Assembly: GCA_022605405.1 (NCBI GenBank)
Contig: JABYQQ010000013.1
Span: forward strand, 1,364,001-1,428,000
DNA length: 64,000 bases
Direction: 5' to 3'
From: Earliella scabrosa
Lineage: Eukaryota; Basidiomycota; Agaricomycetes; Polyporales; Polyporaceae
Of this stretch, positions 1 to 64,000 are shown in pieces (position 1 is the first letter of the stretch; every line of letters starts with the position of its first letter). The notes below the pieces were generated by a model. The model searched no databases. It was given only the letters and a program-made list of their open reading frames with translations, and had not been told where the DNA came from. Both the position numbers and the translations under genes were made by a program.

Positions 1-869
1 GGGAAGAGAGCTGCCTAGCCGTGCAACGTCCACCTCTGAGGTCGACGACAACATCAACGTTTCAGTTGTAGCATCAATTGACTGCAATGGTACTATTCGA
101 TGAGTAACAGAAGTGGGCCGCAGACATTACACGTAACTCACGAGAATAACGAGACGACTGTCCTCCGCTGACGCCAGATCCTTGATGGCGTTCTCGGCTT
201 CAGTCGACCATTTCAAGAACACGCCCTGACCGACATGGTTCTGTCGGACCCGGCTACCTTCGTAGCTTCTTCCCCCTGCCTCACGCTCTGCAGCCTTGAC
301 CTCCTCCATCTCTTTCTCTCTCGCGCTCATGGGTTTGGGCGCTGCAAGATGACGTCTGTGCTTCGCATACGCCTCCGCGGTCAAGTCATCCTTTGCAGTG
401 GCAAAGAGGTTGTCCGTGAAGTGCGTAGAGCCGAGGCCCTTCGTCAATGTGTTGCGAGTAGCGGCATACAGCATCTTCATGACTGTTCATACCTCTTTCT
501 CGGAAGCAGCGTATGATCTCGTGTGCGTACCTTGTCCCTGACTTTGGCCGAGTCGGGCACATAGTGGACGGCCAGCCACTGGGACGGAGGATCATCCAAT
601 CGTACGAGGACGTATGCAGGCACATTGTCTTCTAATAGGTCGCCTAGCTTGTCCAGGTCCTGCTCAAGCGTGCCGGTAGATGGATGAGTGCCATCGGGCA
701 CAAGTGATTCTGGCAGGCACGAGATGATGAGTGCGGACATGGAGGATCAAGGAAGTAGTCAACCATTCTGGATGGAGATCTTGAAGAATCTGGTGTTGAA
801 AGAGCTCACAGCATCTGAGAAGGCCGACGAGAGTTCGGGCGAGATAGAGATTCCGGTGGGGGCAGACAT
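1..869 (-). CDS. TWF1: Twinfilin (ADF-H actin-binding protein), 3' part outside window
   Basis: This gene encodes twinfilin, which sequesters actin monomers and caps filament barbed ends through two ADF-homology domains. Exons on the minus strand are 764-869, 531-709, 142-474 and 81 to beyond position 1. All joins are in phase. The start ATG at 869 opens with MSAPTGISISPELSSAFSDA, which looks like the start of an ADF-H domain. The first domain continues through FFKISIQNESLVPDG, the family signature QWLAVHYVPDSAKVRDKMLY and TRNTLTKGLG. A charged linker (about residues 145-175) follows, and then the start of the second ADF-H domain (GVFLKWSTEAENAIKDL). The C-terminal half of that domain lies outside the window. 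Introns are 54, 56 and 60 bp. Cofilin is an alternative but lacks the linker and second domain. The family call is secure. Confidence 0.93.
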
Positions 870-1227
870 GGTCGTCGTCGAAGACAGAGAGCGCAACTGA
901 GGCGGACGGCGCGGCTAGATGAGCCTGACGCGTCGAGCCGGATATCCGGCGAGTAGTGCCACTTGGCGCTGGGGGCAAGACCTGTTCTCTCCTTGACCCC
1001 AACCTGACCTCAACGCTGTCTTGACCTCGCTCGACAACGTGTCCGACGGCGGACCCATCCACACCGCCAGTCTCCTCCTGGGGCGCGACCCTTGGTCCCT
1101 TGCCGACGGTGGCAGCAGGCGGCTCTGACCAGCGCTGGAAGCCCACTGCACCACGCAGCATCCAAGCGCGGAGTCCTCGTCTCTTCGTCCTCGTCTCTGG
1201 TAGTCGTAGAAGCCTTCATTGAACAAC

Positions 1228-3999
1228 ATGGAGAACCCGCCTTATGTCCCGTACCAGGCTTACAAGGTGCGTTGTGCGTTCTCATCGCTCCCAAAGTGTC
1301 ACCTCAATCTCTGGCGCAGTCTAAGCGTCATAATCGTGTACTATCCAACCCCCAAGTTGTTGCCAACGTTCCTCCTGCTCCCGCCCAACCACGCCCAGCT
1401 GCCCCTCTTGCAAATGGGCATACATACAGCGAGCCAGCTGTCGTCCAGGCAGTCGACGGCGTTGCAGATGCGGAGAAGCGGTCCATGGCGTTGTTGAATG
1501 GTCGCGCACCGTTACAGCGTCCTGTCTCAATGATCGATACCCTCACTCATCTGCGACAAGACCCTGCGCCAGTCCTCGAAGCAAATACGGAGAAGTCTCC
1601 CGTGGAACGTCCTGCAGAGAAGCCACTACCCTTGCCTGTGCCGGAAACACCGTCACCGGTCGTGATTGCACCCCCATCCCCGGTGCAGCAGCCTCCTCCG
1701 CCACCGACTTCTCCACCGCCTATTCAGACACCCCCGCCTTCTACCATCCCGTTGCCATCTTCGCCACCGTCACAAGCAGGTTCGCCTAAGGCAAACGGAA
1801 AGGCCGTCGCTCAGTCGTCATCTCCCGTCGCAGGACCTTCCACACTCTCGCCGGCGCCGTCGGACAAACCCCTCGCTTCTCCCAGGAAGTCATCCACATT
1901 CCGTCATGTCCCTCGACGTCCACCCGCCACAAGGCAGGCATTGCCGTCTTCGCCCTTACGGCCCGCCAGCATGCATGTACAGAGCCCTTCTACGCTACAG
2001 GCATCTCCAAGGCCGGTGGAGACGCAACTGAGGGAACCGTCAAGCGGTCTATCATCAACAGTGTCAACGCCCACGATGCTTGCGCAGGACCGCGCGCTTC
2101 CCGCTATACCTGCACTTGAGTTGCACCCGCACAGGTCACCCTCTCTTCCCGCGACGCGCGCATTCAGCCCTGGCCCTACACCGCCAATTTCTGCACCAAT
2201 TGCAGTGGCCCCGCCCGTCCGTGCATCAACTCTTGGGCCGCCACCTGGCCACGATGGATTGCCGCTGCCTCATGCTGCTTCGCTATCTCCGTCTCCATCT
2301 CCTGCACTGACGCCATCTACATCTACGTCTTCTGCCGCACCATCTACATCCCGTGTGCCGGGACGCTCACCAGCCCCGTATCGTCCAGGATTTCAGCCAA
2401 AAGGCGTTTACCGGCCTCGTACCGACGAGTTTGTTGAGGCCCGGAAGCAGAGTCGCGACGCTGGGCGGATAGAACGCACGAGACTAGAGCGGAGGCTCGA
2501 GAAACTCATCAACTTGCACTTCCCTCCTCCTGGCCAACGGAAGTCAGAGGCTTCAGATCCGCGTCTATTGCAGCAGAACCGACGCGCCTCGTCATTCTGG
2601 GATCTAGACCTGAAGAACAAGAGTGCTAGCGATCTGTGGCGGGAGGTGGTACAGTCGCAAGGCGCACAAGGAGGGAAGAACGACATACGAGGTGAGGCAT
2701 CTTGGCGCGTATGCTGGTGCTTGTTCATAACATGTTGTCTTAGCCGCCGAACAGAAGATCACACCCTGGGAAGACGATGCATCTGTTTCTCAGTGTCCTC
2801 TTTGCAGGTTCGTGCAGAGTTGACTTCATTTTCTTGAGGATTTCGCGAATTCATGCCGTGCGTTTGGACAGCGCGTCGTTCCACCCTCTGACCAACCGGA
2901 AGCATCATTGTCGACTGTGTGGGCGCATCATCTGTTCGTTACCGGTCAAGTACCCGCAACGACCAGAGACCTGTTCCCTACTCTTTGTAGTCGACCAGAG
3001 TACAGGCAGGATAGAAGAGGTCGGGGAAGGTGTCGACTATGGCGTCCGCCGACGTAGCACCGCCACCCCCGGGAAGGCGAGGAAGGGTGAGACACTCAGC
3101 GAAGACGAGAAGTTCCTCAAGGGGGTTCGAATATGTCGTGAATGTCGGCCGGTGCTACTGTGCGTCTCTCTAGTAACGTTCTCATGACGGGCTGATGTTG
3201 AACGCATGGTTCTGCACAGACGACAACAGTATCGACAAGACATGACCACCGTGCCACTGTTCTCGAAGCTTTACGAGGTGGGATCGATTCATTGCTCTGG
3301 TTCGGCACTTATGTCTGACTCCGCTCGGCGATAACAGGCATTCATCAGCCTTGAGAAGGAAATCGAGGACGAGCTCCCGCTGTTCCAGGAGATTATCGTC
3401 AACCTCAGGTTTGCCGCTCTCCGTAACGTTCTCGCTTACTAGCTCAACGCCGCTTGGCACACAGCAAGCAGGAGCGACCAACGCCGGAAGCCGCGGCAGC
3501 TAGAAAGCGACTGTTGGAAGCCTTCGCGCAGTACGACACGCTTGCCAAGCGCATACGGAAGCTGCCCTGTCCGCCAGGCAGCTCTCAAGATCGCATACAA
3601 GGTGCTATCATCACCCGCGCAAACCTGTTCCTCCAGAAGCACATGTTCCCTCTGCAGGTATAAAATGCCCTTGCCTATCTCGCGCAACTATCATTTACAA
3701 TATCTTTGGAACAGTCCCTGCCCAAGCCCAAGAAAACCGGCTCGTCGTCCTCTGCCAGTCCTGCTCCGCCAGAAGACCAGATCATCGACCCCGACTCAGA
3801 GGTTGCGCGTGTCCTGCAGCCGTTGCTTGAGCAGGAGGCCCTGCTGGAGACGTTCGTCGAGGAGGCCAAGGCGCACAGGAAGTTCGAGGACCTTAAGACG
3901 CTCAAGAGCAATCTGAGGGAGATCCGCGCCGAGATCGAGCGTATCCTCGCGAACGCTGAGGAGCAAGCCCCCGTTAGGAGTAGAACACGGACATCTTAG
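1228..3999 (+). CDS. PEP7: PEP7/VAC1 (rabenosyn-like) FYVE and Rab-binding endosomal tethering protein
   Basis: This is a predicted 789-residue endosomal protein. Exons are 1228-1266, 1320-2691, 2744-2807, 2872-3159, 3220-3277, 3338-3408, 3465-3657 and 3715-3999, all in phase. The first about 380 residues are a proline/serine-rich disordered region. A FYVE zinc finger follows: a WEDD box, two CxxC pairs, the basic RKHHCR patch that binds PI3P, and a final CRECR. After it comes a helical rabenosyn-type Rab-binding region (LFSKLYEAFISLEKEIEDE; a later helix from LQPLLEQEALL to EIRAEIERIL). In yeast, Pep7/Vac1 links PI3P, Vps21 (Rab5) and Vps45 in Golgi-to-endosome fusion. The start was chosen at MENPPYVPYQAYK because it splices in frame. 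The N-terminal disordered part is not conserved enough to confirm, so a different first exon is possible. Confidence 0.88.
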
Positions 4000-4654
4000 C
4001 GAGTAGGCCTTGCTGTTGGAATCCACGCTTGATCTATGGTAGCTTGCTTGTTTGGATGTCCTATCCCCTCTAAACGCTGGAGGGAGGACTTGCCATCAGA
4101 CCGACATACCAATATAGCGCGCAGGTAACACTGTTGCCTGTGTCGCACATATGCATTATCCGCAGACGAACGGTAGGGAGAGAAAGACCGCGATAGACTG
4201 CTAGAGTACGAAGACATTAGGACGTGAGAGTACGTACAGAACATGAGGGAAGTGAGAGATGAGGAATGCAACGTGCGATAAGAGTATCAGGATGCGAGGG
4301 TGATGACGGGAAATGCGAAGCGAAGAATTAGCTGAGATAATTTATGTCGACCGAGCGACCGAAAGGGTTCGAATCCATGGTGCCATGGCGGTAAACAGTG
4401 AACCTTGTGATGTCGAGAATGTCGGCGAAAGCGCCGTTGTGTAGAACCGCGAGCTTCGATCTCTGGAGCAAATGTAACCGCCTCCGTGCATCCGAGCGCG
4501 AGCGCAGCATGTCAATCGGCGAAACGCCGATGCATGTAAGTGGTGGCTATGGTAGTGATTGACGCATGACGGCCCCTATGCGATGGGCCACCGCAGTGTC
4601 TACCATTCCGGTTGAGGGATGAATGGCGAAGACGACATGGGTCGCAACGCATGA
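4000..4654. other. Convergent intergenic region between PEP7 and SOG2
   Basis: This stretch separates two convergent genes and should hold both 3' untranslated regions. I see no supported reading frame, RNA gene or repeat in it. Confidence 0.6.
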
Positions 4655-7600
4655 TCACAACAACTTGGAGCCACCGAATGGCGTGCCGCTACGATTTCGA
4701 GAGAGATTGGACGCGAGCCGCCCATCCTCCAGCCCAGGGGTGAGGAGGGGTGTAGGAAGCGGCGATGCCTGCGCCGCGAGGCCGACCATGGGTGAGTACG
4801 AGCGCAAGCCGGGCGTCGGCGCGGGCGAGAACGAGGAGACGTGCAGGAGCATGACAAATTCTTGTGTCGCGTTCGTCAGCTTCACCATCTTGGTCCGGAG
4901 AGTTAACGATAGCGGGTGCGCCGGGGCCGCATGGCTGCCGTTGCCGTTGCTCTGGCCAGCCGCGATAGATGCGGCGGTAGTTGTCCCGCGTGTCTTGAGC
5001 GCGTTCGACAGCTGGATGACAGTCTGGGGGTGGCGAGAGGGGTTAACATCCGGTTTCAGCAACGGCACTAACGCAGCATGGACATGGGCGAAGTGATAAA
5101 CGCCCGCCAGGGCATCCTCGCGGTGGACAGATGGCCCAAGAGCGGCACGATTGGAAAGACACGAGGTGCTACTAATTCGGACGGACAGACTCACCTTGAC
5201 GAATAAATGCGCGTCGTCGTGGAGCGCCTTCCCATCCACCGCCTGCGAATGTGCCCCCTCCTGCACGGCCGCGATGCTCCCTCTCAGACGTTCGGTCACG
5301 TCCTTCGCGCGACCCAGCATCTCCCGAAAGTCGTCCTTCGCATCCGCGCCCTCCGCATCGAGCATCTCATCCATCAACTCCCAGATCTCGGGCGCGGCCT
5401 CCACCGCGGCCTTCATCGCGCCGATCACTTCCTTATCCACCAGCGTACTCGTTCCAGAGACGGACAGCGACGCCGCACCGAGCGAGGGTGATGAGTTGGA
5501 TGCGGTGAACAACGAACTCTGCGAGCCCTGGCGTGAGTGTTGCCGTGAGTGGCTCCCGTTACTCGAGTCGTGCGACTGCTGCCCTAGCGGGAGCACCAAC
5601 CGCCGCATCGTCCGCATGGCGGGAGTCGGTGTTGAGTGCGCCCAGCCGTTCAAGTTCAAACCGTTCAGATTGAGGGTGGATGGTAGCGATGGCGGAGGGT
5701 CCACGTAGGACGGCAACATCTTCCCAATCTCGACGTCCTTGGAGCTGAACGACCCAGCATGTCGCCGACTGATATGGCTCTTGCCGAGGTCGAGCGAGCG
5801 TTGTGCTGTGTTTGTCCGTAGGTGGGACCGCTGAGGCGTTTCCGGTTGCTGCGCGGGCAAGAAGGGGGACGATGTCACAGGTGGAGCCGAGGCCGGTGTT
5901 CGTGGCTTGTCTGTGGCAACGCCAGTCGAGCGCATGGTAGGCGTCTTCGAGCCGTACGGTTTGGATGCTGGCAGCTGTCGAGTCTCCCAGAGATATGGTT
6001 TGACCGAGTCAATGTGCAGCGCCATCGACTGCCATGCAGCCGAGATTTCGGACATAGCCCCGTACAGAACGAGCAACATTTGCCTCGTATACCGCACGTC
6101 GTCATGTTTTGCCAACACCTTCAACTGCAGCGAGAGCATCCCGACTGCCTTCCCGAAGACGGTCACATTGTCCCGACAAGTTTCCACCACCGAGCGGCAT
6201 ATGGACGGACTGGGCAAGGCCTTCCTGCTCACCGTGTCGAAGCGGTCGAGCGCATGTATGAGCTGCGACATGTATGTGCTTGCGGGTCCCAAGACTTTCT
6301 GCAGCACTGCCGACAGGCGCTCGTCGATGGCATAGACTGTATAGTGCTGTAGCGTCTGGTAGATCTGAGATAGCGCGAAGAGGATCCCTCGAACCGCGTC
6401 AACAACCGCGAGCAAGGATTCCGGGATTGCCTTCGAGATCGTGGCGGCGGACAGGGTGGACAGTCGACGGAAGTATGAGTTGCGCTCTGTGTCCATGGAC
6501 GGAATAGGGCGGTCGATAGATATTGGAGATGCTGACACAGGCTCGTCGGTGATGGAGTTGTGATGCAGATGTGGGAAACTGGGGGAGTAGGTCAGCAAGC
6601 GAGCACTCTCGTGGAGTTGCATATCACAAACCTTGGGAAGTGGTCAGTTGCATGAGTGGCAGAACGCTGTGATCCGTTGGGAAGATGTAGACGCGCCGGT
6701 CTGAGATCAGGCATGCTCTTCTTCGTAGGAGGCAGGTTCTTGATCGGCACCTTGGTACTGCCGTTGCCATTCATATGGACGTGTGAAGGGACGCGTCCAT
6801 GACCGGCATGAACACCGTTCGGCGCAATACGGTCGTCCAAAGGAGAAATGGCGGCGTCGGGAGACCGAGGGGAGGGTGAAGTGCTTTTCGCCGCGGTCAA
6901 ATGGGTGAAGAAGGGGTCCAGGTGTAGATGAGGAGCGTCCTCAGTCGGTTTTCGGGAAGGTCCCGGAGAATGGTCGAGTTGGAAGTAGGACGAAGAAGTG
7001 TCGGACTCGAGCGAATACGAACGTGAATGGTACACTGATTCTGATGCTATGGAAGCTGTCCGATCTCCGCGAGGGGCATCCAAGCTAGGTGGGCAACATA
7101 AGCCACAAGGGCCAACCTCCGGATGTGATATTACTCACAAACTCGACGAATCGTTGCCGTATTCGCTCGACATTGAATCATCACTCTGCTTTCGTTCGCC
7201 AGACAGGCCAGAGTTCTCTTCCAGCCATGCTTGCAGGTTCCGAACCCATTCAGCTAACTGCTGAGGGTCATTGGTTTCTCTGCCGGGCCCTAGCACGGAA
7301 GCGGGGGGCCATTCTAGCGGGTTCTGATCCACTTTCAACAAGTTCAACTGATGGAACTGGACCAGATACGTTGGTAGGCGGTGAAGCTTGTTGCGTGCGA
7401 GCGAGAAAACCTAAATGGAAAGGTCACGGCGTCAGATACTTCGCAACTAGTTAGGTCAAGATATGAGTGATTGAAGCACTGTCAGAACAAACGCGGAGCT
7501 AGCCGTCATATGCATCGATCGTCTAGCACACGACGTCTGTCGTTCAGAGTCCAACGTCAGCATAGACGGACTACTGATTCGGTCTGCACGGCACGGCCTA

Positions 7601-8285
7601 ATCGCAAGTGCAATGACGTGACGTTCGTTCAGCTGGGCCGTCATGAGGTGGACAAGAACGGACGCTGACGTATTGTTGCTCGCCGAATGGGTTATGAATT
7701 GGGAAACATTCGTACCCGTAGGTTTACGAGAGAACCGGGTTGTGACGGAAGGCGCTTGATCTTGTTACGGCTGATGTCGAGGATTTCCAGTGAAGGCATG
7801 ACGGTGAGCTGGTCTTGATCGCTCAATCAGCAGGCCAAAATAATAGCAAGTGCTACATACGACGTCAGGAAAGACTGAAAAGTTGTTATTCTTGAGGACA
7901 AGATAACGCAGCCGAGACAATAGGGAGAACGCCATGGGCAATGTAGTAAGTCGATTATGCGCCAAGGCAATACTGTAGCACCCCATGTGAAGCACACCGC
8001 AGGATATGTTGGACAATAGAGAGGTGACGCGTACCGTACGACGGGACTCTCCGTTGCATTCTCTTCGTCCTGGCCAACCGTGGCGAGCTCCTCCGCTCCT
8101 GACTCTCCAACGTCGGTAAGGCCCTTATACGCCAGGTCGAGGGTTGCGCCGTCATCCGGTGACTTGGCAAGAGCCTCCGTAATGTGATCGCGGGTCAGAG
8201 AAAGAGAAGGAAGGGGAGATAGGGCGGCATTTCTCAACGTCGAGGAGGATTTACGTAGAGAATGTTCGCCATCAGAACCAGACAT
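4655..8285 (-). CDS. SOG2: SOG2-like leucine-rich-repeat scaffold of the RAM/MOR signalling network
   Basis: Predicted 977-residue protein. Exons on minus are 8035-8285, 7861-7972, 7716-7808, 7139-7410, 6632-7084, 5195-6578 and 4655-5023; all phases close. The N-terminal 200 residues carry leucine-rich repeats ([41 protein letters not shown]). A Ser-rich linker follows, then the SOG2 family domain ([39 protein letters not shown]). In yeasts Sog2 binds the kinase Kic1 and works with Cbk1/Mob2, Hym1 and Tao3 in polarised growth and cell separation. One LRR intron (7411-7715) is 305 bp, far longer than its neighbours. The last intron (5024-5194) is 171 nt, open in frame, and was removed because the result, VKTVIQLSN, matches the family. 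The family call is strong. Confidence 0.9.
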
Positions 8286-8635
8286 CCAGCAAGTACTAGT
8301 GACCTGAAGAGAGAGAAGGCCCAGAACTGGAGAGGATGATGGAGGACAGCAAGGGCGGTCGCTGGGTGCGAGGAGAGGCTAGAATGGCCGGGGACGAATG
8401 ACCAGAGAGCCTGTGCAGGACGCGGTCCCTGGAGAACTCGAAGAAGAGCGCTCCCGACCCACCGATGTTTCAACTGTCACACAGCGCGTGTCACGCGTTC
8501 CCTTCTCTGCGTGACCGTGACACGGGCCAGAGAGACGCCGAGATTCTTGACGGAGAATTGCTTGCATGCTTGCTGCACTTTCGTCGGAAACTTTCGAGTC
8601 TCAGCTGGCTACAGACTACAGTACGTTGGACCGCC
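8286..8635. promoter_or_regulatory. Shared divergent promoter region of SOG2 and SPB4
   Basis: About 350 bp separates the start codons of the two divergently transcribed genes, so both promoters must lie here or within 5' exons. No clear TATA box was seen. Confidence 0.4.
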
Positions 8636-11309
8636 ATGGCCACATCGACAGCCTTCGCAGGCAAATGGGAATCTCTGTCGACGCCGCTAACGCCGTGGAT
8701 GTGCGTAAACCGTCTTCCTCTCTACATGAGCCAACATGACTTCTACCCAGTCTAGATGTTGTTCATTCCATGGGACACGCAAACATGACTCCGGTCCAGG
8801 CATCCACCATCCCGCTTTTTATGCGCCATAAAGACGTTGTCGTGGAAGCCGTAACGGGATCGGGCAAGACCCTCGCTTTTGTGATTCCCATCCTGGAGAA
8901 GCTGGTGCGCAGGGAACGGAAGCTGGCGAAAAACGAGGTCGGCGCGCTGGTAATCAGCCCGACTAGGTGCGTTTATTCATGGAGATATCTGAGTCAAACA
9001 TTTATCTCGGATTGGAACATGTAGAGAACTTGCTACGCAAATCCACTCCATATTCTCGCTTTTCCTCTCTTCGCAACCTTCCTCGCGCCAACGTTCTCCC
9101 TCTCCCGATGAAGCGACAGGGTCAGATGTACGGCTTGACTCTCCACCGGAGTATCCACCGCCGCTCCTCATTGTGTCCTCCGACTCGCCTCCTGCACAAG
9201 ATGTAGAACGCTTCTTGTCCACCGGTGCTGACATTGTCATTGGGACTCCGGGTCGGATCGAGGAGTTTCTCCTGGGCAAGGGCAAGAACGTTGTTAGTGT
9301 TAGAGAACTTGAGGTTCTCGTGCTGGACGAAGCTGATCGGTGAGTCTCCGTAACCACACCATTCATCTGCTCTTGACTTACCGCCAATAGTCTGCTGGAC
9401 CTCGGTTTTCATGCGACGTTGACTCGCATATTGACACATTTGCCGAAACAGCGACGAACGGGTTTGTTCAGCGCAACCATGACGGATGCCGATGCGATGT
9501 CAGAACTGGTCCGTGTCGGTCTGCGCAACCCTGCCCGCATAGTTGTCAAGGTACAGTCCAAAAGGACGAAGGGTCAAGGTTTGGCGCCCGATGGTACAAA
9601 CGTCGAGAAAGTGGTCGTGGAGGAACGGCGCATACCTGCAAAGTGAGTAACCTCAGACGCTGTTCTACTGCATCTGTTCCATTCCTGGAGCACGCGACAT
9701 CCACTGTGAGGGCGCATAGCTTTTGGCGCACTGTCACAGAGGAGGAGCGCACTGTCTCTGATGTGTGTTTGCACGATCGGCTGCTGTTGCAGATTATCCC
9801 GAGCACATGTTCGGAGGATCCTATGCCAGAATCGCCGTTGTGACGAACCGCTTGTATTCGTCCCTCCACTCAGGAGCACATATATCTCCTTAATTCCCGA
9901 ATTGTAACTGTGAACATAGCGGCATGGGCTCACGCGCATTCCTCACAGTCTGCAAAACTACTATATGGAGTGTCGAGCCTCCGAGAAGATGCTACAGCTG
10001 ACACGGATTATTCGTCACGAGGTTGAACACGAGCGGTCATCGCGGTTCATTGTCTATTTCGCGACATGTGCATGCGTGGATTATTTCTATCGTGTAAGTT
10101 CGCTATGGACGGTCTCCTGTGAGCCTATAGTCGATACTCATTACGCCTTCGGCTAGGTCCTCGCACCTCTCCTGCCTCCTCATACCAACCTATTCTCTCT
10201 ACACGGCCACCTCCCGCCCGCGGCTCGTACGAAGACCCTGACGAACTTCACTAACTCTGCCGCTTTACCCTCCTCTCCATCAATCCTCCTGGCAACCGAT
10301 GTCGCAGCGCGGGGCCTCGACCTTCCCGACGTTGATGTCGTCATACAGTTTGACCCGCCCACCGATACCAAGTCATTTTCGCATCGTTGCGGCCGTACCG
10401 CGCGAGCCGGGCGTAGCGGCACAGCGTGGGTCCTCCTCGTGGGGCGCGAGGTCGATTACGTCGAGTTCATGGCAGTCCGCAAGATCCCGCTGAAAGAGCG
10501 GCCGCGGTTCTCGGGCGGTGACTCTTCTACGTCAATAGACAACAGCAATACTGAGGACCCCGAGGTCAACTCGGTAATTGAGACGATCAGGGAGAAGGTC
10601 CTCACGGACCGTGCATTACACGACAAGGTGACCCGAGTCCTACCACTATATGAAACCTAGTGCTGACGTCCAAGTAGGCGGCGAAGGCGTTCGTGTCGTT
10701 CGTCCGTGCCTACTCGAAGCATGAAGCCTCATACATCTTCCGGGTGAAGGATCTGGACTTTGTCGGGCTGGCGAAGAGCTTCGGGCTCCTCCGACTGCCG
10801 CGCATGCCGGAACTCAAGGACATCCCCAAAGATGGCTGGGAAGATGCAGACGTCGACGTAGGTGTGGTTTCGATCTCCGCAACTTCGTGCTGACCATGTG
10901 CACGCCTCGCGCGCAGTGGAACGCCTATGCTTATGCAGACAAGGCACAAGAGGCAAAACGCTTGGCTGACGCCTCCAAGCCCGCACCCAGCGAGGAAACA
11001 ATCGAGAAGCGCAAGGCGGATCGGGCTGAGAAGCAAAAGGCGAACGCGGCCTGGAGCAACAAAGCGCGCCAGAAGGAGGGACGGGAGAAACGGCGGGAGA
11101 AAAAGGACCGCAAGAAAAAATGGCAGAAGACCCAGGCGAGCGTCGGCGCTGAGGCTGGCGCGAAACGCGGTCGAGAAGGGGCGGTGGACGAGAGCGGGGA
11201 TGAGGGAGACGACTGGGAGGAACTGGCGCGGGAGGAGCGGATGGCTAAACGGGTCAAGAAGGGACACCTGAGTCAGAGCGAGTTCGACGCTGAATTTGCG
11301 GATCTTTGA
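8636..11309 (+). CDS. SPB4: ATP-dependent RNA helicase SPB4 (DDX55), 60S ribosome biogenesis
   Basis: Predicted 678-residue DEAD-box helicase needed in yeast for late pre-60S maturation in the nucleolus. Exons are 8636-8700, 8751-8966, 9025-9339, 9391-9642, 9949-10093, 10157-10627, 10678-10857 and 10917-11309. Motifs appear in order: Q-motif (NMTPVQ), motif I (VTGSGKT), Ia (PTRELA), GTPGR, motif II (LDEADR, with DEAD intact), motif III (FSAT), then [15 protein letters not shown] motif V and [11 protein letters not shown] (motif VI). The C-terminus is the SPB4-type extension ([20 protein letters not shown]) followed by a lysine-rich tail. The intron 9643-9948 is 306 bp, an outlier in a gene whose other introns are about 50-63 bp. 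SPB4 rather than HAS1 or DBP10 is chosen because of the [20 protein letters not shown] start. Confidence 0.93.
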
Positions 11310-11569
11310 ACACGGTATTAGCGGCTGGATTGTGGTATCCTAGCTGCTGGCCTGGCCTACTCGTCTGACCGAATGCAGTCGTGGGTTTGTTCATGGATTT
11401 GGCTTCCGCGGCGCGTAGGTCGTGCATCGGAGATGAATGATCGACAATGCAAATCGCGAGCGCCGACCGCGGTGCTTTCTTTACATCCTTTGTCTCCCCC
11501 TTCTCTCCCTTGCTGCTGCGCTCTACCTCTCTCCCCTGCTTTGTACTTCTGCTCAACGATTTCTACCGT
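11310..11569. other. Short intergenic region with pyrimidine-rich leader
   Basis: Holds the SPB4 3' end and a C/T-rich stretch (about 11,470-11,560) typical of fungal promoters just upstream of the next ATG. Nothing else is seen. Confidence 0.4.
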
Positions 11570-13910
11570 ATGCCTATTCCGGCACATAAGTTCAAAAAGC
11601 GAAGATGTTATGTACGTCTCCTTTGTCCACCTCCAACAAGCGCAGTCTCCGCGCATGGACCGCCTACGCAAGCCGTTATAGCAGTGGTTAATGAATGGAT
11701 GGCTGCAGCATTACGAAGACGACGGACGCCCAGTTGCCAACCGCATAGGCCAGAGAGGGTGTCCTGACGGCCTCCATTGCACCTACGCGCACCCCGAAGA
11801 CCCCCAGTGGGCGACCGCCTCCCTGTCGAACCCTCCTGGCCCACCACCCGGCCCACCACTCGGCAGCATGCGTTCCTCGTCCCCGTTTGGCCCTCCACCA
11901 CCCCCTGCAGGACCGCCGCCGCCGTTCCCACCGGCGCCCACACACGGTTTGCCGCCCAGGCCCCCGAATCGAGTGGAACGCGTCGCGAGCGCGTCTTCCG
12001 CGCACGGGTCAGACCGTGATCGCGAGGACGACTATACGGTTTCGCGAACGCGTGTGGGCCGCTTTGCCCGCGACACATCGCCCGTCGACTCCACTGCTTC
12101 GTCTTCCGATATCCGTATGCGCAGAAGATCGTCCTCAGGTGTCATGCCAGACCGGAGGGGCCTGAGAGAGGAGGAGCGGCGCTACCGCGAGGAGGATAGG
12201 AGGAGAGAAGAGGAGAGGCGGAGGGAGGATGACCGGAGATACGATCTGGGGAGAAGAGATGACGAGCGGAGGAAGGAGGAGAGGAGGTGGGAGGATGACC
12301 GCAGGAGACGCGACGAGGAGCGGCGGGATCGACCAGACAGCCGGTCTAGAGACCGCAGGAGTGCATCCCGCTCTCGAGCACGTCGCGACTCATACACCGC
12401 GCCACCTCCGAAGAAGGATTACTCGGACGAGGAGAAACGTCATATATGGATCGACCGTATCAAGTGAGTACTCCTGCGTCTTTCTCTCCCGCGCCACATC
12501 ATGGACAACTCGCCCCAGGCTGCTATCCGAGTCCGTCGTCGCGCGCACGGACGCGCTGCGTCTGCAAGAAGATATCCAGAACTTCGAGCGGTTGACCAAG
12601 TCCACGCGATGGGAGATACTGCCAGAGGAGGACAAGAAGTCAATGTCTGAGCAGATCGCCACCTTGAAGCGGCGGATGGAGGAGAAGCAGGCGCAAATCA
12701 GCAGTGCATTGGCGAAGCTCATCCCCTCCGATTACTATCCCTTCGTGCTTCCCCCTTTACAACAGAGCGATGCTGCGTTCCACGAGATGAAAGACTCCAT
12801 GAATAGTCTACAGAAGGACGTGGGTGCCCTCTTCGACGCTGTCGGGAAACTCCAGGCCACAAGCATACCCTTGCAAACCCCCGTTACCCCAGTTGCGCCC
12901 GCCACTCCCTCCAATCCTGAAGCAGGAGAGATTGCATCGGCATCGACCAGCAGGCCGAAGAAGCGTCGTCGACTCTCTGTCGATGGAAGCCGTACGGGGG
13001 AGCCGACAACCAATGTGTCCGACCCGACTGCAGATGACTTCGATAGGCTACAAGATCTGCTCATTGCCCTCGAAGGTCGCGTAGTCGGCGTTGAGAACGA
13101 CATGCGACAGTACGAGGACAAGATCTCTGATGAGGTGGAGACCCAGTTGGACTACCTCGGGCTCTCCAGACACACCGCAGCGGGTGTGGCGAGCAACGCG
13201 GAGCTGACGGAGCGCGTCGACAAGCTCAAGAACGAGATGCTCAGCGTCGAGCAACGCGCTGCAGACGTCACCTCTGGTCTCTCGAAGCTCAAGCTGGACG
13301 GTCACACCCAGGATGAGCGGAATGCAGAGTTGCAGGCGGAGAACGAGAAGCTCAGAGAACAAGTCGCCGAGGTACGCAGTGTCCCTCTCTCGATGATGCT
13401 CAGGAGATGGCTCAACCCACTGCAACGCATGCGCAGCTCGAAGCACACGATGCGCAGATGGCGGAGATGCTCACCAAGCGGTCGGAAGAGCTGCAGGCAA
13501 TGCGCCAGGCCGTGAACGCGTTCATCACCCAGCCGCCTATACCGCCCCCTCCCGAGCCACCGACTGCCGACGCGATCATAGAGACCATCAGGCCGCATCT
13601 ATACATGGCTGTCCGTAACGACATACAGCCTCTACTCAGCGGTCTGCAGACGCACATCGACCAGCAGCTGAGAGAGCAGCTGGGCGAAGTCAGCGGCACT
13701 CTCATCTCCCAGATTGCACCTACCATACGTTCGGTGGAGACCGTCTCGGCTTGGATGGAGAAACACAAGCTCCCTCCAACTAGCCCGACTGCCGCAGGTG
13801 CGCCTGCTAATGGAGTACCTGCTAATGGAGCGCCTTCCAATGGCGTTGCTGTGGCCTCCACCTCGGCTCCCGCACTCGATAAGGGCAAAGCACCAGCGCG
13901 ACCACCATAG
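11570..13910 (+). CDS. CCCH zinc-finger protein with charged RS/RE-like region and coiled coils (copy A)
   Basis: Predicted 716-residue protein of unknown role. Exons are 11570-11611, 11682-12463, 12519-13371 and 13437-13910. The N-terminus has a basic KFKKRRC stretch and then a CCCH-like knuckle, CPDGLHCTYAHPEDPQW. A proline run and a long Arg/Glu/Asp repeat block (about residues 155-250) follow, and then a coiled-coil region (EDIQNFERLTKSTRWEILPE; RMEEKQAQISSALAKLIPSD). The C-terminus has PPIPPPPEPP and a helical segment ending in VSAWMEKHKLPP. The fourth exon start was moved to 13437 because the nearer acceptor would leave a 32-bp intron, whereas this one has a CTCAAC branch site at a normal distance. 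The domain order and C-terminal block match the protein at 37098-39742, so the two look like distant paralogs. An RNA-related nuclear role is inference only. Confidence 0.72.
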
Positions 13911-14028
13911 CGACTTCGATCTTCCACTGTCGAAGTATTATTCTTTTTGTTTGTCTACTGTATTGTATTTTGTACACTTGTACGTGTAACTTCTTGTAAT
14001 GTGGGCAATGTATGTCATAAAAAGGCAA

Positions 14029-14121
14029 TGGTCCCCCCGAGGATCGAACTCGGAACCCTTGCATGTCAAGGCAGAGATAACCCTATAAGTACAAAGCTCT
14101 AACCAGTTGAGCTAAGGGACC
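14029..14121 (-). tRNA. tI(UAU): tRNA-Ile (anticodon UAU) with a 19-nt intron
   Basis: The minus strand folds as a complete tRNA of 74 nt plus intron. The acceptor stem pairs GGTCCCT with the 3' GGGGACC and the discriminator is A. The D stem is GCTC/GAGC, the anticodon stem TTGTA/TGCAA, the variable loop 5 nt, and the T stem CCGAG/CTCGG with loop TTCGATC. The anticodon loop reads CTTATA plus A once 14065-14083 is removed, giving UAU, which decodes AUA. The intron sits one base 3' of the anticodon, the standard place for eukaryotic tRNA introns. Reading the loop as TGA (Ser) was rejected because there is no long variable arm. Confidence 0.93.
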
Positions 14122-14267
14122 ATAGGCTTGCAAGCTGACCTTAGCGAATCTATAGTTGTGAGGGGCTTGCCGAGGCCTCGGCAAAAACAAGTCAATTGCA
14201 CTGCTCAACACACCCAGAGACACCTCTGTGTCATACAACACCAGCCAGAACTTTCGACATGCGCATA

Positions 14268-15256
14268 TCAAACCTCTGGAGTGGCTGATTCCTCTCTAAT
14301 ACCCCCAGAGGTGACGTGGACGAAGCGCGTCCCCACTCGTTCGCCTTGCTCCGGCGAGTGCGTGATCCAGACGATAGCCTTGAGGGTGGAGTCTGGGGAA
14401 TTAACCTCAGCGACCAGGTGTTTCTCAATCTTGCTGGACGAGTCCGAGTCCAGTGCAGACGTTGGTTCTGTGTCGGCCGCGTTCAATCAGTCGATCGACC
14501 CATGCGGAAAGGCTGCTACTCGCCATCCAGGAGGAGAATCTCGGCACCCCCTAACCCGACCGCAATCGCGAGCACGATGCGCTGAGCTTCTCCGCCGCTC
14601 AGATTCGCCCATGCCCGGTCCCAAAGCTCCTGCTCGATGCCCCAGGACTCGGCGACTGCCAAAGCTTCGTGCCCAGAGACGTCGGGTTCGGCGGACTTGA
14701 TACCGAATGTGTTGGAGAATGCTGAGGAAGCTTTCTTGGAGGTTGAGTTTGGCTGGCGGACGCTGAAGGTGAAGACCGTGGAGAGAAAGTCGCGCGGGGT
14801 GCCGGGAAGCAGCGATGGCCGTTGCGGGACATACATGACCTTCGTGCGGAAGCTCGGAATCCCTACAGAGAGCAGACATACGCATACAATGAGCCGGCAA
14901 ATTTATATCTGTCTCCATTGTCATACCGTAGGACTGTGGCGTCCTGATGAGGCGTGGTGAGCTCAGGAAACCAAATACTGAGGGAGTACAAGTACAACGC
15001 ACTGGCCTCTATAGAGCACCTGGCCCTCGTAGGTGTTAAGATGCGATATGCATTTTAAGAGGGTAGACTTGCTGTCAACCAAGCGGTCAACGTATCTCCT
15101 GTCAATGGAGGTTATGACTCACCCCGAGCCGCTCTTCCCTTGCAGGACTAGGATGTCGCCCTCGTTGAGAATGAGATTGACGTCATTGAAGATGGGCTGC
15201 CCCTTCTGCTTCATGCATTCCAGATTCTTCAGCTCGAGTAACTGATGCGTCGACAT
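14268..15256 (-). CDS. Stand-alone ABC-type ATPase domain protein (FetA/YbbL-like)
   Basis: Predicted 252-residue protein made of one ABC ATPase domain and no membrane segment. Exons are 15123-15256, 15003-15071, 14927-14943, 14524-14862 and 14268-14467, all in phase. Motifs seen: Walker A GKSGSGKST (split by the first intron), Q-loop VPQRPSLLPG, signature NLSGGEAQR, Walker B ILLLDEPTSALD (split by the fourth intron), and switch-histidine WITHS. The third exon is only 17 nt; it supplies TPQSY and is required to keep frame. The fourth intron starts with GC (GATG then gcgagt), a GC-AG intron. The closest recognisable type is the small bacterial iron-export ATPase FetA/YbbL family. The substrate and any permease partner are unknown; no permease is adjacent. 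Confidence 0.82.
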
Positions 15257-15919
15257 TCCGTCTTCTGTGTATGTCCCGTGGGCGTAGTGGTCAAGTTGTG
15301 TCCTACTGGTACTCAGTCAATACAGTCCGTGTAAACCTGCCGTCGGTATCTGCCGGGACGTCAGTCACTGGTGACGTATATAGGCGCTCGTTACATCTTC
15401 AAGCTTCAGTCCAACTTACCCTTTTGACTCGCCACAAGCAACATGCATCGCTACTGCATTGCCGACGGCCGCAACTCTACTCTCGAGCGTTTGTTGTGCG
15501 CGTAGTCTCCTGAAGAACCATCAGCCGCCTGGAATTCACAGTCGAGGAAGTAAGTACTAGTATGGTTCTGTTGTACAGCTTGAATAGTGAACTTGAACTG
15601 CAAACTGTAGTACTTATAGGACCGCTATGATAGCCAACTCCGTGGCCGTGTCCATTGCCCGCACACTCCGCCTCGGAATGTCCACCTTTGTCGACAGTAT
15701 GCCCGACTGCAGACGCCTACGCAAGGCGTGACGCGTCCGAGGTGTTCCTAATCCGGGGAAGCCTGAGGGAATAGGACCACCTCGCCTTGCGTAGGTGCCT
15801 GAGTGAGGTTGGGGATCCTGGGGATAGTGGTGAACATTCCGTGCCACAGAATGCGTTGTAGGAGGCGACAGAGGGCCATAGTGAGAACTTTGGATTGGAT
15901 GTACTCCGCGTGATATGAG
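15257..15919. other. Intergenic region upstream of the ABC ATPase
   Basis: No supported gene. The minus-strand frame at 15614-15943 is short and has no recognisable product. Confidence 0.4.
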
Positions 15920-16370
15920 CTGTACGTATTCTTGGATCTCCACAGGAATAGCACCTCAGAGTAAGCTCTAGATCTGACGCTCAGAGAACTTCGTTCATAC
16001 GCCCCCTGACTATTTCTGTGCCACCTGATCCGATATCGAGCATGGACTTACTCTTCCGAGTTCATGGACCGAAGTAAGTTGAAGGTCTCTGCTCTTGCTA
16101 TCGGCGGTCGTCGGCGACCTGCTAGTACGAGTAAGTACAACCACCTGGATATCGTGTTCAAGTATGAATGGCTTGCTAGCTGTATCGTAGAGTTACCAAT
16201 CTTTGGCTGTATCACTCGACCTAGGTTCTACGATACACGCATTCTATGTATACGTCCAACTCTCGATTCTCGTGGGTATCTTCTTACTGACTATCACCTA
16301 CTTCCCCAGGTCATGGGTCCTACCTCCTCAATGTTGACTTCGTCTGCTCCACCCTCCTGACTGAACCCTC
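15920..16370 (+). repeat. Duplicated upstream segment of aldolase-like gene 1 (inverted partner at 31870-32305)
   Basis: Read on plus, this block matches the reverse complement of about 31870-32305. The similarity comes in islands: an ATTCTTGGATC start, CCCCCTGACT, TGTGCCACCTGATCCGA, ACACGCATTCTATGTATA and CAGGTCATGGGTCCTA. A diverged middle of about 150 bp separates them. Both blocks end 100-200 bp before the ATG of an aldolase-like gene, so promoter and gene were duplicated together. I compared them by eye. Confidence 0.75.
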
Positions 16371-16395
16371 GTCGACGGGCCGGGTCCAGCTGCCT

Positions 16396-16410
16396 GGATA
16401 CCGAACATCC
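16396..16410 (+). promoter_or_regulatory. Candidate shared promoter motif, aldolase-like gene 1
   Basis: GGATACCGAACATCC lies about 95-107 bp before the ATG. It has imperfect dyad symmetry (GGAT/ATCC). Related sequences occur upstream of the other two copies at similar distances. Confidence 0.4.
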
Positions 16411-16502
16411 CAGGAGTACAGTATATCAAGCTCATACAGCGGAAGGCACCCCGCTATCGTCTACGGTCGCACACCCCGCTCCCATAGTCCATATACACCG
16501 CC

Positions 16503-17709
16503 ATGTCCCCCGTCGCTTCTACAAACGAAACGAATGGCACAAAGAGTCCACACAAGCCCACCCCTGTCGTGGATTCAGTGATAGCTTCGGGCTCCTTCCC
16601 AAGACCACCGAAGTTCGAAACCAAGGAGAAGGAGCGCGAGTTTCTCAAGTTCCGCCTCGCGCAGGCTTTCAGGATCTTCGGTCGGTTCCTGCTCACTTCT
16701 CGTGGTCAGACTACTAAGACTCATACGACATGAACGATAGCCAAGCATGGATACGACGAAGGCGTCGCTGGACATATCACTGTTCGGGTAAGTATCCTTG
16801 GCGGCGCGAAGGATCTCAATGTTCATCGTGACACAGGACCCCATTCGCCCGGATTGCTTTTGGGTCAACCCGTTCGTACGTGGATTGCGGCATGTCGATG
16901 ATGGACTGTCTGCCCATACTGGACTTTGTTGCAGGGAAAGCACTTTTCGTTGATTCAGCCGAGCGACCTCCTCCTCGTCGACCACCATGGCACCGTACAA
17001 GCCGCCGAGTCTGGCCCAAACAAGCTCCTCAACAAAGCTGCTTTCATGATCCACTCCTCGATTCACGCTGCTCGTCCCGACACGAACTGCGCGGCGCACA
17101 CGCACTCCGTGTACGGTCGGGCATTCTCGACCTTGGGCAAGGAGCTGGACATCATAACGCAAGATAGCTGCGTCTTCTACAAGGTGAGCAGCATCTGCAT
17201 CCGCCTCGTGGTCGCGACTGAACGCGATGCTCGACTGGCAGGACCATGCAGTCTACAAGCAATTCGGAGGTGTAGTGCTAGATGAACAGGAAGGCCAGCA
17301 CATCGTGAAGGCAATGGGCAATAAGAAGGTCCGTCTCTGGCTTCCGGCCTGTCAGATCTCTACCACGCTGCGCTCGCCACTGATCTCGTTCCATCGCAGG
17401 CCGTCATTCTTCAGGTATGTCCCGCAGCTCTCGCTGAAGACCCGTAGACTGAAGGCGAGGCAGAACCACGGCCTCCTGGTCGCAACAGACTCCATCGAGG
17501 CCACGGTCCATTTTTACGTCACGCTGGAGAAGACTTGTCAAGCACAACTCATGGCCGACGCCGGCGGGAAGGTGATCCCGATCGAACCCGAACAGGCTGC
17601 ATACACCTACGGCGTGCTCGGGTCCAACCTCGCGGGCTGGTTCCGGGGCCTGCCTCAATTCCAAGTACTGGAGGCGCAGGAGGGCGTTTCTTTTGAGTCT
17701 TCAGCTTGA
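16503..17709 (+). CDS. Class II aldolase/adducin-domain protein, mug14-like (copy 1)
   Basis: Predicted 286-residue protein. Exons are 16503-16680, 16741-16787, 16837-16875, 16935-17183, 17242-17328, 17400-17414 and 17464-17709. The fold signature is clear: YDEGVAGHITVRDP, FSLIQPSDLLLVDHHG, the metal-binding HTHS pair (CAAHTHSVYGRAFSTLGKE), and a third histidine in NHGLLVATDSIEATVHFY. The sixth exon has only 15 nt (AVILQ). Fungal relatives include S. pombe mug14, whose substrate is not established. This copy sits alone on plus, whereas copies 2 and 3 lie 13-16 kb away on minus. It has lost about five residues in a Gly/Ala loop (ADAGGK instead of ADAAAAGTGGK) and ends in FESSA rather than DFGxK. 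It is otherwise intact and presumably functional. Confidence 0.9.
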
Positions 17710-18075
17710 AGCTTGATTCGTTCGTCACGTCTGGAATTGCTCCGACATGCGACAGCTTGTAACAGTATTATTGAGTAAACAAATCTAGCTACGACGATGT
17801 TTACGTCTGTGAGCTATGACGGATGCGATGTACTGTGGTGCTTACGTCGTGCAATCTTGAGAGCGCAACCTCCACCGGAGATTAGACGACCTGCCGACTC
17901 ACTCCGCGCGACACGCCAGCATCTTCTCACTCATCACATAACGTGGGGTCATATCGTGTGTGCGACGACAATGCAACAATGCGATTGCAGTATTACCAGA
18001 GCAATGAGGAGGGGATAGGGTGGCAGATATGCACCTAATATTCTACGGGGTACTAAGATACTTCCGGGTCGGGTC

Positions 18076-19438
18076 TCACGGCTGGGGCATGGGCACGGGC
18101 AGATGTCCCGGTGGGGGCACGAGGCCCATCTCCTCGGGCGTCATGGCGGCGCTCTCAATCATCACGCCCACACCAACCTTGGCCGCGTTCTGTACAAACA
18201 ACGCATCCCATCAGCCAATCACGTCACGTCAACAGGAGAAGAGAGCTCGAGGATCGTGGTTCCATGGGATGGAGGTGAGGGAAAGGCGAGAGTGCGCACC
18301 TTGAAGTGGTCGATCTCGCCCGAGACCAAGAACGAGAACGTCGGAGCGAACTTCTGCTCCAAGAACGCAGAGACCTTGCCCGTCGAGTCGAGCTGCGCGC
18401 GGAACGAAGCCATGCGGAGCTCGTAACGCGCCGCCAACGTCGCGAGAGCGTCTCTCCTCCCAGGCGCGGCCACGACCTGGAGGTCCGCCGCCACGTCAAC
18501 CTTCTCGCTGAGCTTCTGCCAGTAGGTCGCCTGGAGGATCCCGGCGCCCTGCACCTGCGCGGTCGCAATCCAGTTCTTGTCCGAGCTGGTGTACTTTGCG
18601 AGGTATGCCGTCGCGATCTCGGCCGTATCCGGCGAAGGACGCTGAAGGATACCCTCGACACCAAGAGCGAGGTTTTTGGTCACGGACTGGAGGTACGAGC
18701 CCATGTAGATGCCAGTGAGGTCCGCTGGTGAGGGGTTGACTGCCTTGGCGTTGAGGGAGTAGTCCTGGCCGAGGTAGTCGTGCTCCAGCTGGACGACACT
18801 TTGCCCTGGTGTTCCTGACAGCTGCGGACGTGGCGGTCAGACCCGCAGTCATACGTGGCCACCAGACGCGACACAGCGCGCATATAGGTCATCAGAGAAT
18901 GCGAGACATACCTGAGCCTGGAACTTCGACACGTTATTTGGGCTCCAACCCTGGTTGAGTCGCGCTGACAAGTTCCCTTCGTGGTCGACATTACCGTGCA
19001 TGAAGAGCTACAACAAACGTGTCAACTCGGTTTCAAGTTGGAGAGGAATGTTTGCTGACCTGTTCGTTGACGAACATGGCACCAAAACCGTACGAAGGAG
19101 GCATTGTTTGCGAACCCATGTTAAACGAATGTGTGACGGAGAACATGGGATTCATCGACAAGCTCTTGGAGAGCTCAGCACGCGCGCCATCGAACATGTA
19201 GTTGTTGAGGAGCGTGTCTTGTATGTGGCATGAGACGTGCCACTCGCATGGGACATGGGCAACACTCACTCTTTGCCTCCTTCGTCAGGTTTTCTGACGT
19301 GCCCGGGTTGGGCAGGTCAAGGGCTTTCCTCCATGCTGCGAAGCGGTTGTAGAGGCTGAAAGGCCCGCGCGACGACGAGGAGGGACCAGGAGTAGGCGGG
19401 GAGGGGGAGTCGACGGTGACGGGGATGGAGGAAGACAT
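18076..19438 (-). CDS. TOM40: Mitochondrial import receptor channel TOM40
   Basis: Predicted 352-residue beta-barrel, the protein-conducting channel of the TOM complex in the mitochondrial outer membrane. Exons are 19270-19438, 19060-19217, 18912-19007, 18300-18821 and 18076-18189. Family features include YMFDGARAELSK, THSFNMGSQTMPPSYGFGA, NVDHEGNLSARLNQGWS, HDYLGQDYSLNAKAVNPSP and the C-terminal VGVGVMIESAAMTPEE. The N-terminus is a Pro/Ser-rich cytosolic segment. The start ATG at 19438 (MSSSIPVTVD) was chosen because upstream in-frame codons lack an ATG. It is convergent with aldolase-like copy 1 and divergent from HSP70. Confidence 0.93.
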
Positions 19439-20499
19439 GACGACTGAGGACGCTGACCTGCTCGCGCTTGCTGTACTCTCCAAAAATTCGGCGTGTCAGG
19501 CCGCGTACGCGCTCCATTTGGAAACCTCCCACGCCCTCCGACCGGACGCGACCGCCGCGCCGAAAGCGCTGGGCGCGCTTTCCGTTCTCGACAAGAGGAG
19601 TCGGGCGGCGGGCCAACCTGGGGCCAACGTACGAGGGCGGGGAATCCAAAAAGTCATTCAAGATCTACGAAGAGGTTGACAGAGCCTGACGACACAAACG
19701 CAGAGTTTGTCCCATTCGTCAATACAGCCGTCTTCTGATCTTCGACTTAGGCCGTGTGTTTTGCATCTGAGCCCCGATGAACGGCGAGTTGGCATTGTCA
19801 TGGCACGGCGAGGCATTCCGAGGGGCATACGAAGTGCTATGGAGCCAATTGAAGGGACATCGATTGCTCGCCAACTTGCTCAATGAGGGTGTTCACTCAG
19901 GTCAATGTCGTCACAAGATCGTACGCGATACACGCGTTAGAAGTCCACGAGAAGCCACACAAGGCGAACACGAAGACGTGCCTGCGCGCGAGCACGATGC
20001 AGGGTTGGACGATCTGCACAGGGTCCTTCAGGTCCACGCAGACGATCTGGAAGCAACGCGACTCGAGCCCGCGCTAGACTGTTTACGCGTCATGTACGCG
20101 TCGTCTCGCGCGTAATCTCCAGACAAAGAGCGCAAGTGGCGCGGACGAGAATGTTCATGGGTGGACGGGCATGGCGGGGAGCATTCTGGCCAGAGTCATG
20201 CATGTGGCGGACTGTGGCCGAGTGTCGTATGTTCTCGTCACAGCTTCCGAGATGCGCGCTAGCGATCGGCGGCGTGACACACGTGACTTTTGCGGTGACG
20301 TGACGAATTGGAATGCTCTGGAAAGGGCAAGAAAGATCGCAGAACGTCCCCGAACTCAGTCGAACGTCCATCGTCCTGTCTGTATATAAGCCATGCCTCC
20401 CCGTTCGACCCACCCCAACGATTTCTTTTACGATCTCTTGTACGCTCTAACATCTACCTCTCCGCTTTCTAATTTCCTCTTCTCTCGCAACACATCAAA
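19439..20499. promoter_or_regulatory. TOM40-HSP70 divergent intergenic region with TATA box and a heat-shock element candidate
   Basis: About 1.06 kb lies between the two start codons. For HSP70 there is a TATATAAG box at 20383-20390, 110 bp before its ATG, followed by a C/T-rich leader. AGAATGTTCA at 20148-20157 is a perfect nGAAnnTTCn heat-shock-factor dyad. Further GAA/TTC half-sites occur around 20180 and 20310-20330. The open frame at 19777-20115 has no recognisable product and is treated as chance. Confidence 0.55.
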
Positions 20500-22629
20500 A
20501 TGACCAAGGCGATCGGTATCGATTTGGGTACCACCTACTCGTGAGTAGTATCTTAACTCCTATTTGGGAGTGCGACAATGTCCTGACTTTGCCTTCCAGC
20601 TGCGTCGGTGTCTGGCAGAACGATCGTGTCGAGATCATCGCCAACGACCAGGGTAACCGCACAACACCCTCATATGTCGCCTTCACCGACTCCGAGCGGT
20701 TGATTGGGGACGCCGCGAAGAACCAGGTGGCCATGAACCCGCATAACACCGTCTTCGACGCAAAGCGTCTCATCGGTCGCAAGTTCTCCGACCCCGAGGT
20801 GCAGAGCGACATCAAGCACTTCCCCTTCACCGTCTTCGACAAGGGCTCGAAGCCATACATCCGCGTACAGTACCGTGGTGAGGACAAGGAGTTTGTGAGT
20901 ACCTTCTTGCGTCGCTCAGTACCGCAAGTCTTGTACTGACTTGATTCTGCTTGTAGTCTCCTGAGGAGATCTCGTCCATGGTCCTCACGAAGATGAAGGA
21001 GGTCGCCGAGTCCTACCTTGGTGGCACTGTCACCAGCGCTGTCGTCACCGTCCCTGCCTACTTCAACGACTCACAACGTCAGGCGACCAAGGATGCGGGT
21101 ACCATCGCGGGTCTCAACGTCCTCCGTATCATCAACGAGCCCACCGCGGCCGCCATCGCATACGGTCTCGACAAGAAGACCCAGGGTGAGCGCAACGTGC
21201 TCATCTTCGACCTCGGTGGAGGAACCTTCGATGTCTCGCTCTTGACCATCGAGGAGGGTATCTTCGAGGTCAAGGCCACCGCTGGTGACACCCACTTGGG
21301 TGGTGAGGACTTCGACAACCGTCTCGTCACCCACTTCACCCAGGAGTTCAAGAGGAAGCACAAGAAGGGTAAGTAACATTGCTTATATGCTGTGCCCCTA
21401 ACGCGATACTGACTTCTGTCTGCGCAGACCTCTCGGGCAACCCTCGTGCTCTCCGTCGTCTCCGCACGGCTTGCGAGCGCGCGAAGCGCACCCTCTCGTC
21501 GGCGGCTCAGACCACCATCGAGATCGACTCCCTCTTCGAGGGTATCGACTTCTACACCTCCCTCACCCGTGCGCGTTTCGAGGAGCTCTGCCAGGACCTC
21601 TTCCGCAGCACGCTTGAGCCCGTCGAGAAGGTCCTCCGCGACTCGAAGATCGACAAGTCCCAGGTGCACGAGATCGTCCTCGTCGGTGGCTCCACCCGTA
21701 TCCCCCGTATTGTCAAGCTCGTCTCCGACTTCTTCAACGGCAAGGAGCCCAACAAGTCTATCAACCCCGACGAGGCCGTCGCCTACGGTGCCGCCGTCCA
21801 GGCTGCTATCCTCACTGGTGACACCTCGGAGAAGACCCAGGACCTCCTGCTCCTCGATGTCGCCCCCTTGTCGCTCGGTATCGAGACCGCTGGTGGTGTC
21901 ATGACTCCTCTCATCAAGCGTAACACCACCGTGCCGACGAAGAAGGCCGAGATCTTCTCGACATACTCCGACAACCAGCCCGGTGTGCTCATCCAGGTCT
22001 ACGAGGGTGAGCGTGCACGGACGAAGGACAACAACCTCCTCGGCAAGTTCGAGCTCTCCGGCATCCCGCCAGCGCCCCGTGGTGTCCCTCAGATCGAGGT
22101 CACCTTCGACATGGACGCGAACGGTATCCTCAACGTCTCCGCCGCCGACAAGACGACCGGCAAGTCGAACCGCATCACCATCACCAACGACAAGGGCCGT
22201 CTGTCGAAGGAGGAGATTGAGCGGATGGTGCAGGAGGCTGAGAAGTACAAGCAGGAGGACGAGGAGGCGACGGCCCGCATCTCGGCGAAGAACGGCCTCG
22301 AGTCGTACTCGTACAACCTCCGCAACTCGCTATCGGACGAGAAGCTCGCGGACAAGTTCGACCCTGCCGACAAGAAGAAGCTCGAGGACGCGGTGAACGC
22401 CGCGATCTCATGGCTCGACTCGTCGCAGGAGGCGTCGAAGGAGGAGTACGAGGAGCACCAGAAGGAGCTCGAGGCGGTCGCCAACCCGATCATGCAGAAG
22501 CTGTACGCGAGCGCGGGTGGTGCGCCCGGCGGCTTCCCTGGCGGCCCCGGCGGTGCTGCTCCTGGTGGCTTCCCCGGCGGCGCGTCTGCAGGCGGCGAGG
22601 ACGGCCCTTCAGTCGAGGAGGTCGACTAA
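20500..22629 (+). CDS. SSA1: Cytosolic HSP70 chaperone (Ssa1 type)
   Basis: Predicted 649-residue HSP70. Exons are 20500-20540, 20600-20894, 20957-21368 and 21428-22629. ATPase signatures are intact: [42 protein letters not shown], and [12 protein letters not shown]. The substrate domain is followed by a Gly/Pro-rich tail and the terminal EEVD, the motif that binds TPR co-chaperones and marks the cytosolic class; there is no signal peptide or HDEL. Strong use of C/G-ending codons (CTC, GTC, AAG) suggests high expression. Upstream TATA and heat-shock element candidates fit stress induction. The gene symbol reflects class; which SSA paralog it is cannot be told. Confidence 0.96.
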
Positions 22630-22866
22630 GCGTCTGCGGGTCCCCGGGTTGATGGGTTGTGTTGTTCATGATCATGACGTGTATCGCGGACTACTGAGCA
22701 AAAGTATCATGTACATTAGTTGCATCTCTTAGAATCTGCACGCTTTCTTTCTTTTTCTCTCAACCTTCTTCGTGTGCGTGTGAACGTGAAGCGCAAACTC
22801 GATTCATATCATCAATGGCGACGAAGTTTGTGTCTGTACTTAGCGAAGCGAACATAGGCCCTAGTC

Positions 22867-25800
22867 CTACAACTGAATTGCCTGCGATTTCAACACACCC
22901 GCGCGCACCGAGCCCCCGGCGACAGGACGAGACAACTTGTTTTCCCCTGCCTTGACGATGAACGTTGCGCTCGCAAAACCGTCAAGGTTCGGGTTGCCTA
23001 GCGCATCGCATCATCGTTCAGCGCCCCGTCTCTCTAGCACGTCTAAGCAACACTCACTGATGTTCCGCATGGCGTAGTACGTCGCGTTCGCCTGGTTCGG
23101 ATCGAGCGTGAGCGTGAAGAAGCCGCGGTACGAGCCCTCGCTCCACTGCAGGTCCGTGTTGACGCTGACGAGGACCTGCGACTGTCTGTCTGCGTTCGCA
23201 GGGCTCACGTTCGACCCGAAGGACGAGCCCGAGGTCACTGCTGTGCCGGCAAACTCGACACCGATCGCGCCGTTTCCGGTGACGGGGTCGTAGCTGCGAA
23301 GTGAGCTTTTGAGTGTGTACCATCGTTACAGCATCGACGGAGGTCGACTGACGTGGTCGTGTCGTTCGGATCTACCTCGCTGTTAGGCGTGACTGAGCAT
23401 AGTGCTGAGGGTGATACTCACGGGCTAGGTCGCTGACCCAGTTTGCATGCGAGTCTCCAGAAAGGATCAAGGTGTTGCTGATCTTGCCGTTGTAGAGGTG
23501 GTCCAGGATACGGTTGCGATTTGCACGGTAGCCGTCCCAAGCGTCCTATGCGGTATGGTTATATAGACTTGTACGGCGCGGCAAGGTCCCAGGCTGTTAC
23601 TCAAACTTACCACATCGACTGCAAATGACGAGTCAGATATTCCAAAGGGCGTACATGAAGAATCAGGTCACCCACAGCTTCCGCTCTCGTTCAGTTGGGT
23701 GAACACGATCTGCTGCCTACGACGAGCACAATTCAGTTTCGACTCGGGGAGGTCGATGAGGTCAGGCACTTACCCCACAACGCGCCAGATCGCCCCACGA
23801 GTCTTAGACTCGGTCAGAGTGTCGAAGAACCCTGCGGTTAGGAAGATGAGTGCCAGGAGGATCGGAGAGGATGCATCGTACGCACAATCTTCTTGCTCGG
23901 GACCCATGAGCGACCGATTAGCAACGTCGGCAATGCTGTTGATGACTATGGTAAAGTGTCAGATCTGAGACCATTGTGTGACGGACGGCGTCATACATCC
24001 TACGAAACTAATCAGCATACCGAATTCAAGTCGTACTTATCTGGTTCATTAGGGGAAACGTACCAGTGTTGTAGTACAGCTGGACGAATGCAGTACCGAC
24101 AAGGACCCCGCGCGTGAGTATATGAGTAGAGGGCTCGGAGAGGGAGTGGCCTACATCTGTGATATCGCGGTCGTATTGCCCTGTACGATGATGTCGAATC
24201 AGTAAGAGGACTTCTCTTAATATTTGAGGCCTGATCACTGACGGGTGTCCAGCATTGTCAGGTCCTATGGTCCCACAAGAAAGCATTGGTCAACAGTCAC
24301 TCAAACAAGACTAAACTGCGGCGCATACCAGGAGCTTGCCGATTTGGAAGTTCCGCCAGATACGCAACTTGTCATCGGGATCTACCTGACGGATCGGCAT
24401 CCACTCGTGATACGCCCGGACTGCGGCGAGCTTCCTGTCCGTGAAGCACGCGCCAGAGGGCGAGAAACTACACCCAACACTGGTGTCGTTGCTGTCGGCG
24501 GTACCAGCTTTCCAGGCTTGGTCGGCAACTTCATGGTCATCCTAGATATGCCATCGCTTAGCTTAATCTAAATTGAATTGCACAAGATGCGACGCACCCT
24601 ACGCGGAGCCATGATAGGTGGATGTGTATGGCGGTTCATTGCAGCGAAGGCTACGCTAGAGGGTACTCACCAGACTGTAATCCAGGGTGCCTTCTCGTGA
24701 GCCGCGCGCAAGCTCACATCTGTCCGGTACTGGTTCAGACGGAGGCGGTAGTCTGCGATGGTAGCCAGTTCCCGACCGAGCGTCTGACGGCCGATTCTCG
24801 CGCTTGATGCCAATTGTTGTGAATGCCATATGAATGTTATACGACTGTGTTCGAGACCTACCCATTTCCGAGGGATTCATAGATCTTCCGATCAAGGTCG
24901 GCGAGAGAACCAGAGATGTAACGTGATGATTACTCACGTAGTCGCCAAGATGGACGAAGATCTCCGCAGAGGTGTTGTGTGCCGCAACGCCATAGGCATT
25001 GAAGTAACCTAACATGCAATCAGACAAGTTGATGAGTATTAATCAACTACGAGCAGCTCACCGGCTTGATACTGTGAGCAGCTGAATACCGCGAACATGA
25101 GCGGCTTGCCTCCATTGACCTCATCCGCAGGTGCTGTATGTATCCTCAGTTAGACGCGAATGACCATGCCTTCCGAGACGACTCACTATCGGGGCTCGAG
25201 ATCGTACGGGTGGCACCTATGGGGCTCACGGTCTCCGGGTTCGTGCAATCCGCGAACTGGAACCAGTAGTGGGTGTCCGGCTCCAGGTTCTGAGCCTCGA
25301 CCTTCAGCGTAAAGTCAACGTCGTAGCTGGTGAAGGCGGAGCCGGAGTCGATCGGGCTTCCGGACAGGTCCTCATTGTCAAAGATCTTGAACGAGACGCA
25401 AACTGGGATGCTTTGGTCCGGAAGAGTAGTACCGACAGGGACAGCCCGGGTCCACAGAAGGACAGAGGTGTTGAAGGGGTCACCCTGGAAGGCTACATAA
25501 GATGATAGGTACTGACTTGCAGACACACGAGGACGTACGCTCGCCACTGGTCAATGATACGCGTGCCCAGAAGATGTCAGTAAATTTCCATATTCTATTA
25601 AAGTGGTTGATACCTGAATGGGTAAAATTGATGCCTCCGTTGTAGATAAACGGGCTCTACAGCACAGCACGAGCTGTAAGCGCAGCCCATTATATCCGCA
25701 CGGGAAATGGCTCACGGTACTGAAGTCACCACCATAGAAAGTGGGGTAATGCTCGTCCGTGAATCCGTCGGAGCTTTCAGTGTTGCCGAGTTGCCGTTTC

Positions 25801-26022
25801 GCAAATTCAGCGTGACGTCTCAGAAGGGACTTCGTGTTGTGCGATAGCTGGTGATATACAAGTGGGCGCGTGAGTAAAACCACGAGAATGTCCGATGGCC
25901 TCTGGACTCACGTGGGGGGCGTTCGCAAACGGCGAGGAATAGGCCAGATTGCGATCAAATAGTTCGGTCGCGCTCGTGACAATAGAGAACGCAACGCTCG
26001 CAAGTAATGCTGCAGAGAGCAT
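22867..26022 (-). CDS. phoD: Secreted PhoD-type alkaline phosphatase/phosphodiesterase, copy 1, with extreme microexons
   Basis: Predicted 615-residue secreted metallophosphatase. I read 23 exons on minus with sizes 111, 132, 43, 8, 298, 72, 71, 23, 132, 1, 213, 22, 26, 16, 3, 60, 58, 41, 8, 124, 19, 236 and 131 nt. They sum to a complete frame of 1848 nt. The signal peptide is MLSAALLASVAFSIVTSA. PhoD features: VASGDP with LLWTRAVPV (N-terminal domain), FAVFSCSQY, VHLGDYIYES, WITVWDDHEVADQAW, SGDSHANWVSD and VEFAGTAVTS. Exons of note: VAS from 8 nt at 25539-25546, one nucleotide at 24598, 3 nt at 23997-23999, and FDV from 8 nt at 23611-23618. Without the 8-nt and 1-nt exons the frame breaks. 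The likely role is extracellular phosphate release, from family knowledge. The 3-nt exon is the least certain. Confidence 0.85.
24598..24598 (-). other. Predicted single-nucleotide exon (G) of PhoD copy 1
   Basis: On minus, the exon ending in GTC TG is followed by gtgagt...cgtag (72 bp, 24599-24670), then G, then gtgcgt...tctag (56 bp, 24542-24597), then GATGACCATGAA. Only TG+G+GAT gives W-D-D-H-E in frame. Treating the 129 bp as one intron needs TG-AG or GT-TA borders. Confidence 0.75.
25539..25546 (-). other. 8-nt microexon (VAS) of PhoD copy 1
   Basis: TGGCGAGC lies between two canonical introns of 67 and 54 bp. It supplies the end of a Val codon plus Ala-Ser of the VASGDP motif. Skipping it puts a stop right after the join. 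Confidence 0.8.
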
Positions 26023-26583
26023 CCTGCACAAGGAGGGGTGGTCAACTGGTTCTAGGAAGCCCGTCGTATTGCTAGTGGGAAGTATATATAACAGGCCTGC
26101 AGTGAACGTGTATGGAATCGTGATTTAAACCATACAAACACGCTCCACAACCGACCATGAGGAGATGGCTCGATAGGCAGTGCAGACTGTACGTCGACTA
26201 CGAGCACGTTCGTGGGCTTGGCAGGCCATTGGTATTGTCGACGTCCGGAAGTTGTGAAGTGTGGTCATCACACAGAAGTTCGACGCTGACGGGCCGGGGC
26301 TAGACGAGCGCACGCCCAACTATTGGTGAGAAGCCCGACAACCCATACACGTGAGCATTGGTTGTACGTACTTGCTGTGTTCTTCCTCCGGCACTGACCA
26401 GTGCAAGAGACATAATGAGAGGATCGTGCCGTAACGATGATAACGGCTTCGTTCTCACGAACCATACTGAGTCTTGCTTGCAGATGCAGGCTGGTGTTTT
26501 GCTCGTATAAGGAAACAACGAATATCTCGTTTCTTGAGCATGAGGATATCGCATCACTGTCACTGGCAGGCAATACATGGTTT
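26023..26583. other. Intergenic region between tandem PhoD genes
   Basis: About 560 bp holds the promoter of PhoD copy 1 (a TATATATA run near 26080) and the 3' region of copy 2. No supported gene is present. Confidence 0.5.
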
Positions 26584-29500
26584 CTAAGGCTGAGTCGGGC
26601 TCGCCTTTACCTGAGACTTGAGGACACCCGCGAGCACTTTGCCACCCGCTACGGGACGAGACAACCTGTTCGCTCCCGCCTTCACGATGAACGTCGCGCT
26701 CACAAAGCTATCAAGGTTCGGGTTACCTGTTGGCACCACGCGTCAGCATGCCGCTACTCTTGAAGGACCGCTGATAGCTGGATTAAGACTTAGCGGCGCG
26801 ACTCACTAATGTTCCTCATAGCGTAGTATGTGGCTACCGCCTTGTGCGGGTCAAGTGTGAGCGTGAAGAACCCGCGGTACGAGGCTTCGCTCCACTGAAG
26901 GTCTGGGTTCACGCTGACGACGGTTTGAGACATACGATCTGCATCTTCAGGCTTGATTCCCGCGCCAAATGCCGAAGTGGAAGTGACAGCCGTTCCTGCA
27001 AATTCTACTCCGATGGCACCATGTCCAGTGACTGGGTCGTACCTATAGCACAGAGCACATTGAGCCTCAAGCCTGGTTCAAGTGCGGCGGCGAACGCACG
27101 TGGTAGTATCATTGGGATCTTCGCGCGCATATAACCAACGTCAATTGGTGGTATGCCGGCTTGCCTATGCTGCGACACTTACGAGCCAAATCGCTAACCC
27201 AGTTGGCGTGCGAGTCCCCCGAGAGAATGATTGTGTTACTGATCTTGTGGCCGTACAAATAGTCGAGGATACGGTTACGGTTCGCACGGTAACCGTCCCA
27301 TGCATCCTGGCTAGCAGGTCAGTATCGTTCCCAAATCACGCGGCAAGGTCCACTGACGACGTCGACTATGAGGGAATACTTCAATGGCATCGACTATGAG
27401 CTTATGATATACACTCACATTCCCCAAACTCGTCCAGTTGCGTAAATACGATTTGCTGACTACGGATGTAGCGTGGTAAAATTCAGAATGAAGTAGTGAA
27501 CGGACTGAAGCAACTCGACCTACCCAACAATACGCCAGACAGCCCCTCGGGCCTTTGACGCCAACAGGGTTTGATTGAACCCTGATAGAGTCGCCTCAGT
27601 GAGTTTGCATGTACGGTGACATGGAAATGCGTACAAGACTCCTGAGCAGTGCCCATCAGGGAGCGGTTATTGACGGCGGCGATGGAGCTAATGACTATTC
27701 GGCGCTCCTTGAATGCGAGAAAACATGATGGGAGCATCGATATCACGTACAATCTAAAGAAATCAATCACACCCTGTGCATGAGCCTGGTATTGTTCGGG
27801 GGCGTCATACAACTACAACTCACCGGTATTGTAGTACAGCTAAGTTAGAGGTGATGTCAGGCTTCAGCACTAGGTCGGTGTCAACAAAGGGTTAGCACGT
27901 ACGTCGGTAATGTCACGTTCGTATTGACCTGGAAGGAAGTTGTAGGTAGCCAGGTACCAATGACTGTCCGTGCATACTCACGAGTATCAAGCATAGCCAA
28001 GTCCTGATCGCGACTTAGTCTCAGTCACTATGGGAGAGGCACAAGCGACTGACATACCAAGAGCTTGCCGATCTGGAAGTTGCGCCAAATACGAAGCTTA
28101 TCATCCGGGTCGACCTGACGGATAGGCATCCACTCGTGGTACGCCCTCACGGCTGCAAGCTTCCTGTCTGTGAAGCATGCACCTGACGGGGAAAACCTGC
28201 AGCCCACACTGGTGTCGTTGCTATCAGCGGTGCCCGCCTTCCATGCCTGGTCGGCGACTTCATGATCGTCCTACAGTTGATGCTGAGGTAAAGACACGGA
28301 GAGCGTTTGAAACGGGGACGACTGACCCTATCATAGCATGTTCAACATTGTATGATCAGCGATGTATCTAGGAGCACTTACCAGACAGTAATCCACGGAG
28401 CCCTCTGGTGGGCGGCTACCAAGCTTACATCCGTCCTATACTGGCCCAAACGTTGACGATAGTCCGCTATAGTAGCGAGTTCACGGCCCAGCGTCTGACG
28501 ACCGATCGGCGCACTATGTGGAAGTCGGTCAGCGTCAGAAGCCTATGAAACGCATGTTATGACATACCCATTCCCGAGATCCTCGTAGATCTAGACACTA
28601 ATCATTAGCCGCATTCAGGTCGTTTGGATCGCACGGAGCCGTACATAGTCTCCCAGATGGACAAAGATCTCTGCCGAGGTGTTGTGCGCAGCGACCCCAT
28701 ATGCGTTGAAGTAGCCTGTGCAAAGCGAGGTAAGTAACATCGAAGCATTAGACTCAGTCAGAGAACCCTACCATTATAGTAGCGGGAGCAGCTGAACACC
28801 GCAAACGTAAGAGGCTTGCCTCTGTTGACGAGATTCGCAGGCGCTATGCATCTCTTCGTTCAGCACATTCTCCTAGCTCTCTAACAGCTGACGTACTGTT
28901 CGGGCTGGGGATGGTCCTCGTGGCGCCAACCGGGCTGACGGTTCTCGAGTTGGTGCAGTCTGCGAACTGGAACCAGTAGCGAGTGTCGGGCTTCAGACGC
29001 TTTGCCTCGACTTTGAGTGTGAAATCGACGTCATAGCTCGTGAACGCCTCGCCGGAGTCGACAGGATGGCCGAACAGCTTCGGATTGTTGAATATCTTGA
29101 ACGAAACACAAACGGGAATGCTCTGGTCAGGAAGAGGCGGTCCGACGGGCACAGCGCGGGTCCATAGCAGCACGGAGGTGTCCCAAGGGTCGCCCTATAC
29201 ACATGTTGAGAGAATGCATCCCGATTAGCCCGGACAGTGCGTGATACTCACGCTGGCCACTGAAACGCAGAATGTGTTGAATCAAATGGTGAGCTTCCTA
29301 GCATCTTAGTAGCAGCGAACCTGAGTGGGTGAAATTGATCCCGCCGTTGTAGATCCAAGGACTCTGTGCGATGCGTCAACGATCACGTTAAGGCTGTTTC
29401 GAGTTCTGCACTGACGTTGCTGAAGTCACCCCCATAGAACGTCGGGTAATGCTCGTCGGTGAACCCGTTCGAGCTCTGAGTGTCGTCAAGCTGTTGCCTT

Positions 29501-29720
29501 TTCACGAAGTCGACATGACGGGCTTTGAGGGAACGTGTGTCGTGTGACAGCTTGGACCAAGCAAATACTGGATCAGTTCGAGTTTGTGCGACACGACCGC
29601 GACATAACTCACATGAGGGGTGTTCACGAAGGGAGAAGAGTAGGCCAGGTTACGATCGAACAGCTCTGTGGCTCCAGTGGCCACACCGAGGGCTACGCTC
29701 GCTATCAGAATGGAGAGCAT
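26584..29720 (-). CDS. phoD: Secreted PhoD-type alkaline phosphatase/phosphodiesterase, copy 2, same microexon structure
   Basis: This is a tandem paralog of the gene at 22867-26022, in the same orientation and 561 bp upstream of it. Wherever I traced exon joins, the intron positions and phases match copy 1. These include the 8-nt VAS exon (29252-29259), the 23-nt IYEDLGNG exon (28568-28590), the 1-nt exon (28327), the 22-nt exon ending in an R codon, the 3-nt exon (27751-27753) and the 8-nt FDV exon (27358-27365). The signal peptide is MLSILIASVALGVATGA. Motifs FAVFSCS, HLGDY, WDDHEVADQAW, SGDSHANW and VEFAGTAVTS are intact. The C-terminus differs (QVKASPTQP instead of QAIQL) and runs past an AG/gtaaag site, which could be a remnant or alternative donor. 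No disabling change was seen, so I treat it as functional. Confidence 0.83.
28327..28327 (-). other. Predicted single-nucleotide exon (G) of PhoD copy 2
   Basis: On minus: GTC TG, then gtaagt...gatag (54 bp), then G, then gtcagt...tgtag (56 bp), then GACGATCATGAA. This is the same arrangement as at 24598 in copy 1, although the intron sequences have diverged. It restores Trp-Asp-Asp-His-Glu. Confidence 0.75.
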
Positions 29721-30500
29721 GCTGACGACCTGCAGCTGGACCACAGTGTAAGAGGACTCTGGGTAGCAGGCTCATCGTGTCCCAACTTTAATAGTACTTC
29801 TCCAGTTAGGGAAGCGGGTGCCACTGGCAGGAACAGTCCGCAATGGAGCCTCGCGGCACTTGCTGTATTTTAGGCGCATCGTCCGCGGCCCATGACTGAG
29901 CGCACGTTCGTCGAGCTGTACGAGCGATTGGCGTCAGCGATGCTCCACGATGCCATTAAGTCTGAAGGATAGCGGTCAGCAGAAAGAAGGCCATTCGTGT
30001 CGGACCGTGGACCTCGGACAGGTTGCTAGAGTTCTCAATTAGAAGCGCAGAACACCACACGTGAGCGGACGACTGTACGTACCTCTGCATTCTCTCTCTC
30101 ACAACTGTCATGTAGAGGTTGGACCCAGACCTTCGCGCATTGGCGAGTGACCCAATATCGCTCTTCTGCCTCGGGATGAGCGTTGGGAGAAGTTCACGAT
30201 GGCTTTCCGTACGGCCCTCCATCATCACTCGATGAATCGATCCATGTACCAGCAACAGGCTATGCGTGCATCCGAGGCCAGGCGCGACAGTGGCGTAAGT
30301 CGCTGGATCTCCTCCGTCAGAGGGGACAGGCTTAAACATCGTCATGCGATAATGGATCGCTATATTGTTACAAGCTGTCGCATGCCGAAGCGATTTCAGA
30401 CGTGACGAACAAACCAAGACAGTGAGAACAGAACTGGACTGACATAGTAGGAACGAACTTGCAGCTATCACCGAGGGTCAACGTGTACTAATCACGTCCT
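29721..30500. other. Intergenic region upstream of PhoD copy 2
   Basis: Holds the presumed PhoD copy 2 promoter and the 3' region of the aldolase-like copy 2. A minus-strand open frame (29956-30471) has no family resemblance and I do not call it. Confidence 0.45.
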
Positions 30501-31732
30501 CTACTGCTTTTGACCAAAGTCGAAAGAGACACCCTCCTGCGCCTCCAGCGCTTGGAACTGAGGCAGGCCATTGAACCAGCCTGCGAGGTTGGACCCGAGC
30601 ACGCCGTGGGTGTACGCAGCCTCTTCGGGCCCAATCGGGATCGTCTTCCCACCAGTTCCGGCAGCGGCCGCGTCGGCCAGGAGCTGCACTTGACAAGTCT
30701 TCTCCAGTGCGACGTAGAAATGCACTGTGGCCTCGATGGAGCTAGTCGCGACCAGAAGACCGTGGTTCTAACACGCCTTCAGTTTATGAGTCTTCAGCAG
30801 AGGGCTACACACATACCTGAAGAATGACCGCCTGGGATGCAACGAGGTCAGCTGCCAGCGTACAGTAGAGCGCCGGAGATACGGCGGACGGACCTTCTTC
30901 TTGCCCATTGCCTTCACGATGTGCTGGCCTTCCTCCTCGTCCAGCACGACACCCCCAAATTGCTTGTAGACACCATGGTCCTGCAGGTCAAGCACCGGAT
31001 TAAGTCACGTCCACGGCATCGACACGAGAAATCTTCACCTGGTAAAATGCGCAGCTATCTTGAGTTATGATGTCGAGCTCCTTGCCCAGAGTCGAGAATG
31101 CCCGACCGTAGACTGAGTGCGTGTGCGCCGCGCAGTTCGTGTCGGGACGAGCAGCATGAACCGAGGAGTGGATCATGAAGGCAGCCTTGTTAAGGAGCTT
31201 GTTTGGGCCAGATTCGGCCACCTGTACGGTGCCATGGTGGTCGACGAGGAGGAGGTCACCCGGCTGGATCAACGAAAAGTGCTTTCCCTGCAAGGAAGTC
31301 CGGTATGAGAATACGGCCCATCATCGACATGCAGCAATCCACGTACGAACGGGTTGACCCAAAAGCAATCCGGGCGAATGGGGTCCTGTGCCAATGCGCA
31401 GATTACCATGAACATTGAGATCCTTCGCGCCGACAAAGATACTTACCCGGACTGTGATGTGTCCAGCGACGCCTTCGTCGTATCCATGCTTTGCTAACGT
31501 TCATGTATCATGAGTTTGTCTCCGTGTATGACAACAAGAAGTGAGGTAGGAACTGACCGAAGATCCTGAAAGCCTGCGCGAGGCGGAATTTGAGGAATTC
31601 GCGCTCCTTCTCCTTGGTTTCGAACTTAGGTGGCCGTGGGAAGGCGCCCACAGCTGCCTCCTCTGCAACAGGAGTGGGCTTGTGTTGACCGTTTGTACCG
31701 TTCGTTCCGTTCGTAGAAGCGACAGGGGCCAT
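30501..31732 (-). CDS. Class II aldolase/adducin-domain protein, mug14-like (copy 2)
   Basis: Predicted 292-residue protein. Exons are 31558-31732, 31447-31493, 31347-31385, 31039-31287, 30894-30980, 30817-30831 and 30501-30767, the same structure as copy 1 including the 15-nt AVILQ exon. The protein is nearly identical to copy 1 through the core (FETKEKEREFLKFRLAQAF; CAAHTHSVYGRAFSTLGKE). Its leader just before the ATG is almost the same 35 bases as in copy 1, and the upstream 400 bp is also related. It is therefore the inverted duplicate of copy 1 and more recent than the split from copy 3. Metal ligands H, H and H are kept. The substrate is unknown. Confidence 0.9.
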
Positions 31733-31798
31733 GGCGGCGGTGTATAGACTATGGGAGCGGGGGTGTGAACGTGAAGGACCCAACCGCATGAGGTTGAT

Positions 31799-31813
31799 AT
31801 ATGTTCGGCATCC
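31799..31813 (-). promoter_or_regulatory. Candidate shared promoter motif, aldolase-like gene 2
   Basis: On minus this reads GGATGCCGAACATAT, about 67-81 bp before the ATG. It matches the GATrCCGrrCAT core upstream of copies 1 and 3. Confidence 0.4.
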
Positions 31814-31869
31814 TGGCAGATGGACCCGAAACACCGACATGGGTTCGGTCAGGAGTGTGGAGCAGACGA

Positions 31870-32305
31870 AGTCGACGCATATCAGATAGGACCCATGACC
31901 TGAGGGAGTAGATGATAGTTAGTAAAGAGATACCCACACGATCCGTGGGTCGACCTTATACATAGAATGCGTGTACGGTAGAACCAAGGATGGGTGGGAC
32001 AGCCAGCTATGGGTTCATCTAAGATACAGATAGTGAGTCGTTCAGCATATAGAGGTGAGCGTGAACCCATGATCTAGCTGGCTGTAATATTGGTAAGTAG
32101 GTCATCGCTAGTAAGAGTAAGGACATTCTTGTTTTCGGCCGAAAACTAATTCTGCGATACGCGTCAAGTTCATTCTTCATGTCGGATCAGGTGGCACAGA
32201 TAGAGTCAGGGGGCATACAAGCGAAGAGCATCTCGAGCGTCAGAGCTTACTTCGAGGTATTTCTGTAGGGATCCAAGAATACATACAGGTCATATCAGTA
32301 CATCG
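31870..32305 (-). repeat. Duplicated upstream segment of aldolase-like gene 2 (inverted partner at 15920-16370)
   Basis: The reverse complement of this block matches 15920-16370 in the same order and at a similar distance from the gene start. The middle has diverged; copy 2 has a TTTTCGGCCGAAAA palindrome there that copy 1 lacks. Confidence 0.75.
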
Positions 32306-32401
32306 GCACTAGTATTCTTACAACCTGCCGCAAATTAGAAGAGGTGCAGATACAACAGAAGCAAGTGAACTCACAGTCACAAGGCATCCGCGGATACACG
32401 A

Positions 32402-33641
32402 CTACTTCTTCCCAAAGTCAAACGTAACACCCTCCTGTGCTTCCAGCAACTGGAAATGAGGCAGACCGCTGAACCAGCCGGCGGTGTTAGACCCGACCAC
32501 GCCGTGGGTGTATGCAGCTTCTTCTTGACCTATCTTGATCGTCTTCCCACCAGTTCCAGCCGCGGCAGCGTCGGCGAGGAGCTGGACTTGGCATGACTTC
32601 TCCAACGCGACAAAGAAGTGGAGGGTGGCTTCGATGCAGCTAGTAGCGATCAGTATACCGTGGTTCTGGCAAAGTCTTCAGGGTAGGATGTGCTAAATCA
32701 GTGGACGCGACATACCTGAAGAATGACAGCCTGCGCGACCAGAGAAGGTGGACTGAGTATAAATGAGGCACTGTCAATGATTGTTCAGACGTACCTTCTT
32801 GTTGCCCAACGCTTGCACGATGTGCTGACCTTCTTCCTCATCCAGCACCACTCCTCCATACTGCCTGTAGACACCATGGTCCTACACACGACGCCCCGCG
32901 TTCGTACACGTCCCATGAGACATTGCAGGAGGGTGCTCACCTGATAGAACGCGCAGCTATCCTGCGTGATCATGTCCAGTTCCTTGCCCAAGGTCGAGAA
33001 CGCGCGGCCATACACGGAATGCGAGTGCGCGGCGCAATGGGCGTCGGGACGCGCAGCATGGATAGCGGAGTGAATCATGAAGGCGGCCTTGTTCAAGAGC
33101 CTGTTGGGACCAGACTCGGCGGGTTGGACATTGCCGTGGTGGTCAACGAGGATGAGGTCGCTCGGTTGAATCAAGGAGAAGTGCTTTCCCTAGGAGACGG
33201 TCCAGCTCTGAGCCAGAGAGCGCACAGATGGATACATGTGCACCTACAAACGGGTTGACCCAGAAGCAATCAGGGCGAATGGGATCCTGAGAGCGCAGAG
33301 TACGTCATGCATATGGTGAGCGTGCTGCGTGCGGGACAAGCTGAAGTTGGCGCTCTCCGAGAGCTAGCCGACCGAGGGTCGCTTACCCGAACGGTGATGT
33401 GCCCCGCAACGCCTTCATCATATCCAAGCTTGCCTGCAGCATGCAACCATTGAGCTTCTATGAATTCACACCATTTGCAAGCGGTCTGACCAAAAATTCT
33501 GAAGGCCTGCGCAAGGCGAAACTTCAGGAACTCCCGCTCCTGCTCCTTTGTTGCGAACTGCGGGGGTTTCGGAACGGAACCCACAGCAGCAGACTCTGCT
33601 TTCCCGGCGGGCTTCTGTTGACCGTTGGTAGAGGCAGACAT
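32402..33641 (-). CDS. Class II aldolase/adducin-domain protein, mug14-like (copy 3)
   Basis: Predicted 283-residue protein. Exons are 33491-33641, 33387-33433, 33248-33286, 32941-33189, 32795-32881, 32716-32730 and 32402-32665, again with the 15-nt AVILQ microexon. It is head-to-tail with copy 2, about 670 bp upstream of it. The core is conserved (CAAHSHSVYGRAFSTLGKE has HSH in place of HTH, which keeps both metal histidines). The N-terminus is shorter and more diverged (VPKPPQFATKEQEREFLKF), so this is the oldest branch of the three. No obvious defect was seen. Confidence 0.9.
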
Positions 33642-33712
33642 GATGGTAGCGTATAGGAAAGGGGCGCAGTGGGGTGTATGTCTCGTGAACAGACGATTTG
33701 CATATAAGTACT

Positions 33713-33728
33713 GGATGCTCCGGCATCA
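33713..33728 (-). promoter_or_regulatory. Candidate shared promoter motif, aldolase-like gene 3
   Basis: GATGCCGGAGCATC on minus is a perfect inverted repeat (GATGC/GCATC) about 72-87 bp before the ATG. It corresponds to the motifs at 16396 and 31799. Confidence 0.4.
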
Positions 33729-34054
33729 TGGGGACCAGACTATACCCGACCGCCGACACTGGACCAGGAAGTCAGGGGTTCGGTGAGGGAGAGGGTAACC
33801 GTTCTCTGTCAATGAGAATATTTGTTGGGCAGATCCATGATCGAAGTGAGACGCATGACCATCTGTGTCCGAGCCACATGAGCTCGCACACCGACATCAA
33901 AGGGAAGAGATGAACCTAATGTATACATGAATGATAAACCGAGGGTAAGGTAGAACCAAGAACAGGGGAGCCGGGGGATTGAATAAAGTGATAGCGTAGA
34001 GGTATTAAGTCAACGTGTCAGTAAGCGTAGAAGTGAGCTGACGAGTATGCCGCG
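33729..34054. other. Intergenic region
   Basis: Holds the distal promoter of aldolase-like copy 3 and the 3' region of the SWIM/RING gene. No gene was seen. Confidence 0.4.
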
Positions 34055-35478
34055 TCAGAAGTAATCGCGGTATCCGTAGTACGGGCGACCCCTGCTCGGG
34101 CCGTGATAGTCTGCGACCTTTGGTGAGCGTCGAAGTGGCGACCGACAATGAAAAGACGTACACGAGCTGGTGTCACGCACGGTGTCGATGCCAGCAACAG
34201 AACCTAAGTTGAGGTACCCTTCAGCCGATATAGACCCAACGGCCCTGCCTGCACCAGCAGCGACTGGGGCGCTCCACTTTGCCCTGCAGAATACGCATGT
34301 AACGCCGTTCTTGCAGGAATTTGCCCCTAGAGAAAGTAAGGTTCAGTAAAGTCGGGCCAAGCGCTACGTGATGTACGCACATTGCTGGAAACATTGCTTG
34401 TGCAGTCCGTTGCCACACTCCTCGCAGAACGTCATGTTCTTCTCGTTCTCCTTGTGCATATTCTCATAACAGATCGGGCAGTCGTCGTCTTCTTCAGGTA
34501 AACGTTTCTTCGAGCCGCTTTGAGAGCTAGAAGCAACCTTCTTGCCGGTGGCCTGGGCGTATGCGTTCACAATGCGTTCGTGGGCGACTGCGGCCGGAGA
34601 GCGCGGAGCATGCGCGAAGATCTCCTCAAGCTCGGAGGTGAGGAGTGCTCTGACAGCTCATCATCAGCAATGCCAAACTAGAGTTCCCTAGTATGAGAAC
34701 CATACTTCTGATACCAGTGGCCAGATCTTTGGCTGACTTGGAGAACTGACATAACCAACTCAGTTGAAATGCGGATTTGAGTCCACTGACACTTACCCTT
34801 GATGAGGACGAACAGCTATTGAGTAATGGAATCAGCACGGCTCAGGATAATCGAGCACCGGCTCCTACTTACAATGTGCTTGCAATGGTTACCCTTCTCA
34901 GCGTCAGGGCCTGCTAACAGTAAGCAGCGAACGATGAGCACGTAAGTAAAGCTTACAATCGCACGAGGGCTTCTTGTCGATAACGACAGTGTACACCTGC
35001 ATAGACATAGGTATGAGCCACAGTGGCGGCGGCCACGCTCAACCAAGACGCCGCCACACTTACATTTCCAGTCGAGCCCAGAACCTTGAACACTTCCCGC
35101 AGCTCATCGCCGTTCCGTATTCTGTCAATCATGTAGAACCTGATGATACGCGAGTAATAATCAGCGCGTGTTCGATGCGTCAATGAATGGATAGACGCAC
35201 CGCTGAGCCATCACTCTCTCAACGCGGTCAAGGATGTTTTTGGGGCACGCCTTCTTGAACATTGCACCGCGCTTCTCGGGGACCGGAGCGTCAGGGTCCT
35301 TTGCCTTGCGCTGCCGCTTCGGCTTGGGAGGCGAGTTCAGGACGGCGAGGTAGGAAGGACCTGCCCCAGCGCCGTACCTAACGGCAGCGAGCGAAGCGCA
35401 AGAACTAAGCGATGCACTCGCATGAAGTATTCTGTTGGGAACTCACAGGTCGTCGGCCTTTCTCTTCTTAGGCGGCAT
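34055..35478 (-). CDS. SWIM and RING zinc-finger protein, probable E3 ubiquitin ligase
   Basis: The gene starts at ATG 35478 with a lysine-rich, probably nuclear, N-terminus (MPPKKRKADDL). About nine exons follow; the clearest are 35447-35478 and 35201-35377. A SWIM finger appears as PSCDCPDAEKGNHCKHILF (CxC and CxH ligands). It is followed by helices (VSQRSGHWYQK; LLTSELEEIFAHAPRSPAAV) and then a RING: CPICYE, CEECGNGLHKQCFQQW and CKNGVTCVFCRAKW. The end is a Gly/Tyr/Arg-rich tail (GPSRGRPYYGYRDYF). SWIM plus RING is the layout of ZSWIM2-type and fungal SWIM E3 ligases, so ubiquitin transfer is inferred from family knowledge. The last intron (T then gtacgt, acceptor gcag) was chosen to keep the tail in frame and is the weakest join. 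Confidence 0.82.
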
Positions 35479-35622
35479 CCGGAGCCACGGTGAGTGGTGA
35501 TAATGGAGTTGGAGGTAACGCAGGGGTGGAGGGTGTCGCGAGCTCGTGGGGTGGTATTGAGGGAGCGAAGCGCGTCCAGGTCCAGGTTCCCGCAAAGCGC
35601 GACGCGTCAAGATTCCCACGCA
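35479..35622. promoter_or_regulatory. Very short divergent promoter between SWIM/RING gene and cis-prenyltransferase
   Basis: Only 144 bp separates the two ATGs, so the genes must share a bidirectional promoter unless one has a distant 5' exon. Confidence 0.45.
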
Positions 35623-36700
35623 ATGGTACTCCAGCTCATCTCGCACTCGCTCGCCTGGCTCACCGACAAGGCCCATACCAAGGCCCAGGACGCCCTCATC
35701 GCCGTCCTCTCAGCAGGCCCGGTGCCCCAGCATGTCGCTTTCATCCTCGACGGCAACAGGCGCTATGCCCGAAGCAAGAACATGCAGATCAAGGAGGGCC
35801 ACACGGACGGGTTCTATACTCTGCGGAAGGTACTTCGCTTTTGTCACTTTGTGTGGCGCGTAGAAGACGCATGCGCTCTGTCTTTATAGATGCTTGAGAT
35901 ATGCATCAAGATGAACGTGCGGTGTGTCAGCGCGTATGCATTCTCTATTGAGAACTTCAAGCGTTCGCCGGCGGAGGTGGACGCCCTCATGGACCTTGCG
36001 GAGAGCAAGCTACTGGAGCTTTGCCAACAAGGGTACGTGCCCATGTGACTCCGCGCACCGCACTGCATCACCTACCTGTCTACTAGAGACATCCTAGACA
36101 AGTACGGCATCAAGCTCGTTGTTGTCGGTCACCGCGACATGCTGCCTGAGCGGGTCAGACTCGCTGCGGAGAAGGCGGAGAGCATGACGAAGGACAACAC
36201 CAGGTGCGCGCGTATATAATGATAGTAAAGCTTGCCTCGCTTGCTGACTGTCTCACAGGGCTATCTTTAACCTATGCATGCCATACACGTCTCGGGACGA
36301 GATTACCACCGCAGTGCAGTCCACGATCCAAGAACGTCTGCAGGAAGACGCCGAGGACACGTAGGCAGTCATTATAACACGTATGCCGCCCCTCGCTGAC
36401 CTCGCTCTAGCAAAATCACTGCAGATGATATCGACGGCCATTTGATGACGTCCCTCGCTGGCAGCCCGCCTCTCGACATCCTCATCCGCACGAGCGGCGT
36501 GAAACGCCTCAGCGACTATCTCTTGTGGCAGGTTCGTCTCCGTCCGTCCCGCGTTCCACTGTGTCGCTAATGACCCGGTCTCGCAGTGTTCTGAGAATAC
36601 ACAGCTACAGTTCTCGTCTACATACTGGCCTGAGTTCGGGCTGTGGGACTTCGTGCCTATCATACTTGACTACCAACGCAAGGTCTGGGCCAAACCTTGA
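35623..36700 (+). CDS. RER2: Dehydrodolichyl diphosphate synthase (cis-prenyltransferase, Rer2/Srt1 type)
   Basis: Predicted 267-residue enzyme that extends farnesyl diphosphate with isopentenyl units in cis to make dolichol precursors for N-glycosylation, at the ER membrane. Exons are 35623-35829, 35890-36032, 36087-36203, 36259-36360, 36411-36531 and 36587-36700. Conserved regions: [14 protein letters not shown] (region I, catalytic Asp), [44 protein letters not shown] and [14 protein letters not shown]. It lacks a C-terminal RxG motif, which in heteromeric systems lies on the NgBR/Nus1 partner. This is therefore the catalytic subunit. RER2 versus SRT1 cannot be separated from sequence alone. 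Confidence 0.92.
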
Positions 36701-37097
36701 CCGACCTCTTTCGGATTCCTCCTTTAGACGATAACTTATGATCTTGCTTTCCTTGACCCGCCTTGCATGGAAAAGACTGCATCATTCTTCATCGTACAAG
36801 GTTATCGATACATTTTGTCCGATTTCATTCATAATACACCTACACATGTAAGTAATGGCATCAACTGTACGTCTAAGGTAAATCAGGCAACGGCGACCGA
36901 TAGCAATGCGACCAGCGATAACGAGTAGAGCGGAACAGAGATATACAAAAACCCGGAACAGCACGGACAACACAACACATATACACAGGCATAAGCAGAC
37001 ACATTACAATCGTACGTAGTCAGACGTTTTATCATCAGTCCATAAGGAGCAGGAGCATGAGCTATGACGGGGAAGGGGAAGAGTAGTGCGTCCGAGG
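36701..37097. other. Convergent intergenic region
   Basis: About 400 bp between two 3' ends. No gene was seen. Confidence 0.5.
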
Positions 37098-39742
37098 TCA
37101 ATGCTGGACACTCTGCACTGGAGGATGAGGGGGGGGCATCTGCAAGAGCGGCGGTGGAGGCGGCATCTGCACCTCAGGCTGCCGTTCCATGAAGACCTTG
37201 ACTGCATGCAGGATCCTGAACGTCGGCTTCATCGCACGGACAAGTTCTTCGCAAACCTGCTCCTGATGCTTGCGCAAGCCATCGTCCGCGCCGTGCTTGA
37301 GGTTCACGATAGCCTCCTGGACTGCTCTGTGTAGCTCGGGGAGGATGATGGGCGAGATCTGCGCCGCGATCTCTTCCGACGTCGGCGGGGGCGGCGGGTG
37401 GGGAGGCCGCTCGGCCTCATAACGCTCCAGCATTGCCCGAATCTCCGCAGCCTCTTTGTCCTGCTGTTTGAGCATTGCAGTGTGCTTCTTGCGCGATTCA
37501 AGGAGCTGTATATGTGTGATAGATTGTCAGTGTTGCAACATCGCCGAATGTTACATACAGGCATACCTTCGTGACCGCGAGATGCAACTCTTTGTTGTCC
37601 ACCACGAGCTCGTGGTAGCTGCGGTCCTTCGTGAGATTGCGCTCACGCCATTCCTCCAACTGCTTGAGCCCGGATTTGATGGCGTCATTATACTTCGCAA
37701 GCTTCTTCTCCATTCGCTCGCAATCCTCGGTGAGCTCTTCGTTAGACTTCGGCGGCTGCGGCGGCTCGAATGGCACCTCCCCCTCCTCGACCGATCTACG
37801 CGAGAAGTCGACCTCCGGTGCAGGCTTTCGGTACCCCAACTCGACAAGACGACGCATGACCGCCTCTTCGGGAGACATGGCCTCCTCGCGGACGCGGTCA
37901 ATCTCTTCTTCGAGGTCCGTGACACGGTCCTGGATGTCGTCAAACTTGATGTCCATCTCTTCCATCTTCTTGCGCAACGAGTTGATGGGGATCCATTTAG
38001 CGGCTTGTGCCTCCTTCGCCGCGAGCTCCTCAGCCTCAGCTTCAGCCTTCTTGCGCTCTTCGAGGATGCGCGTGTTCTCTTCTTCGACCCGCTGTCGCTC
38101 TTCTTCCGCGATGCGTACCTTGTCTTGGAACCGGTCGACCAAAGGCTGGATACTACTCTTCCAGGAGTATATCTCGTTCACGTAGTTCCGATACTCGTTC
38201 ACCTCCTTCTGCCGCGGGTCGCTGTCGGACGGCGCAGGAAGCCCATCGAGGGGGTAGCGCATCAGGCGATCGATGTACTCATCACGCCGCTTGCGAGCTC
38301 TCTTCAGTTTGGCCTCAGCCTCGGACTCCAACCTTCTGAGCTTTGAGTGTACGGCCTCGAGGGACGCGCTGGAGTATGTGCTGGTACCGTGGAGCTTCTT
38401 GAGCCTGTTCGAGTTTTCTTCGGCCGTCTTGCATTCGATGTCGTAGAATATAGCTCTGGACAGGGTACTGTGACAAGGGTCAGTGGGTCGTGCAATCTAT
38501 CTGAAGAGACGGGCTTACTGGAGGTAGTCTTTCCATTGCGGGTACGAGTCGGTGGGGATCGCTTTGGCCCGCAGTGTCGGTGATGAGGGTGAACTAATTT
38601 CGGCCATTTCGACCTCCGGCAATGCGCCATCTTCTTCCGCAGGCTGCGAAACGTCCATCTTCTCCGCAGGTGTGTACTTGTCGAACGCAAACGGATTCGG
38701 CTTCGACGACGACGATGCCGATCCATCACCAGCAGTGGCAATCGGGACGTAGACTCCTGTCTTGATGAGTCGCATTGGTTCATCCTCCCCCCGCATCTCT
38801 CTAGGGACTACGTTCGCATAATTCGTTGGTGAGGCGGTGGGGGCAGAGGGAGCGGATGTCGAGGCTTTTCTGCGGGGATCACGGCCGGGGCTCCGGTTTG
38901 GTGACCGAGGTGTGTGGGCATACTGGGGGGTGCTGAGTCCCACCTGGGGCGTGCGCGTGCTCTCCATTTCCTTCCCTTTACCTTTCGAGTCACCCCATAT
39001 ATACGCAGATGCGTGCTCCCGATCCGGCGACATCTGAGCAGGAGAGGCCGAGACGGGAGCAGCAGCTGCGGACGATCCAGCGGATTCACCCCATCCTCCG
39101 CTCGTGGGTTCACCCCATCCCCCGCTCTTGGGTGCCCCCCATCCGCCCTCCGTAGGTGCACCCCATCCTCCTCCCGTCGGCGCGCCCCACGCAGAACTGC
39201 TTGTGGCTGATTTCCAGTTAGAAGGGCCCACCTCCGTCGCAGTCGCATTGTCATCCGTGTTGCCCCAGGCAGACCCCCCGATCGGCGCTGCACCCCACCC
39301 AGACGAGTTGGATGCTTCAGTCATCCGACGCGGTCCCGAAGGAGGGGACATCGCGCCGGAGCCGGACGAACCTGCTTGGGTCGAACTCGTAGTCGAGGAC
39401 ATATCCGCACGACCGCTCGATCCGGCCGTGTCCCTGCCACTCCGTCCCCCTCCCCATCCACCATCTGTCGGCTGCCTATCGCGTTCCCGGCCGTGGAAGT
39501 TGTCCTTCTGCTTCTGGCGTCCTCTGTCGTAATCTGGGCGGAAGGGTACTTTCGGCGGAGGGGCCCTCGGCCATTCGGGCTGACTGGGATGGACGAAGTC
39601 GCAGTTGGGCTTGCGGCAACCGCCCCCCAAGGGCGCACCAGAATCGTCGTAAAACTGAGGGGAAGAGGATTGGGATCGTATCCAGGACATCGCGCGTAGA
39701 AAGAATGGATAGACAGCTCACCCTGCAACGGACGAAAGGCAT
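37098..39742 (-). CDS. CCCH zinc-finger protein with long coiled coil (copy B)
   Basis: Predicted 821-residue protein. Exons are 39722-39742, 38519-39654, 37567-38467 and 37098-37505, all in phase. The 21-nt first exon gives MPFVRCR, whose Cys may be the first ligand of a CCCH finger completed by GGGCRKPNCDFVHPSQPEW. Next comes a low-complexity region with WG repeats: about seven GGWG(A/E)(P/S) units near residues 115-165, such as GGWGAPTEGGWGAP. A region with FDIECK-like and LRRLESEAEAKLKR helices leads into a roughly 250-residue coiled coil. The C-terminus has PPHPPPPPTSEEIAAQI and ends in VKVFMERQPEVQMPPPPP. The WG/GW repeats recall Argonaute hooks, but that function is speculation. The domain order and C-terminal block resemble copy A at 11570-13910. 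Confidence 0.75.
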
Positions 39743-40759
39743 AAGTAGTTGTACTCCTAGGCTGTAGCCGAAGGAGCTGGATGGAGGACTTGGGCGGCAA
39801 GTGTGGTCGAAGGTCGTAGTCTGAACGAAGACCGCAGTCTGAACGAAGACCGCGCGCTCGAGACGTTGCTACGGCAGGGGTGTAAGACTCTTGTCAATCC
39901 ATGCGACATCGGTCGATAGTACAAGGGTGTTCCCCTGACTTACCTGAGTCAAAGACACGAAACGCACGCGTCCGCCTTGAGCCTTGAGGACCTTGAAGCT
40001 TCGACAGGACGCGTCAGGTAGACTCCCTCTGCGCCCGCCTTCAAGCTGACAGATATACGCAAAGACGGCTCAGAGGATGGGGGTTAAAGCAGCTAGCTGT
40101 GGGGAAGTAAGAGGATCAAGCTCGAGGACTGGTGAAATGCGGGACGACGGCCACACCAGATCTCGATCTCTCATAGCACTTCCAGATCAAGTAATCAATG
40201 CCGCCATTTTGCCGCCGCCATCCGCCCGCCAGTGTCGCTCCCCCGTTGCGTGCGGGCGGGGAATGTCATCAAGGCCATCACACGGGAAGGTATGACTCCA
40301 AGTCTAAGATTTCTGTAAATATTGCGACAGTAGCTATCCTAGTCTTAATATTCTACACGATCCCAGCACTCGTCACCATCGTCACCAGTACAAAGAATAG
40401 GGAGACCGTAACATGGCGTGCTAGTTGGACCTGTATCCAAGTAGTAGATCGTAAGCAGGTGAGTACCAGTAGTAGCTAAGCACTAGCTAGGTGAGCAGCG
40501 CAGCATGCGCGGACATGGTAAGTCGGAGAGATGGAAAGCAGGTGTCGCAGCGGGTCCGAGATGAGACGATGAGAGCAGGGGGTTTGGCGTTTCGGGGGAG
40601 CAGAAATACAGTAGCGATCAAAACGAACAGACAAAGTACCAGCCGTCAAGGGAAGGTAATAGAAATGAAAGCAATAAAAGAGAGAGGACCTCGTACAGTC
40701 AGGACATTCGGGACATGATTGTTCGTCACACACTCGTCAACAATCCAGGGTGAGCTACT
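39743..40759. other. About 1 kb intergenic region
   Basis: Contains the promoter of copy B and, at its right end, the putative 3' region of the next minus-strand unit. No gene, tRNA or repeat was recognised. Confidence 0.5.
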
Positions 40760-41074
40760 TCACCACCCACCGAACCACCGCTTCGGGGGACGCTTGCGGG
40801 GGTTGCGCATCACGGTCACCGTCGTCTCCACTTCCTCCGGCTCATAGACCTCCTCCTCAACGACAACTTCGACCGAAGTCGTCTTGGGGATGTGAGTGGT
40901 GGAAGACGAGGTCATGATGCTAGGAGTTGGCGAGGCGACACGCCGAGTGCTCGACGGCTGCTGAACTGGAGCCGGCGACTGGACTGTGTGGTGTTGGGTG
41001 TGTGTAACTGTCCTGGTCTCGGTCGCAATCTCAATTGCAGTTTCCGTTAGAACGATGGAAGGGGGGTTGAGGGC
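40760..41074 (-). CDS. Candidate orphan 3'-terminal exon, possibly alternative end of the upstream membrane protein
   Basis: A 315-nt minus-strand frame follows a good acceptor (cttcgtaacag) and stays open to a stop at 40760. It has no upstream ATG of its own except one internal Met. It reads ALNPPSIVLTETAIEIATET... and ends EEEVYEPEEVETTVTVMRNP and RKRPPKRWFGGW. The EEE-Y-EP stretch and basic-proline end resemble the last exon of the gene at 41441-42256. It could be joined in frame from an alternative donor in that gene (CTT/gtgtac at about 41636, or AAG/gtaccc near 41470). Whether it is used is unknown. Confidence 0.35.
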   Translation of the reverse strand, partial: ALNPPSIVLTETAIEIATETRTVTHTQHHTVQSPAPVQQPSSTRRVASPTPSIMTSSSTTHIPKTTSVEVVVEEEVYEPEEVETTVTVMRNPRKRPPKRWFGGW

Positions 41075-41440
41075 CTGTTACGAAGAGACAGTTGATCAGC
41101 AGGCGGTTCAATGCAAGACAAGGGACGTATGCTGATAATCGGTCTGCACTGATTTTAAGGATATTCACTCAAAACACGCTGTCACGCTTGGTGACGAAGC
41201 GTGTAGTTCCATCACGTGGGCGCGACTCGAGACACGCGTCTCGCGCATTGATCGATCGACGGACGCAGTTCAGTGCAGACAGGCTATCAGCATACAAGGA
41301 CGCGGGGGAACAAGACGACAAACACCGTGGTCCCCCAAGCCCGGGACGAAGGGAGGGGAGGGGGCGCAGCGAAGGATACGAACTGTACATGAGTGAAGCA
41401 GAGGAAGATGAAACGTCGGCAAAGGAATTCCCCCTTCGTC

Positions 41441-42256
41441 TCAGAGCTCGGAGCGGCGCTGCTGGGGTGGAGGCGGGGGTACCTTGGGTTTCCGTCGCAC
41501 AGGCTGTTGAGCAACAGGAGGCGGCTCGTTATAGTAGTACTCTTCCTCGACCATCTCGGGTTCGGCCTCGTTGAGGGCACTGCGGGGGACAGTCATCAGA
41601 TACACGACTACAGGCAGAGATATTGACACGTACACAAGCTGTTCCATGATCCAGCTCTCGCGTCTCGAAGCGTCGTGCTCACGACGATTGACCGCTTCTT
41701 CACGGCGGCTGATCTCGCGCTCGCGCTCGGCGATTTTGAGCTCGCGGTCGAGAATGTCTTCTGCGCGAACGCGTGCCTGATCCCACCACCCGGGTGGGGT
41801 CAACGACTCCTCCTTCACGACCTCCTTGATAACGGTCTGAATGGGGAGAGGTGCTTCGGTGACCTTCTCAACGACGGTGGGGCAAGGGGGGCAAACAGGG
41901 GGAGGCGCGACGACGCCGCCGGGCGCGCCAGCAAGAAGTTCAGCTTCGCGGCGGGCAACTTCGGCCTCGCGAACAGCGATGTTGCTCTCGCGTGCAAGGA
42001 GCGCTTGGGTACGCTTAGGCGTAATAATGCCCCAGAAGCCCTCGTTCTTGACGTCGCCGCTGGCGGCTGCCGCAGCAGCATTTGTACTGCTGGCTTGGTG
42101 AGAAGGGAGTGAAAGCATGACTGCGAGGACCGCAAGGACGAGAGAGAGGACGAGGAGGAGAGTGGTAGAGGATATTGTGCGGTGGTGGTGATGATGCCGG
42201 GAGGAAGAGCGTTCGCTCCGTTCCCGCTCCCGGTGAGACGAAGAGGGTTGGGCCAT
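41441..42256 (-). CDS. Unknown single-pass membrane protein with coiled coil
   Basis: Predicted 253 residues from exons 41634-42256 and 41441-41579. The N-terminus is Ser/Arg-rich with a His run (SSRHHHHHR), followed by a hydrophobic segment at about residues 30-49 (LLLVLSLVLAVLAVMLSL) that fits a membrane anchor. After it come two heptad-like helices rich in Arg/Glu/Ala (REAEVARREAELLAG; ELKIAEREREISRREEAVNR) separated by a Cys-Pro loop (PPPVCPPCPT). The C-terminus is acidic then basic-proline (EEEYYYNEPPP; RRKPKVPPPPP). The removed 54-nt intron keeps the frame and, if retained, would encode a second hydrophobic stretch (YVSISLPVVVYLMTV). No family was recognised. Confidence 0.65.
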   Translation of the reverse strand: MAQPSSSHRERERSERSSSRHHHHHRTISSTTLLLVLSLVLAVLAVMLSLPSHQASSTNAAAAAASGDVKNEGFWGIITPKRTQALLARESNIAVREAEVARREAELLAGAPGGVVAPPPVCPPCPTVVEKVTEAPLPIQTVIKEVVKEESLTPPGWWDQARVRAEDILDRELKIAEREREISRREEAVNRREHDASRRESWIMEQLVYVSISLPVVVYLMTVPRSALNEAEPEMVEEEYYYNEPPPVAQQPVRRKPKVPPPPPQQRRSEL

Positions 42257-42846
42257 CCTGACGCTGACGGAGTTCGAGGGCGACAAGGATGTGGAAGTGC
42301 GGGCTCTGAATGTGGACGTTATGGTGGAAACGGAGCGGGGGGTAGAGGGTAGCGCGTTGGTCGGTGTGGAGGAGGGGAGGAACGGTCGTTAGAGATTTAA
42401 GAGGGAGAACAAAAGGCGGGGGGAGGAGAGGGCGGAAAGCAAAGAGCAGCACCCCAGCGAGTTCACTTTTCAACCTTGGTTCGTTTTCCCTAAACAGGAA
42501 ACTCGAAGGCAAACATGTCACAACATCACCCCGACACGTGTACCGAGTTTCCCACCGCCTGATAAATTGTCACACCGTTCCTTTATCCTGCCCATAGAAT
42601 TTTCGTTTTCACCCGGAGAACACATGCAGTGGCCCTGCCAGCCAATAGAATTGCTCGGCTAGATCACTCCGACGCGGAGACAAAACAAGGGTGGCTGATG
42701 TGGCGGGAGGCAGTGAGAACACGTCACGTCACAGCGTGTTCTCGCCCATCACGCACGCGTGTTCCGTGCCACCGGCGCGTTCGCGGTTGCCTCCGTCCTC
42801 CGTCTCCCTTGTCCTCGACCGCGCCTCGGTCGTCCTCCCCAACCCC
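42257..42846. promoter_or_regulatory. Divergent promoter region between unknown membrane protein and NUR1
   Basis: About 590 bp between two divergent ATGs. The region is purine-rich on the left and has several CACGTG-like and ACACGT sequences, but no element is firmly supported. Confidence 0.35.
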
Positions 42847-44495
42847 ATGTCTTCCCTCCGTCGTCTCGCACAAACCAATGCAGCCGTGTCCGCTTCGCCT
42901 AGAACGGGAGGCGCAGCGAGCGCATCCGCTGCCGCGTCCCCGTCCACGCCTGTCCGCCCTAGTACACCCAGGACGCGACTCGTCTACCCAATCTCCCCTG
43001 TGACCTCCCCTTCTCTCTCCGCATCCCAGCCGTTTGATTGGGAGGCAGCGAGGTCAAGACGTCCACCACCGTATGCTACTCCTCTGAACGCGAAGCGGAA
43101 GAATCGGTCGAGTGATATTGGAACACCAGGCAAGACTCCAAGCAAACGCGTGGTGCGGAAGAAGTCTCTCTACGAACGGTAAGTTCACTCAATTAGCGTG
43201 AGGGAACCTCCAGCAACCTTGGCAAGATCGCAAGCAAGTACGGACATTACTTTGTGCCCTGACTTGACCACGGCCATGCGAGCACTACGCACCTTACAAT
43301 ATCCGCTGCGTCTCAAGACGAATGACAGTGCGATTCGTCCATTGACAGAGGTTAAGCTCATAGCACCATACTGGTTAGAGTCGTTTGTAGGATAACGCCT
43401 TCCTGCCCAGGTTGCTGGAGTGTTGCCTATCCGACCCCCTGGCCCACCACTGACCATTGGAATCATCTCAACTAGGATTACTTCCATACCCTCTCAAATA
43501 TCGTTTGAGATATCGCAGTTTCCGCATAATGTACCACTCCCGTCACCACAAAACTCGGCACGAGTCATTGGCGGCACGTTGCACTTCCTGCACCTCTGTG
43601 TACGCGTCTCGCAGATCCGCCGAGTGCCCGACTCCGACCTCGGTTGGGAGGACATGTATCGAGAAGGCGAGGGTGAAGCATGGTTTGACTGGGTACGTCA
43701 TCTCTACTTGTCAACGCGTCGCCCGTCTCATGGAACCCTTGTCGCCAGACCGTGCCCCTTACATTCGTCCTCGTCTCCGCATCCGTCCTGAACACGCTGT
43801 ACCTCTTCACCCGCACGAAGACCTATTACCTCAACCTCGCTTCTGATCCCGTCTCCTCACCCCACGCGTCCTTTGTGAAACGCCCCCGTACGCCACACCG
43901 TAGCTCCTCGGACGACTTTGTCCCGCGCAGGTCCATCTTCGCGCTCCTCACTACATTCCTCGGTTCCCTCTTTTCCGCTCTCTGGCGTGGTTTCGTCTTG
44001 AGCGTCCGTTTCCTGCTGAACCTCAGTCCGCCGAAGATTCGCGCCCCGCAGCCATGGGAGGAGGACGAGCGCGTGCAGCAGCTCGAGGTATGGATCCCAG
44101 GCGAACTCGAAATGTCGCTGTTCGCGCTGTACTCTCCTGTCCACGCGCTCTTGTGGATGACGACAACCAGCGCGAACTGGATATTCATGTTCTTCATCAT
44201 GTTCATCGTCGGTGTCCAGGTATGTGCGCTGTGTTGACTGTATGTGCATGGTCCACTGACTTGGTGCAGATCCGGGCAATGAACCGCTCGTACGAAGCGT
44301 TGCTCAAGGACCGTTCCATCATCGCAGCGGAGGTCCTCCACGAGTACGACGAGAAGGTGCGTGACTGTGTGCCAACGATACTCGTCACGCAGTGCCTGAT
44401 TACGCTCGCAGTTCGTCAATCCACGCGTGAACCCCGTGCGCAAGGACGCTGCCGTTATGACGCACGAATCGGAGATGGTAAACATTTGGGAGTGA
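42847..44495 (+). CDS. NUR1: Nur1/Mug154-like nuclear rim membrane protein
   Basis: Predicted 396 residues. Exons are 42847-43178, 43476-43692, 43749-44219, 44270-44356 and 44412-44495. The first 110 residues are a Ser/Pro-rich basic segment. Family-like blocks follow: ISFEISQFPHNVPLPSP, VSQIRRVPDSDLGWEDMY, a hydrophobic pass (VPLTFVLVSASVLNTLYLF), LEVWIPGELEMSLFALYSPV, a second pass (WIFMFFIMFIVGVQI), and AAEVLHEYDEKFVNPRVNP. In yeast Nur1 forms the CLIP complex with Heh1/Src1 at the inner nuclear membrane, tethering rDNA and silencing heterochromatin. The first intron (43179-43475) is 297 bp while the others are 50-56 bp. The call rests on remembered similarity to yeast Nur1 in the WIP...SLF...SP and EYEDK blocks. 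Confidence 0.8.
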
Positions 44496-44778
44496 GGTTC
44501 CAAGGAACGGGCTTGCACGTTTGTGCCACGCATTCGCATCGCATCGATGCTTATAGTTTTTGACATGCTTCCACGGGTCTGGTTTCGGTTTCATGCTTCA
44601 CCACATCGCCCCATCTCGCCCTCCAATCAGCACTCTCATCACGATACCACACAGTGCATCCATAGTTGAGCTGTATTGCTTCATAATCCCCCACGCCTCC
44701 CGTCACGGTTACTCGGACAGAGCGATAGATTGCACGCATACAGATATTACATCGTCATTGATACACGGGTCCCTGGGT

Positions 44779-46256
44779 CTACGCCTTCGCGTCGCCGTTG
44801 GTCTCCTGCTGGTAAAACTTCATCAGGTCCTGTACATCCTCTCGACTGCCAAGGAAGACTGGGCAGCGCTCGTGGATGCTCGTCGGGACGATATCCAGAA
44901 TACGCTTCGTGCCCGTCGTCGCAACCCCTCCAGCCTGCTCCGTGAGGAACGCCATCGGGAACGCTTCGTACAGCAGCCGCAGCTTTCCCCGCTTGCTCTT
45001 CTTGTCGTCTGGGTAACCGAAGATCCCGCCGTAAAGGAGCGTACGGTGTACGTCTGCAACCATAGACCCGATGTATCGCGCCGAGTAAGGTGACTTGCCA
45101 TTCGCTGGGTACTTGATGCTGTTGAGGTAATTGAGGACGGGCTGGTGGAAGTACATCGAGTTACCCTCGTTGAACGAGTAGATCTTGCCTCGTGGCGGGA
45201 TCTTGATCTGTAAGTCCGCGAAGCATTAGCATGAATATCAACTGCTCAGTTTGACGTAGGACAGCATGACATACGTCAGGGTGCGTGAGGATGAACTCGC
45301 CGAGCGAAGCGTCGAGTGTGTAGCCGTTTACGCCGTGTCCCGTGGTCAACACCAAGTTCGCTGACGAACCGTACCTGCGCATAACGTGAGTAAGCACGGA
45401 ACTCACCAGTGTCACACGCACTCCGTACTCACATGGTGTAGCCGGCAGCGACCATCTCGCTGCCTGGTCTCAATACATCCTCAATCGTTCCCTTCGATCC
45501 TGGGGCCTGTTCGCACAAGCATCAGCCCCGCTCCCACATAATCCCAGCCCCTGACCGCCTCTGTCCACCTCCGACGTTCCCCTGACGTCGCGAACAGGGG
45601 GCTGAAGAATGAGCGACACTCACTATGTGGTATATGCCGAAGATAGTGCCAATGTTCACACCGGCGTCGATGTTGCTGCTACCGTCCAGCGGGTCGAAGA
45701 CGACGCAATACTTGCCCTTATACCGATCCTCGATGACGATCGCGTCCTCGAGTTCTTCCGAGACGAGCACGGCACACTTGCCGGATGCGCGCAGCGAGTT
45801 GACCATGATGTCATTCGAGAGGACATCGAGCTTCTTCTGCTCCTCGCCTTGCACGTTGGTCTCACCGGCCAGTCCCACCCTGTCTCACGCGCAGAGGCAC
45901 ATTCAGACATGGCCAAGGTGGAAGGAGGACAGAAAGACAGAAGGAGAGGGGGCACGATGAGGTCATCGCAGTATGCGATGGGAATCACGAGGATCACTCA
46001 CAAGTTAATCAGACGCGCTTTCCGGACATTAGTCGCGATGAACTTGGACGTCGTCTGGATGGCAGTCAGGAGAAGGGTGAGATCACCAGTCGCAGCTGCC
46101 CCGAGACTGAACTGGTCGGCGAGGACGTGACTGTCGGATTCGAATCCCCATATGCGATTAGCGATGAGATGAACGCGTGCGTGCATGAGATGAGGTCGAC
46201 ACCACGCACCGGGTAAGAGTGATGAGGTCGGTGCTGGGCAGCTCCTCTCCGGACAT
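44779..46256 (-). CDS. FBP1: Fructose-1,6-bisphosphatase
   Basis: Predicted 344 residues, normal family length. The enzyme hydrolyses fructose-1,6-bisphosphate in gluconeogenesis, in the cytosol. Exons are 46210-46256, 46002-46130, 45624-45879, 45433-45506, 45275-45374 and 44779-45207. Signatures: [28 protein letters not shown], the metal site [20 protein letters not shown], and the substrate-binding block [19 protein letters not shown] with [20 protein letters not shown]. The protein ends in GDAKA. The 5' side is only 315 bp from the next gene; a TATA-like ATATAAA (minus) lies near 46320. Repression by glucose is expected from fungal biology, but no operator was proven here. Confidence 0.96.
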
Positions 46257-46570
46257 GGCTGGGAGTGTGTGTGCGAGGATTGTGGATGATATGGGAGATG
46301 GTGGTGGTTGCAGAGAGGGTTTATATTCGCCGGAGCAAGACGGGATAGAACAGAGGTGTTCGGAAACGCGGGACCCCTGTGCCCGCGCTCGTCCCAAGGG
46401 TCTTGCCTTTTACGGCAATGACCTCCACTTCACATGCCCAAGTTCCGGACCCTGCACGACAAGAAAAGAGGCCCGGTCCATTTCCGGCTGTTCGTGAACA
46501 TAGTCAGTCTCAGCAGCAGCACCTCGGCATCCATTACCCACTAGATTAATGTAGATGTACAAGTCCACGG

Positions 46571-49120
<2,550 letters not shown>

Positions 49121-49171
49121 TCAGAAACGCGTCAGTGCGTGTGTGTATGAGTGCTATCCTTGTCCTGGGTG

Positions 49172-49276
49172 TCAGTTGTAGGACAGGTACCCTAAGAACG
49201 AGGTAAACGCACCAGATAATCCTTCCAGCTCCAACTTCAGCTCTGCTCCGATGTTCCAATGTTGTTGTAGATGCTC
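49172..49276 (-). other. Exon-like open block without a recognised gene
   Basis: A 105-nt minus frame follows a strong acceptor (pyrimidine tract then tctttgcag) with a CTTGACC branch-like site. It reads EHLQQHWNIGAELKLELEGL and ends SFLGYLSYN before a stop. I found no convincing upstream exon, so it may be part of a small unrecognised gene or of the 5' leader of the neighbouring transcription factor. Confidence 0.25.
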
Positions 49277-50950
49277 CTGCAAAGACGGGAATACGGGGAC
49301 GGGGAGAAGAAGCGAAACGGTCAAGTAAAGCAGCGGCTGCGCGGCGAGTCGCGGATGATCGCCTCTCGAGGAGAGCACCTGCTATACTTAACGGCGTGGT
49401 TCAACACATAATCGCTTTTTCAAACTCCGCCATATAGGCGCACCGTGTCGCGTTCTAGCGCCGCGCCTCCGTTCAACCGCGTCCTTCTTCTCGCCTCCGC
49501 TCTGGGCCTCTCGCTCTCTCTAGCCTCTCCCCGACTCCTCGCCGCTCTGTCCGAGAAGAATGATACACGCGGGAGTTGCGCGGGAGGACAGCTCGCTGCT
49601 GTTTGCACCACTCAATCATTACACCATTCCACGCTCCTGCACCAGCAGGGGTCGCTCTAGCCTCTTGGGACACGCTTAGCGAATGCGAAGACCCTGTCAG
49701 GTACTCCTGGATTCTGTGACGAGATGAAACAACACTTTCCGCTCCATACCCCATGATCCACGATGTGTAACAAGAGGATCAACGGGAAGCAACTTGTTGG
49801 CGGGCGCGTGACATCCGATCCCTCGTCTGTCGGATCCGTCCTCAATGATACCTCTGCAATCTCATCGACGACCATTCATGTATACCGACTTCACAACGCA
49901 AACGACGTGGCCTGCTATAACAGGGCTGGACGGCGGTTGCGCAGTGGAACCGCTCGTCCTGTCTTCAACGATCACGTCAGGCATCCACATTGTGCCAATT
50001 CTGAGGTGACAATGCCTGATAGTGAGTTTGGCTCCTCTAACGATGTGCCTCACTATGCATCTATTCACCCACGCTAGTTCCTACACCGCGTCTCCGTCTC
50101 GGTGCGTGACCGACACGAAGACACCGCAATCTGGCACTAATGTAGTAGGAACCCCGGGACTTCCGTTCCCTTGACTCCTTGTCTTGTATCGCGCTGTCGC
50201 ATCATCCCTATAGCTGTGCACTCATGAGAAGATGCCGAACAGTAGGAGGTGAGCGGCGCTGTCGTACATACCCTGCGCTAACCACCCAATGAAGGCTCTC
50301 GTCGTTTCACCATGCCTATCGAAGGTCTCGCCCACTTTTACTTCAATGTGTTCCACATCTTGCTCCACAAGGGACGGTGCTGGCAATGCAAACTGCGTAG
50401 TGGCGACGTCTGTCTTCCGTCAGCCAGACGAGCGTTGTGGATGGTTGACGCTGCTCCTACTACGCTTCGATGTGCGCGCAGGCTGTTCCATTCGCAATAT
50501 CCGAGGCGCGCAGCTACGCCACGACAGCGGCAACCGTCGTCACATATTTCCCAGCATACGCTGTTCACTTAGCTCCGTATGTGCACGATCATGAAGTCAG
50601 CATATGTCATATGTAGCTATAGCCACAATACATTCGTTGTGTTACAGCGTAGTACCTCACATGGGTGTGGGCACAGGCTTTGCTTGCAGGCCGCCTTCTG
50701 GTGCTGCGCGCACAGTAGTGATTAGGCAAGCGAATCTGTCCTGAGGGACAATCGCCAAGTTTCAAAATTTCAGTACTCAAGTCAGTGGCCGTCTCGGCGT
50801 CGGTGGGTTTGACGCCCATCGTAGGCACGTTACGGAGAGAGCGCCAAGCTCCTCGTACTTGACCTCTTTCACTCCTCCCACCATCCTCTCCATCGTGGTC
50901 GACGCACTCGCTGCACCCAGCGGTCTTGCCCGCTTCACCCGTCGCGCACT
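49277..50950. other. About 1.7 kb without a supported gene
   Basis: Contains promoters for the genes on either side. Several short open frames (49445-49660, 50289-50594 and others) lack ATG starts, splice context or family resemblance. Nothing else was recognised; a non-coding RNA cannot be excluded. Confidence 0.45.
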
Positions 50951-51988
50951 ATGACAGACCGCGTACGCTCGTTCAACGTCGACCTCACCCCGCGCAGGCA
51001 CCATGGCTATGCCGTCCTTCTATTCATCTTCGGAACACTGTTCCCCCCGCTAGGTGCGCATCCTCCCATCCTCACGACGTGGAGAAGAACGGTATCAGAA
51101 GGTCTCTGCAGCTGTTGCAGCGCGGTTTGGGATTGGGACCGATTTCTGGTTGAACGTGTTCCTCACGATCTGTGGATACATACCCGGTACGCCATCATCA
51201 TACCTGACGTTCGCTGCGGCGCGCTCATGCCCGCACAGGACACGCACACAACTTCTACATACAGGTGCACATCGCTTCGTGAGTGTAATACTGTAGTCGT
51301 GTTCACCCCTCCATCCTCCCAGAACATCAGAAACAACAAGACACACCGCCGGACGCCCAAGTGGGTGCAGAAGTACGGCCTCGTTGATACCTCCGAGATC
51401 AAGCGCAAGGAGCGTCGCTCGCAGTGGGCGAACCGCTACAACGACCGTCTGCCGCGCTCGACGCTCGAAGGGGCGCCGTACGAGGAGGGCCAAGAAGGCA
51501 GCTCGAGCACCGACCTGTCCGAGGAGAACTCCCGGCAGCAGCGCAACGCGAACCGGGGAGAGTACTGGGACCCGAACGAGGAGAGGTACTATGGCCAGAA
51601 CGGCGACTCGTCGAGCGTAATGACCGGAGGGTCCGGGCGTTGGCACTACCCTGCCAACTTCGACGACGCTATACCTGATCGCAAGAAGTCTACCAAGAAG
51701 AAGAAGGAGAAGAAGGACAGGTGGGCGCGCACGGAGGATGCGTATGCTGCGCAGGAGGAGAGCGGGTCGAGGCGGAGGAAGAAGTCGAAGAAGAGGCGGT
51801 CGACGGTAGGAGACGAGGACACGTACTCGCGCAGGAGCGACTCGACGACGGAGTTCCCGGAAGATCCGGAGGGTGGCCTCTACGGCGATCGTCGTCCAGC
51901 AGCTGGCAACGGGCCGGATGGCCCGGACAGAGCAGACGACGCGCCCCGCCGTACGAACGACTCGGATATCTTCAATCACGAATTGTAG
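50951..51988 (+). CDS. PMP3/RCI (UPF0057) membrane protein with long charged C-terminal extension
   Basis: Predicted 289 residues from exons 50951-51053, 51112-51186, 51239-51264 and 51323-51988. The third exon has only 26 nt. The N-terminal 70 residues form the PMP3 two-helix domain (HHGYAVLLFIFGTLFPPLAV; GIGTDFWLNVFLTICGYIPG), known from small plasma-membrane proteins affecting membrane potential and salt stress. A roughly 220-residue hydrophilic tail follows (THRRTPKWVQKYGLVDTSEI; EYWDPNEERYYGQNGD), with a Lys-rich patch and an acidic end. Typical PMP3 proteins are 50-60 residues, so this is the extended fungal form. The function of the tail is not known. Confidence 0.85.
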   Translation: MTDRVRSFNVDLTPRRHHGYAVLLFIFGTLFPPLGAHPPILTTWRRTVSEGLCSCCSAVWDWDRFLVERVPHDLWIHTRYAIIIPDVRCGALMPAQDTHTTSTYRCTSLRECNTVVVFTPPSSQNIRNNKTHRRTPKWVQKYGLVDTSEIKRKERRSQWANRYNDRLPRSTLEGAPYEEGQEGSSSTDLSEENSRQQRNANRGEYWDPNEERYYGQNGDSSSVMTGGSGRWHYPANFDDAIPDRKKSTKKKKEKKDRWARTEDAYAAQEESGSRRRKKSKKRRSTVGDEDTYSRRSDSTTEFPEDPEGGLYGDRRPAAGNGPDGPDRADDAPRRTNDSDIFNHEL

Positions 51989-52702
51989 GTAGCAGACGAG
52001 CGAATGCTGGAGGGGTGCGTTGGAGATGGAGAGAGGGGGGCACTTGACTTGGACGTGTCATTGGCGGGTCGAGTTTCTTGCGGTGCGCAGAAGAACATCA
52101 TTCATCCATCCATGTATATGTACCGCTCCCCGCATGGTTCCGGTATCTATTCACCACGATTTCAGTGTTGTGTCTCGCATGCTGTGGGTGGCCCTGATCA
52201 TCCTTCGTCTGGTAGATCCCAACAACCTCAAGATCCGGTTCAACAGCGACGAAGATACTCGCCTTCTGGGCTTTTCCCCGCTCTAATCCCTCCTCTCGTG
52301 CTTGCTCTAGACTCTCAGTCTTTGCTGTTCAGAGACAAAGCCATGCATACTCGGTTCTGCTGTTTGCAACTTGCCCCTGCCGTGATGACAACTTATCGAA
52401 CAGGATGCTGACGACGGTTGGCTATGAATACTGTATCGTACCCAACGGTCAGACGGCCTCGACCATCTCAACTCGCTCCACATGGGACGTGCCGGCTCAC
52501 CTCGCGTACATAGTTCCCTCGAGAAGGACGAGAAGCGCGGTCGCAGAGCAACTTTCTCATCACTGTCGTGGGCATCCATTCATTGCATATATAAAGCCGT
52601 GGGCTCTCGCGCGATGACGCCCTTCGTTCCCGCCGGCCCTTCGCCCTCCACACGCTCGGTTGGCCCAGCCACAGCCTCGCAATTTGGAGCTCGGGGGAAG
52701 AC
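51989..52702. other. Intergenic region between PMP3-like gene and PNGase A
   Basis: About 700 bp. Presumably the 3' region of the PMP3-like gene and the PNGase A promoter, with a TATATAAA box at about 52588, 110 bp before the ATG. No gene was seen. Confidence 0.45.
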
Positions 52703-55204
52703 ATGTTTTTGCACCTCGTTAGGAGCGCGCTCGCGGGCGTGCTGCTCGCGTCGTTCACAGTGCGCGCCGCGGTACTTGTTGACTTCCAGGTTGCACAGCC
52801 GCCGCCGCTCCCTCAAGATGCGAAACAATGCACCATCCAGATTCTGCAGTACGTATTCGCGACGGGCTACTTGCGGAACTGAACTGATAACACACGACAA
52901 CGTCGCAGGCGCACGTTCGGGTTTTCGTTTGGCATGTAGGTCATCTTCCCACACCCTGTGGGGCATGGTCGAATCTGAATGTCGCCGTGGCAGGTCCGAA
53001 ATTGTACAGTACGAGTGAGTGTTCTGCCAGCCTCGCGGGACTGCGACGCGTGCTGAGACATCGTTGTAAAGGCCGCCAACAGACTGTGGAGCCCCTGGTT
53101 CGTGGGCTGGTGTCAGTCTGAACTTCACCGTGACGTCCAACGGCACTCAGTTCGATCGTCTTGGTGAGTTTACGATGCTTAGTCGCAGCGTTATCAGTAC
53201 TCTGACTGTCCCCAGGCATTTTCACCTTCCAAAATGTGGAAAGTAGGTGCAACAGGGAACGGCCGTCGCTACTTTTAACCAGAGTTGTCTAGTCTGGCGT
53301 ACATCCACTCCGGAGCCAACTCGTGGAGACGGCATTATCTGGACCCACCTCAAGGACGTGACACGCTACATTCCGCTCTTCGCGAAGCCTGGTACCTTCA
53401 TCCTTCAGCTAGACAACTTGCTGCAACAAGGCTTGGACGGCCAGTATGCCAGTATGCTTGCAGTTTGCAGGTGTCTAGTACCCAAGGCTGACACCCGCGA
53501 TCCCCAGCAACGCTGCACGCCACGTTCTTCGCATCTTCTGCAGAGCACCCGCCTGCGCCGAAGGCAGACCTGATCATCCCCGTATCTACTCTGGCTAACG
53601 ACACGGGCAACGACGCCTCGGTGCCGCCCGCCTTCTCAGTAAGGCTACACGGTTCTGTACTGCATCTGGCGGCCCACGCACTGACCACGCTGGCTTTATT
53701 CGAAGCTCAATGTCACAGTACCCCAAAATGCGGTCAAGGTATTCGCCGAACTCTATGCTTCAGGGAACGGCAACGAAGAATTCTGGGTAAGGCATACGAG
53801 TATCTTCACGACATAGCACATGCATTGACTCTTGGGGGTCGCATGGATGCAGTACTTCAACACCGCCAACCAGTTCGTTCCCGATCTGCCGGATGGAACG
53901 ACCTTCGGCGACGGTCCTTTCCGCGAGGTCCGTATGTTGGTCGACGGCCAACTTGCGGGTGTCGCATTTCCGTGAGCTTCCTCGATACCTATTTTTCGAG
54001 CGTAAATCTCATCTGTCCATCAGATACGCTGTGATATTCACTGGGGGCATTGTACCGACCGCTTGGAGGTATGTAGTTCCCCGTCAACCGAAGGAAAGTC
54101 TCTCCCCTCTGATTCCCCTCCTCTAGGCCCATCACGTCGTACGGCGCAGTCGACCTCCCCACATACTTCCTCGACCTGACGCCCTTCGTGCCCATCCTGA
54201 CCGACGGCCAGCCGCACACGATCAGCCTCGACGTCGTCTCCGCAGAGGACAACCACGCGATCAACCAGAACTGGTTCGTGTCCGGCAACCTCCAGGTGGT
54301 GACCGACCCCTCGGGCAGGCCAACGACGGGCAAGATCACGCGCTACAACGCCGAGCCGTTCGCGGAGACGGCTACGACGGGCGTCGTGGGCGACAATGGC
54401 GACGTGAATGTGACCGTGGCCGCGACGCGCCGCATCCACATCGAATCCGTCATCACGAGCGGGTCAGGAAAGACGACGCACGTCGTGTGGAGCCAGAATT
54501 TGCAGTATTCGAACACGCAGAACTTCCTGGACGACACCTTTGTTCAGGTGCGCCCCCCAACTACAGCATACGCGTCTTCAGTTGGTGAACTCATGCTCTG
54601 TTCTGCGCTAGATCGTGAACCAGAGTGCGACGGGCAACTTCTTGTCGACGCACAACGGCGTGCCAGCTCTGGTGGACACGTTCTCGTACCCGTTGATCAT
54701 CAACTTCACTATCCTCACCCCTGACGGATCCAACTGTGAGTGTACTGGAGTGCGGGTCCTTTTCTGCCCCACTAACGATGGAGACCCGATGATCCTCCTG
54801 CAGTCGTCTCGACTTTCGACCACTCGTACAACCGCGTCTCCAAGCCCGCCCCGTTCATCTTGGGCTCTACGATCCGCAACCGCCAGCTCGCCAGTACGTC
54901 CTCCTTCGCCGTTGTCCGTATTCGCGCAGACCTGACCTTCACTCTGACAGGCGGCTTCTTCCGTTTGGCCTCGACGGGCAACAGCGGTAACGGCACCAAC
55001 TCGAACACCTTCTCTTACGTCGACCTGGAGGGCAACACGTACGACCGGGAGGTCACCGCGGTCAACAACGTCATCACCGCTGACCACCAGGGCGGCACAC
55101 TTGCGCCCCCTACCACGGCCGTCCACCCCGCCTTCATCCCCTCTGGTGCTCAACTCGAACTCGCGATACCTAGGTTGCCTGGTGGGAGGAAGATCGGGAA
55201 CTAG
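52703..55204 (+). CDS. Peptide-N4-(N-acetyl-beta-glucosaminyl)asparagine amidase A (PNGase A-like), secreted
   Basis: This gene encodes a secreted glycoamidase of the PNGase A family, which removes N-glycans from glycopeptides. It has about 13 exons. The signal peptide is in exon 1, 52703-52848 (MFLHLVRSALAGVLLASF). In-frame joins were read through VDFQVAQPPPLPQ, TFGFSFGMSEIVQYE, the cysteine-containing PPTDCGAPGSWAGVSLNFTV, GIFTFQNVEIWRTSTPEPT, WTHLKDVTRYIPLFAKPGTF, LDNLLQQGLDGQY, LPDGTTFGDGPFREVRMLVD and GGIVPTAWRPITSYGAVDLP. The large later exons (about 54126-54548) contain TISLDVVSAEDNHAINQNWF. The match to family order is continuous to the stop. Introns are about 45-75 bp. Several N-x-S/T sites fit a secreted protein. 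The enzyme activity is inferred from the family. Confidence 0.88.
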
Positions 55205-55565
55205 GCAACGAGATAGTTTTGATCTCCTCTGTTCTGTTACTTCCCCTGAGGATGTATGTCCACTGTCAGATCGTTCGTTGTTCGGAAAGCGAATACATCG
55301 AAAACATGGGACAACGCAGGCAACGTGTGGATCGTAACCAAGAAGCGCTATCTAAGCACCAAGCACCGAACCTCGTCAAGCTCCCGTCCCGCCGTACCTC
55401 GGCGCTGCTCCTATCACCGGAGAGTCCCTCAACACACATCGCGTCGCAGGCCGTTGAGGCCCGCTTTATGCCGTGTTGAACGGTATGCAGCGCATCGCTG
55501 GGTCACTAGAGCCTATCTGGTGAAGATATAGCGTCTAGGTGGTATCTCTTCTCATGTCTGGGAAC
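55205..55565. other. Convergent intergenic region
   Basis: About 360 bp holding the 3' ends of PNGase A and C1-THF synthase. No gene was seen. Confidence 0.5.
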
Positions 55566-58500
55566 TCAGAAGAGACCGACAACCCGGCCGGTCTCGGGGT
55601 CGAGGCCGACCTCCCAGAAACCGGGACGGGTGCCGAGTCCAGGCATCGTCTGCATATCGCCGAGGATGGGGTACAGGAAGCCCGCGCCCGCAGAGAGTCG
55701 CACAGCACGGATGGGGATGGTGAAACCTGCAAGAGACAGTCCATGAGTACCAGAACGCACATACTGTCCGCCGCATAGACTGACCGGATGGGACGTTCTT
55801 GAGCTTGGGGTCATGCGAGAACGAGTACTGCGTCTTGGCCATGCAGACTGACGAACCAATCAGCCACCAATGGCCATTGATGATGCACTGATTAAACTCA
55901 CTAGGAAGGTTGCCGTAGCCCTGGCGAGTGTACGTCTCGACCTGCTTTTGCGCAAGCTCGCTGAGCTCAATGCCGTCCGCGCCGTAGATCTCCTTCGAGA
56001 TGATCTCAATCTTCTTTTCGATAGGGAGCTCAAGGTCGTACAAGAACTTGAAGTTCGACTCTCCCTCGCAGACGCTGATCACAGCCTCGGCGAGAGCGCG
56101 GGCACCTGCACCACCCTCGGCCCAGTGGTTGCTAATCACAGCAGCATCTGCGCCAGCAGCAAGAGCCTGCTCCCTAACGAGCTGGAGCTCCGCCTCGGTG
56201 TCGGACCTGGTCTCGCGGTTCAAGTATACATCATGAGCTATGACCCAGTGAACTCACGAGAAGCGGTTGATGGCCACGACGACCTTGACGCCAAACTTGC
56301 GCGCGTTCTGGATGTGCTTCGCCAGGTTCTTGCAGCCCTCCTTGAGAGTCACGAGGTCTTCCTTGGTGTACGTCTCGTGCAGGGGCTTGCCTGGCGTCAC
56401 GTCGGGTCCACCGCCGTGCATCTTCAGGGCACGAGTGGTGGCGACAATGACGGTACCGTCGGGCTTGAGACCACTGACGCGGCACTTGATGTTGCAGAAC
56501 TTCTCCATGCCCATGTCCGCACCAAAGCCACCCTCCGTGAGCACGTAACCAATGCGGTCCGAGGAGTCGCCCTCTTCGGTACCGGCGAGCTTCAGCGCAA
56601 CGCGGTCGGCAAGGATGGAAGAGTTGCCGTGAGCGATGTTCGCGAAAGGACCGGCATGGACGAATACAGGCGTGCCCTGCATAGCCAAAGAATGAGCCCG
56701 AATGCATGGATATGAATATGGACTCCACATACCTCAAGAGTCTGCATGAGGTTGGGCTTGATTGCGTCCTTCATGAGAACAGCAAGAGCACCTCCAACAC
56801 CGATGTCGTCCGCAGTGATCGCCTCGCCGCGCTTGCTGGTAGCGACAACCATGGCACCCAACCGCTCGCGCATGTCCGCGAGGTCCGTGGTCAACGCCAG
56901 GACAGCCATACACTCACTCGCGACGGAGATGTCGAAGCCAGTGACACGCGTGTGACCCTGCTCCGTCGGGTTCTGTCCAATGGTGATCTTCCGGAGGTGA
57001 CGGTCGTTCACGTCAATGACACGATTCCAGGTGATCGTCTCGGGGTCAATGTCAAGGCGAGCGAAGCGGTTGATCTCCTCAGGGGTGAGATCATCAGGGT
57101 TGGTCTTGTCGATACCGAGCTTCTTGAGACGCTTCAGCATGAGGGGTGCGAACTCGCGCTTGCCTTTCTTCGCGGGGACGAGTCGACTGTACAGGGCCTA
57201 CGAATGCTCATCAACAATCATATGGCTAGTACACCGGAAGGAAGCGAACCTTGTCGGACTGAGTTGCCTCATGGAACATGCGCGCGTCAAGAGCAGCAGC
57301 TGTATGCTAAATGAGCGCTTTCACAAGGGACGGATCTCAATCAGTACTAACCAAGCAGGTTGTTTGCAGCAGTGACGGCATGAATATCACCAGTCAGGTG
57401 CAAGTTGAACTAATCTCCAAGTCAGTGACGAGCTTTCGAACATCCCGACGGTGATAACCTACCTCGTCCATCGGGATGACTTGGCTGTAGCCTCCGCCCG
57501 CGGCACCTCCCTTGATACCGAACGTGGGGCCCTGGCTGGGTTGACGCACGCAAGCAAAGGCGGGACGACTTAGGTGTGCACCAAGGGCCTGCGCGAGACC
57601 GATAGTAGTGGTAGACTTGCCCTCACCGAGAGGCGTAGGCGTGATGCTGGAAGCCCATATGAGGTGGAAAAATCTCATACCGAACATAGGAAACGCACCC
57701 AGAGATGACAATGTACTTCCCGTCCTTGCGATGTGCGAGACGTTCAAGGATGCTAAGCTCCACCTTCGCCTTGTACTTGCCATAGCTTTCGAGTTCGTCT
57801 GGGTGGATACCGATCTCGTAGGCTAGTTGCGCAACCGGCTTCGGCGTCTGCGCCATCGCAATCTCAATGTCGCTAGGAACCTTCTCCAAGATGTTGAGCT
57901 TGAGTGGCTTGAGACGAAGCGAGCGTGCTTGCTCCCAGAGCCGTTCTGCTGCCTTGAGCGTGTTTGACATGAGCATCGCGACAGTCATGGGACCGACGCC
58001 TCCCGGTACAGGAGTGATGTGGGAGGCGACTCCCGAAGCAGACTCAAAGTCGACATCACCAACCAACCGTTGGCCAGACTTCTTCGTCGCATCTGCGCAT
58101 GCAGGTATAGGCGTCATTTTTCGGAAGAAGACAGATTGAGCTTTTACCTGGGATATAGTTCGTTCCGACATCGATAACGACAGCACCTGACTTGAGCCAA
58201 GAGCCTTGCACGAACTGGGGCTTTCCGATGGCAGAAACCACGATGTCCGCGTCCTTGACCTAACGTGCGAATGGTCGGTCACTGACCAGTCAGATTCAAC
58301 AAGAAGCTCGTACAATCTCGGGCAGGTTCTGTGTCCTGCTGTGGCATTGAGTGACGGTGGCGTCCCGGTGCCTGAGCATGGCGGCGACAGGGCTACCGAC
58401 GATGTCGCTGCGACCGAGGACTACCGCGCGCGACCCCACAAGAGATACCCCGGTTGACTCGAGGAGACGAATGACACCGGTGGGCGTGCATGGCGTGTAC

Positions 58501-59230
58501 AGAGGATCCGAAGCACGGGAAGAAAGGTGACCGATGTTGTACGCGTGGAAACTGTGTGTACGGTACCACTAGTCAGTGAATTGTTCCACGGTTAGGGGTC
58601 GCGTATACCAACGACCGCAAACGCCGCAGAGTGGCAGGATTCACGAGTGCGGGAGCCCGATAGCGAGCGACGTGGCTGCCTCGCAGAGCGGGTTTCTGAG
58701 GGGAGATAGAGCACGTACCCGTCGACGTCCTTCTCAGGACTGACCGCCTCAGTGACGGTGCGCTCGCCTTCCGCGCCAACATGAGGACCAAGGGGAAGCT
58801 GAACAAGAATGCCGCTGACGGTCTCATCGTCGTTGAGCTTCTTCACGATATCTACAATGTCGGAGACCTCCGCCTCCTCGGGGACCTGGACGTGCTTGAA
58901 CGCGATGCCGACCTCCTCCGCAGCCTTCGCTTTCATGCGCACATACACGGCCGAGTCCGGACGCGCGCCGGCCTGGATAATGGCAAGCTGAGGCTTGAAC
59001 CGGGGAAACTGGGACTGCAAGGACTTGATCTTGCCCGCGACCTCGTCGCGAATAGATCTGTGGGGATCGCGTGCAACGAGCGTCAGCATGTACAGCAGAG
59101 GGAGGCAAACGAGGACGCACTTCGCGATTGCGGTACCATCGATGATCTTTGCACTGGAGGACATGGTCCGTAGGTGGTGGAGGGGTGAGAGGAGCGGGCG
59201 ATATCCTGAAGCGTGCAGGAATCGCCGCAT
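55566..59230 (-). CDS. MIS1/ADE3: C1-tetrahydrofolate synthase (trifunctional; dehydrogenase/cyclohydrolase/formyl-THF synthetase)
   Basis: Predicted 965 residues in 13 exons, all in phase: 59121-59230, 58719-59057, 58314-58551, 58148-58259, 57699-58092, 57463-57646, 57352-57409, 57250-57299, 56733-57197, 56258-56676, 55902-56206, 55785-55847 and 55566-55726. The N-terminal third is the dehydrogenase/cyclohydrolase ([52 protein letters not shown]). The rest is formate-THF ligase ([49 protein letters not shown]). It supplies one-carbon units for purines, thymidylate and methionine. The first 22 residues ([22 protein letters not shown]) look like a mitochondrial presequence, and a second in-frame ATG starts the cytosolic-type [10 protein letters not shown]. 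One gene may therefore make both forms. Confidence 0.95.
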
Positions 59231-59603
59231 CTCGAATTCCCTTTAGAGGCAGGCAGGGGAACGCGTAGCGCGCTGTTTGCTCGCGCCTGACCTGGCTCGT
59301 GTTTTCTCGCGGATCGTGCGCGCGGGGGAGTTTTCACAGCGCAGGACCGGGGCTCGTCGCGTCGTGTGTGTGCAAGGTGGTGGTCGCTGGGAGAGAGCCC
59401 ATAAGCGCAGACGGTCGAGTCAGGACCACGAAACGAAGCTCGCGAGCCTCGAATACACCGAGCTCGCGCCAGCGTTGTCCCTTCACGTGACCGATCTCCC
59501 CCAAATTTTGCGGAAGAGCTGCCAGCGGCTTCACCCAGCGTCTTGCTCACCTCCGTCATCCGTCGACCGTCTACGCCCGACCTCCCCTCTCTACCTCACC
59601 GTC
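59231..59603. promoter_or_regulatory. Divergent promoter between C1-THF synthase and mitochondrial GrpE
   Basis: About 370 bp between the start codons of two genes with mitochondrial products. No TATA box was seen; the region is GC-rich. Confidence 0.4.
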
Positions 59604-60452
59604 ATGTTCAACGCCCAGGCAGCCTCAGCCTTCCGCTCGTGCACCGCCGCGCTCTCCTCGCGCACCCTCGCGCGTTCTTCAGTGAACGTTGCGAGGCGGA
59701 GAGCTGCCTTCGCCATGAGCTCACGTCATTACTCAGACAAGGCGCCGTCTCCGGAGGATCCAAAGCCAGCGGAGGAGAGCGAGAAGGACGAAGTTGAGGT
59801 GTCTCCGGAGACAACACTGCTTCACAAGCTCAAGGCGGAAGAGGCAAAAGTTGCCGACTGTATGGTGAGTAACAGCTCTGACCTGCCAGGCAATGCACCG
59901 CGTGCGCATTCGCCAAGGTCTATTGGACCACGACAGCAATGTGCTAACTCGATCTCTTTGCAGAGCCGGTTACGGTACCTCCAGGCCGACTTCCTGAATC
60001 TCCAGCGCAACGCCGCGAGAGAGAAGGAGCAGGCGCGTGACTACGCAATCTCGCGCTTCGCCAGCGACCTCCTCGAGACCGTCGACGTCCTCTCCATGGC
60101 CCTCAAGTCCGTCCCAAAATCCTTCACCACCCCTCCTCCAGAATCCTCTGACGCCTCCTCGTCATCCGACGCCCCTGTCGAAAAGACCGCAGACGTGCAC
60201 CTACGAGAGCTATACGAGGGCGTCGAGGCGACCCAGCGGTTACTCCTCCACACACTCTTCAAGCACCACGTCAAACCCTTTGACCCTACGGGCGAGAAGT
60301 TTGACCCCAACCGGCATGAGGCTCTCTACCAGGCCCCCATACCTGGAAAGGAGCCCGGTACCGTGTTGGAGTGCCAGAAGACCGGGTTCATGATCAAGGA
60401 CCGTGTCCTTCGTGCTGCACAAGTCGGCGTCGTCCAGGACACGTCCTCATGA
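59604..60452 (+). CDS. MGE1: Mitochondrial GrpE nucleotide-exchange factor
   Basis: Predicted 249 residues from exons 59604-59864 and 59964-60452. It promotes ADP release from mitochondrial HSP70 in the matrix during import and folding. The N-terminus is an Arg/Ser/Ala-rich presequence (SSRTLARSSVNVARRRAAF). The GrpE body has the long helix (RYLQADFLNLQRNAAREKEQ), ARDYAISRFASDLLETVDVL, and the beta-domain (KFDPNRHEALYQ; VLECQKTGFMIKDRVLRAAQ). The ATG at 59604 was chosen because it begins the presequence; upstream in-frame codons extend the frame but have no matching family sequence. An acidic Ser/Pro linker of about 20 residues inside the core is a fungal extra. Confidence 0.95.
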   Translation: MFNAQAASAFRSCTAALSSRTLARSSVNVARRRAAFAMSSRHYSDKAPSPEDPKPAEESEKDEVEVSPETTLLHKLKAEEAKVADCMVSNSSDLPGNAPRAHSPRSIGPRQQCANSISLQSRLRYLQADFLNLQRNAAREKEQARDYAISRFASDLLETVDVLSMALKSVPKSFTTPPPESSDASSSSDAPVEKTADVHLRELYEGVEATQRLLLHTLFKHHVKPFDPTGEKFDPNRHEALYQAPIPGKEPGTVLECQKTGFMIKDRVLRAAQVGVVQDTSS

Positions 60453-60565
60453 TCAGCCGGGACGGTTAGGAGCGAGGGGTGTTCACAGGCTCGCCCGTCG
60501 CGAGACGGACGGTAGTGTTGTAGACCAGAGTGGTAGACTTTTACGATAGTATTCACGCCCGCTAA

Positions 60566-61544
60566 TCAACGAATCTCTACTCCAAACTTGTCCTTCAGGT
60601 TACTGATCACCTCGGCGTGGACAGCGTTCGCCTCGTCATTGGACAATGACCTGTTGGACACGTTTAGCATACAGTCAGGTTGTGTTGTATCGCTGAGCCC
60701 ATACCTATCCATGGAACAGTAATTGATACGATAGCATTTACTGCTCCGGTTTGTTTTGGGGTGAGTGAACGAGTCGATCTAAATTGCCCTTCAGGTTCAT
60801 TCAAGCCCGTTGATGGAATGAGCAACACTCACCAGCACGACATCTTGTACCAGGTCGCCAACGGTGTCACGGACAAGGTCACAGAAGTCGTTGTCGTGCA
60901 GACCAGTGTCCGGTAGCCAGAAGCTGACGTCTTTGTAGCAAGCAGGGTATTTTGAGTAGGGCTTGAATGTGTTGATCTCTCCCGCGGTGAACTGAGAGAG
61001 GAAGCGGGGGTCTTGGGACCAGAATAGCCGGATGTCAGGTATCGAGAACAAGATCATAGCAATACGCTCCAGCCCCAGACCGAATGCCCAGCTGATACTG
61101 TCGTGGACCCCTGCAAGAGAGGTTAACAACATGACACGCATACAGTAGCAACGCATACGCACTGGCAGTGTCCAACGTCCTCTGCTGCACGACTCCGCAT
61201 CCGAGGATTTCCAGCCACTTCCCGCGGAAGAACACCTCGACTTCATAGCTTGGCGTCGTGAATGGGAAGTACGCCTCTATCCAGCGCACTCGCAGCGGCT
61301 CGCCCTCGTTGACCCCCGCTCTGTTCCCGAACAGCGTCAGCATGAGGCTGTTCAGTGACAGCTTCAAGTTCAGCGCGACGAGCTCCGCCAGCACCGGGTC
61401 GTGCACGTCCTGGCGTGGGTTCGAGGGGGTGATATGGGGCACATCCTCGATGATGATGTTCGAGCGCGCCAGATGGTGTGCGAGCCGTGCGTTGTCGTCC
61501 TCGAGCTCCGCGCGCGCGGACGCGTCGTTGGAAAAGACGCGTGC

Positions 61545-61577
<33 letters not shown>

Positions 61578-62039
61578 CGCGTCGATCTCGTCGCGCCGGT
61601 AGACGTCTGCTGAGAGCAGCCATTGCCTTTCGCCGCGCGCGAAGGTCTCGACTTCGTGTGCGGAGGTGTGCGTGCGAAGCATGAGGTCCTTGTTGATGTA
61701 GTAGCTGTCCGTCACGGCGCGTCCTGGGTGGTCTGGAGGAAAGCCGAGGTCGTCGAAGTTCTGCGCGGGTGTTACCACAGGTGGAAGACCAACCATGATG
61801 TTGAAGTTGTGGAAATGGGAGGAGATGAGGTTTTGGAGGATGCCCAACGGGTGGGTCGGGTTCATGTAGAGGTTACGTCCGACCTTGTCGATGATGGCAG
61901 AGGTGATGTTTGTAGTTGAGTCGGCAGGATACTGTTGGCCAAGAAGGCTGACGGGTGGACGAGTCGAGTAGCATCGCCGCGACTGAATGGTACGGAAGAG
62001 ATATCGAGACAAGCGTGTTCGCGAGAGGCCTGCAGTCAT
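60566..62039 (-). CDS. MSF1: Mitochondrial phenylalanyl-tRNA synthetase
   Basis: Predicted 437 residues from exons 61163-62039, 60833-61110, 60705-60778 and 60566-60650. It charges mitochondrial tRNA-Phe as a monomer. The N-terminus is a presequence (SRTRLSRYLFRTIQSRRCYS). Class II motifs: HPLGILQNLI, FDDLGFPPDHPGRAVTDSYY, LLSADVYRRDEIDASHYPVF (motif 2), and GLGLERIAMILFSIPDIRLF (motif 3). The C-terminal FDX-ACB anticodon-binding domain spans exons 2-4: ACYKDVSFWLP, IDSFTHPKTNRSSKCYRINY, and the end VHAEVISNLKDKFGVEIR. The two short last exons were found by looking for that domain's missing residues. The 3' end lies 113 bp from that of MGE1, convergent. Confidence 0.94.
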
Positions 62040-62248
62040 CGTGCACCGTACAGCAAGTCGAGTGCAAAGGCGCCCGTGACCGTGCTTTCGGTGGCTCGGA
62101 CCGCTCGAGATTGCGGGCCGGCGCGAACTCCTGACTCGAAGACGAAGTTTGAACTCTACGACATTGACAGTGTACAACGGATTCGGGTCCGTGATTGATA
62201 GCATGCTAGTACAGTGCGACAGCAAAGATGCAAGAGAAGAATCTAAGT

Positions 62249-63910
62249 CTAGGTGTACTTCACGCGTAGAGACAGATTAAAGGGAAGAGTCGTAGCCGTG
62301 ACTGTGATCTCCCCGCCGTCTGGGACCAACTCTGACACCTTCTTCTCAAGGTTCGGACGGGTTGCTTGCTCGAGCTGCGGTGGTGCCTGGAAGTAGATCT
62401 GCTTGTCCGGCGTGGACAACGATGGCCTCTTCACTTGGCTGGAGAGCGCAGTCAGTGATAGCACTACAAGCTCGGATGCTATCCACTTACATGTCTTGCC
62501 TTTCGACAAGCATCTCAATCAACCGCTCCACTGTCCACTCCTTGCTAATCGAGATGTCGAGGGATTCACCGCCACATACGGGACAGTCCTGACGCTTCTC
62601 GTGCTCGAAGGTGTACGAGTAGACACTGTCAGTCCCGATGAGCATGAAGTAGTTGTTCAAGAAGGCGGCAGAGCTCGTCGCGATCTTGAAGGCTTCGTTA
62701 CAACACGAGGCTAGGTAGCATTCGTCAGCCGTACTCCTGATGGTTATTGCATAGTAGGACATACCAGCGATGATTGCGTTCGTTGACGCAATAGCGGGAA
62801 TGATGTTCTTGACTACGCCTTGCGTTAGCGAATATGTGACACCTTCAATCTTGAACTCCTTGGCACGAGCAAGGGCAACCTGATACAACCAGGTGATGTG
62901 CTCCGGATTGTCAGTGTCCATCTTCTTCTCTGTGGGAACAAGTAAGTGGATGTCCCTCTGACTCGCTGAAGGAGACATACCACCATGGACGCGGGGCCAT
63001 TCTAGTACTGATGCCCACTCTATACAGTGCTCAGGGAGACGAGGGGTGTTCGCAATGGTACAGATCGGGAACGCGGTCGGTTTGTTGAGCATGTCTAGGG
63101 AGCACTCATAGCAAGACGTAACGGTGGGTAGGATCACGCGAGCCTGCCCCTTGAAGCCTGCATACTATGAGTGTCTGAAGGACCTAGCATACATAGAGGT
63201 TATCACCTTCCGTTCCACCATCGATGAGGGGTTTCAGGCTTTCCGGGTTCTCTGGATCTACCATGTTGACTAGAGTAGCGTTGATCCACCGTCGCGCCTC
63301 AACAGAGTCAAGACCACAGATGATGAGGTTGAACTGCATGTAGTAGTCCTCATCCTTGTCCTGAATCTTGCCGAAATACCTATGTTGGAGTTGATTGACA
63401 CATACAGCCATCCAAACAGGGAGTACATACGGTGTAACCTTCACGCCTGGTACGCGGTTCATGATGAACTCGGCCGCCACAATGGCCTTGGAATTACCAA
63501 CGTCCTTCGGGCTGGTTGCGTATTGGAGCATGCAGGACTGAATAGTTCGGATGACTCACCGGAAGAGGAATTGGCGGTTGAGGTTGCTTATGTCGATCGT
63601 GTCCATGTCTATAACGTGAATATCCTTGAAACCGGATAGAGCCAGGTTGGCTAGGATCTCGCATCCCAGACCACCGGCTCCGATGACTAGAATCTTGCAC
63701 TGTTCCCTCAAAAACTTCTTGACCTAACATACAGAGCCGTGTCTAGATCTATACGCGTTGAGTACAGTGTATGAAGCGCACCTCATCTCCCGCAGAGAAG
63801 GATGGGTCCGTCCTAGGACCTGGTTTGTCGAGGATCTGGTCGACATGGTGGTAGCGACCCTCCCAATCGCTTGACGACGCGTTTCCGTTGACTACAACGG
63901 CGGCGGCCAT
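62249..63910 (-). CDS. UBA3: NEDD8-activating enzyme E1 catalytic subunit UBA3
   Basis: UBA3 adenylates NEDD8/Rub1 and holds it on its catalytic cysteine, with ULA1 as partner, for cullin neddylation. The gene has about nine exons, starting at ATG 63910 ([18 protein letters not shown]). Features: nucleotide-binding [70 protein letters not shown], paired zinc cysteines [10 protein letters not shown] and later CPVCGG, and the catalytic-cysteine loop [19 protein letters not shown]. The C-terminal ubiquitin-fold ends NLSLRVKYT at 62249. The join CG+C at the third exon gives FRPKDVG, matching the family. Exact borders of the later exons were not all computed. Confidence 0.93.
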
Positions 63911-64000
63911 GATCAGACTCGATTGCGGGTGATGGGTGGCTTCAGGGAGCGTATGGGGAAGAAGGGCGAACAGCCTCAAGGTGAGGACGCGTTGTGGCCG

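What the first reader, a model, noticed from the sequence alone, without database searches (positions are those of the whole stretch)
24542..24671. A single-nucleotide exon in PhoD copy 1, needed for the catalytic WDDHE motif
Seen directly: on minus, the frame reads ...ATT ACA GTC TG, then 128 bp, then GATGACCATGAA. One G is missing for Trp-Asp-Asp-His-Glu. Inside the gap there is exactly one AG-G-GT at 24599/24598/24597. It splits the gap into two canonical GT-AG introns of 72 and 56 bp, both normal sizes for this genome. The alternative, one long intron, needs non-canonical TG-AG or GT-TA ends. Known: a 1-nt exon has been described in a plant gene (Arabidopsis APC11), and fungi have stwintrons, but I do not know of a fungal 1-nt exon of this type.
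Basis: partly seen in the sequence, partly recalled or inferred. Interest (0 to 1): 0.9.

Follow-up and report, generated by a model that had tools for sequence, protein, structure and literature searches.

The report
One-nucleotide exon in a mushroom phosphatase
In a wood-decay fungus, one letter of a phosphatase gene appears to sit alone between two introns and must be spliced in to make a conserved motif; both tandem gene copies show this, and many database gene models of related mushrooms go wrong at exactly this spot.

Summary
Confirmed and strengthened. The window matches Earliella scabrosa (Polyporales): a deposited protein equals, 615 of 615, the copy-1 model containing the 1-nt exon. 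In copy 1 the gap 24670-24542 is intron 72 + G (24598) + intron 56. The tandem paralogue, not mentioned in the finding, has the same layout: 54 + G (28327) + 56. Silent sites between the copies are near saturation and introns show no clear residual similarity, yet both keep AG-G-GT. It is the only in-frame choice and rarely arises in shuffles (0.6%, 0.12%). Of 125 other annotated homologues listed, 92 have an indel at this junction against 0 of 12 transcript-like sequences; ordinary junctions 2-18%. So the layout is probably old and widespread in Agaricomycetes, and often mis-annotated. It is not the first: 1-nt exons are published for plant APC11 and VPS55 and, in 2026, Fusarium CYP621A (also AG-G-GT). 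Nine literature searches showed no basidiomycete case, though most listed papers were not opened. Missing: a read across the junction, and relatives' genomic DNA. Likely mechanism: two ordinary GT-AG introns removed one after the other.

The parts
24598..24598 (-). exon 10 of PhoD copy 1: the single nucleotide G that completes Trp (TGG) of WDDHE
   Evidence: only in-frame AG-N-GT combination; deposited protein P0001 identical to the model; coordinates rechecked
24599..24670 (-). intron 9 of copy 1, 72 nt, GTGAGT...CGTAG
   Evidence: donor score above 93% and acceptor above 85% of 40 other introns
24542..24597 (-). intron 10 of copy 1, 56 nt, GTGCGT...TCTAG
28327..28327 (-). exon 10 of PhoD copy 2: the same single-nucleotide G
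28328..28381 (-). intron 9 of copy 2, 54 nt, GTAAGT...GATAG
28271..28326 (-). intron 10 of copy 2, 56 nt, GTCAGT...TGTAG
22867..26022 (-). PhoD copy 1, 23 coding exons, 615 aa, stop codon included
   Evidence: Pfam PhoD 3.7e-103 and PhoD_N 1.4e-19
26584..29720 (-). PhoD copy 2, 23 coding exons, 619 aa, stop codon included
   Evidence: Pfam PhoD 6.3e-101 and PhoD_N 7.6e-20
23997..23999 (-). 3-nt exon 15 of copy 1 (GAT)
   Evidence: same place in copy 2; 90 of 125 annotated relatives have an indel here, 0 of 12 transcript-like
27751..27753 (-). 3-nt exon 15 of copy 2 (ATT)
25539..25546 (-). 8-nt exon 4 of copy 1 (copy 2: 29252-29259)
   Evidence: indel in 25 of 122 and 25 of 123 annotated relatives at its two ends
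23611..23618 (-). 8-nt exon 19 of copy 1 (copy 2: 27358-27365)
   Evidence: indel in 52 and 50 of 125 annotated relatives at its two ends

Best explanation
The G at 24598 (and at 28327 in the paralogue) is a true single-nucleotide coding exon between two ordinary short GT-AG introns. Because the 3' splice site of intron 9 and the 5' splice site of intron 10 are one base apart, the spliceosome can hardly occupy both at once. The two introns are therefore removed one after the other by intron definition, most likely intron 9 first, since its donor is the stronger; its AG|G acceptor leaves the G joined to the upstream exon directly before the intact donor of intron 10. The product reads GTC TGG GAT GAC CAT GAA (V-W-D-D-H-E). 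Skipping the G shifts the frame and gives a stop codon in exon 11 of 23, so only the complete two-step product encodes the enzyme. Shown here: sequence layout, its conservation in the paralogue, the in-frame requirement, splice-site quality, and an identical deposited protein. Inferred: that it happens in vivo in this species, the order of removal, and its presence in many Agaricomycetes.
For: (1) The paralogue has the same layout although 181 of 258 fourfold sites differ, NG86 dS is 2.8, and the 22 intron pairs align at z between -1.7 and 2.3 against shuffles. (2) The single G is the only in-frame choice of 3 combinations in copy 1 and of 6 in copy 2. (3) The AG and GT around the G have the highest scores of all internal AGs and GTs in both copies; the margin is narrow for the acceptor of copy 2 (5.19 against 5.09). 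(4) The 40 other introns of the two gene models are 50-80 nt, median 57; one undivided intron would be 129 or 111. (5) Deposited E. scabrosa protein P0001 equals the copy-1 model, 615 of 615. (6) Indel at this junction in 92 of 125 other annotated homologues against 0 of 12 transcript-like ones (Fisher p 5e-7); ordinary junctions 2-18%; 8-nt exons 20-42%; 3-nt exon 72%. (7) Of 28 inserts of two or more residues directly after the Trp, 17 begin V[SRGC], i.e. GTN-NGT, a donor directly after TGG; 8 of 10 one-residue inserts are W, C, Y or L, as a donor used 4 nt late (TG GTNN|GT) predicts. (8) Bacterial PhoD 2YEQ aligns across PW...WDDHE without a gap, and WDDHE is contiguous in 80 of 80 bacterial loci kept; 16 of them hold the search pattern WITVWDDH itself.
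Against: No RNA read or cDNA of this species was seen. A transcript-supported JGI pipeline does not guarantee a correct model: Ganoderma leucocontextum was annotated that way (PMC8955403, passage), and its two PhoD proteins P0055 and P0094 are broken here. The deposited copy-2 model P0016 lacks the exon. I built the models by hand, comparing the two copies, so copy 2 is not wholly independent of copy 1. 33 of 125 annotated homologues show no indel. No relatives' genomic DNA could be read, so wide presence rests on proteins. The branch-site motif YTRAY is missing from three of the four introns concerned, and from 17 of the 40 others.
Confidence: 0.93

Rival explanations
1. One undivided intron of 129 nt (111 in copy 2) with non-canonical ends (TG-AG or GT-TA), giving the same mRNA.
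For: It would give the same protein, so P0001 does not exclude it.
Against: The 40 other introns, as I modelled them, are GT-AG and 50-80 nt. It leaves unexplained why both diverged copies keep AG-G-GT with the best internal acceptor and donor, and why 17 of 28 mis-annotated inserts begin with a donor directly after TGG.
Confidence: 0.03
2. A sequencing or assembly slip (a lost G in a G run), or a pseudogene, with the internal AG-G-GT a coincidence.
For: A 1-nt loss next to a G run is a common error type (general knowledge).
Against: Both copies miss the same base, the rest of both frames is open over 615 and 619 codons, and 92 of 125 homologue models, mostly of other species and assemblies, have an indel at the same place. 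Shuffle chance 0.006 and 0.0012.
Confidence: 0.01
3. One canonical intron, direct join GTC TGG ATG, and a -1 ribosomal frameshift at TGG that re-reads the G and restores W-D-D-H-E.
For: A -1 slip after TGG on the directly joined mRNA would give exactly V-W-D-D-H-E (read from the sequence).
Against: 12 of 12 transcript-like homologues have an uninterrupted frame through WDDHE, so there the mRNA itself holds the base, if they are transcripts. It does not explain AG-G-GT in both copies. No search for slippery sites was made.
Confidence: 0.01
4. A stwintron: an inner intron interrupting a splice element of an outer intron.
For: Two introns almost touching is the look of a stwintron, a known fungal kind (listing with starts of abstracts).
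Against: In a stwintron nothing between the two is kept. That removes all 129 nt and loses the frame; and both introns here have complete GT and AG of their own.
Confidence: 0.01

Closest known systems
Fusarium CYP621A 1-nt exon (Nelson and Syed 2026, PMC12940212; parts 1 and 2 of 3 of the text read)
   Same: Single G between AG and GT (AGGGT), inside a codon of a conserved enzyme motif, 139 nt in the Fusarium graminearum gene, wrong in all deposited transcripts there but one; supported there by RNA reads
   Different: Ascomycota, cytochrome P450, central base of a Gly codon; here Basidiomycota, PhoD phosphatase, third base of a Trp codon, two tandem paralogues, and a 3-nt exon in the same gene
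Arabidopsis APC11 1-nt exon (Guo and Liu 2015, PMC4674806; parts 1 and 2 of 3 read)
   Same: Constitutive 1-nt exon needed for frame; the authors favour stepwise removal under intron definition
   Different: Plant; the nucleotide is A; within a stretch of 422 nt; shown by cDNA and mutated reporters
Plant VPS55 1-nt microexon (PMC8831610; passages read)
   Same: Conserved over a large clade and missing from reference annotations
   Different: Plant; in several lineages alternatively included; a paralogue clade lacks it
Stwintrons (PMC5639578, two passages; others only in the listing)
   Same: Two fungal U2 introns in contact, sequential removal
   Different: There nothing is retained between them and one splice element is split
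Recursive splicing ratchet points (PMC8605326, start of abstract in the listing)
   Same: Acceptor and donor adjacent, first splice leaves a donor ready for the second
   Different: Zero-length, in long Drosophila introns; here one coding nucleotide is kept and introns are short

Membership tests
Single-nucleotide exon | exactly one nucleotide between a 3' AG and a 5' GT | tested here: met
   24598 and 28327
Single-nucleotide exon | both flanking introns are complete spliceosomal introns of normal size | tested here: met
   72/56 and 54/56 nt against 50-80 in 40 other introns; splice-site scores within their range; by sequence only
Single-nucleotide exon | the nucleotide is needed for the reading frame and conserved protein sequence | tested here: met
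   (skipping gives a stop in exon 11)
Single-nucleotide exon | nucleotide present in the mature mRNA | tested here: inconclusive
   identical deposited protein P0001 and 12 of 12 transcript-like homologues intact; no read of this species available
Stwintron | inner intron splits a splice element of an outer intron and nothing in between is retained | tested here: not met
   both introns have their own GT and AG; removing all 129 nt breaks the frame
Recursive-splicing ratchet point | acceptor directly joined to donor (zero-length exon) | tested here: not met
   one G lies between
Recursive-splicing ratchet point | stepwise removal with an intermediate | not testable with these tools
   needs RNA
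PhoD phosphatase | PhoD and PhoD_N domains over the curated cut-off | tested here: met
   345.7 and 70.8 bits for copy 1, 338.4 and 71.7 for copy 2; solved relatives 2YEQ, 9UYA by sequence

The most novel reading that the evidence does not exclude
The 1-nt exon is an ancestral, class-wide feature of PhoD in Agaricomycetes, kept since before the split of the orders sampled together with a 3-nt exon 93 residues further on, so that the conserved Trp-Asp-Asp-His-Glu motif of this enzyme across a fungal class depends on obligate two-step splicing; about three quarters of the annotated proteins listed here have a changed length at the motif for this reason.
Probability: 0.7. Interest if true: 0.72.

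Novelty: new member of a known kind. Interest (0 to 1): 0.62.

Why it matters
One-nucleotide exons are known from few nuclear genes (two plant genes and one fungal P450 subfamily in the papers seen). This adds a second fungal gene family, and a first basidiomycete case as far as my searches show, with a natural duplicate test: two copies whose introns no longer resemble each other and yet keep the exon. The failure rate of gene models rises as the exon shrinks (2-18% at ordinary junctions, 20-42% at 8-nt exons, 72% at the 3-nt, 74% at the 1-nt exon), a direct measure of how annotation fails. It means that many deposited mushroom PhoD sequences lack or distort a conserved active-site motif (its catalytic role recalled), which matters to anyone who expresses, models or ranks these enzymes. 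It also offers a compact system for asking how a spliceosome handles two splice sites one base apart.

Tried and rejected
Plasmid collection search: no match, as expected for a fungal gene. Third PhoD-like gene of this genome, contig 8: a distant relative with YDDHE and, by my reading, no intron at that place; not followed. Scans for relatives' DNA: viral contigs gave no relative; genome contigs gave bacterial records in the 80 loci kept of 290, used as length markers without introns (the first expression caught 24, the recount found WDDHE in 80 of 80). Whether breaks at the 1-nt and the 3-nt exon go together in the same model: no (69 with both, 23 and 21 with one, 12 with neither, Fisher p 0.26). 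Transcript-like proteins are not free of indels elsewhere: 0-3 of 9-12 per junction. Branch-point motif as evidence: not informative. YN00 dS failed with an error. One homologue, P0004, counts as unbroken by indel although its residues are wrong (WISAQDDHE), so 92 of 125 is slightly low. By regular expression on the first 120 only, 85 of 113 annotated were broken, P0001 being among the 28 intact. Of the 12 papers holding 'microexon' and 'basidiomycet' I looked into one (PMC11121469, passages), so an unlisted fungal case could be in print. Considered and rejected: stwintron, frameshift, assembly slip, single non-canonical intron (see rivals).

Full report
What was checked. The finding claims that PhoD copy 1 on the minus strand needs a single-nucleotide exon to encode WDDHE. 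Reading the strand confirms it: ATT ACA GTC TG, then GTGAGT...CGTAG, then G, then GTGCGT...TCTAG, then GATGACCATGAA. The introns are 72 and 56 nt and the G is at 24598.

The decisive addition is the neighbour. A second PhoD gene lies directly upstream on the same strand. It has the same arrangement, 54 nt + G (28327) + 56 nt. In full models, built by hand by comparing the two copies, both genes have 23 coding exons; only exons 1, 2 and 23 differ in length (111/132/131 against 108/135/143, stop included), and exons 3 to 22 are equal, among them exons of 1, 3, 8 and 8 nt. The two proteins share 508 of 614 aligned residues. But 181 of 258 fourfold-degenerate sites differ and the NG86 dS is 2.8 (the YN00 estimate failed), so silent positions are near saturation; the 22 intron pairs score between z = -1.7 and 2.3 against shuffles, the highest being intron 9. 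Introns that have otherwise lost their likeness have kept AG-G-GT.

Is it chance? Of the combinations with both introns 40 nt or longer (3 in copy 1, 6 in copy 2), only the single G restores the frame. With weight matrices from the 40 other introns, the AG and the GT around the G score best of all internal AGs and GTs in each copy, narrowly so for the acceptor of copy 2 (5.19 against 5.09). In 20,000 dinucleotide shuffles per gap, AG-G-GT with both introns at 50-80 nt appeared in 0.6% and 0.12%. The other 40 introns run from 50 to 80 nt, median 57; an undivided intron would be 129 or 111.

Organism and deposited proteins. The best database match is a protein of Earliella scabrosa (Polyporales) that equals the copy-1 model in 615 of 615 residues, through both the 1-nt and the 3-nt exon. 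It may come from a transcript-supported JGI model: PMC8955403 (passages) lists strain CIRM-BRFM 1817 among published genomes and describes that pipeline for Ganoderma leucocontextum. Against this, the two PhoD models of that very Ganoderma are broken at this junction, so transcript support neither follows for P0001 nor guarantees success. The deposited copy-2 protein P0016 equals my copy-2 model without the 16 residues VSLVAAHQRAPWITVW and without the 3-nt exon, and is otherwise identical.

Relatives. I collected 138 proteins from two searches (the best 120 listed in each, of 7763 and 7912 matches). I set apart P0001 and 12 'transcript-like' proteins: unnamed, from jgi or lgn sources only, on contigs of 1,978-9,722 bases, with one open frame of 525-617 residues; that they are cDNA is my inference. 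Aligned to P0001, 92 of 125 annotated proteins have an indel within 7 residues of the 1-nt exon, against 0 of 12 transcript-like (Fisher p 5e-7). At the 3-nt exon it is 90 of 125 against 0 of 12. At the 8-nt exons it is 20% and 40-42%; at the remaining junctions 2-18%, except the one 6 residues from the 3-nt exon, which shares its window (71%). Transcript-like proteins show 0-3 indels per junction, none at the 1-nt or 3-nt exon. The kinds of failure fit a missing base: Val-Trp missing, as if the GTC of the Val codon were the donor (24 of 120), a donor 4 nt late, or intron 10 kept. Of 28 inserts of two or more residues after Trp, 17 begin with V[SRGC], a GTNNGT donor directly behind TGG; the other 11 do not. 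33 annotated proteins show no indel; whether these genes lack the layout or were built from transcripts I could not see. The reach over several orders of Agaricomycetes is read from species names, their orders recalled.

Length markers. Bacterial PhoD of known structure (2YEQ) aligns here without a gap, and WDDHE is contiguous in 80 of 80 bacterial loci kept, 16 of which hold the search pattern WITVWDDH itself.

How it works. Intron definition with stepwise removal, as proposed for APC11 (PMC4674806), fits best: the two splice sites are one base apart, so they can hardly be served together (inference). The intron-9 donor scores above 93% and 97% of the 40 others; that of intron 10 above 42% and 30% before, and 40% and 20% after, removal of intron 9, so intron 9 probably goes first (inference). 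Skipping the G gives a stop after 349 and 337 residues, in exon 11 of 23; keeping intron 9 gives a stop directly after TGG in both copies. Such products should be removed by nonsense-mediated decay (general knowledge).

Place in the literature. Nine searches were made. Plant APC11 (PMC4674806, parts 1 and 2 of 3) and VPS55 (PMC8831610, passages), and Fusarium CYP621A (PMC12940212, parts 1 and 2 of 3) have nuclear 1-nt exons. The Fusarium paper calls itself the first for a fungal gene. A placozoan mitochondrial single-base exon also appears in the listing. No listing named a basidiomycete or PhoD case; the library holds open-licence papers only, and most listed papers were not opened. So this is a new member of a known kind, with a natural duplicate and probable wide conservation as its special points.

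Noticed in passing
23997-23999 and 27751-27753: Both copies also have a 3-nt exon (GAT, ATT) in NT-xx-I; 90 of 125 annotated relatives have an indel there, 0 of 12 transcript-like ones.
   Followed up: partly
25539-25546, 23611-23618 (copy 2: 29252-29259, 27358-27365): Two 8-nt exons in conserved places (VASGDP and FDVDAW); indels in 20% and 40-42% of annotated relatives.
   Followed up: partly
26584-29720: The deposited protein for copy 2 (P0016, 602 aa) equals the model minus 16 residues before DDHE and minus the 3-nt exon, and so lacks the Trp of WDDHE.
   Followed up: yes
   Followed up: no
L009 (contig 8): A distant PhoD-like gene with YDDHE, by my reading without an intron inside that motif.
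   Followed up: partly
28328-28381 and 24599-24670: Intron 9 is the pair with the highest residual similarity between the copies (z 2.34, of 22 pairs); may be chance.
   Followed up: no
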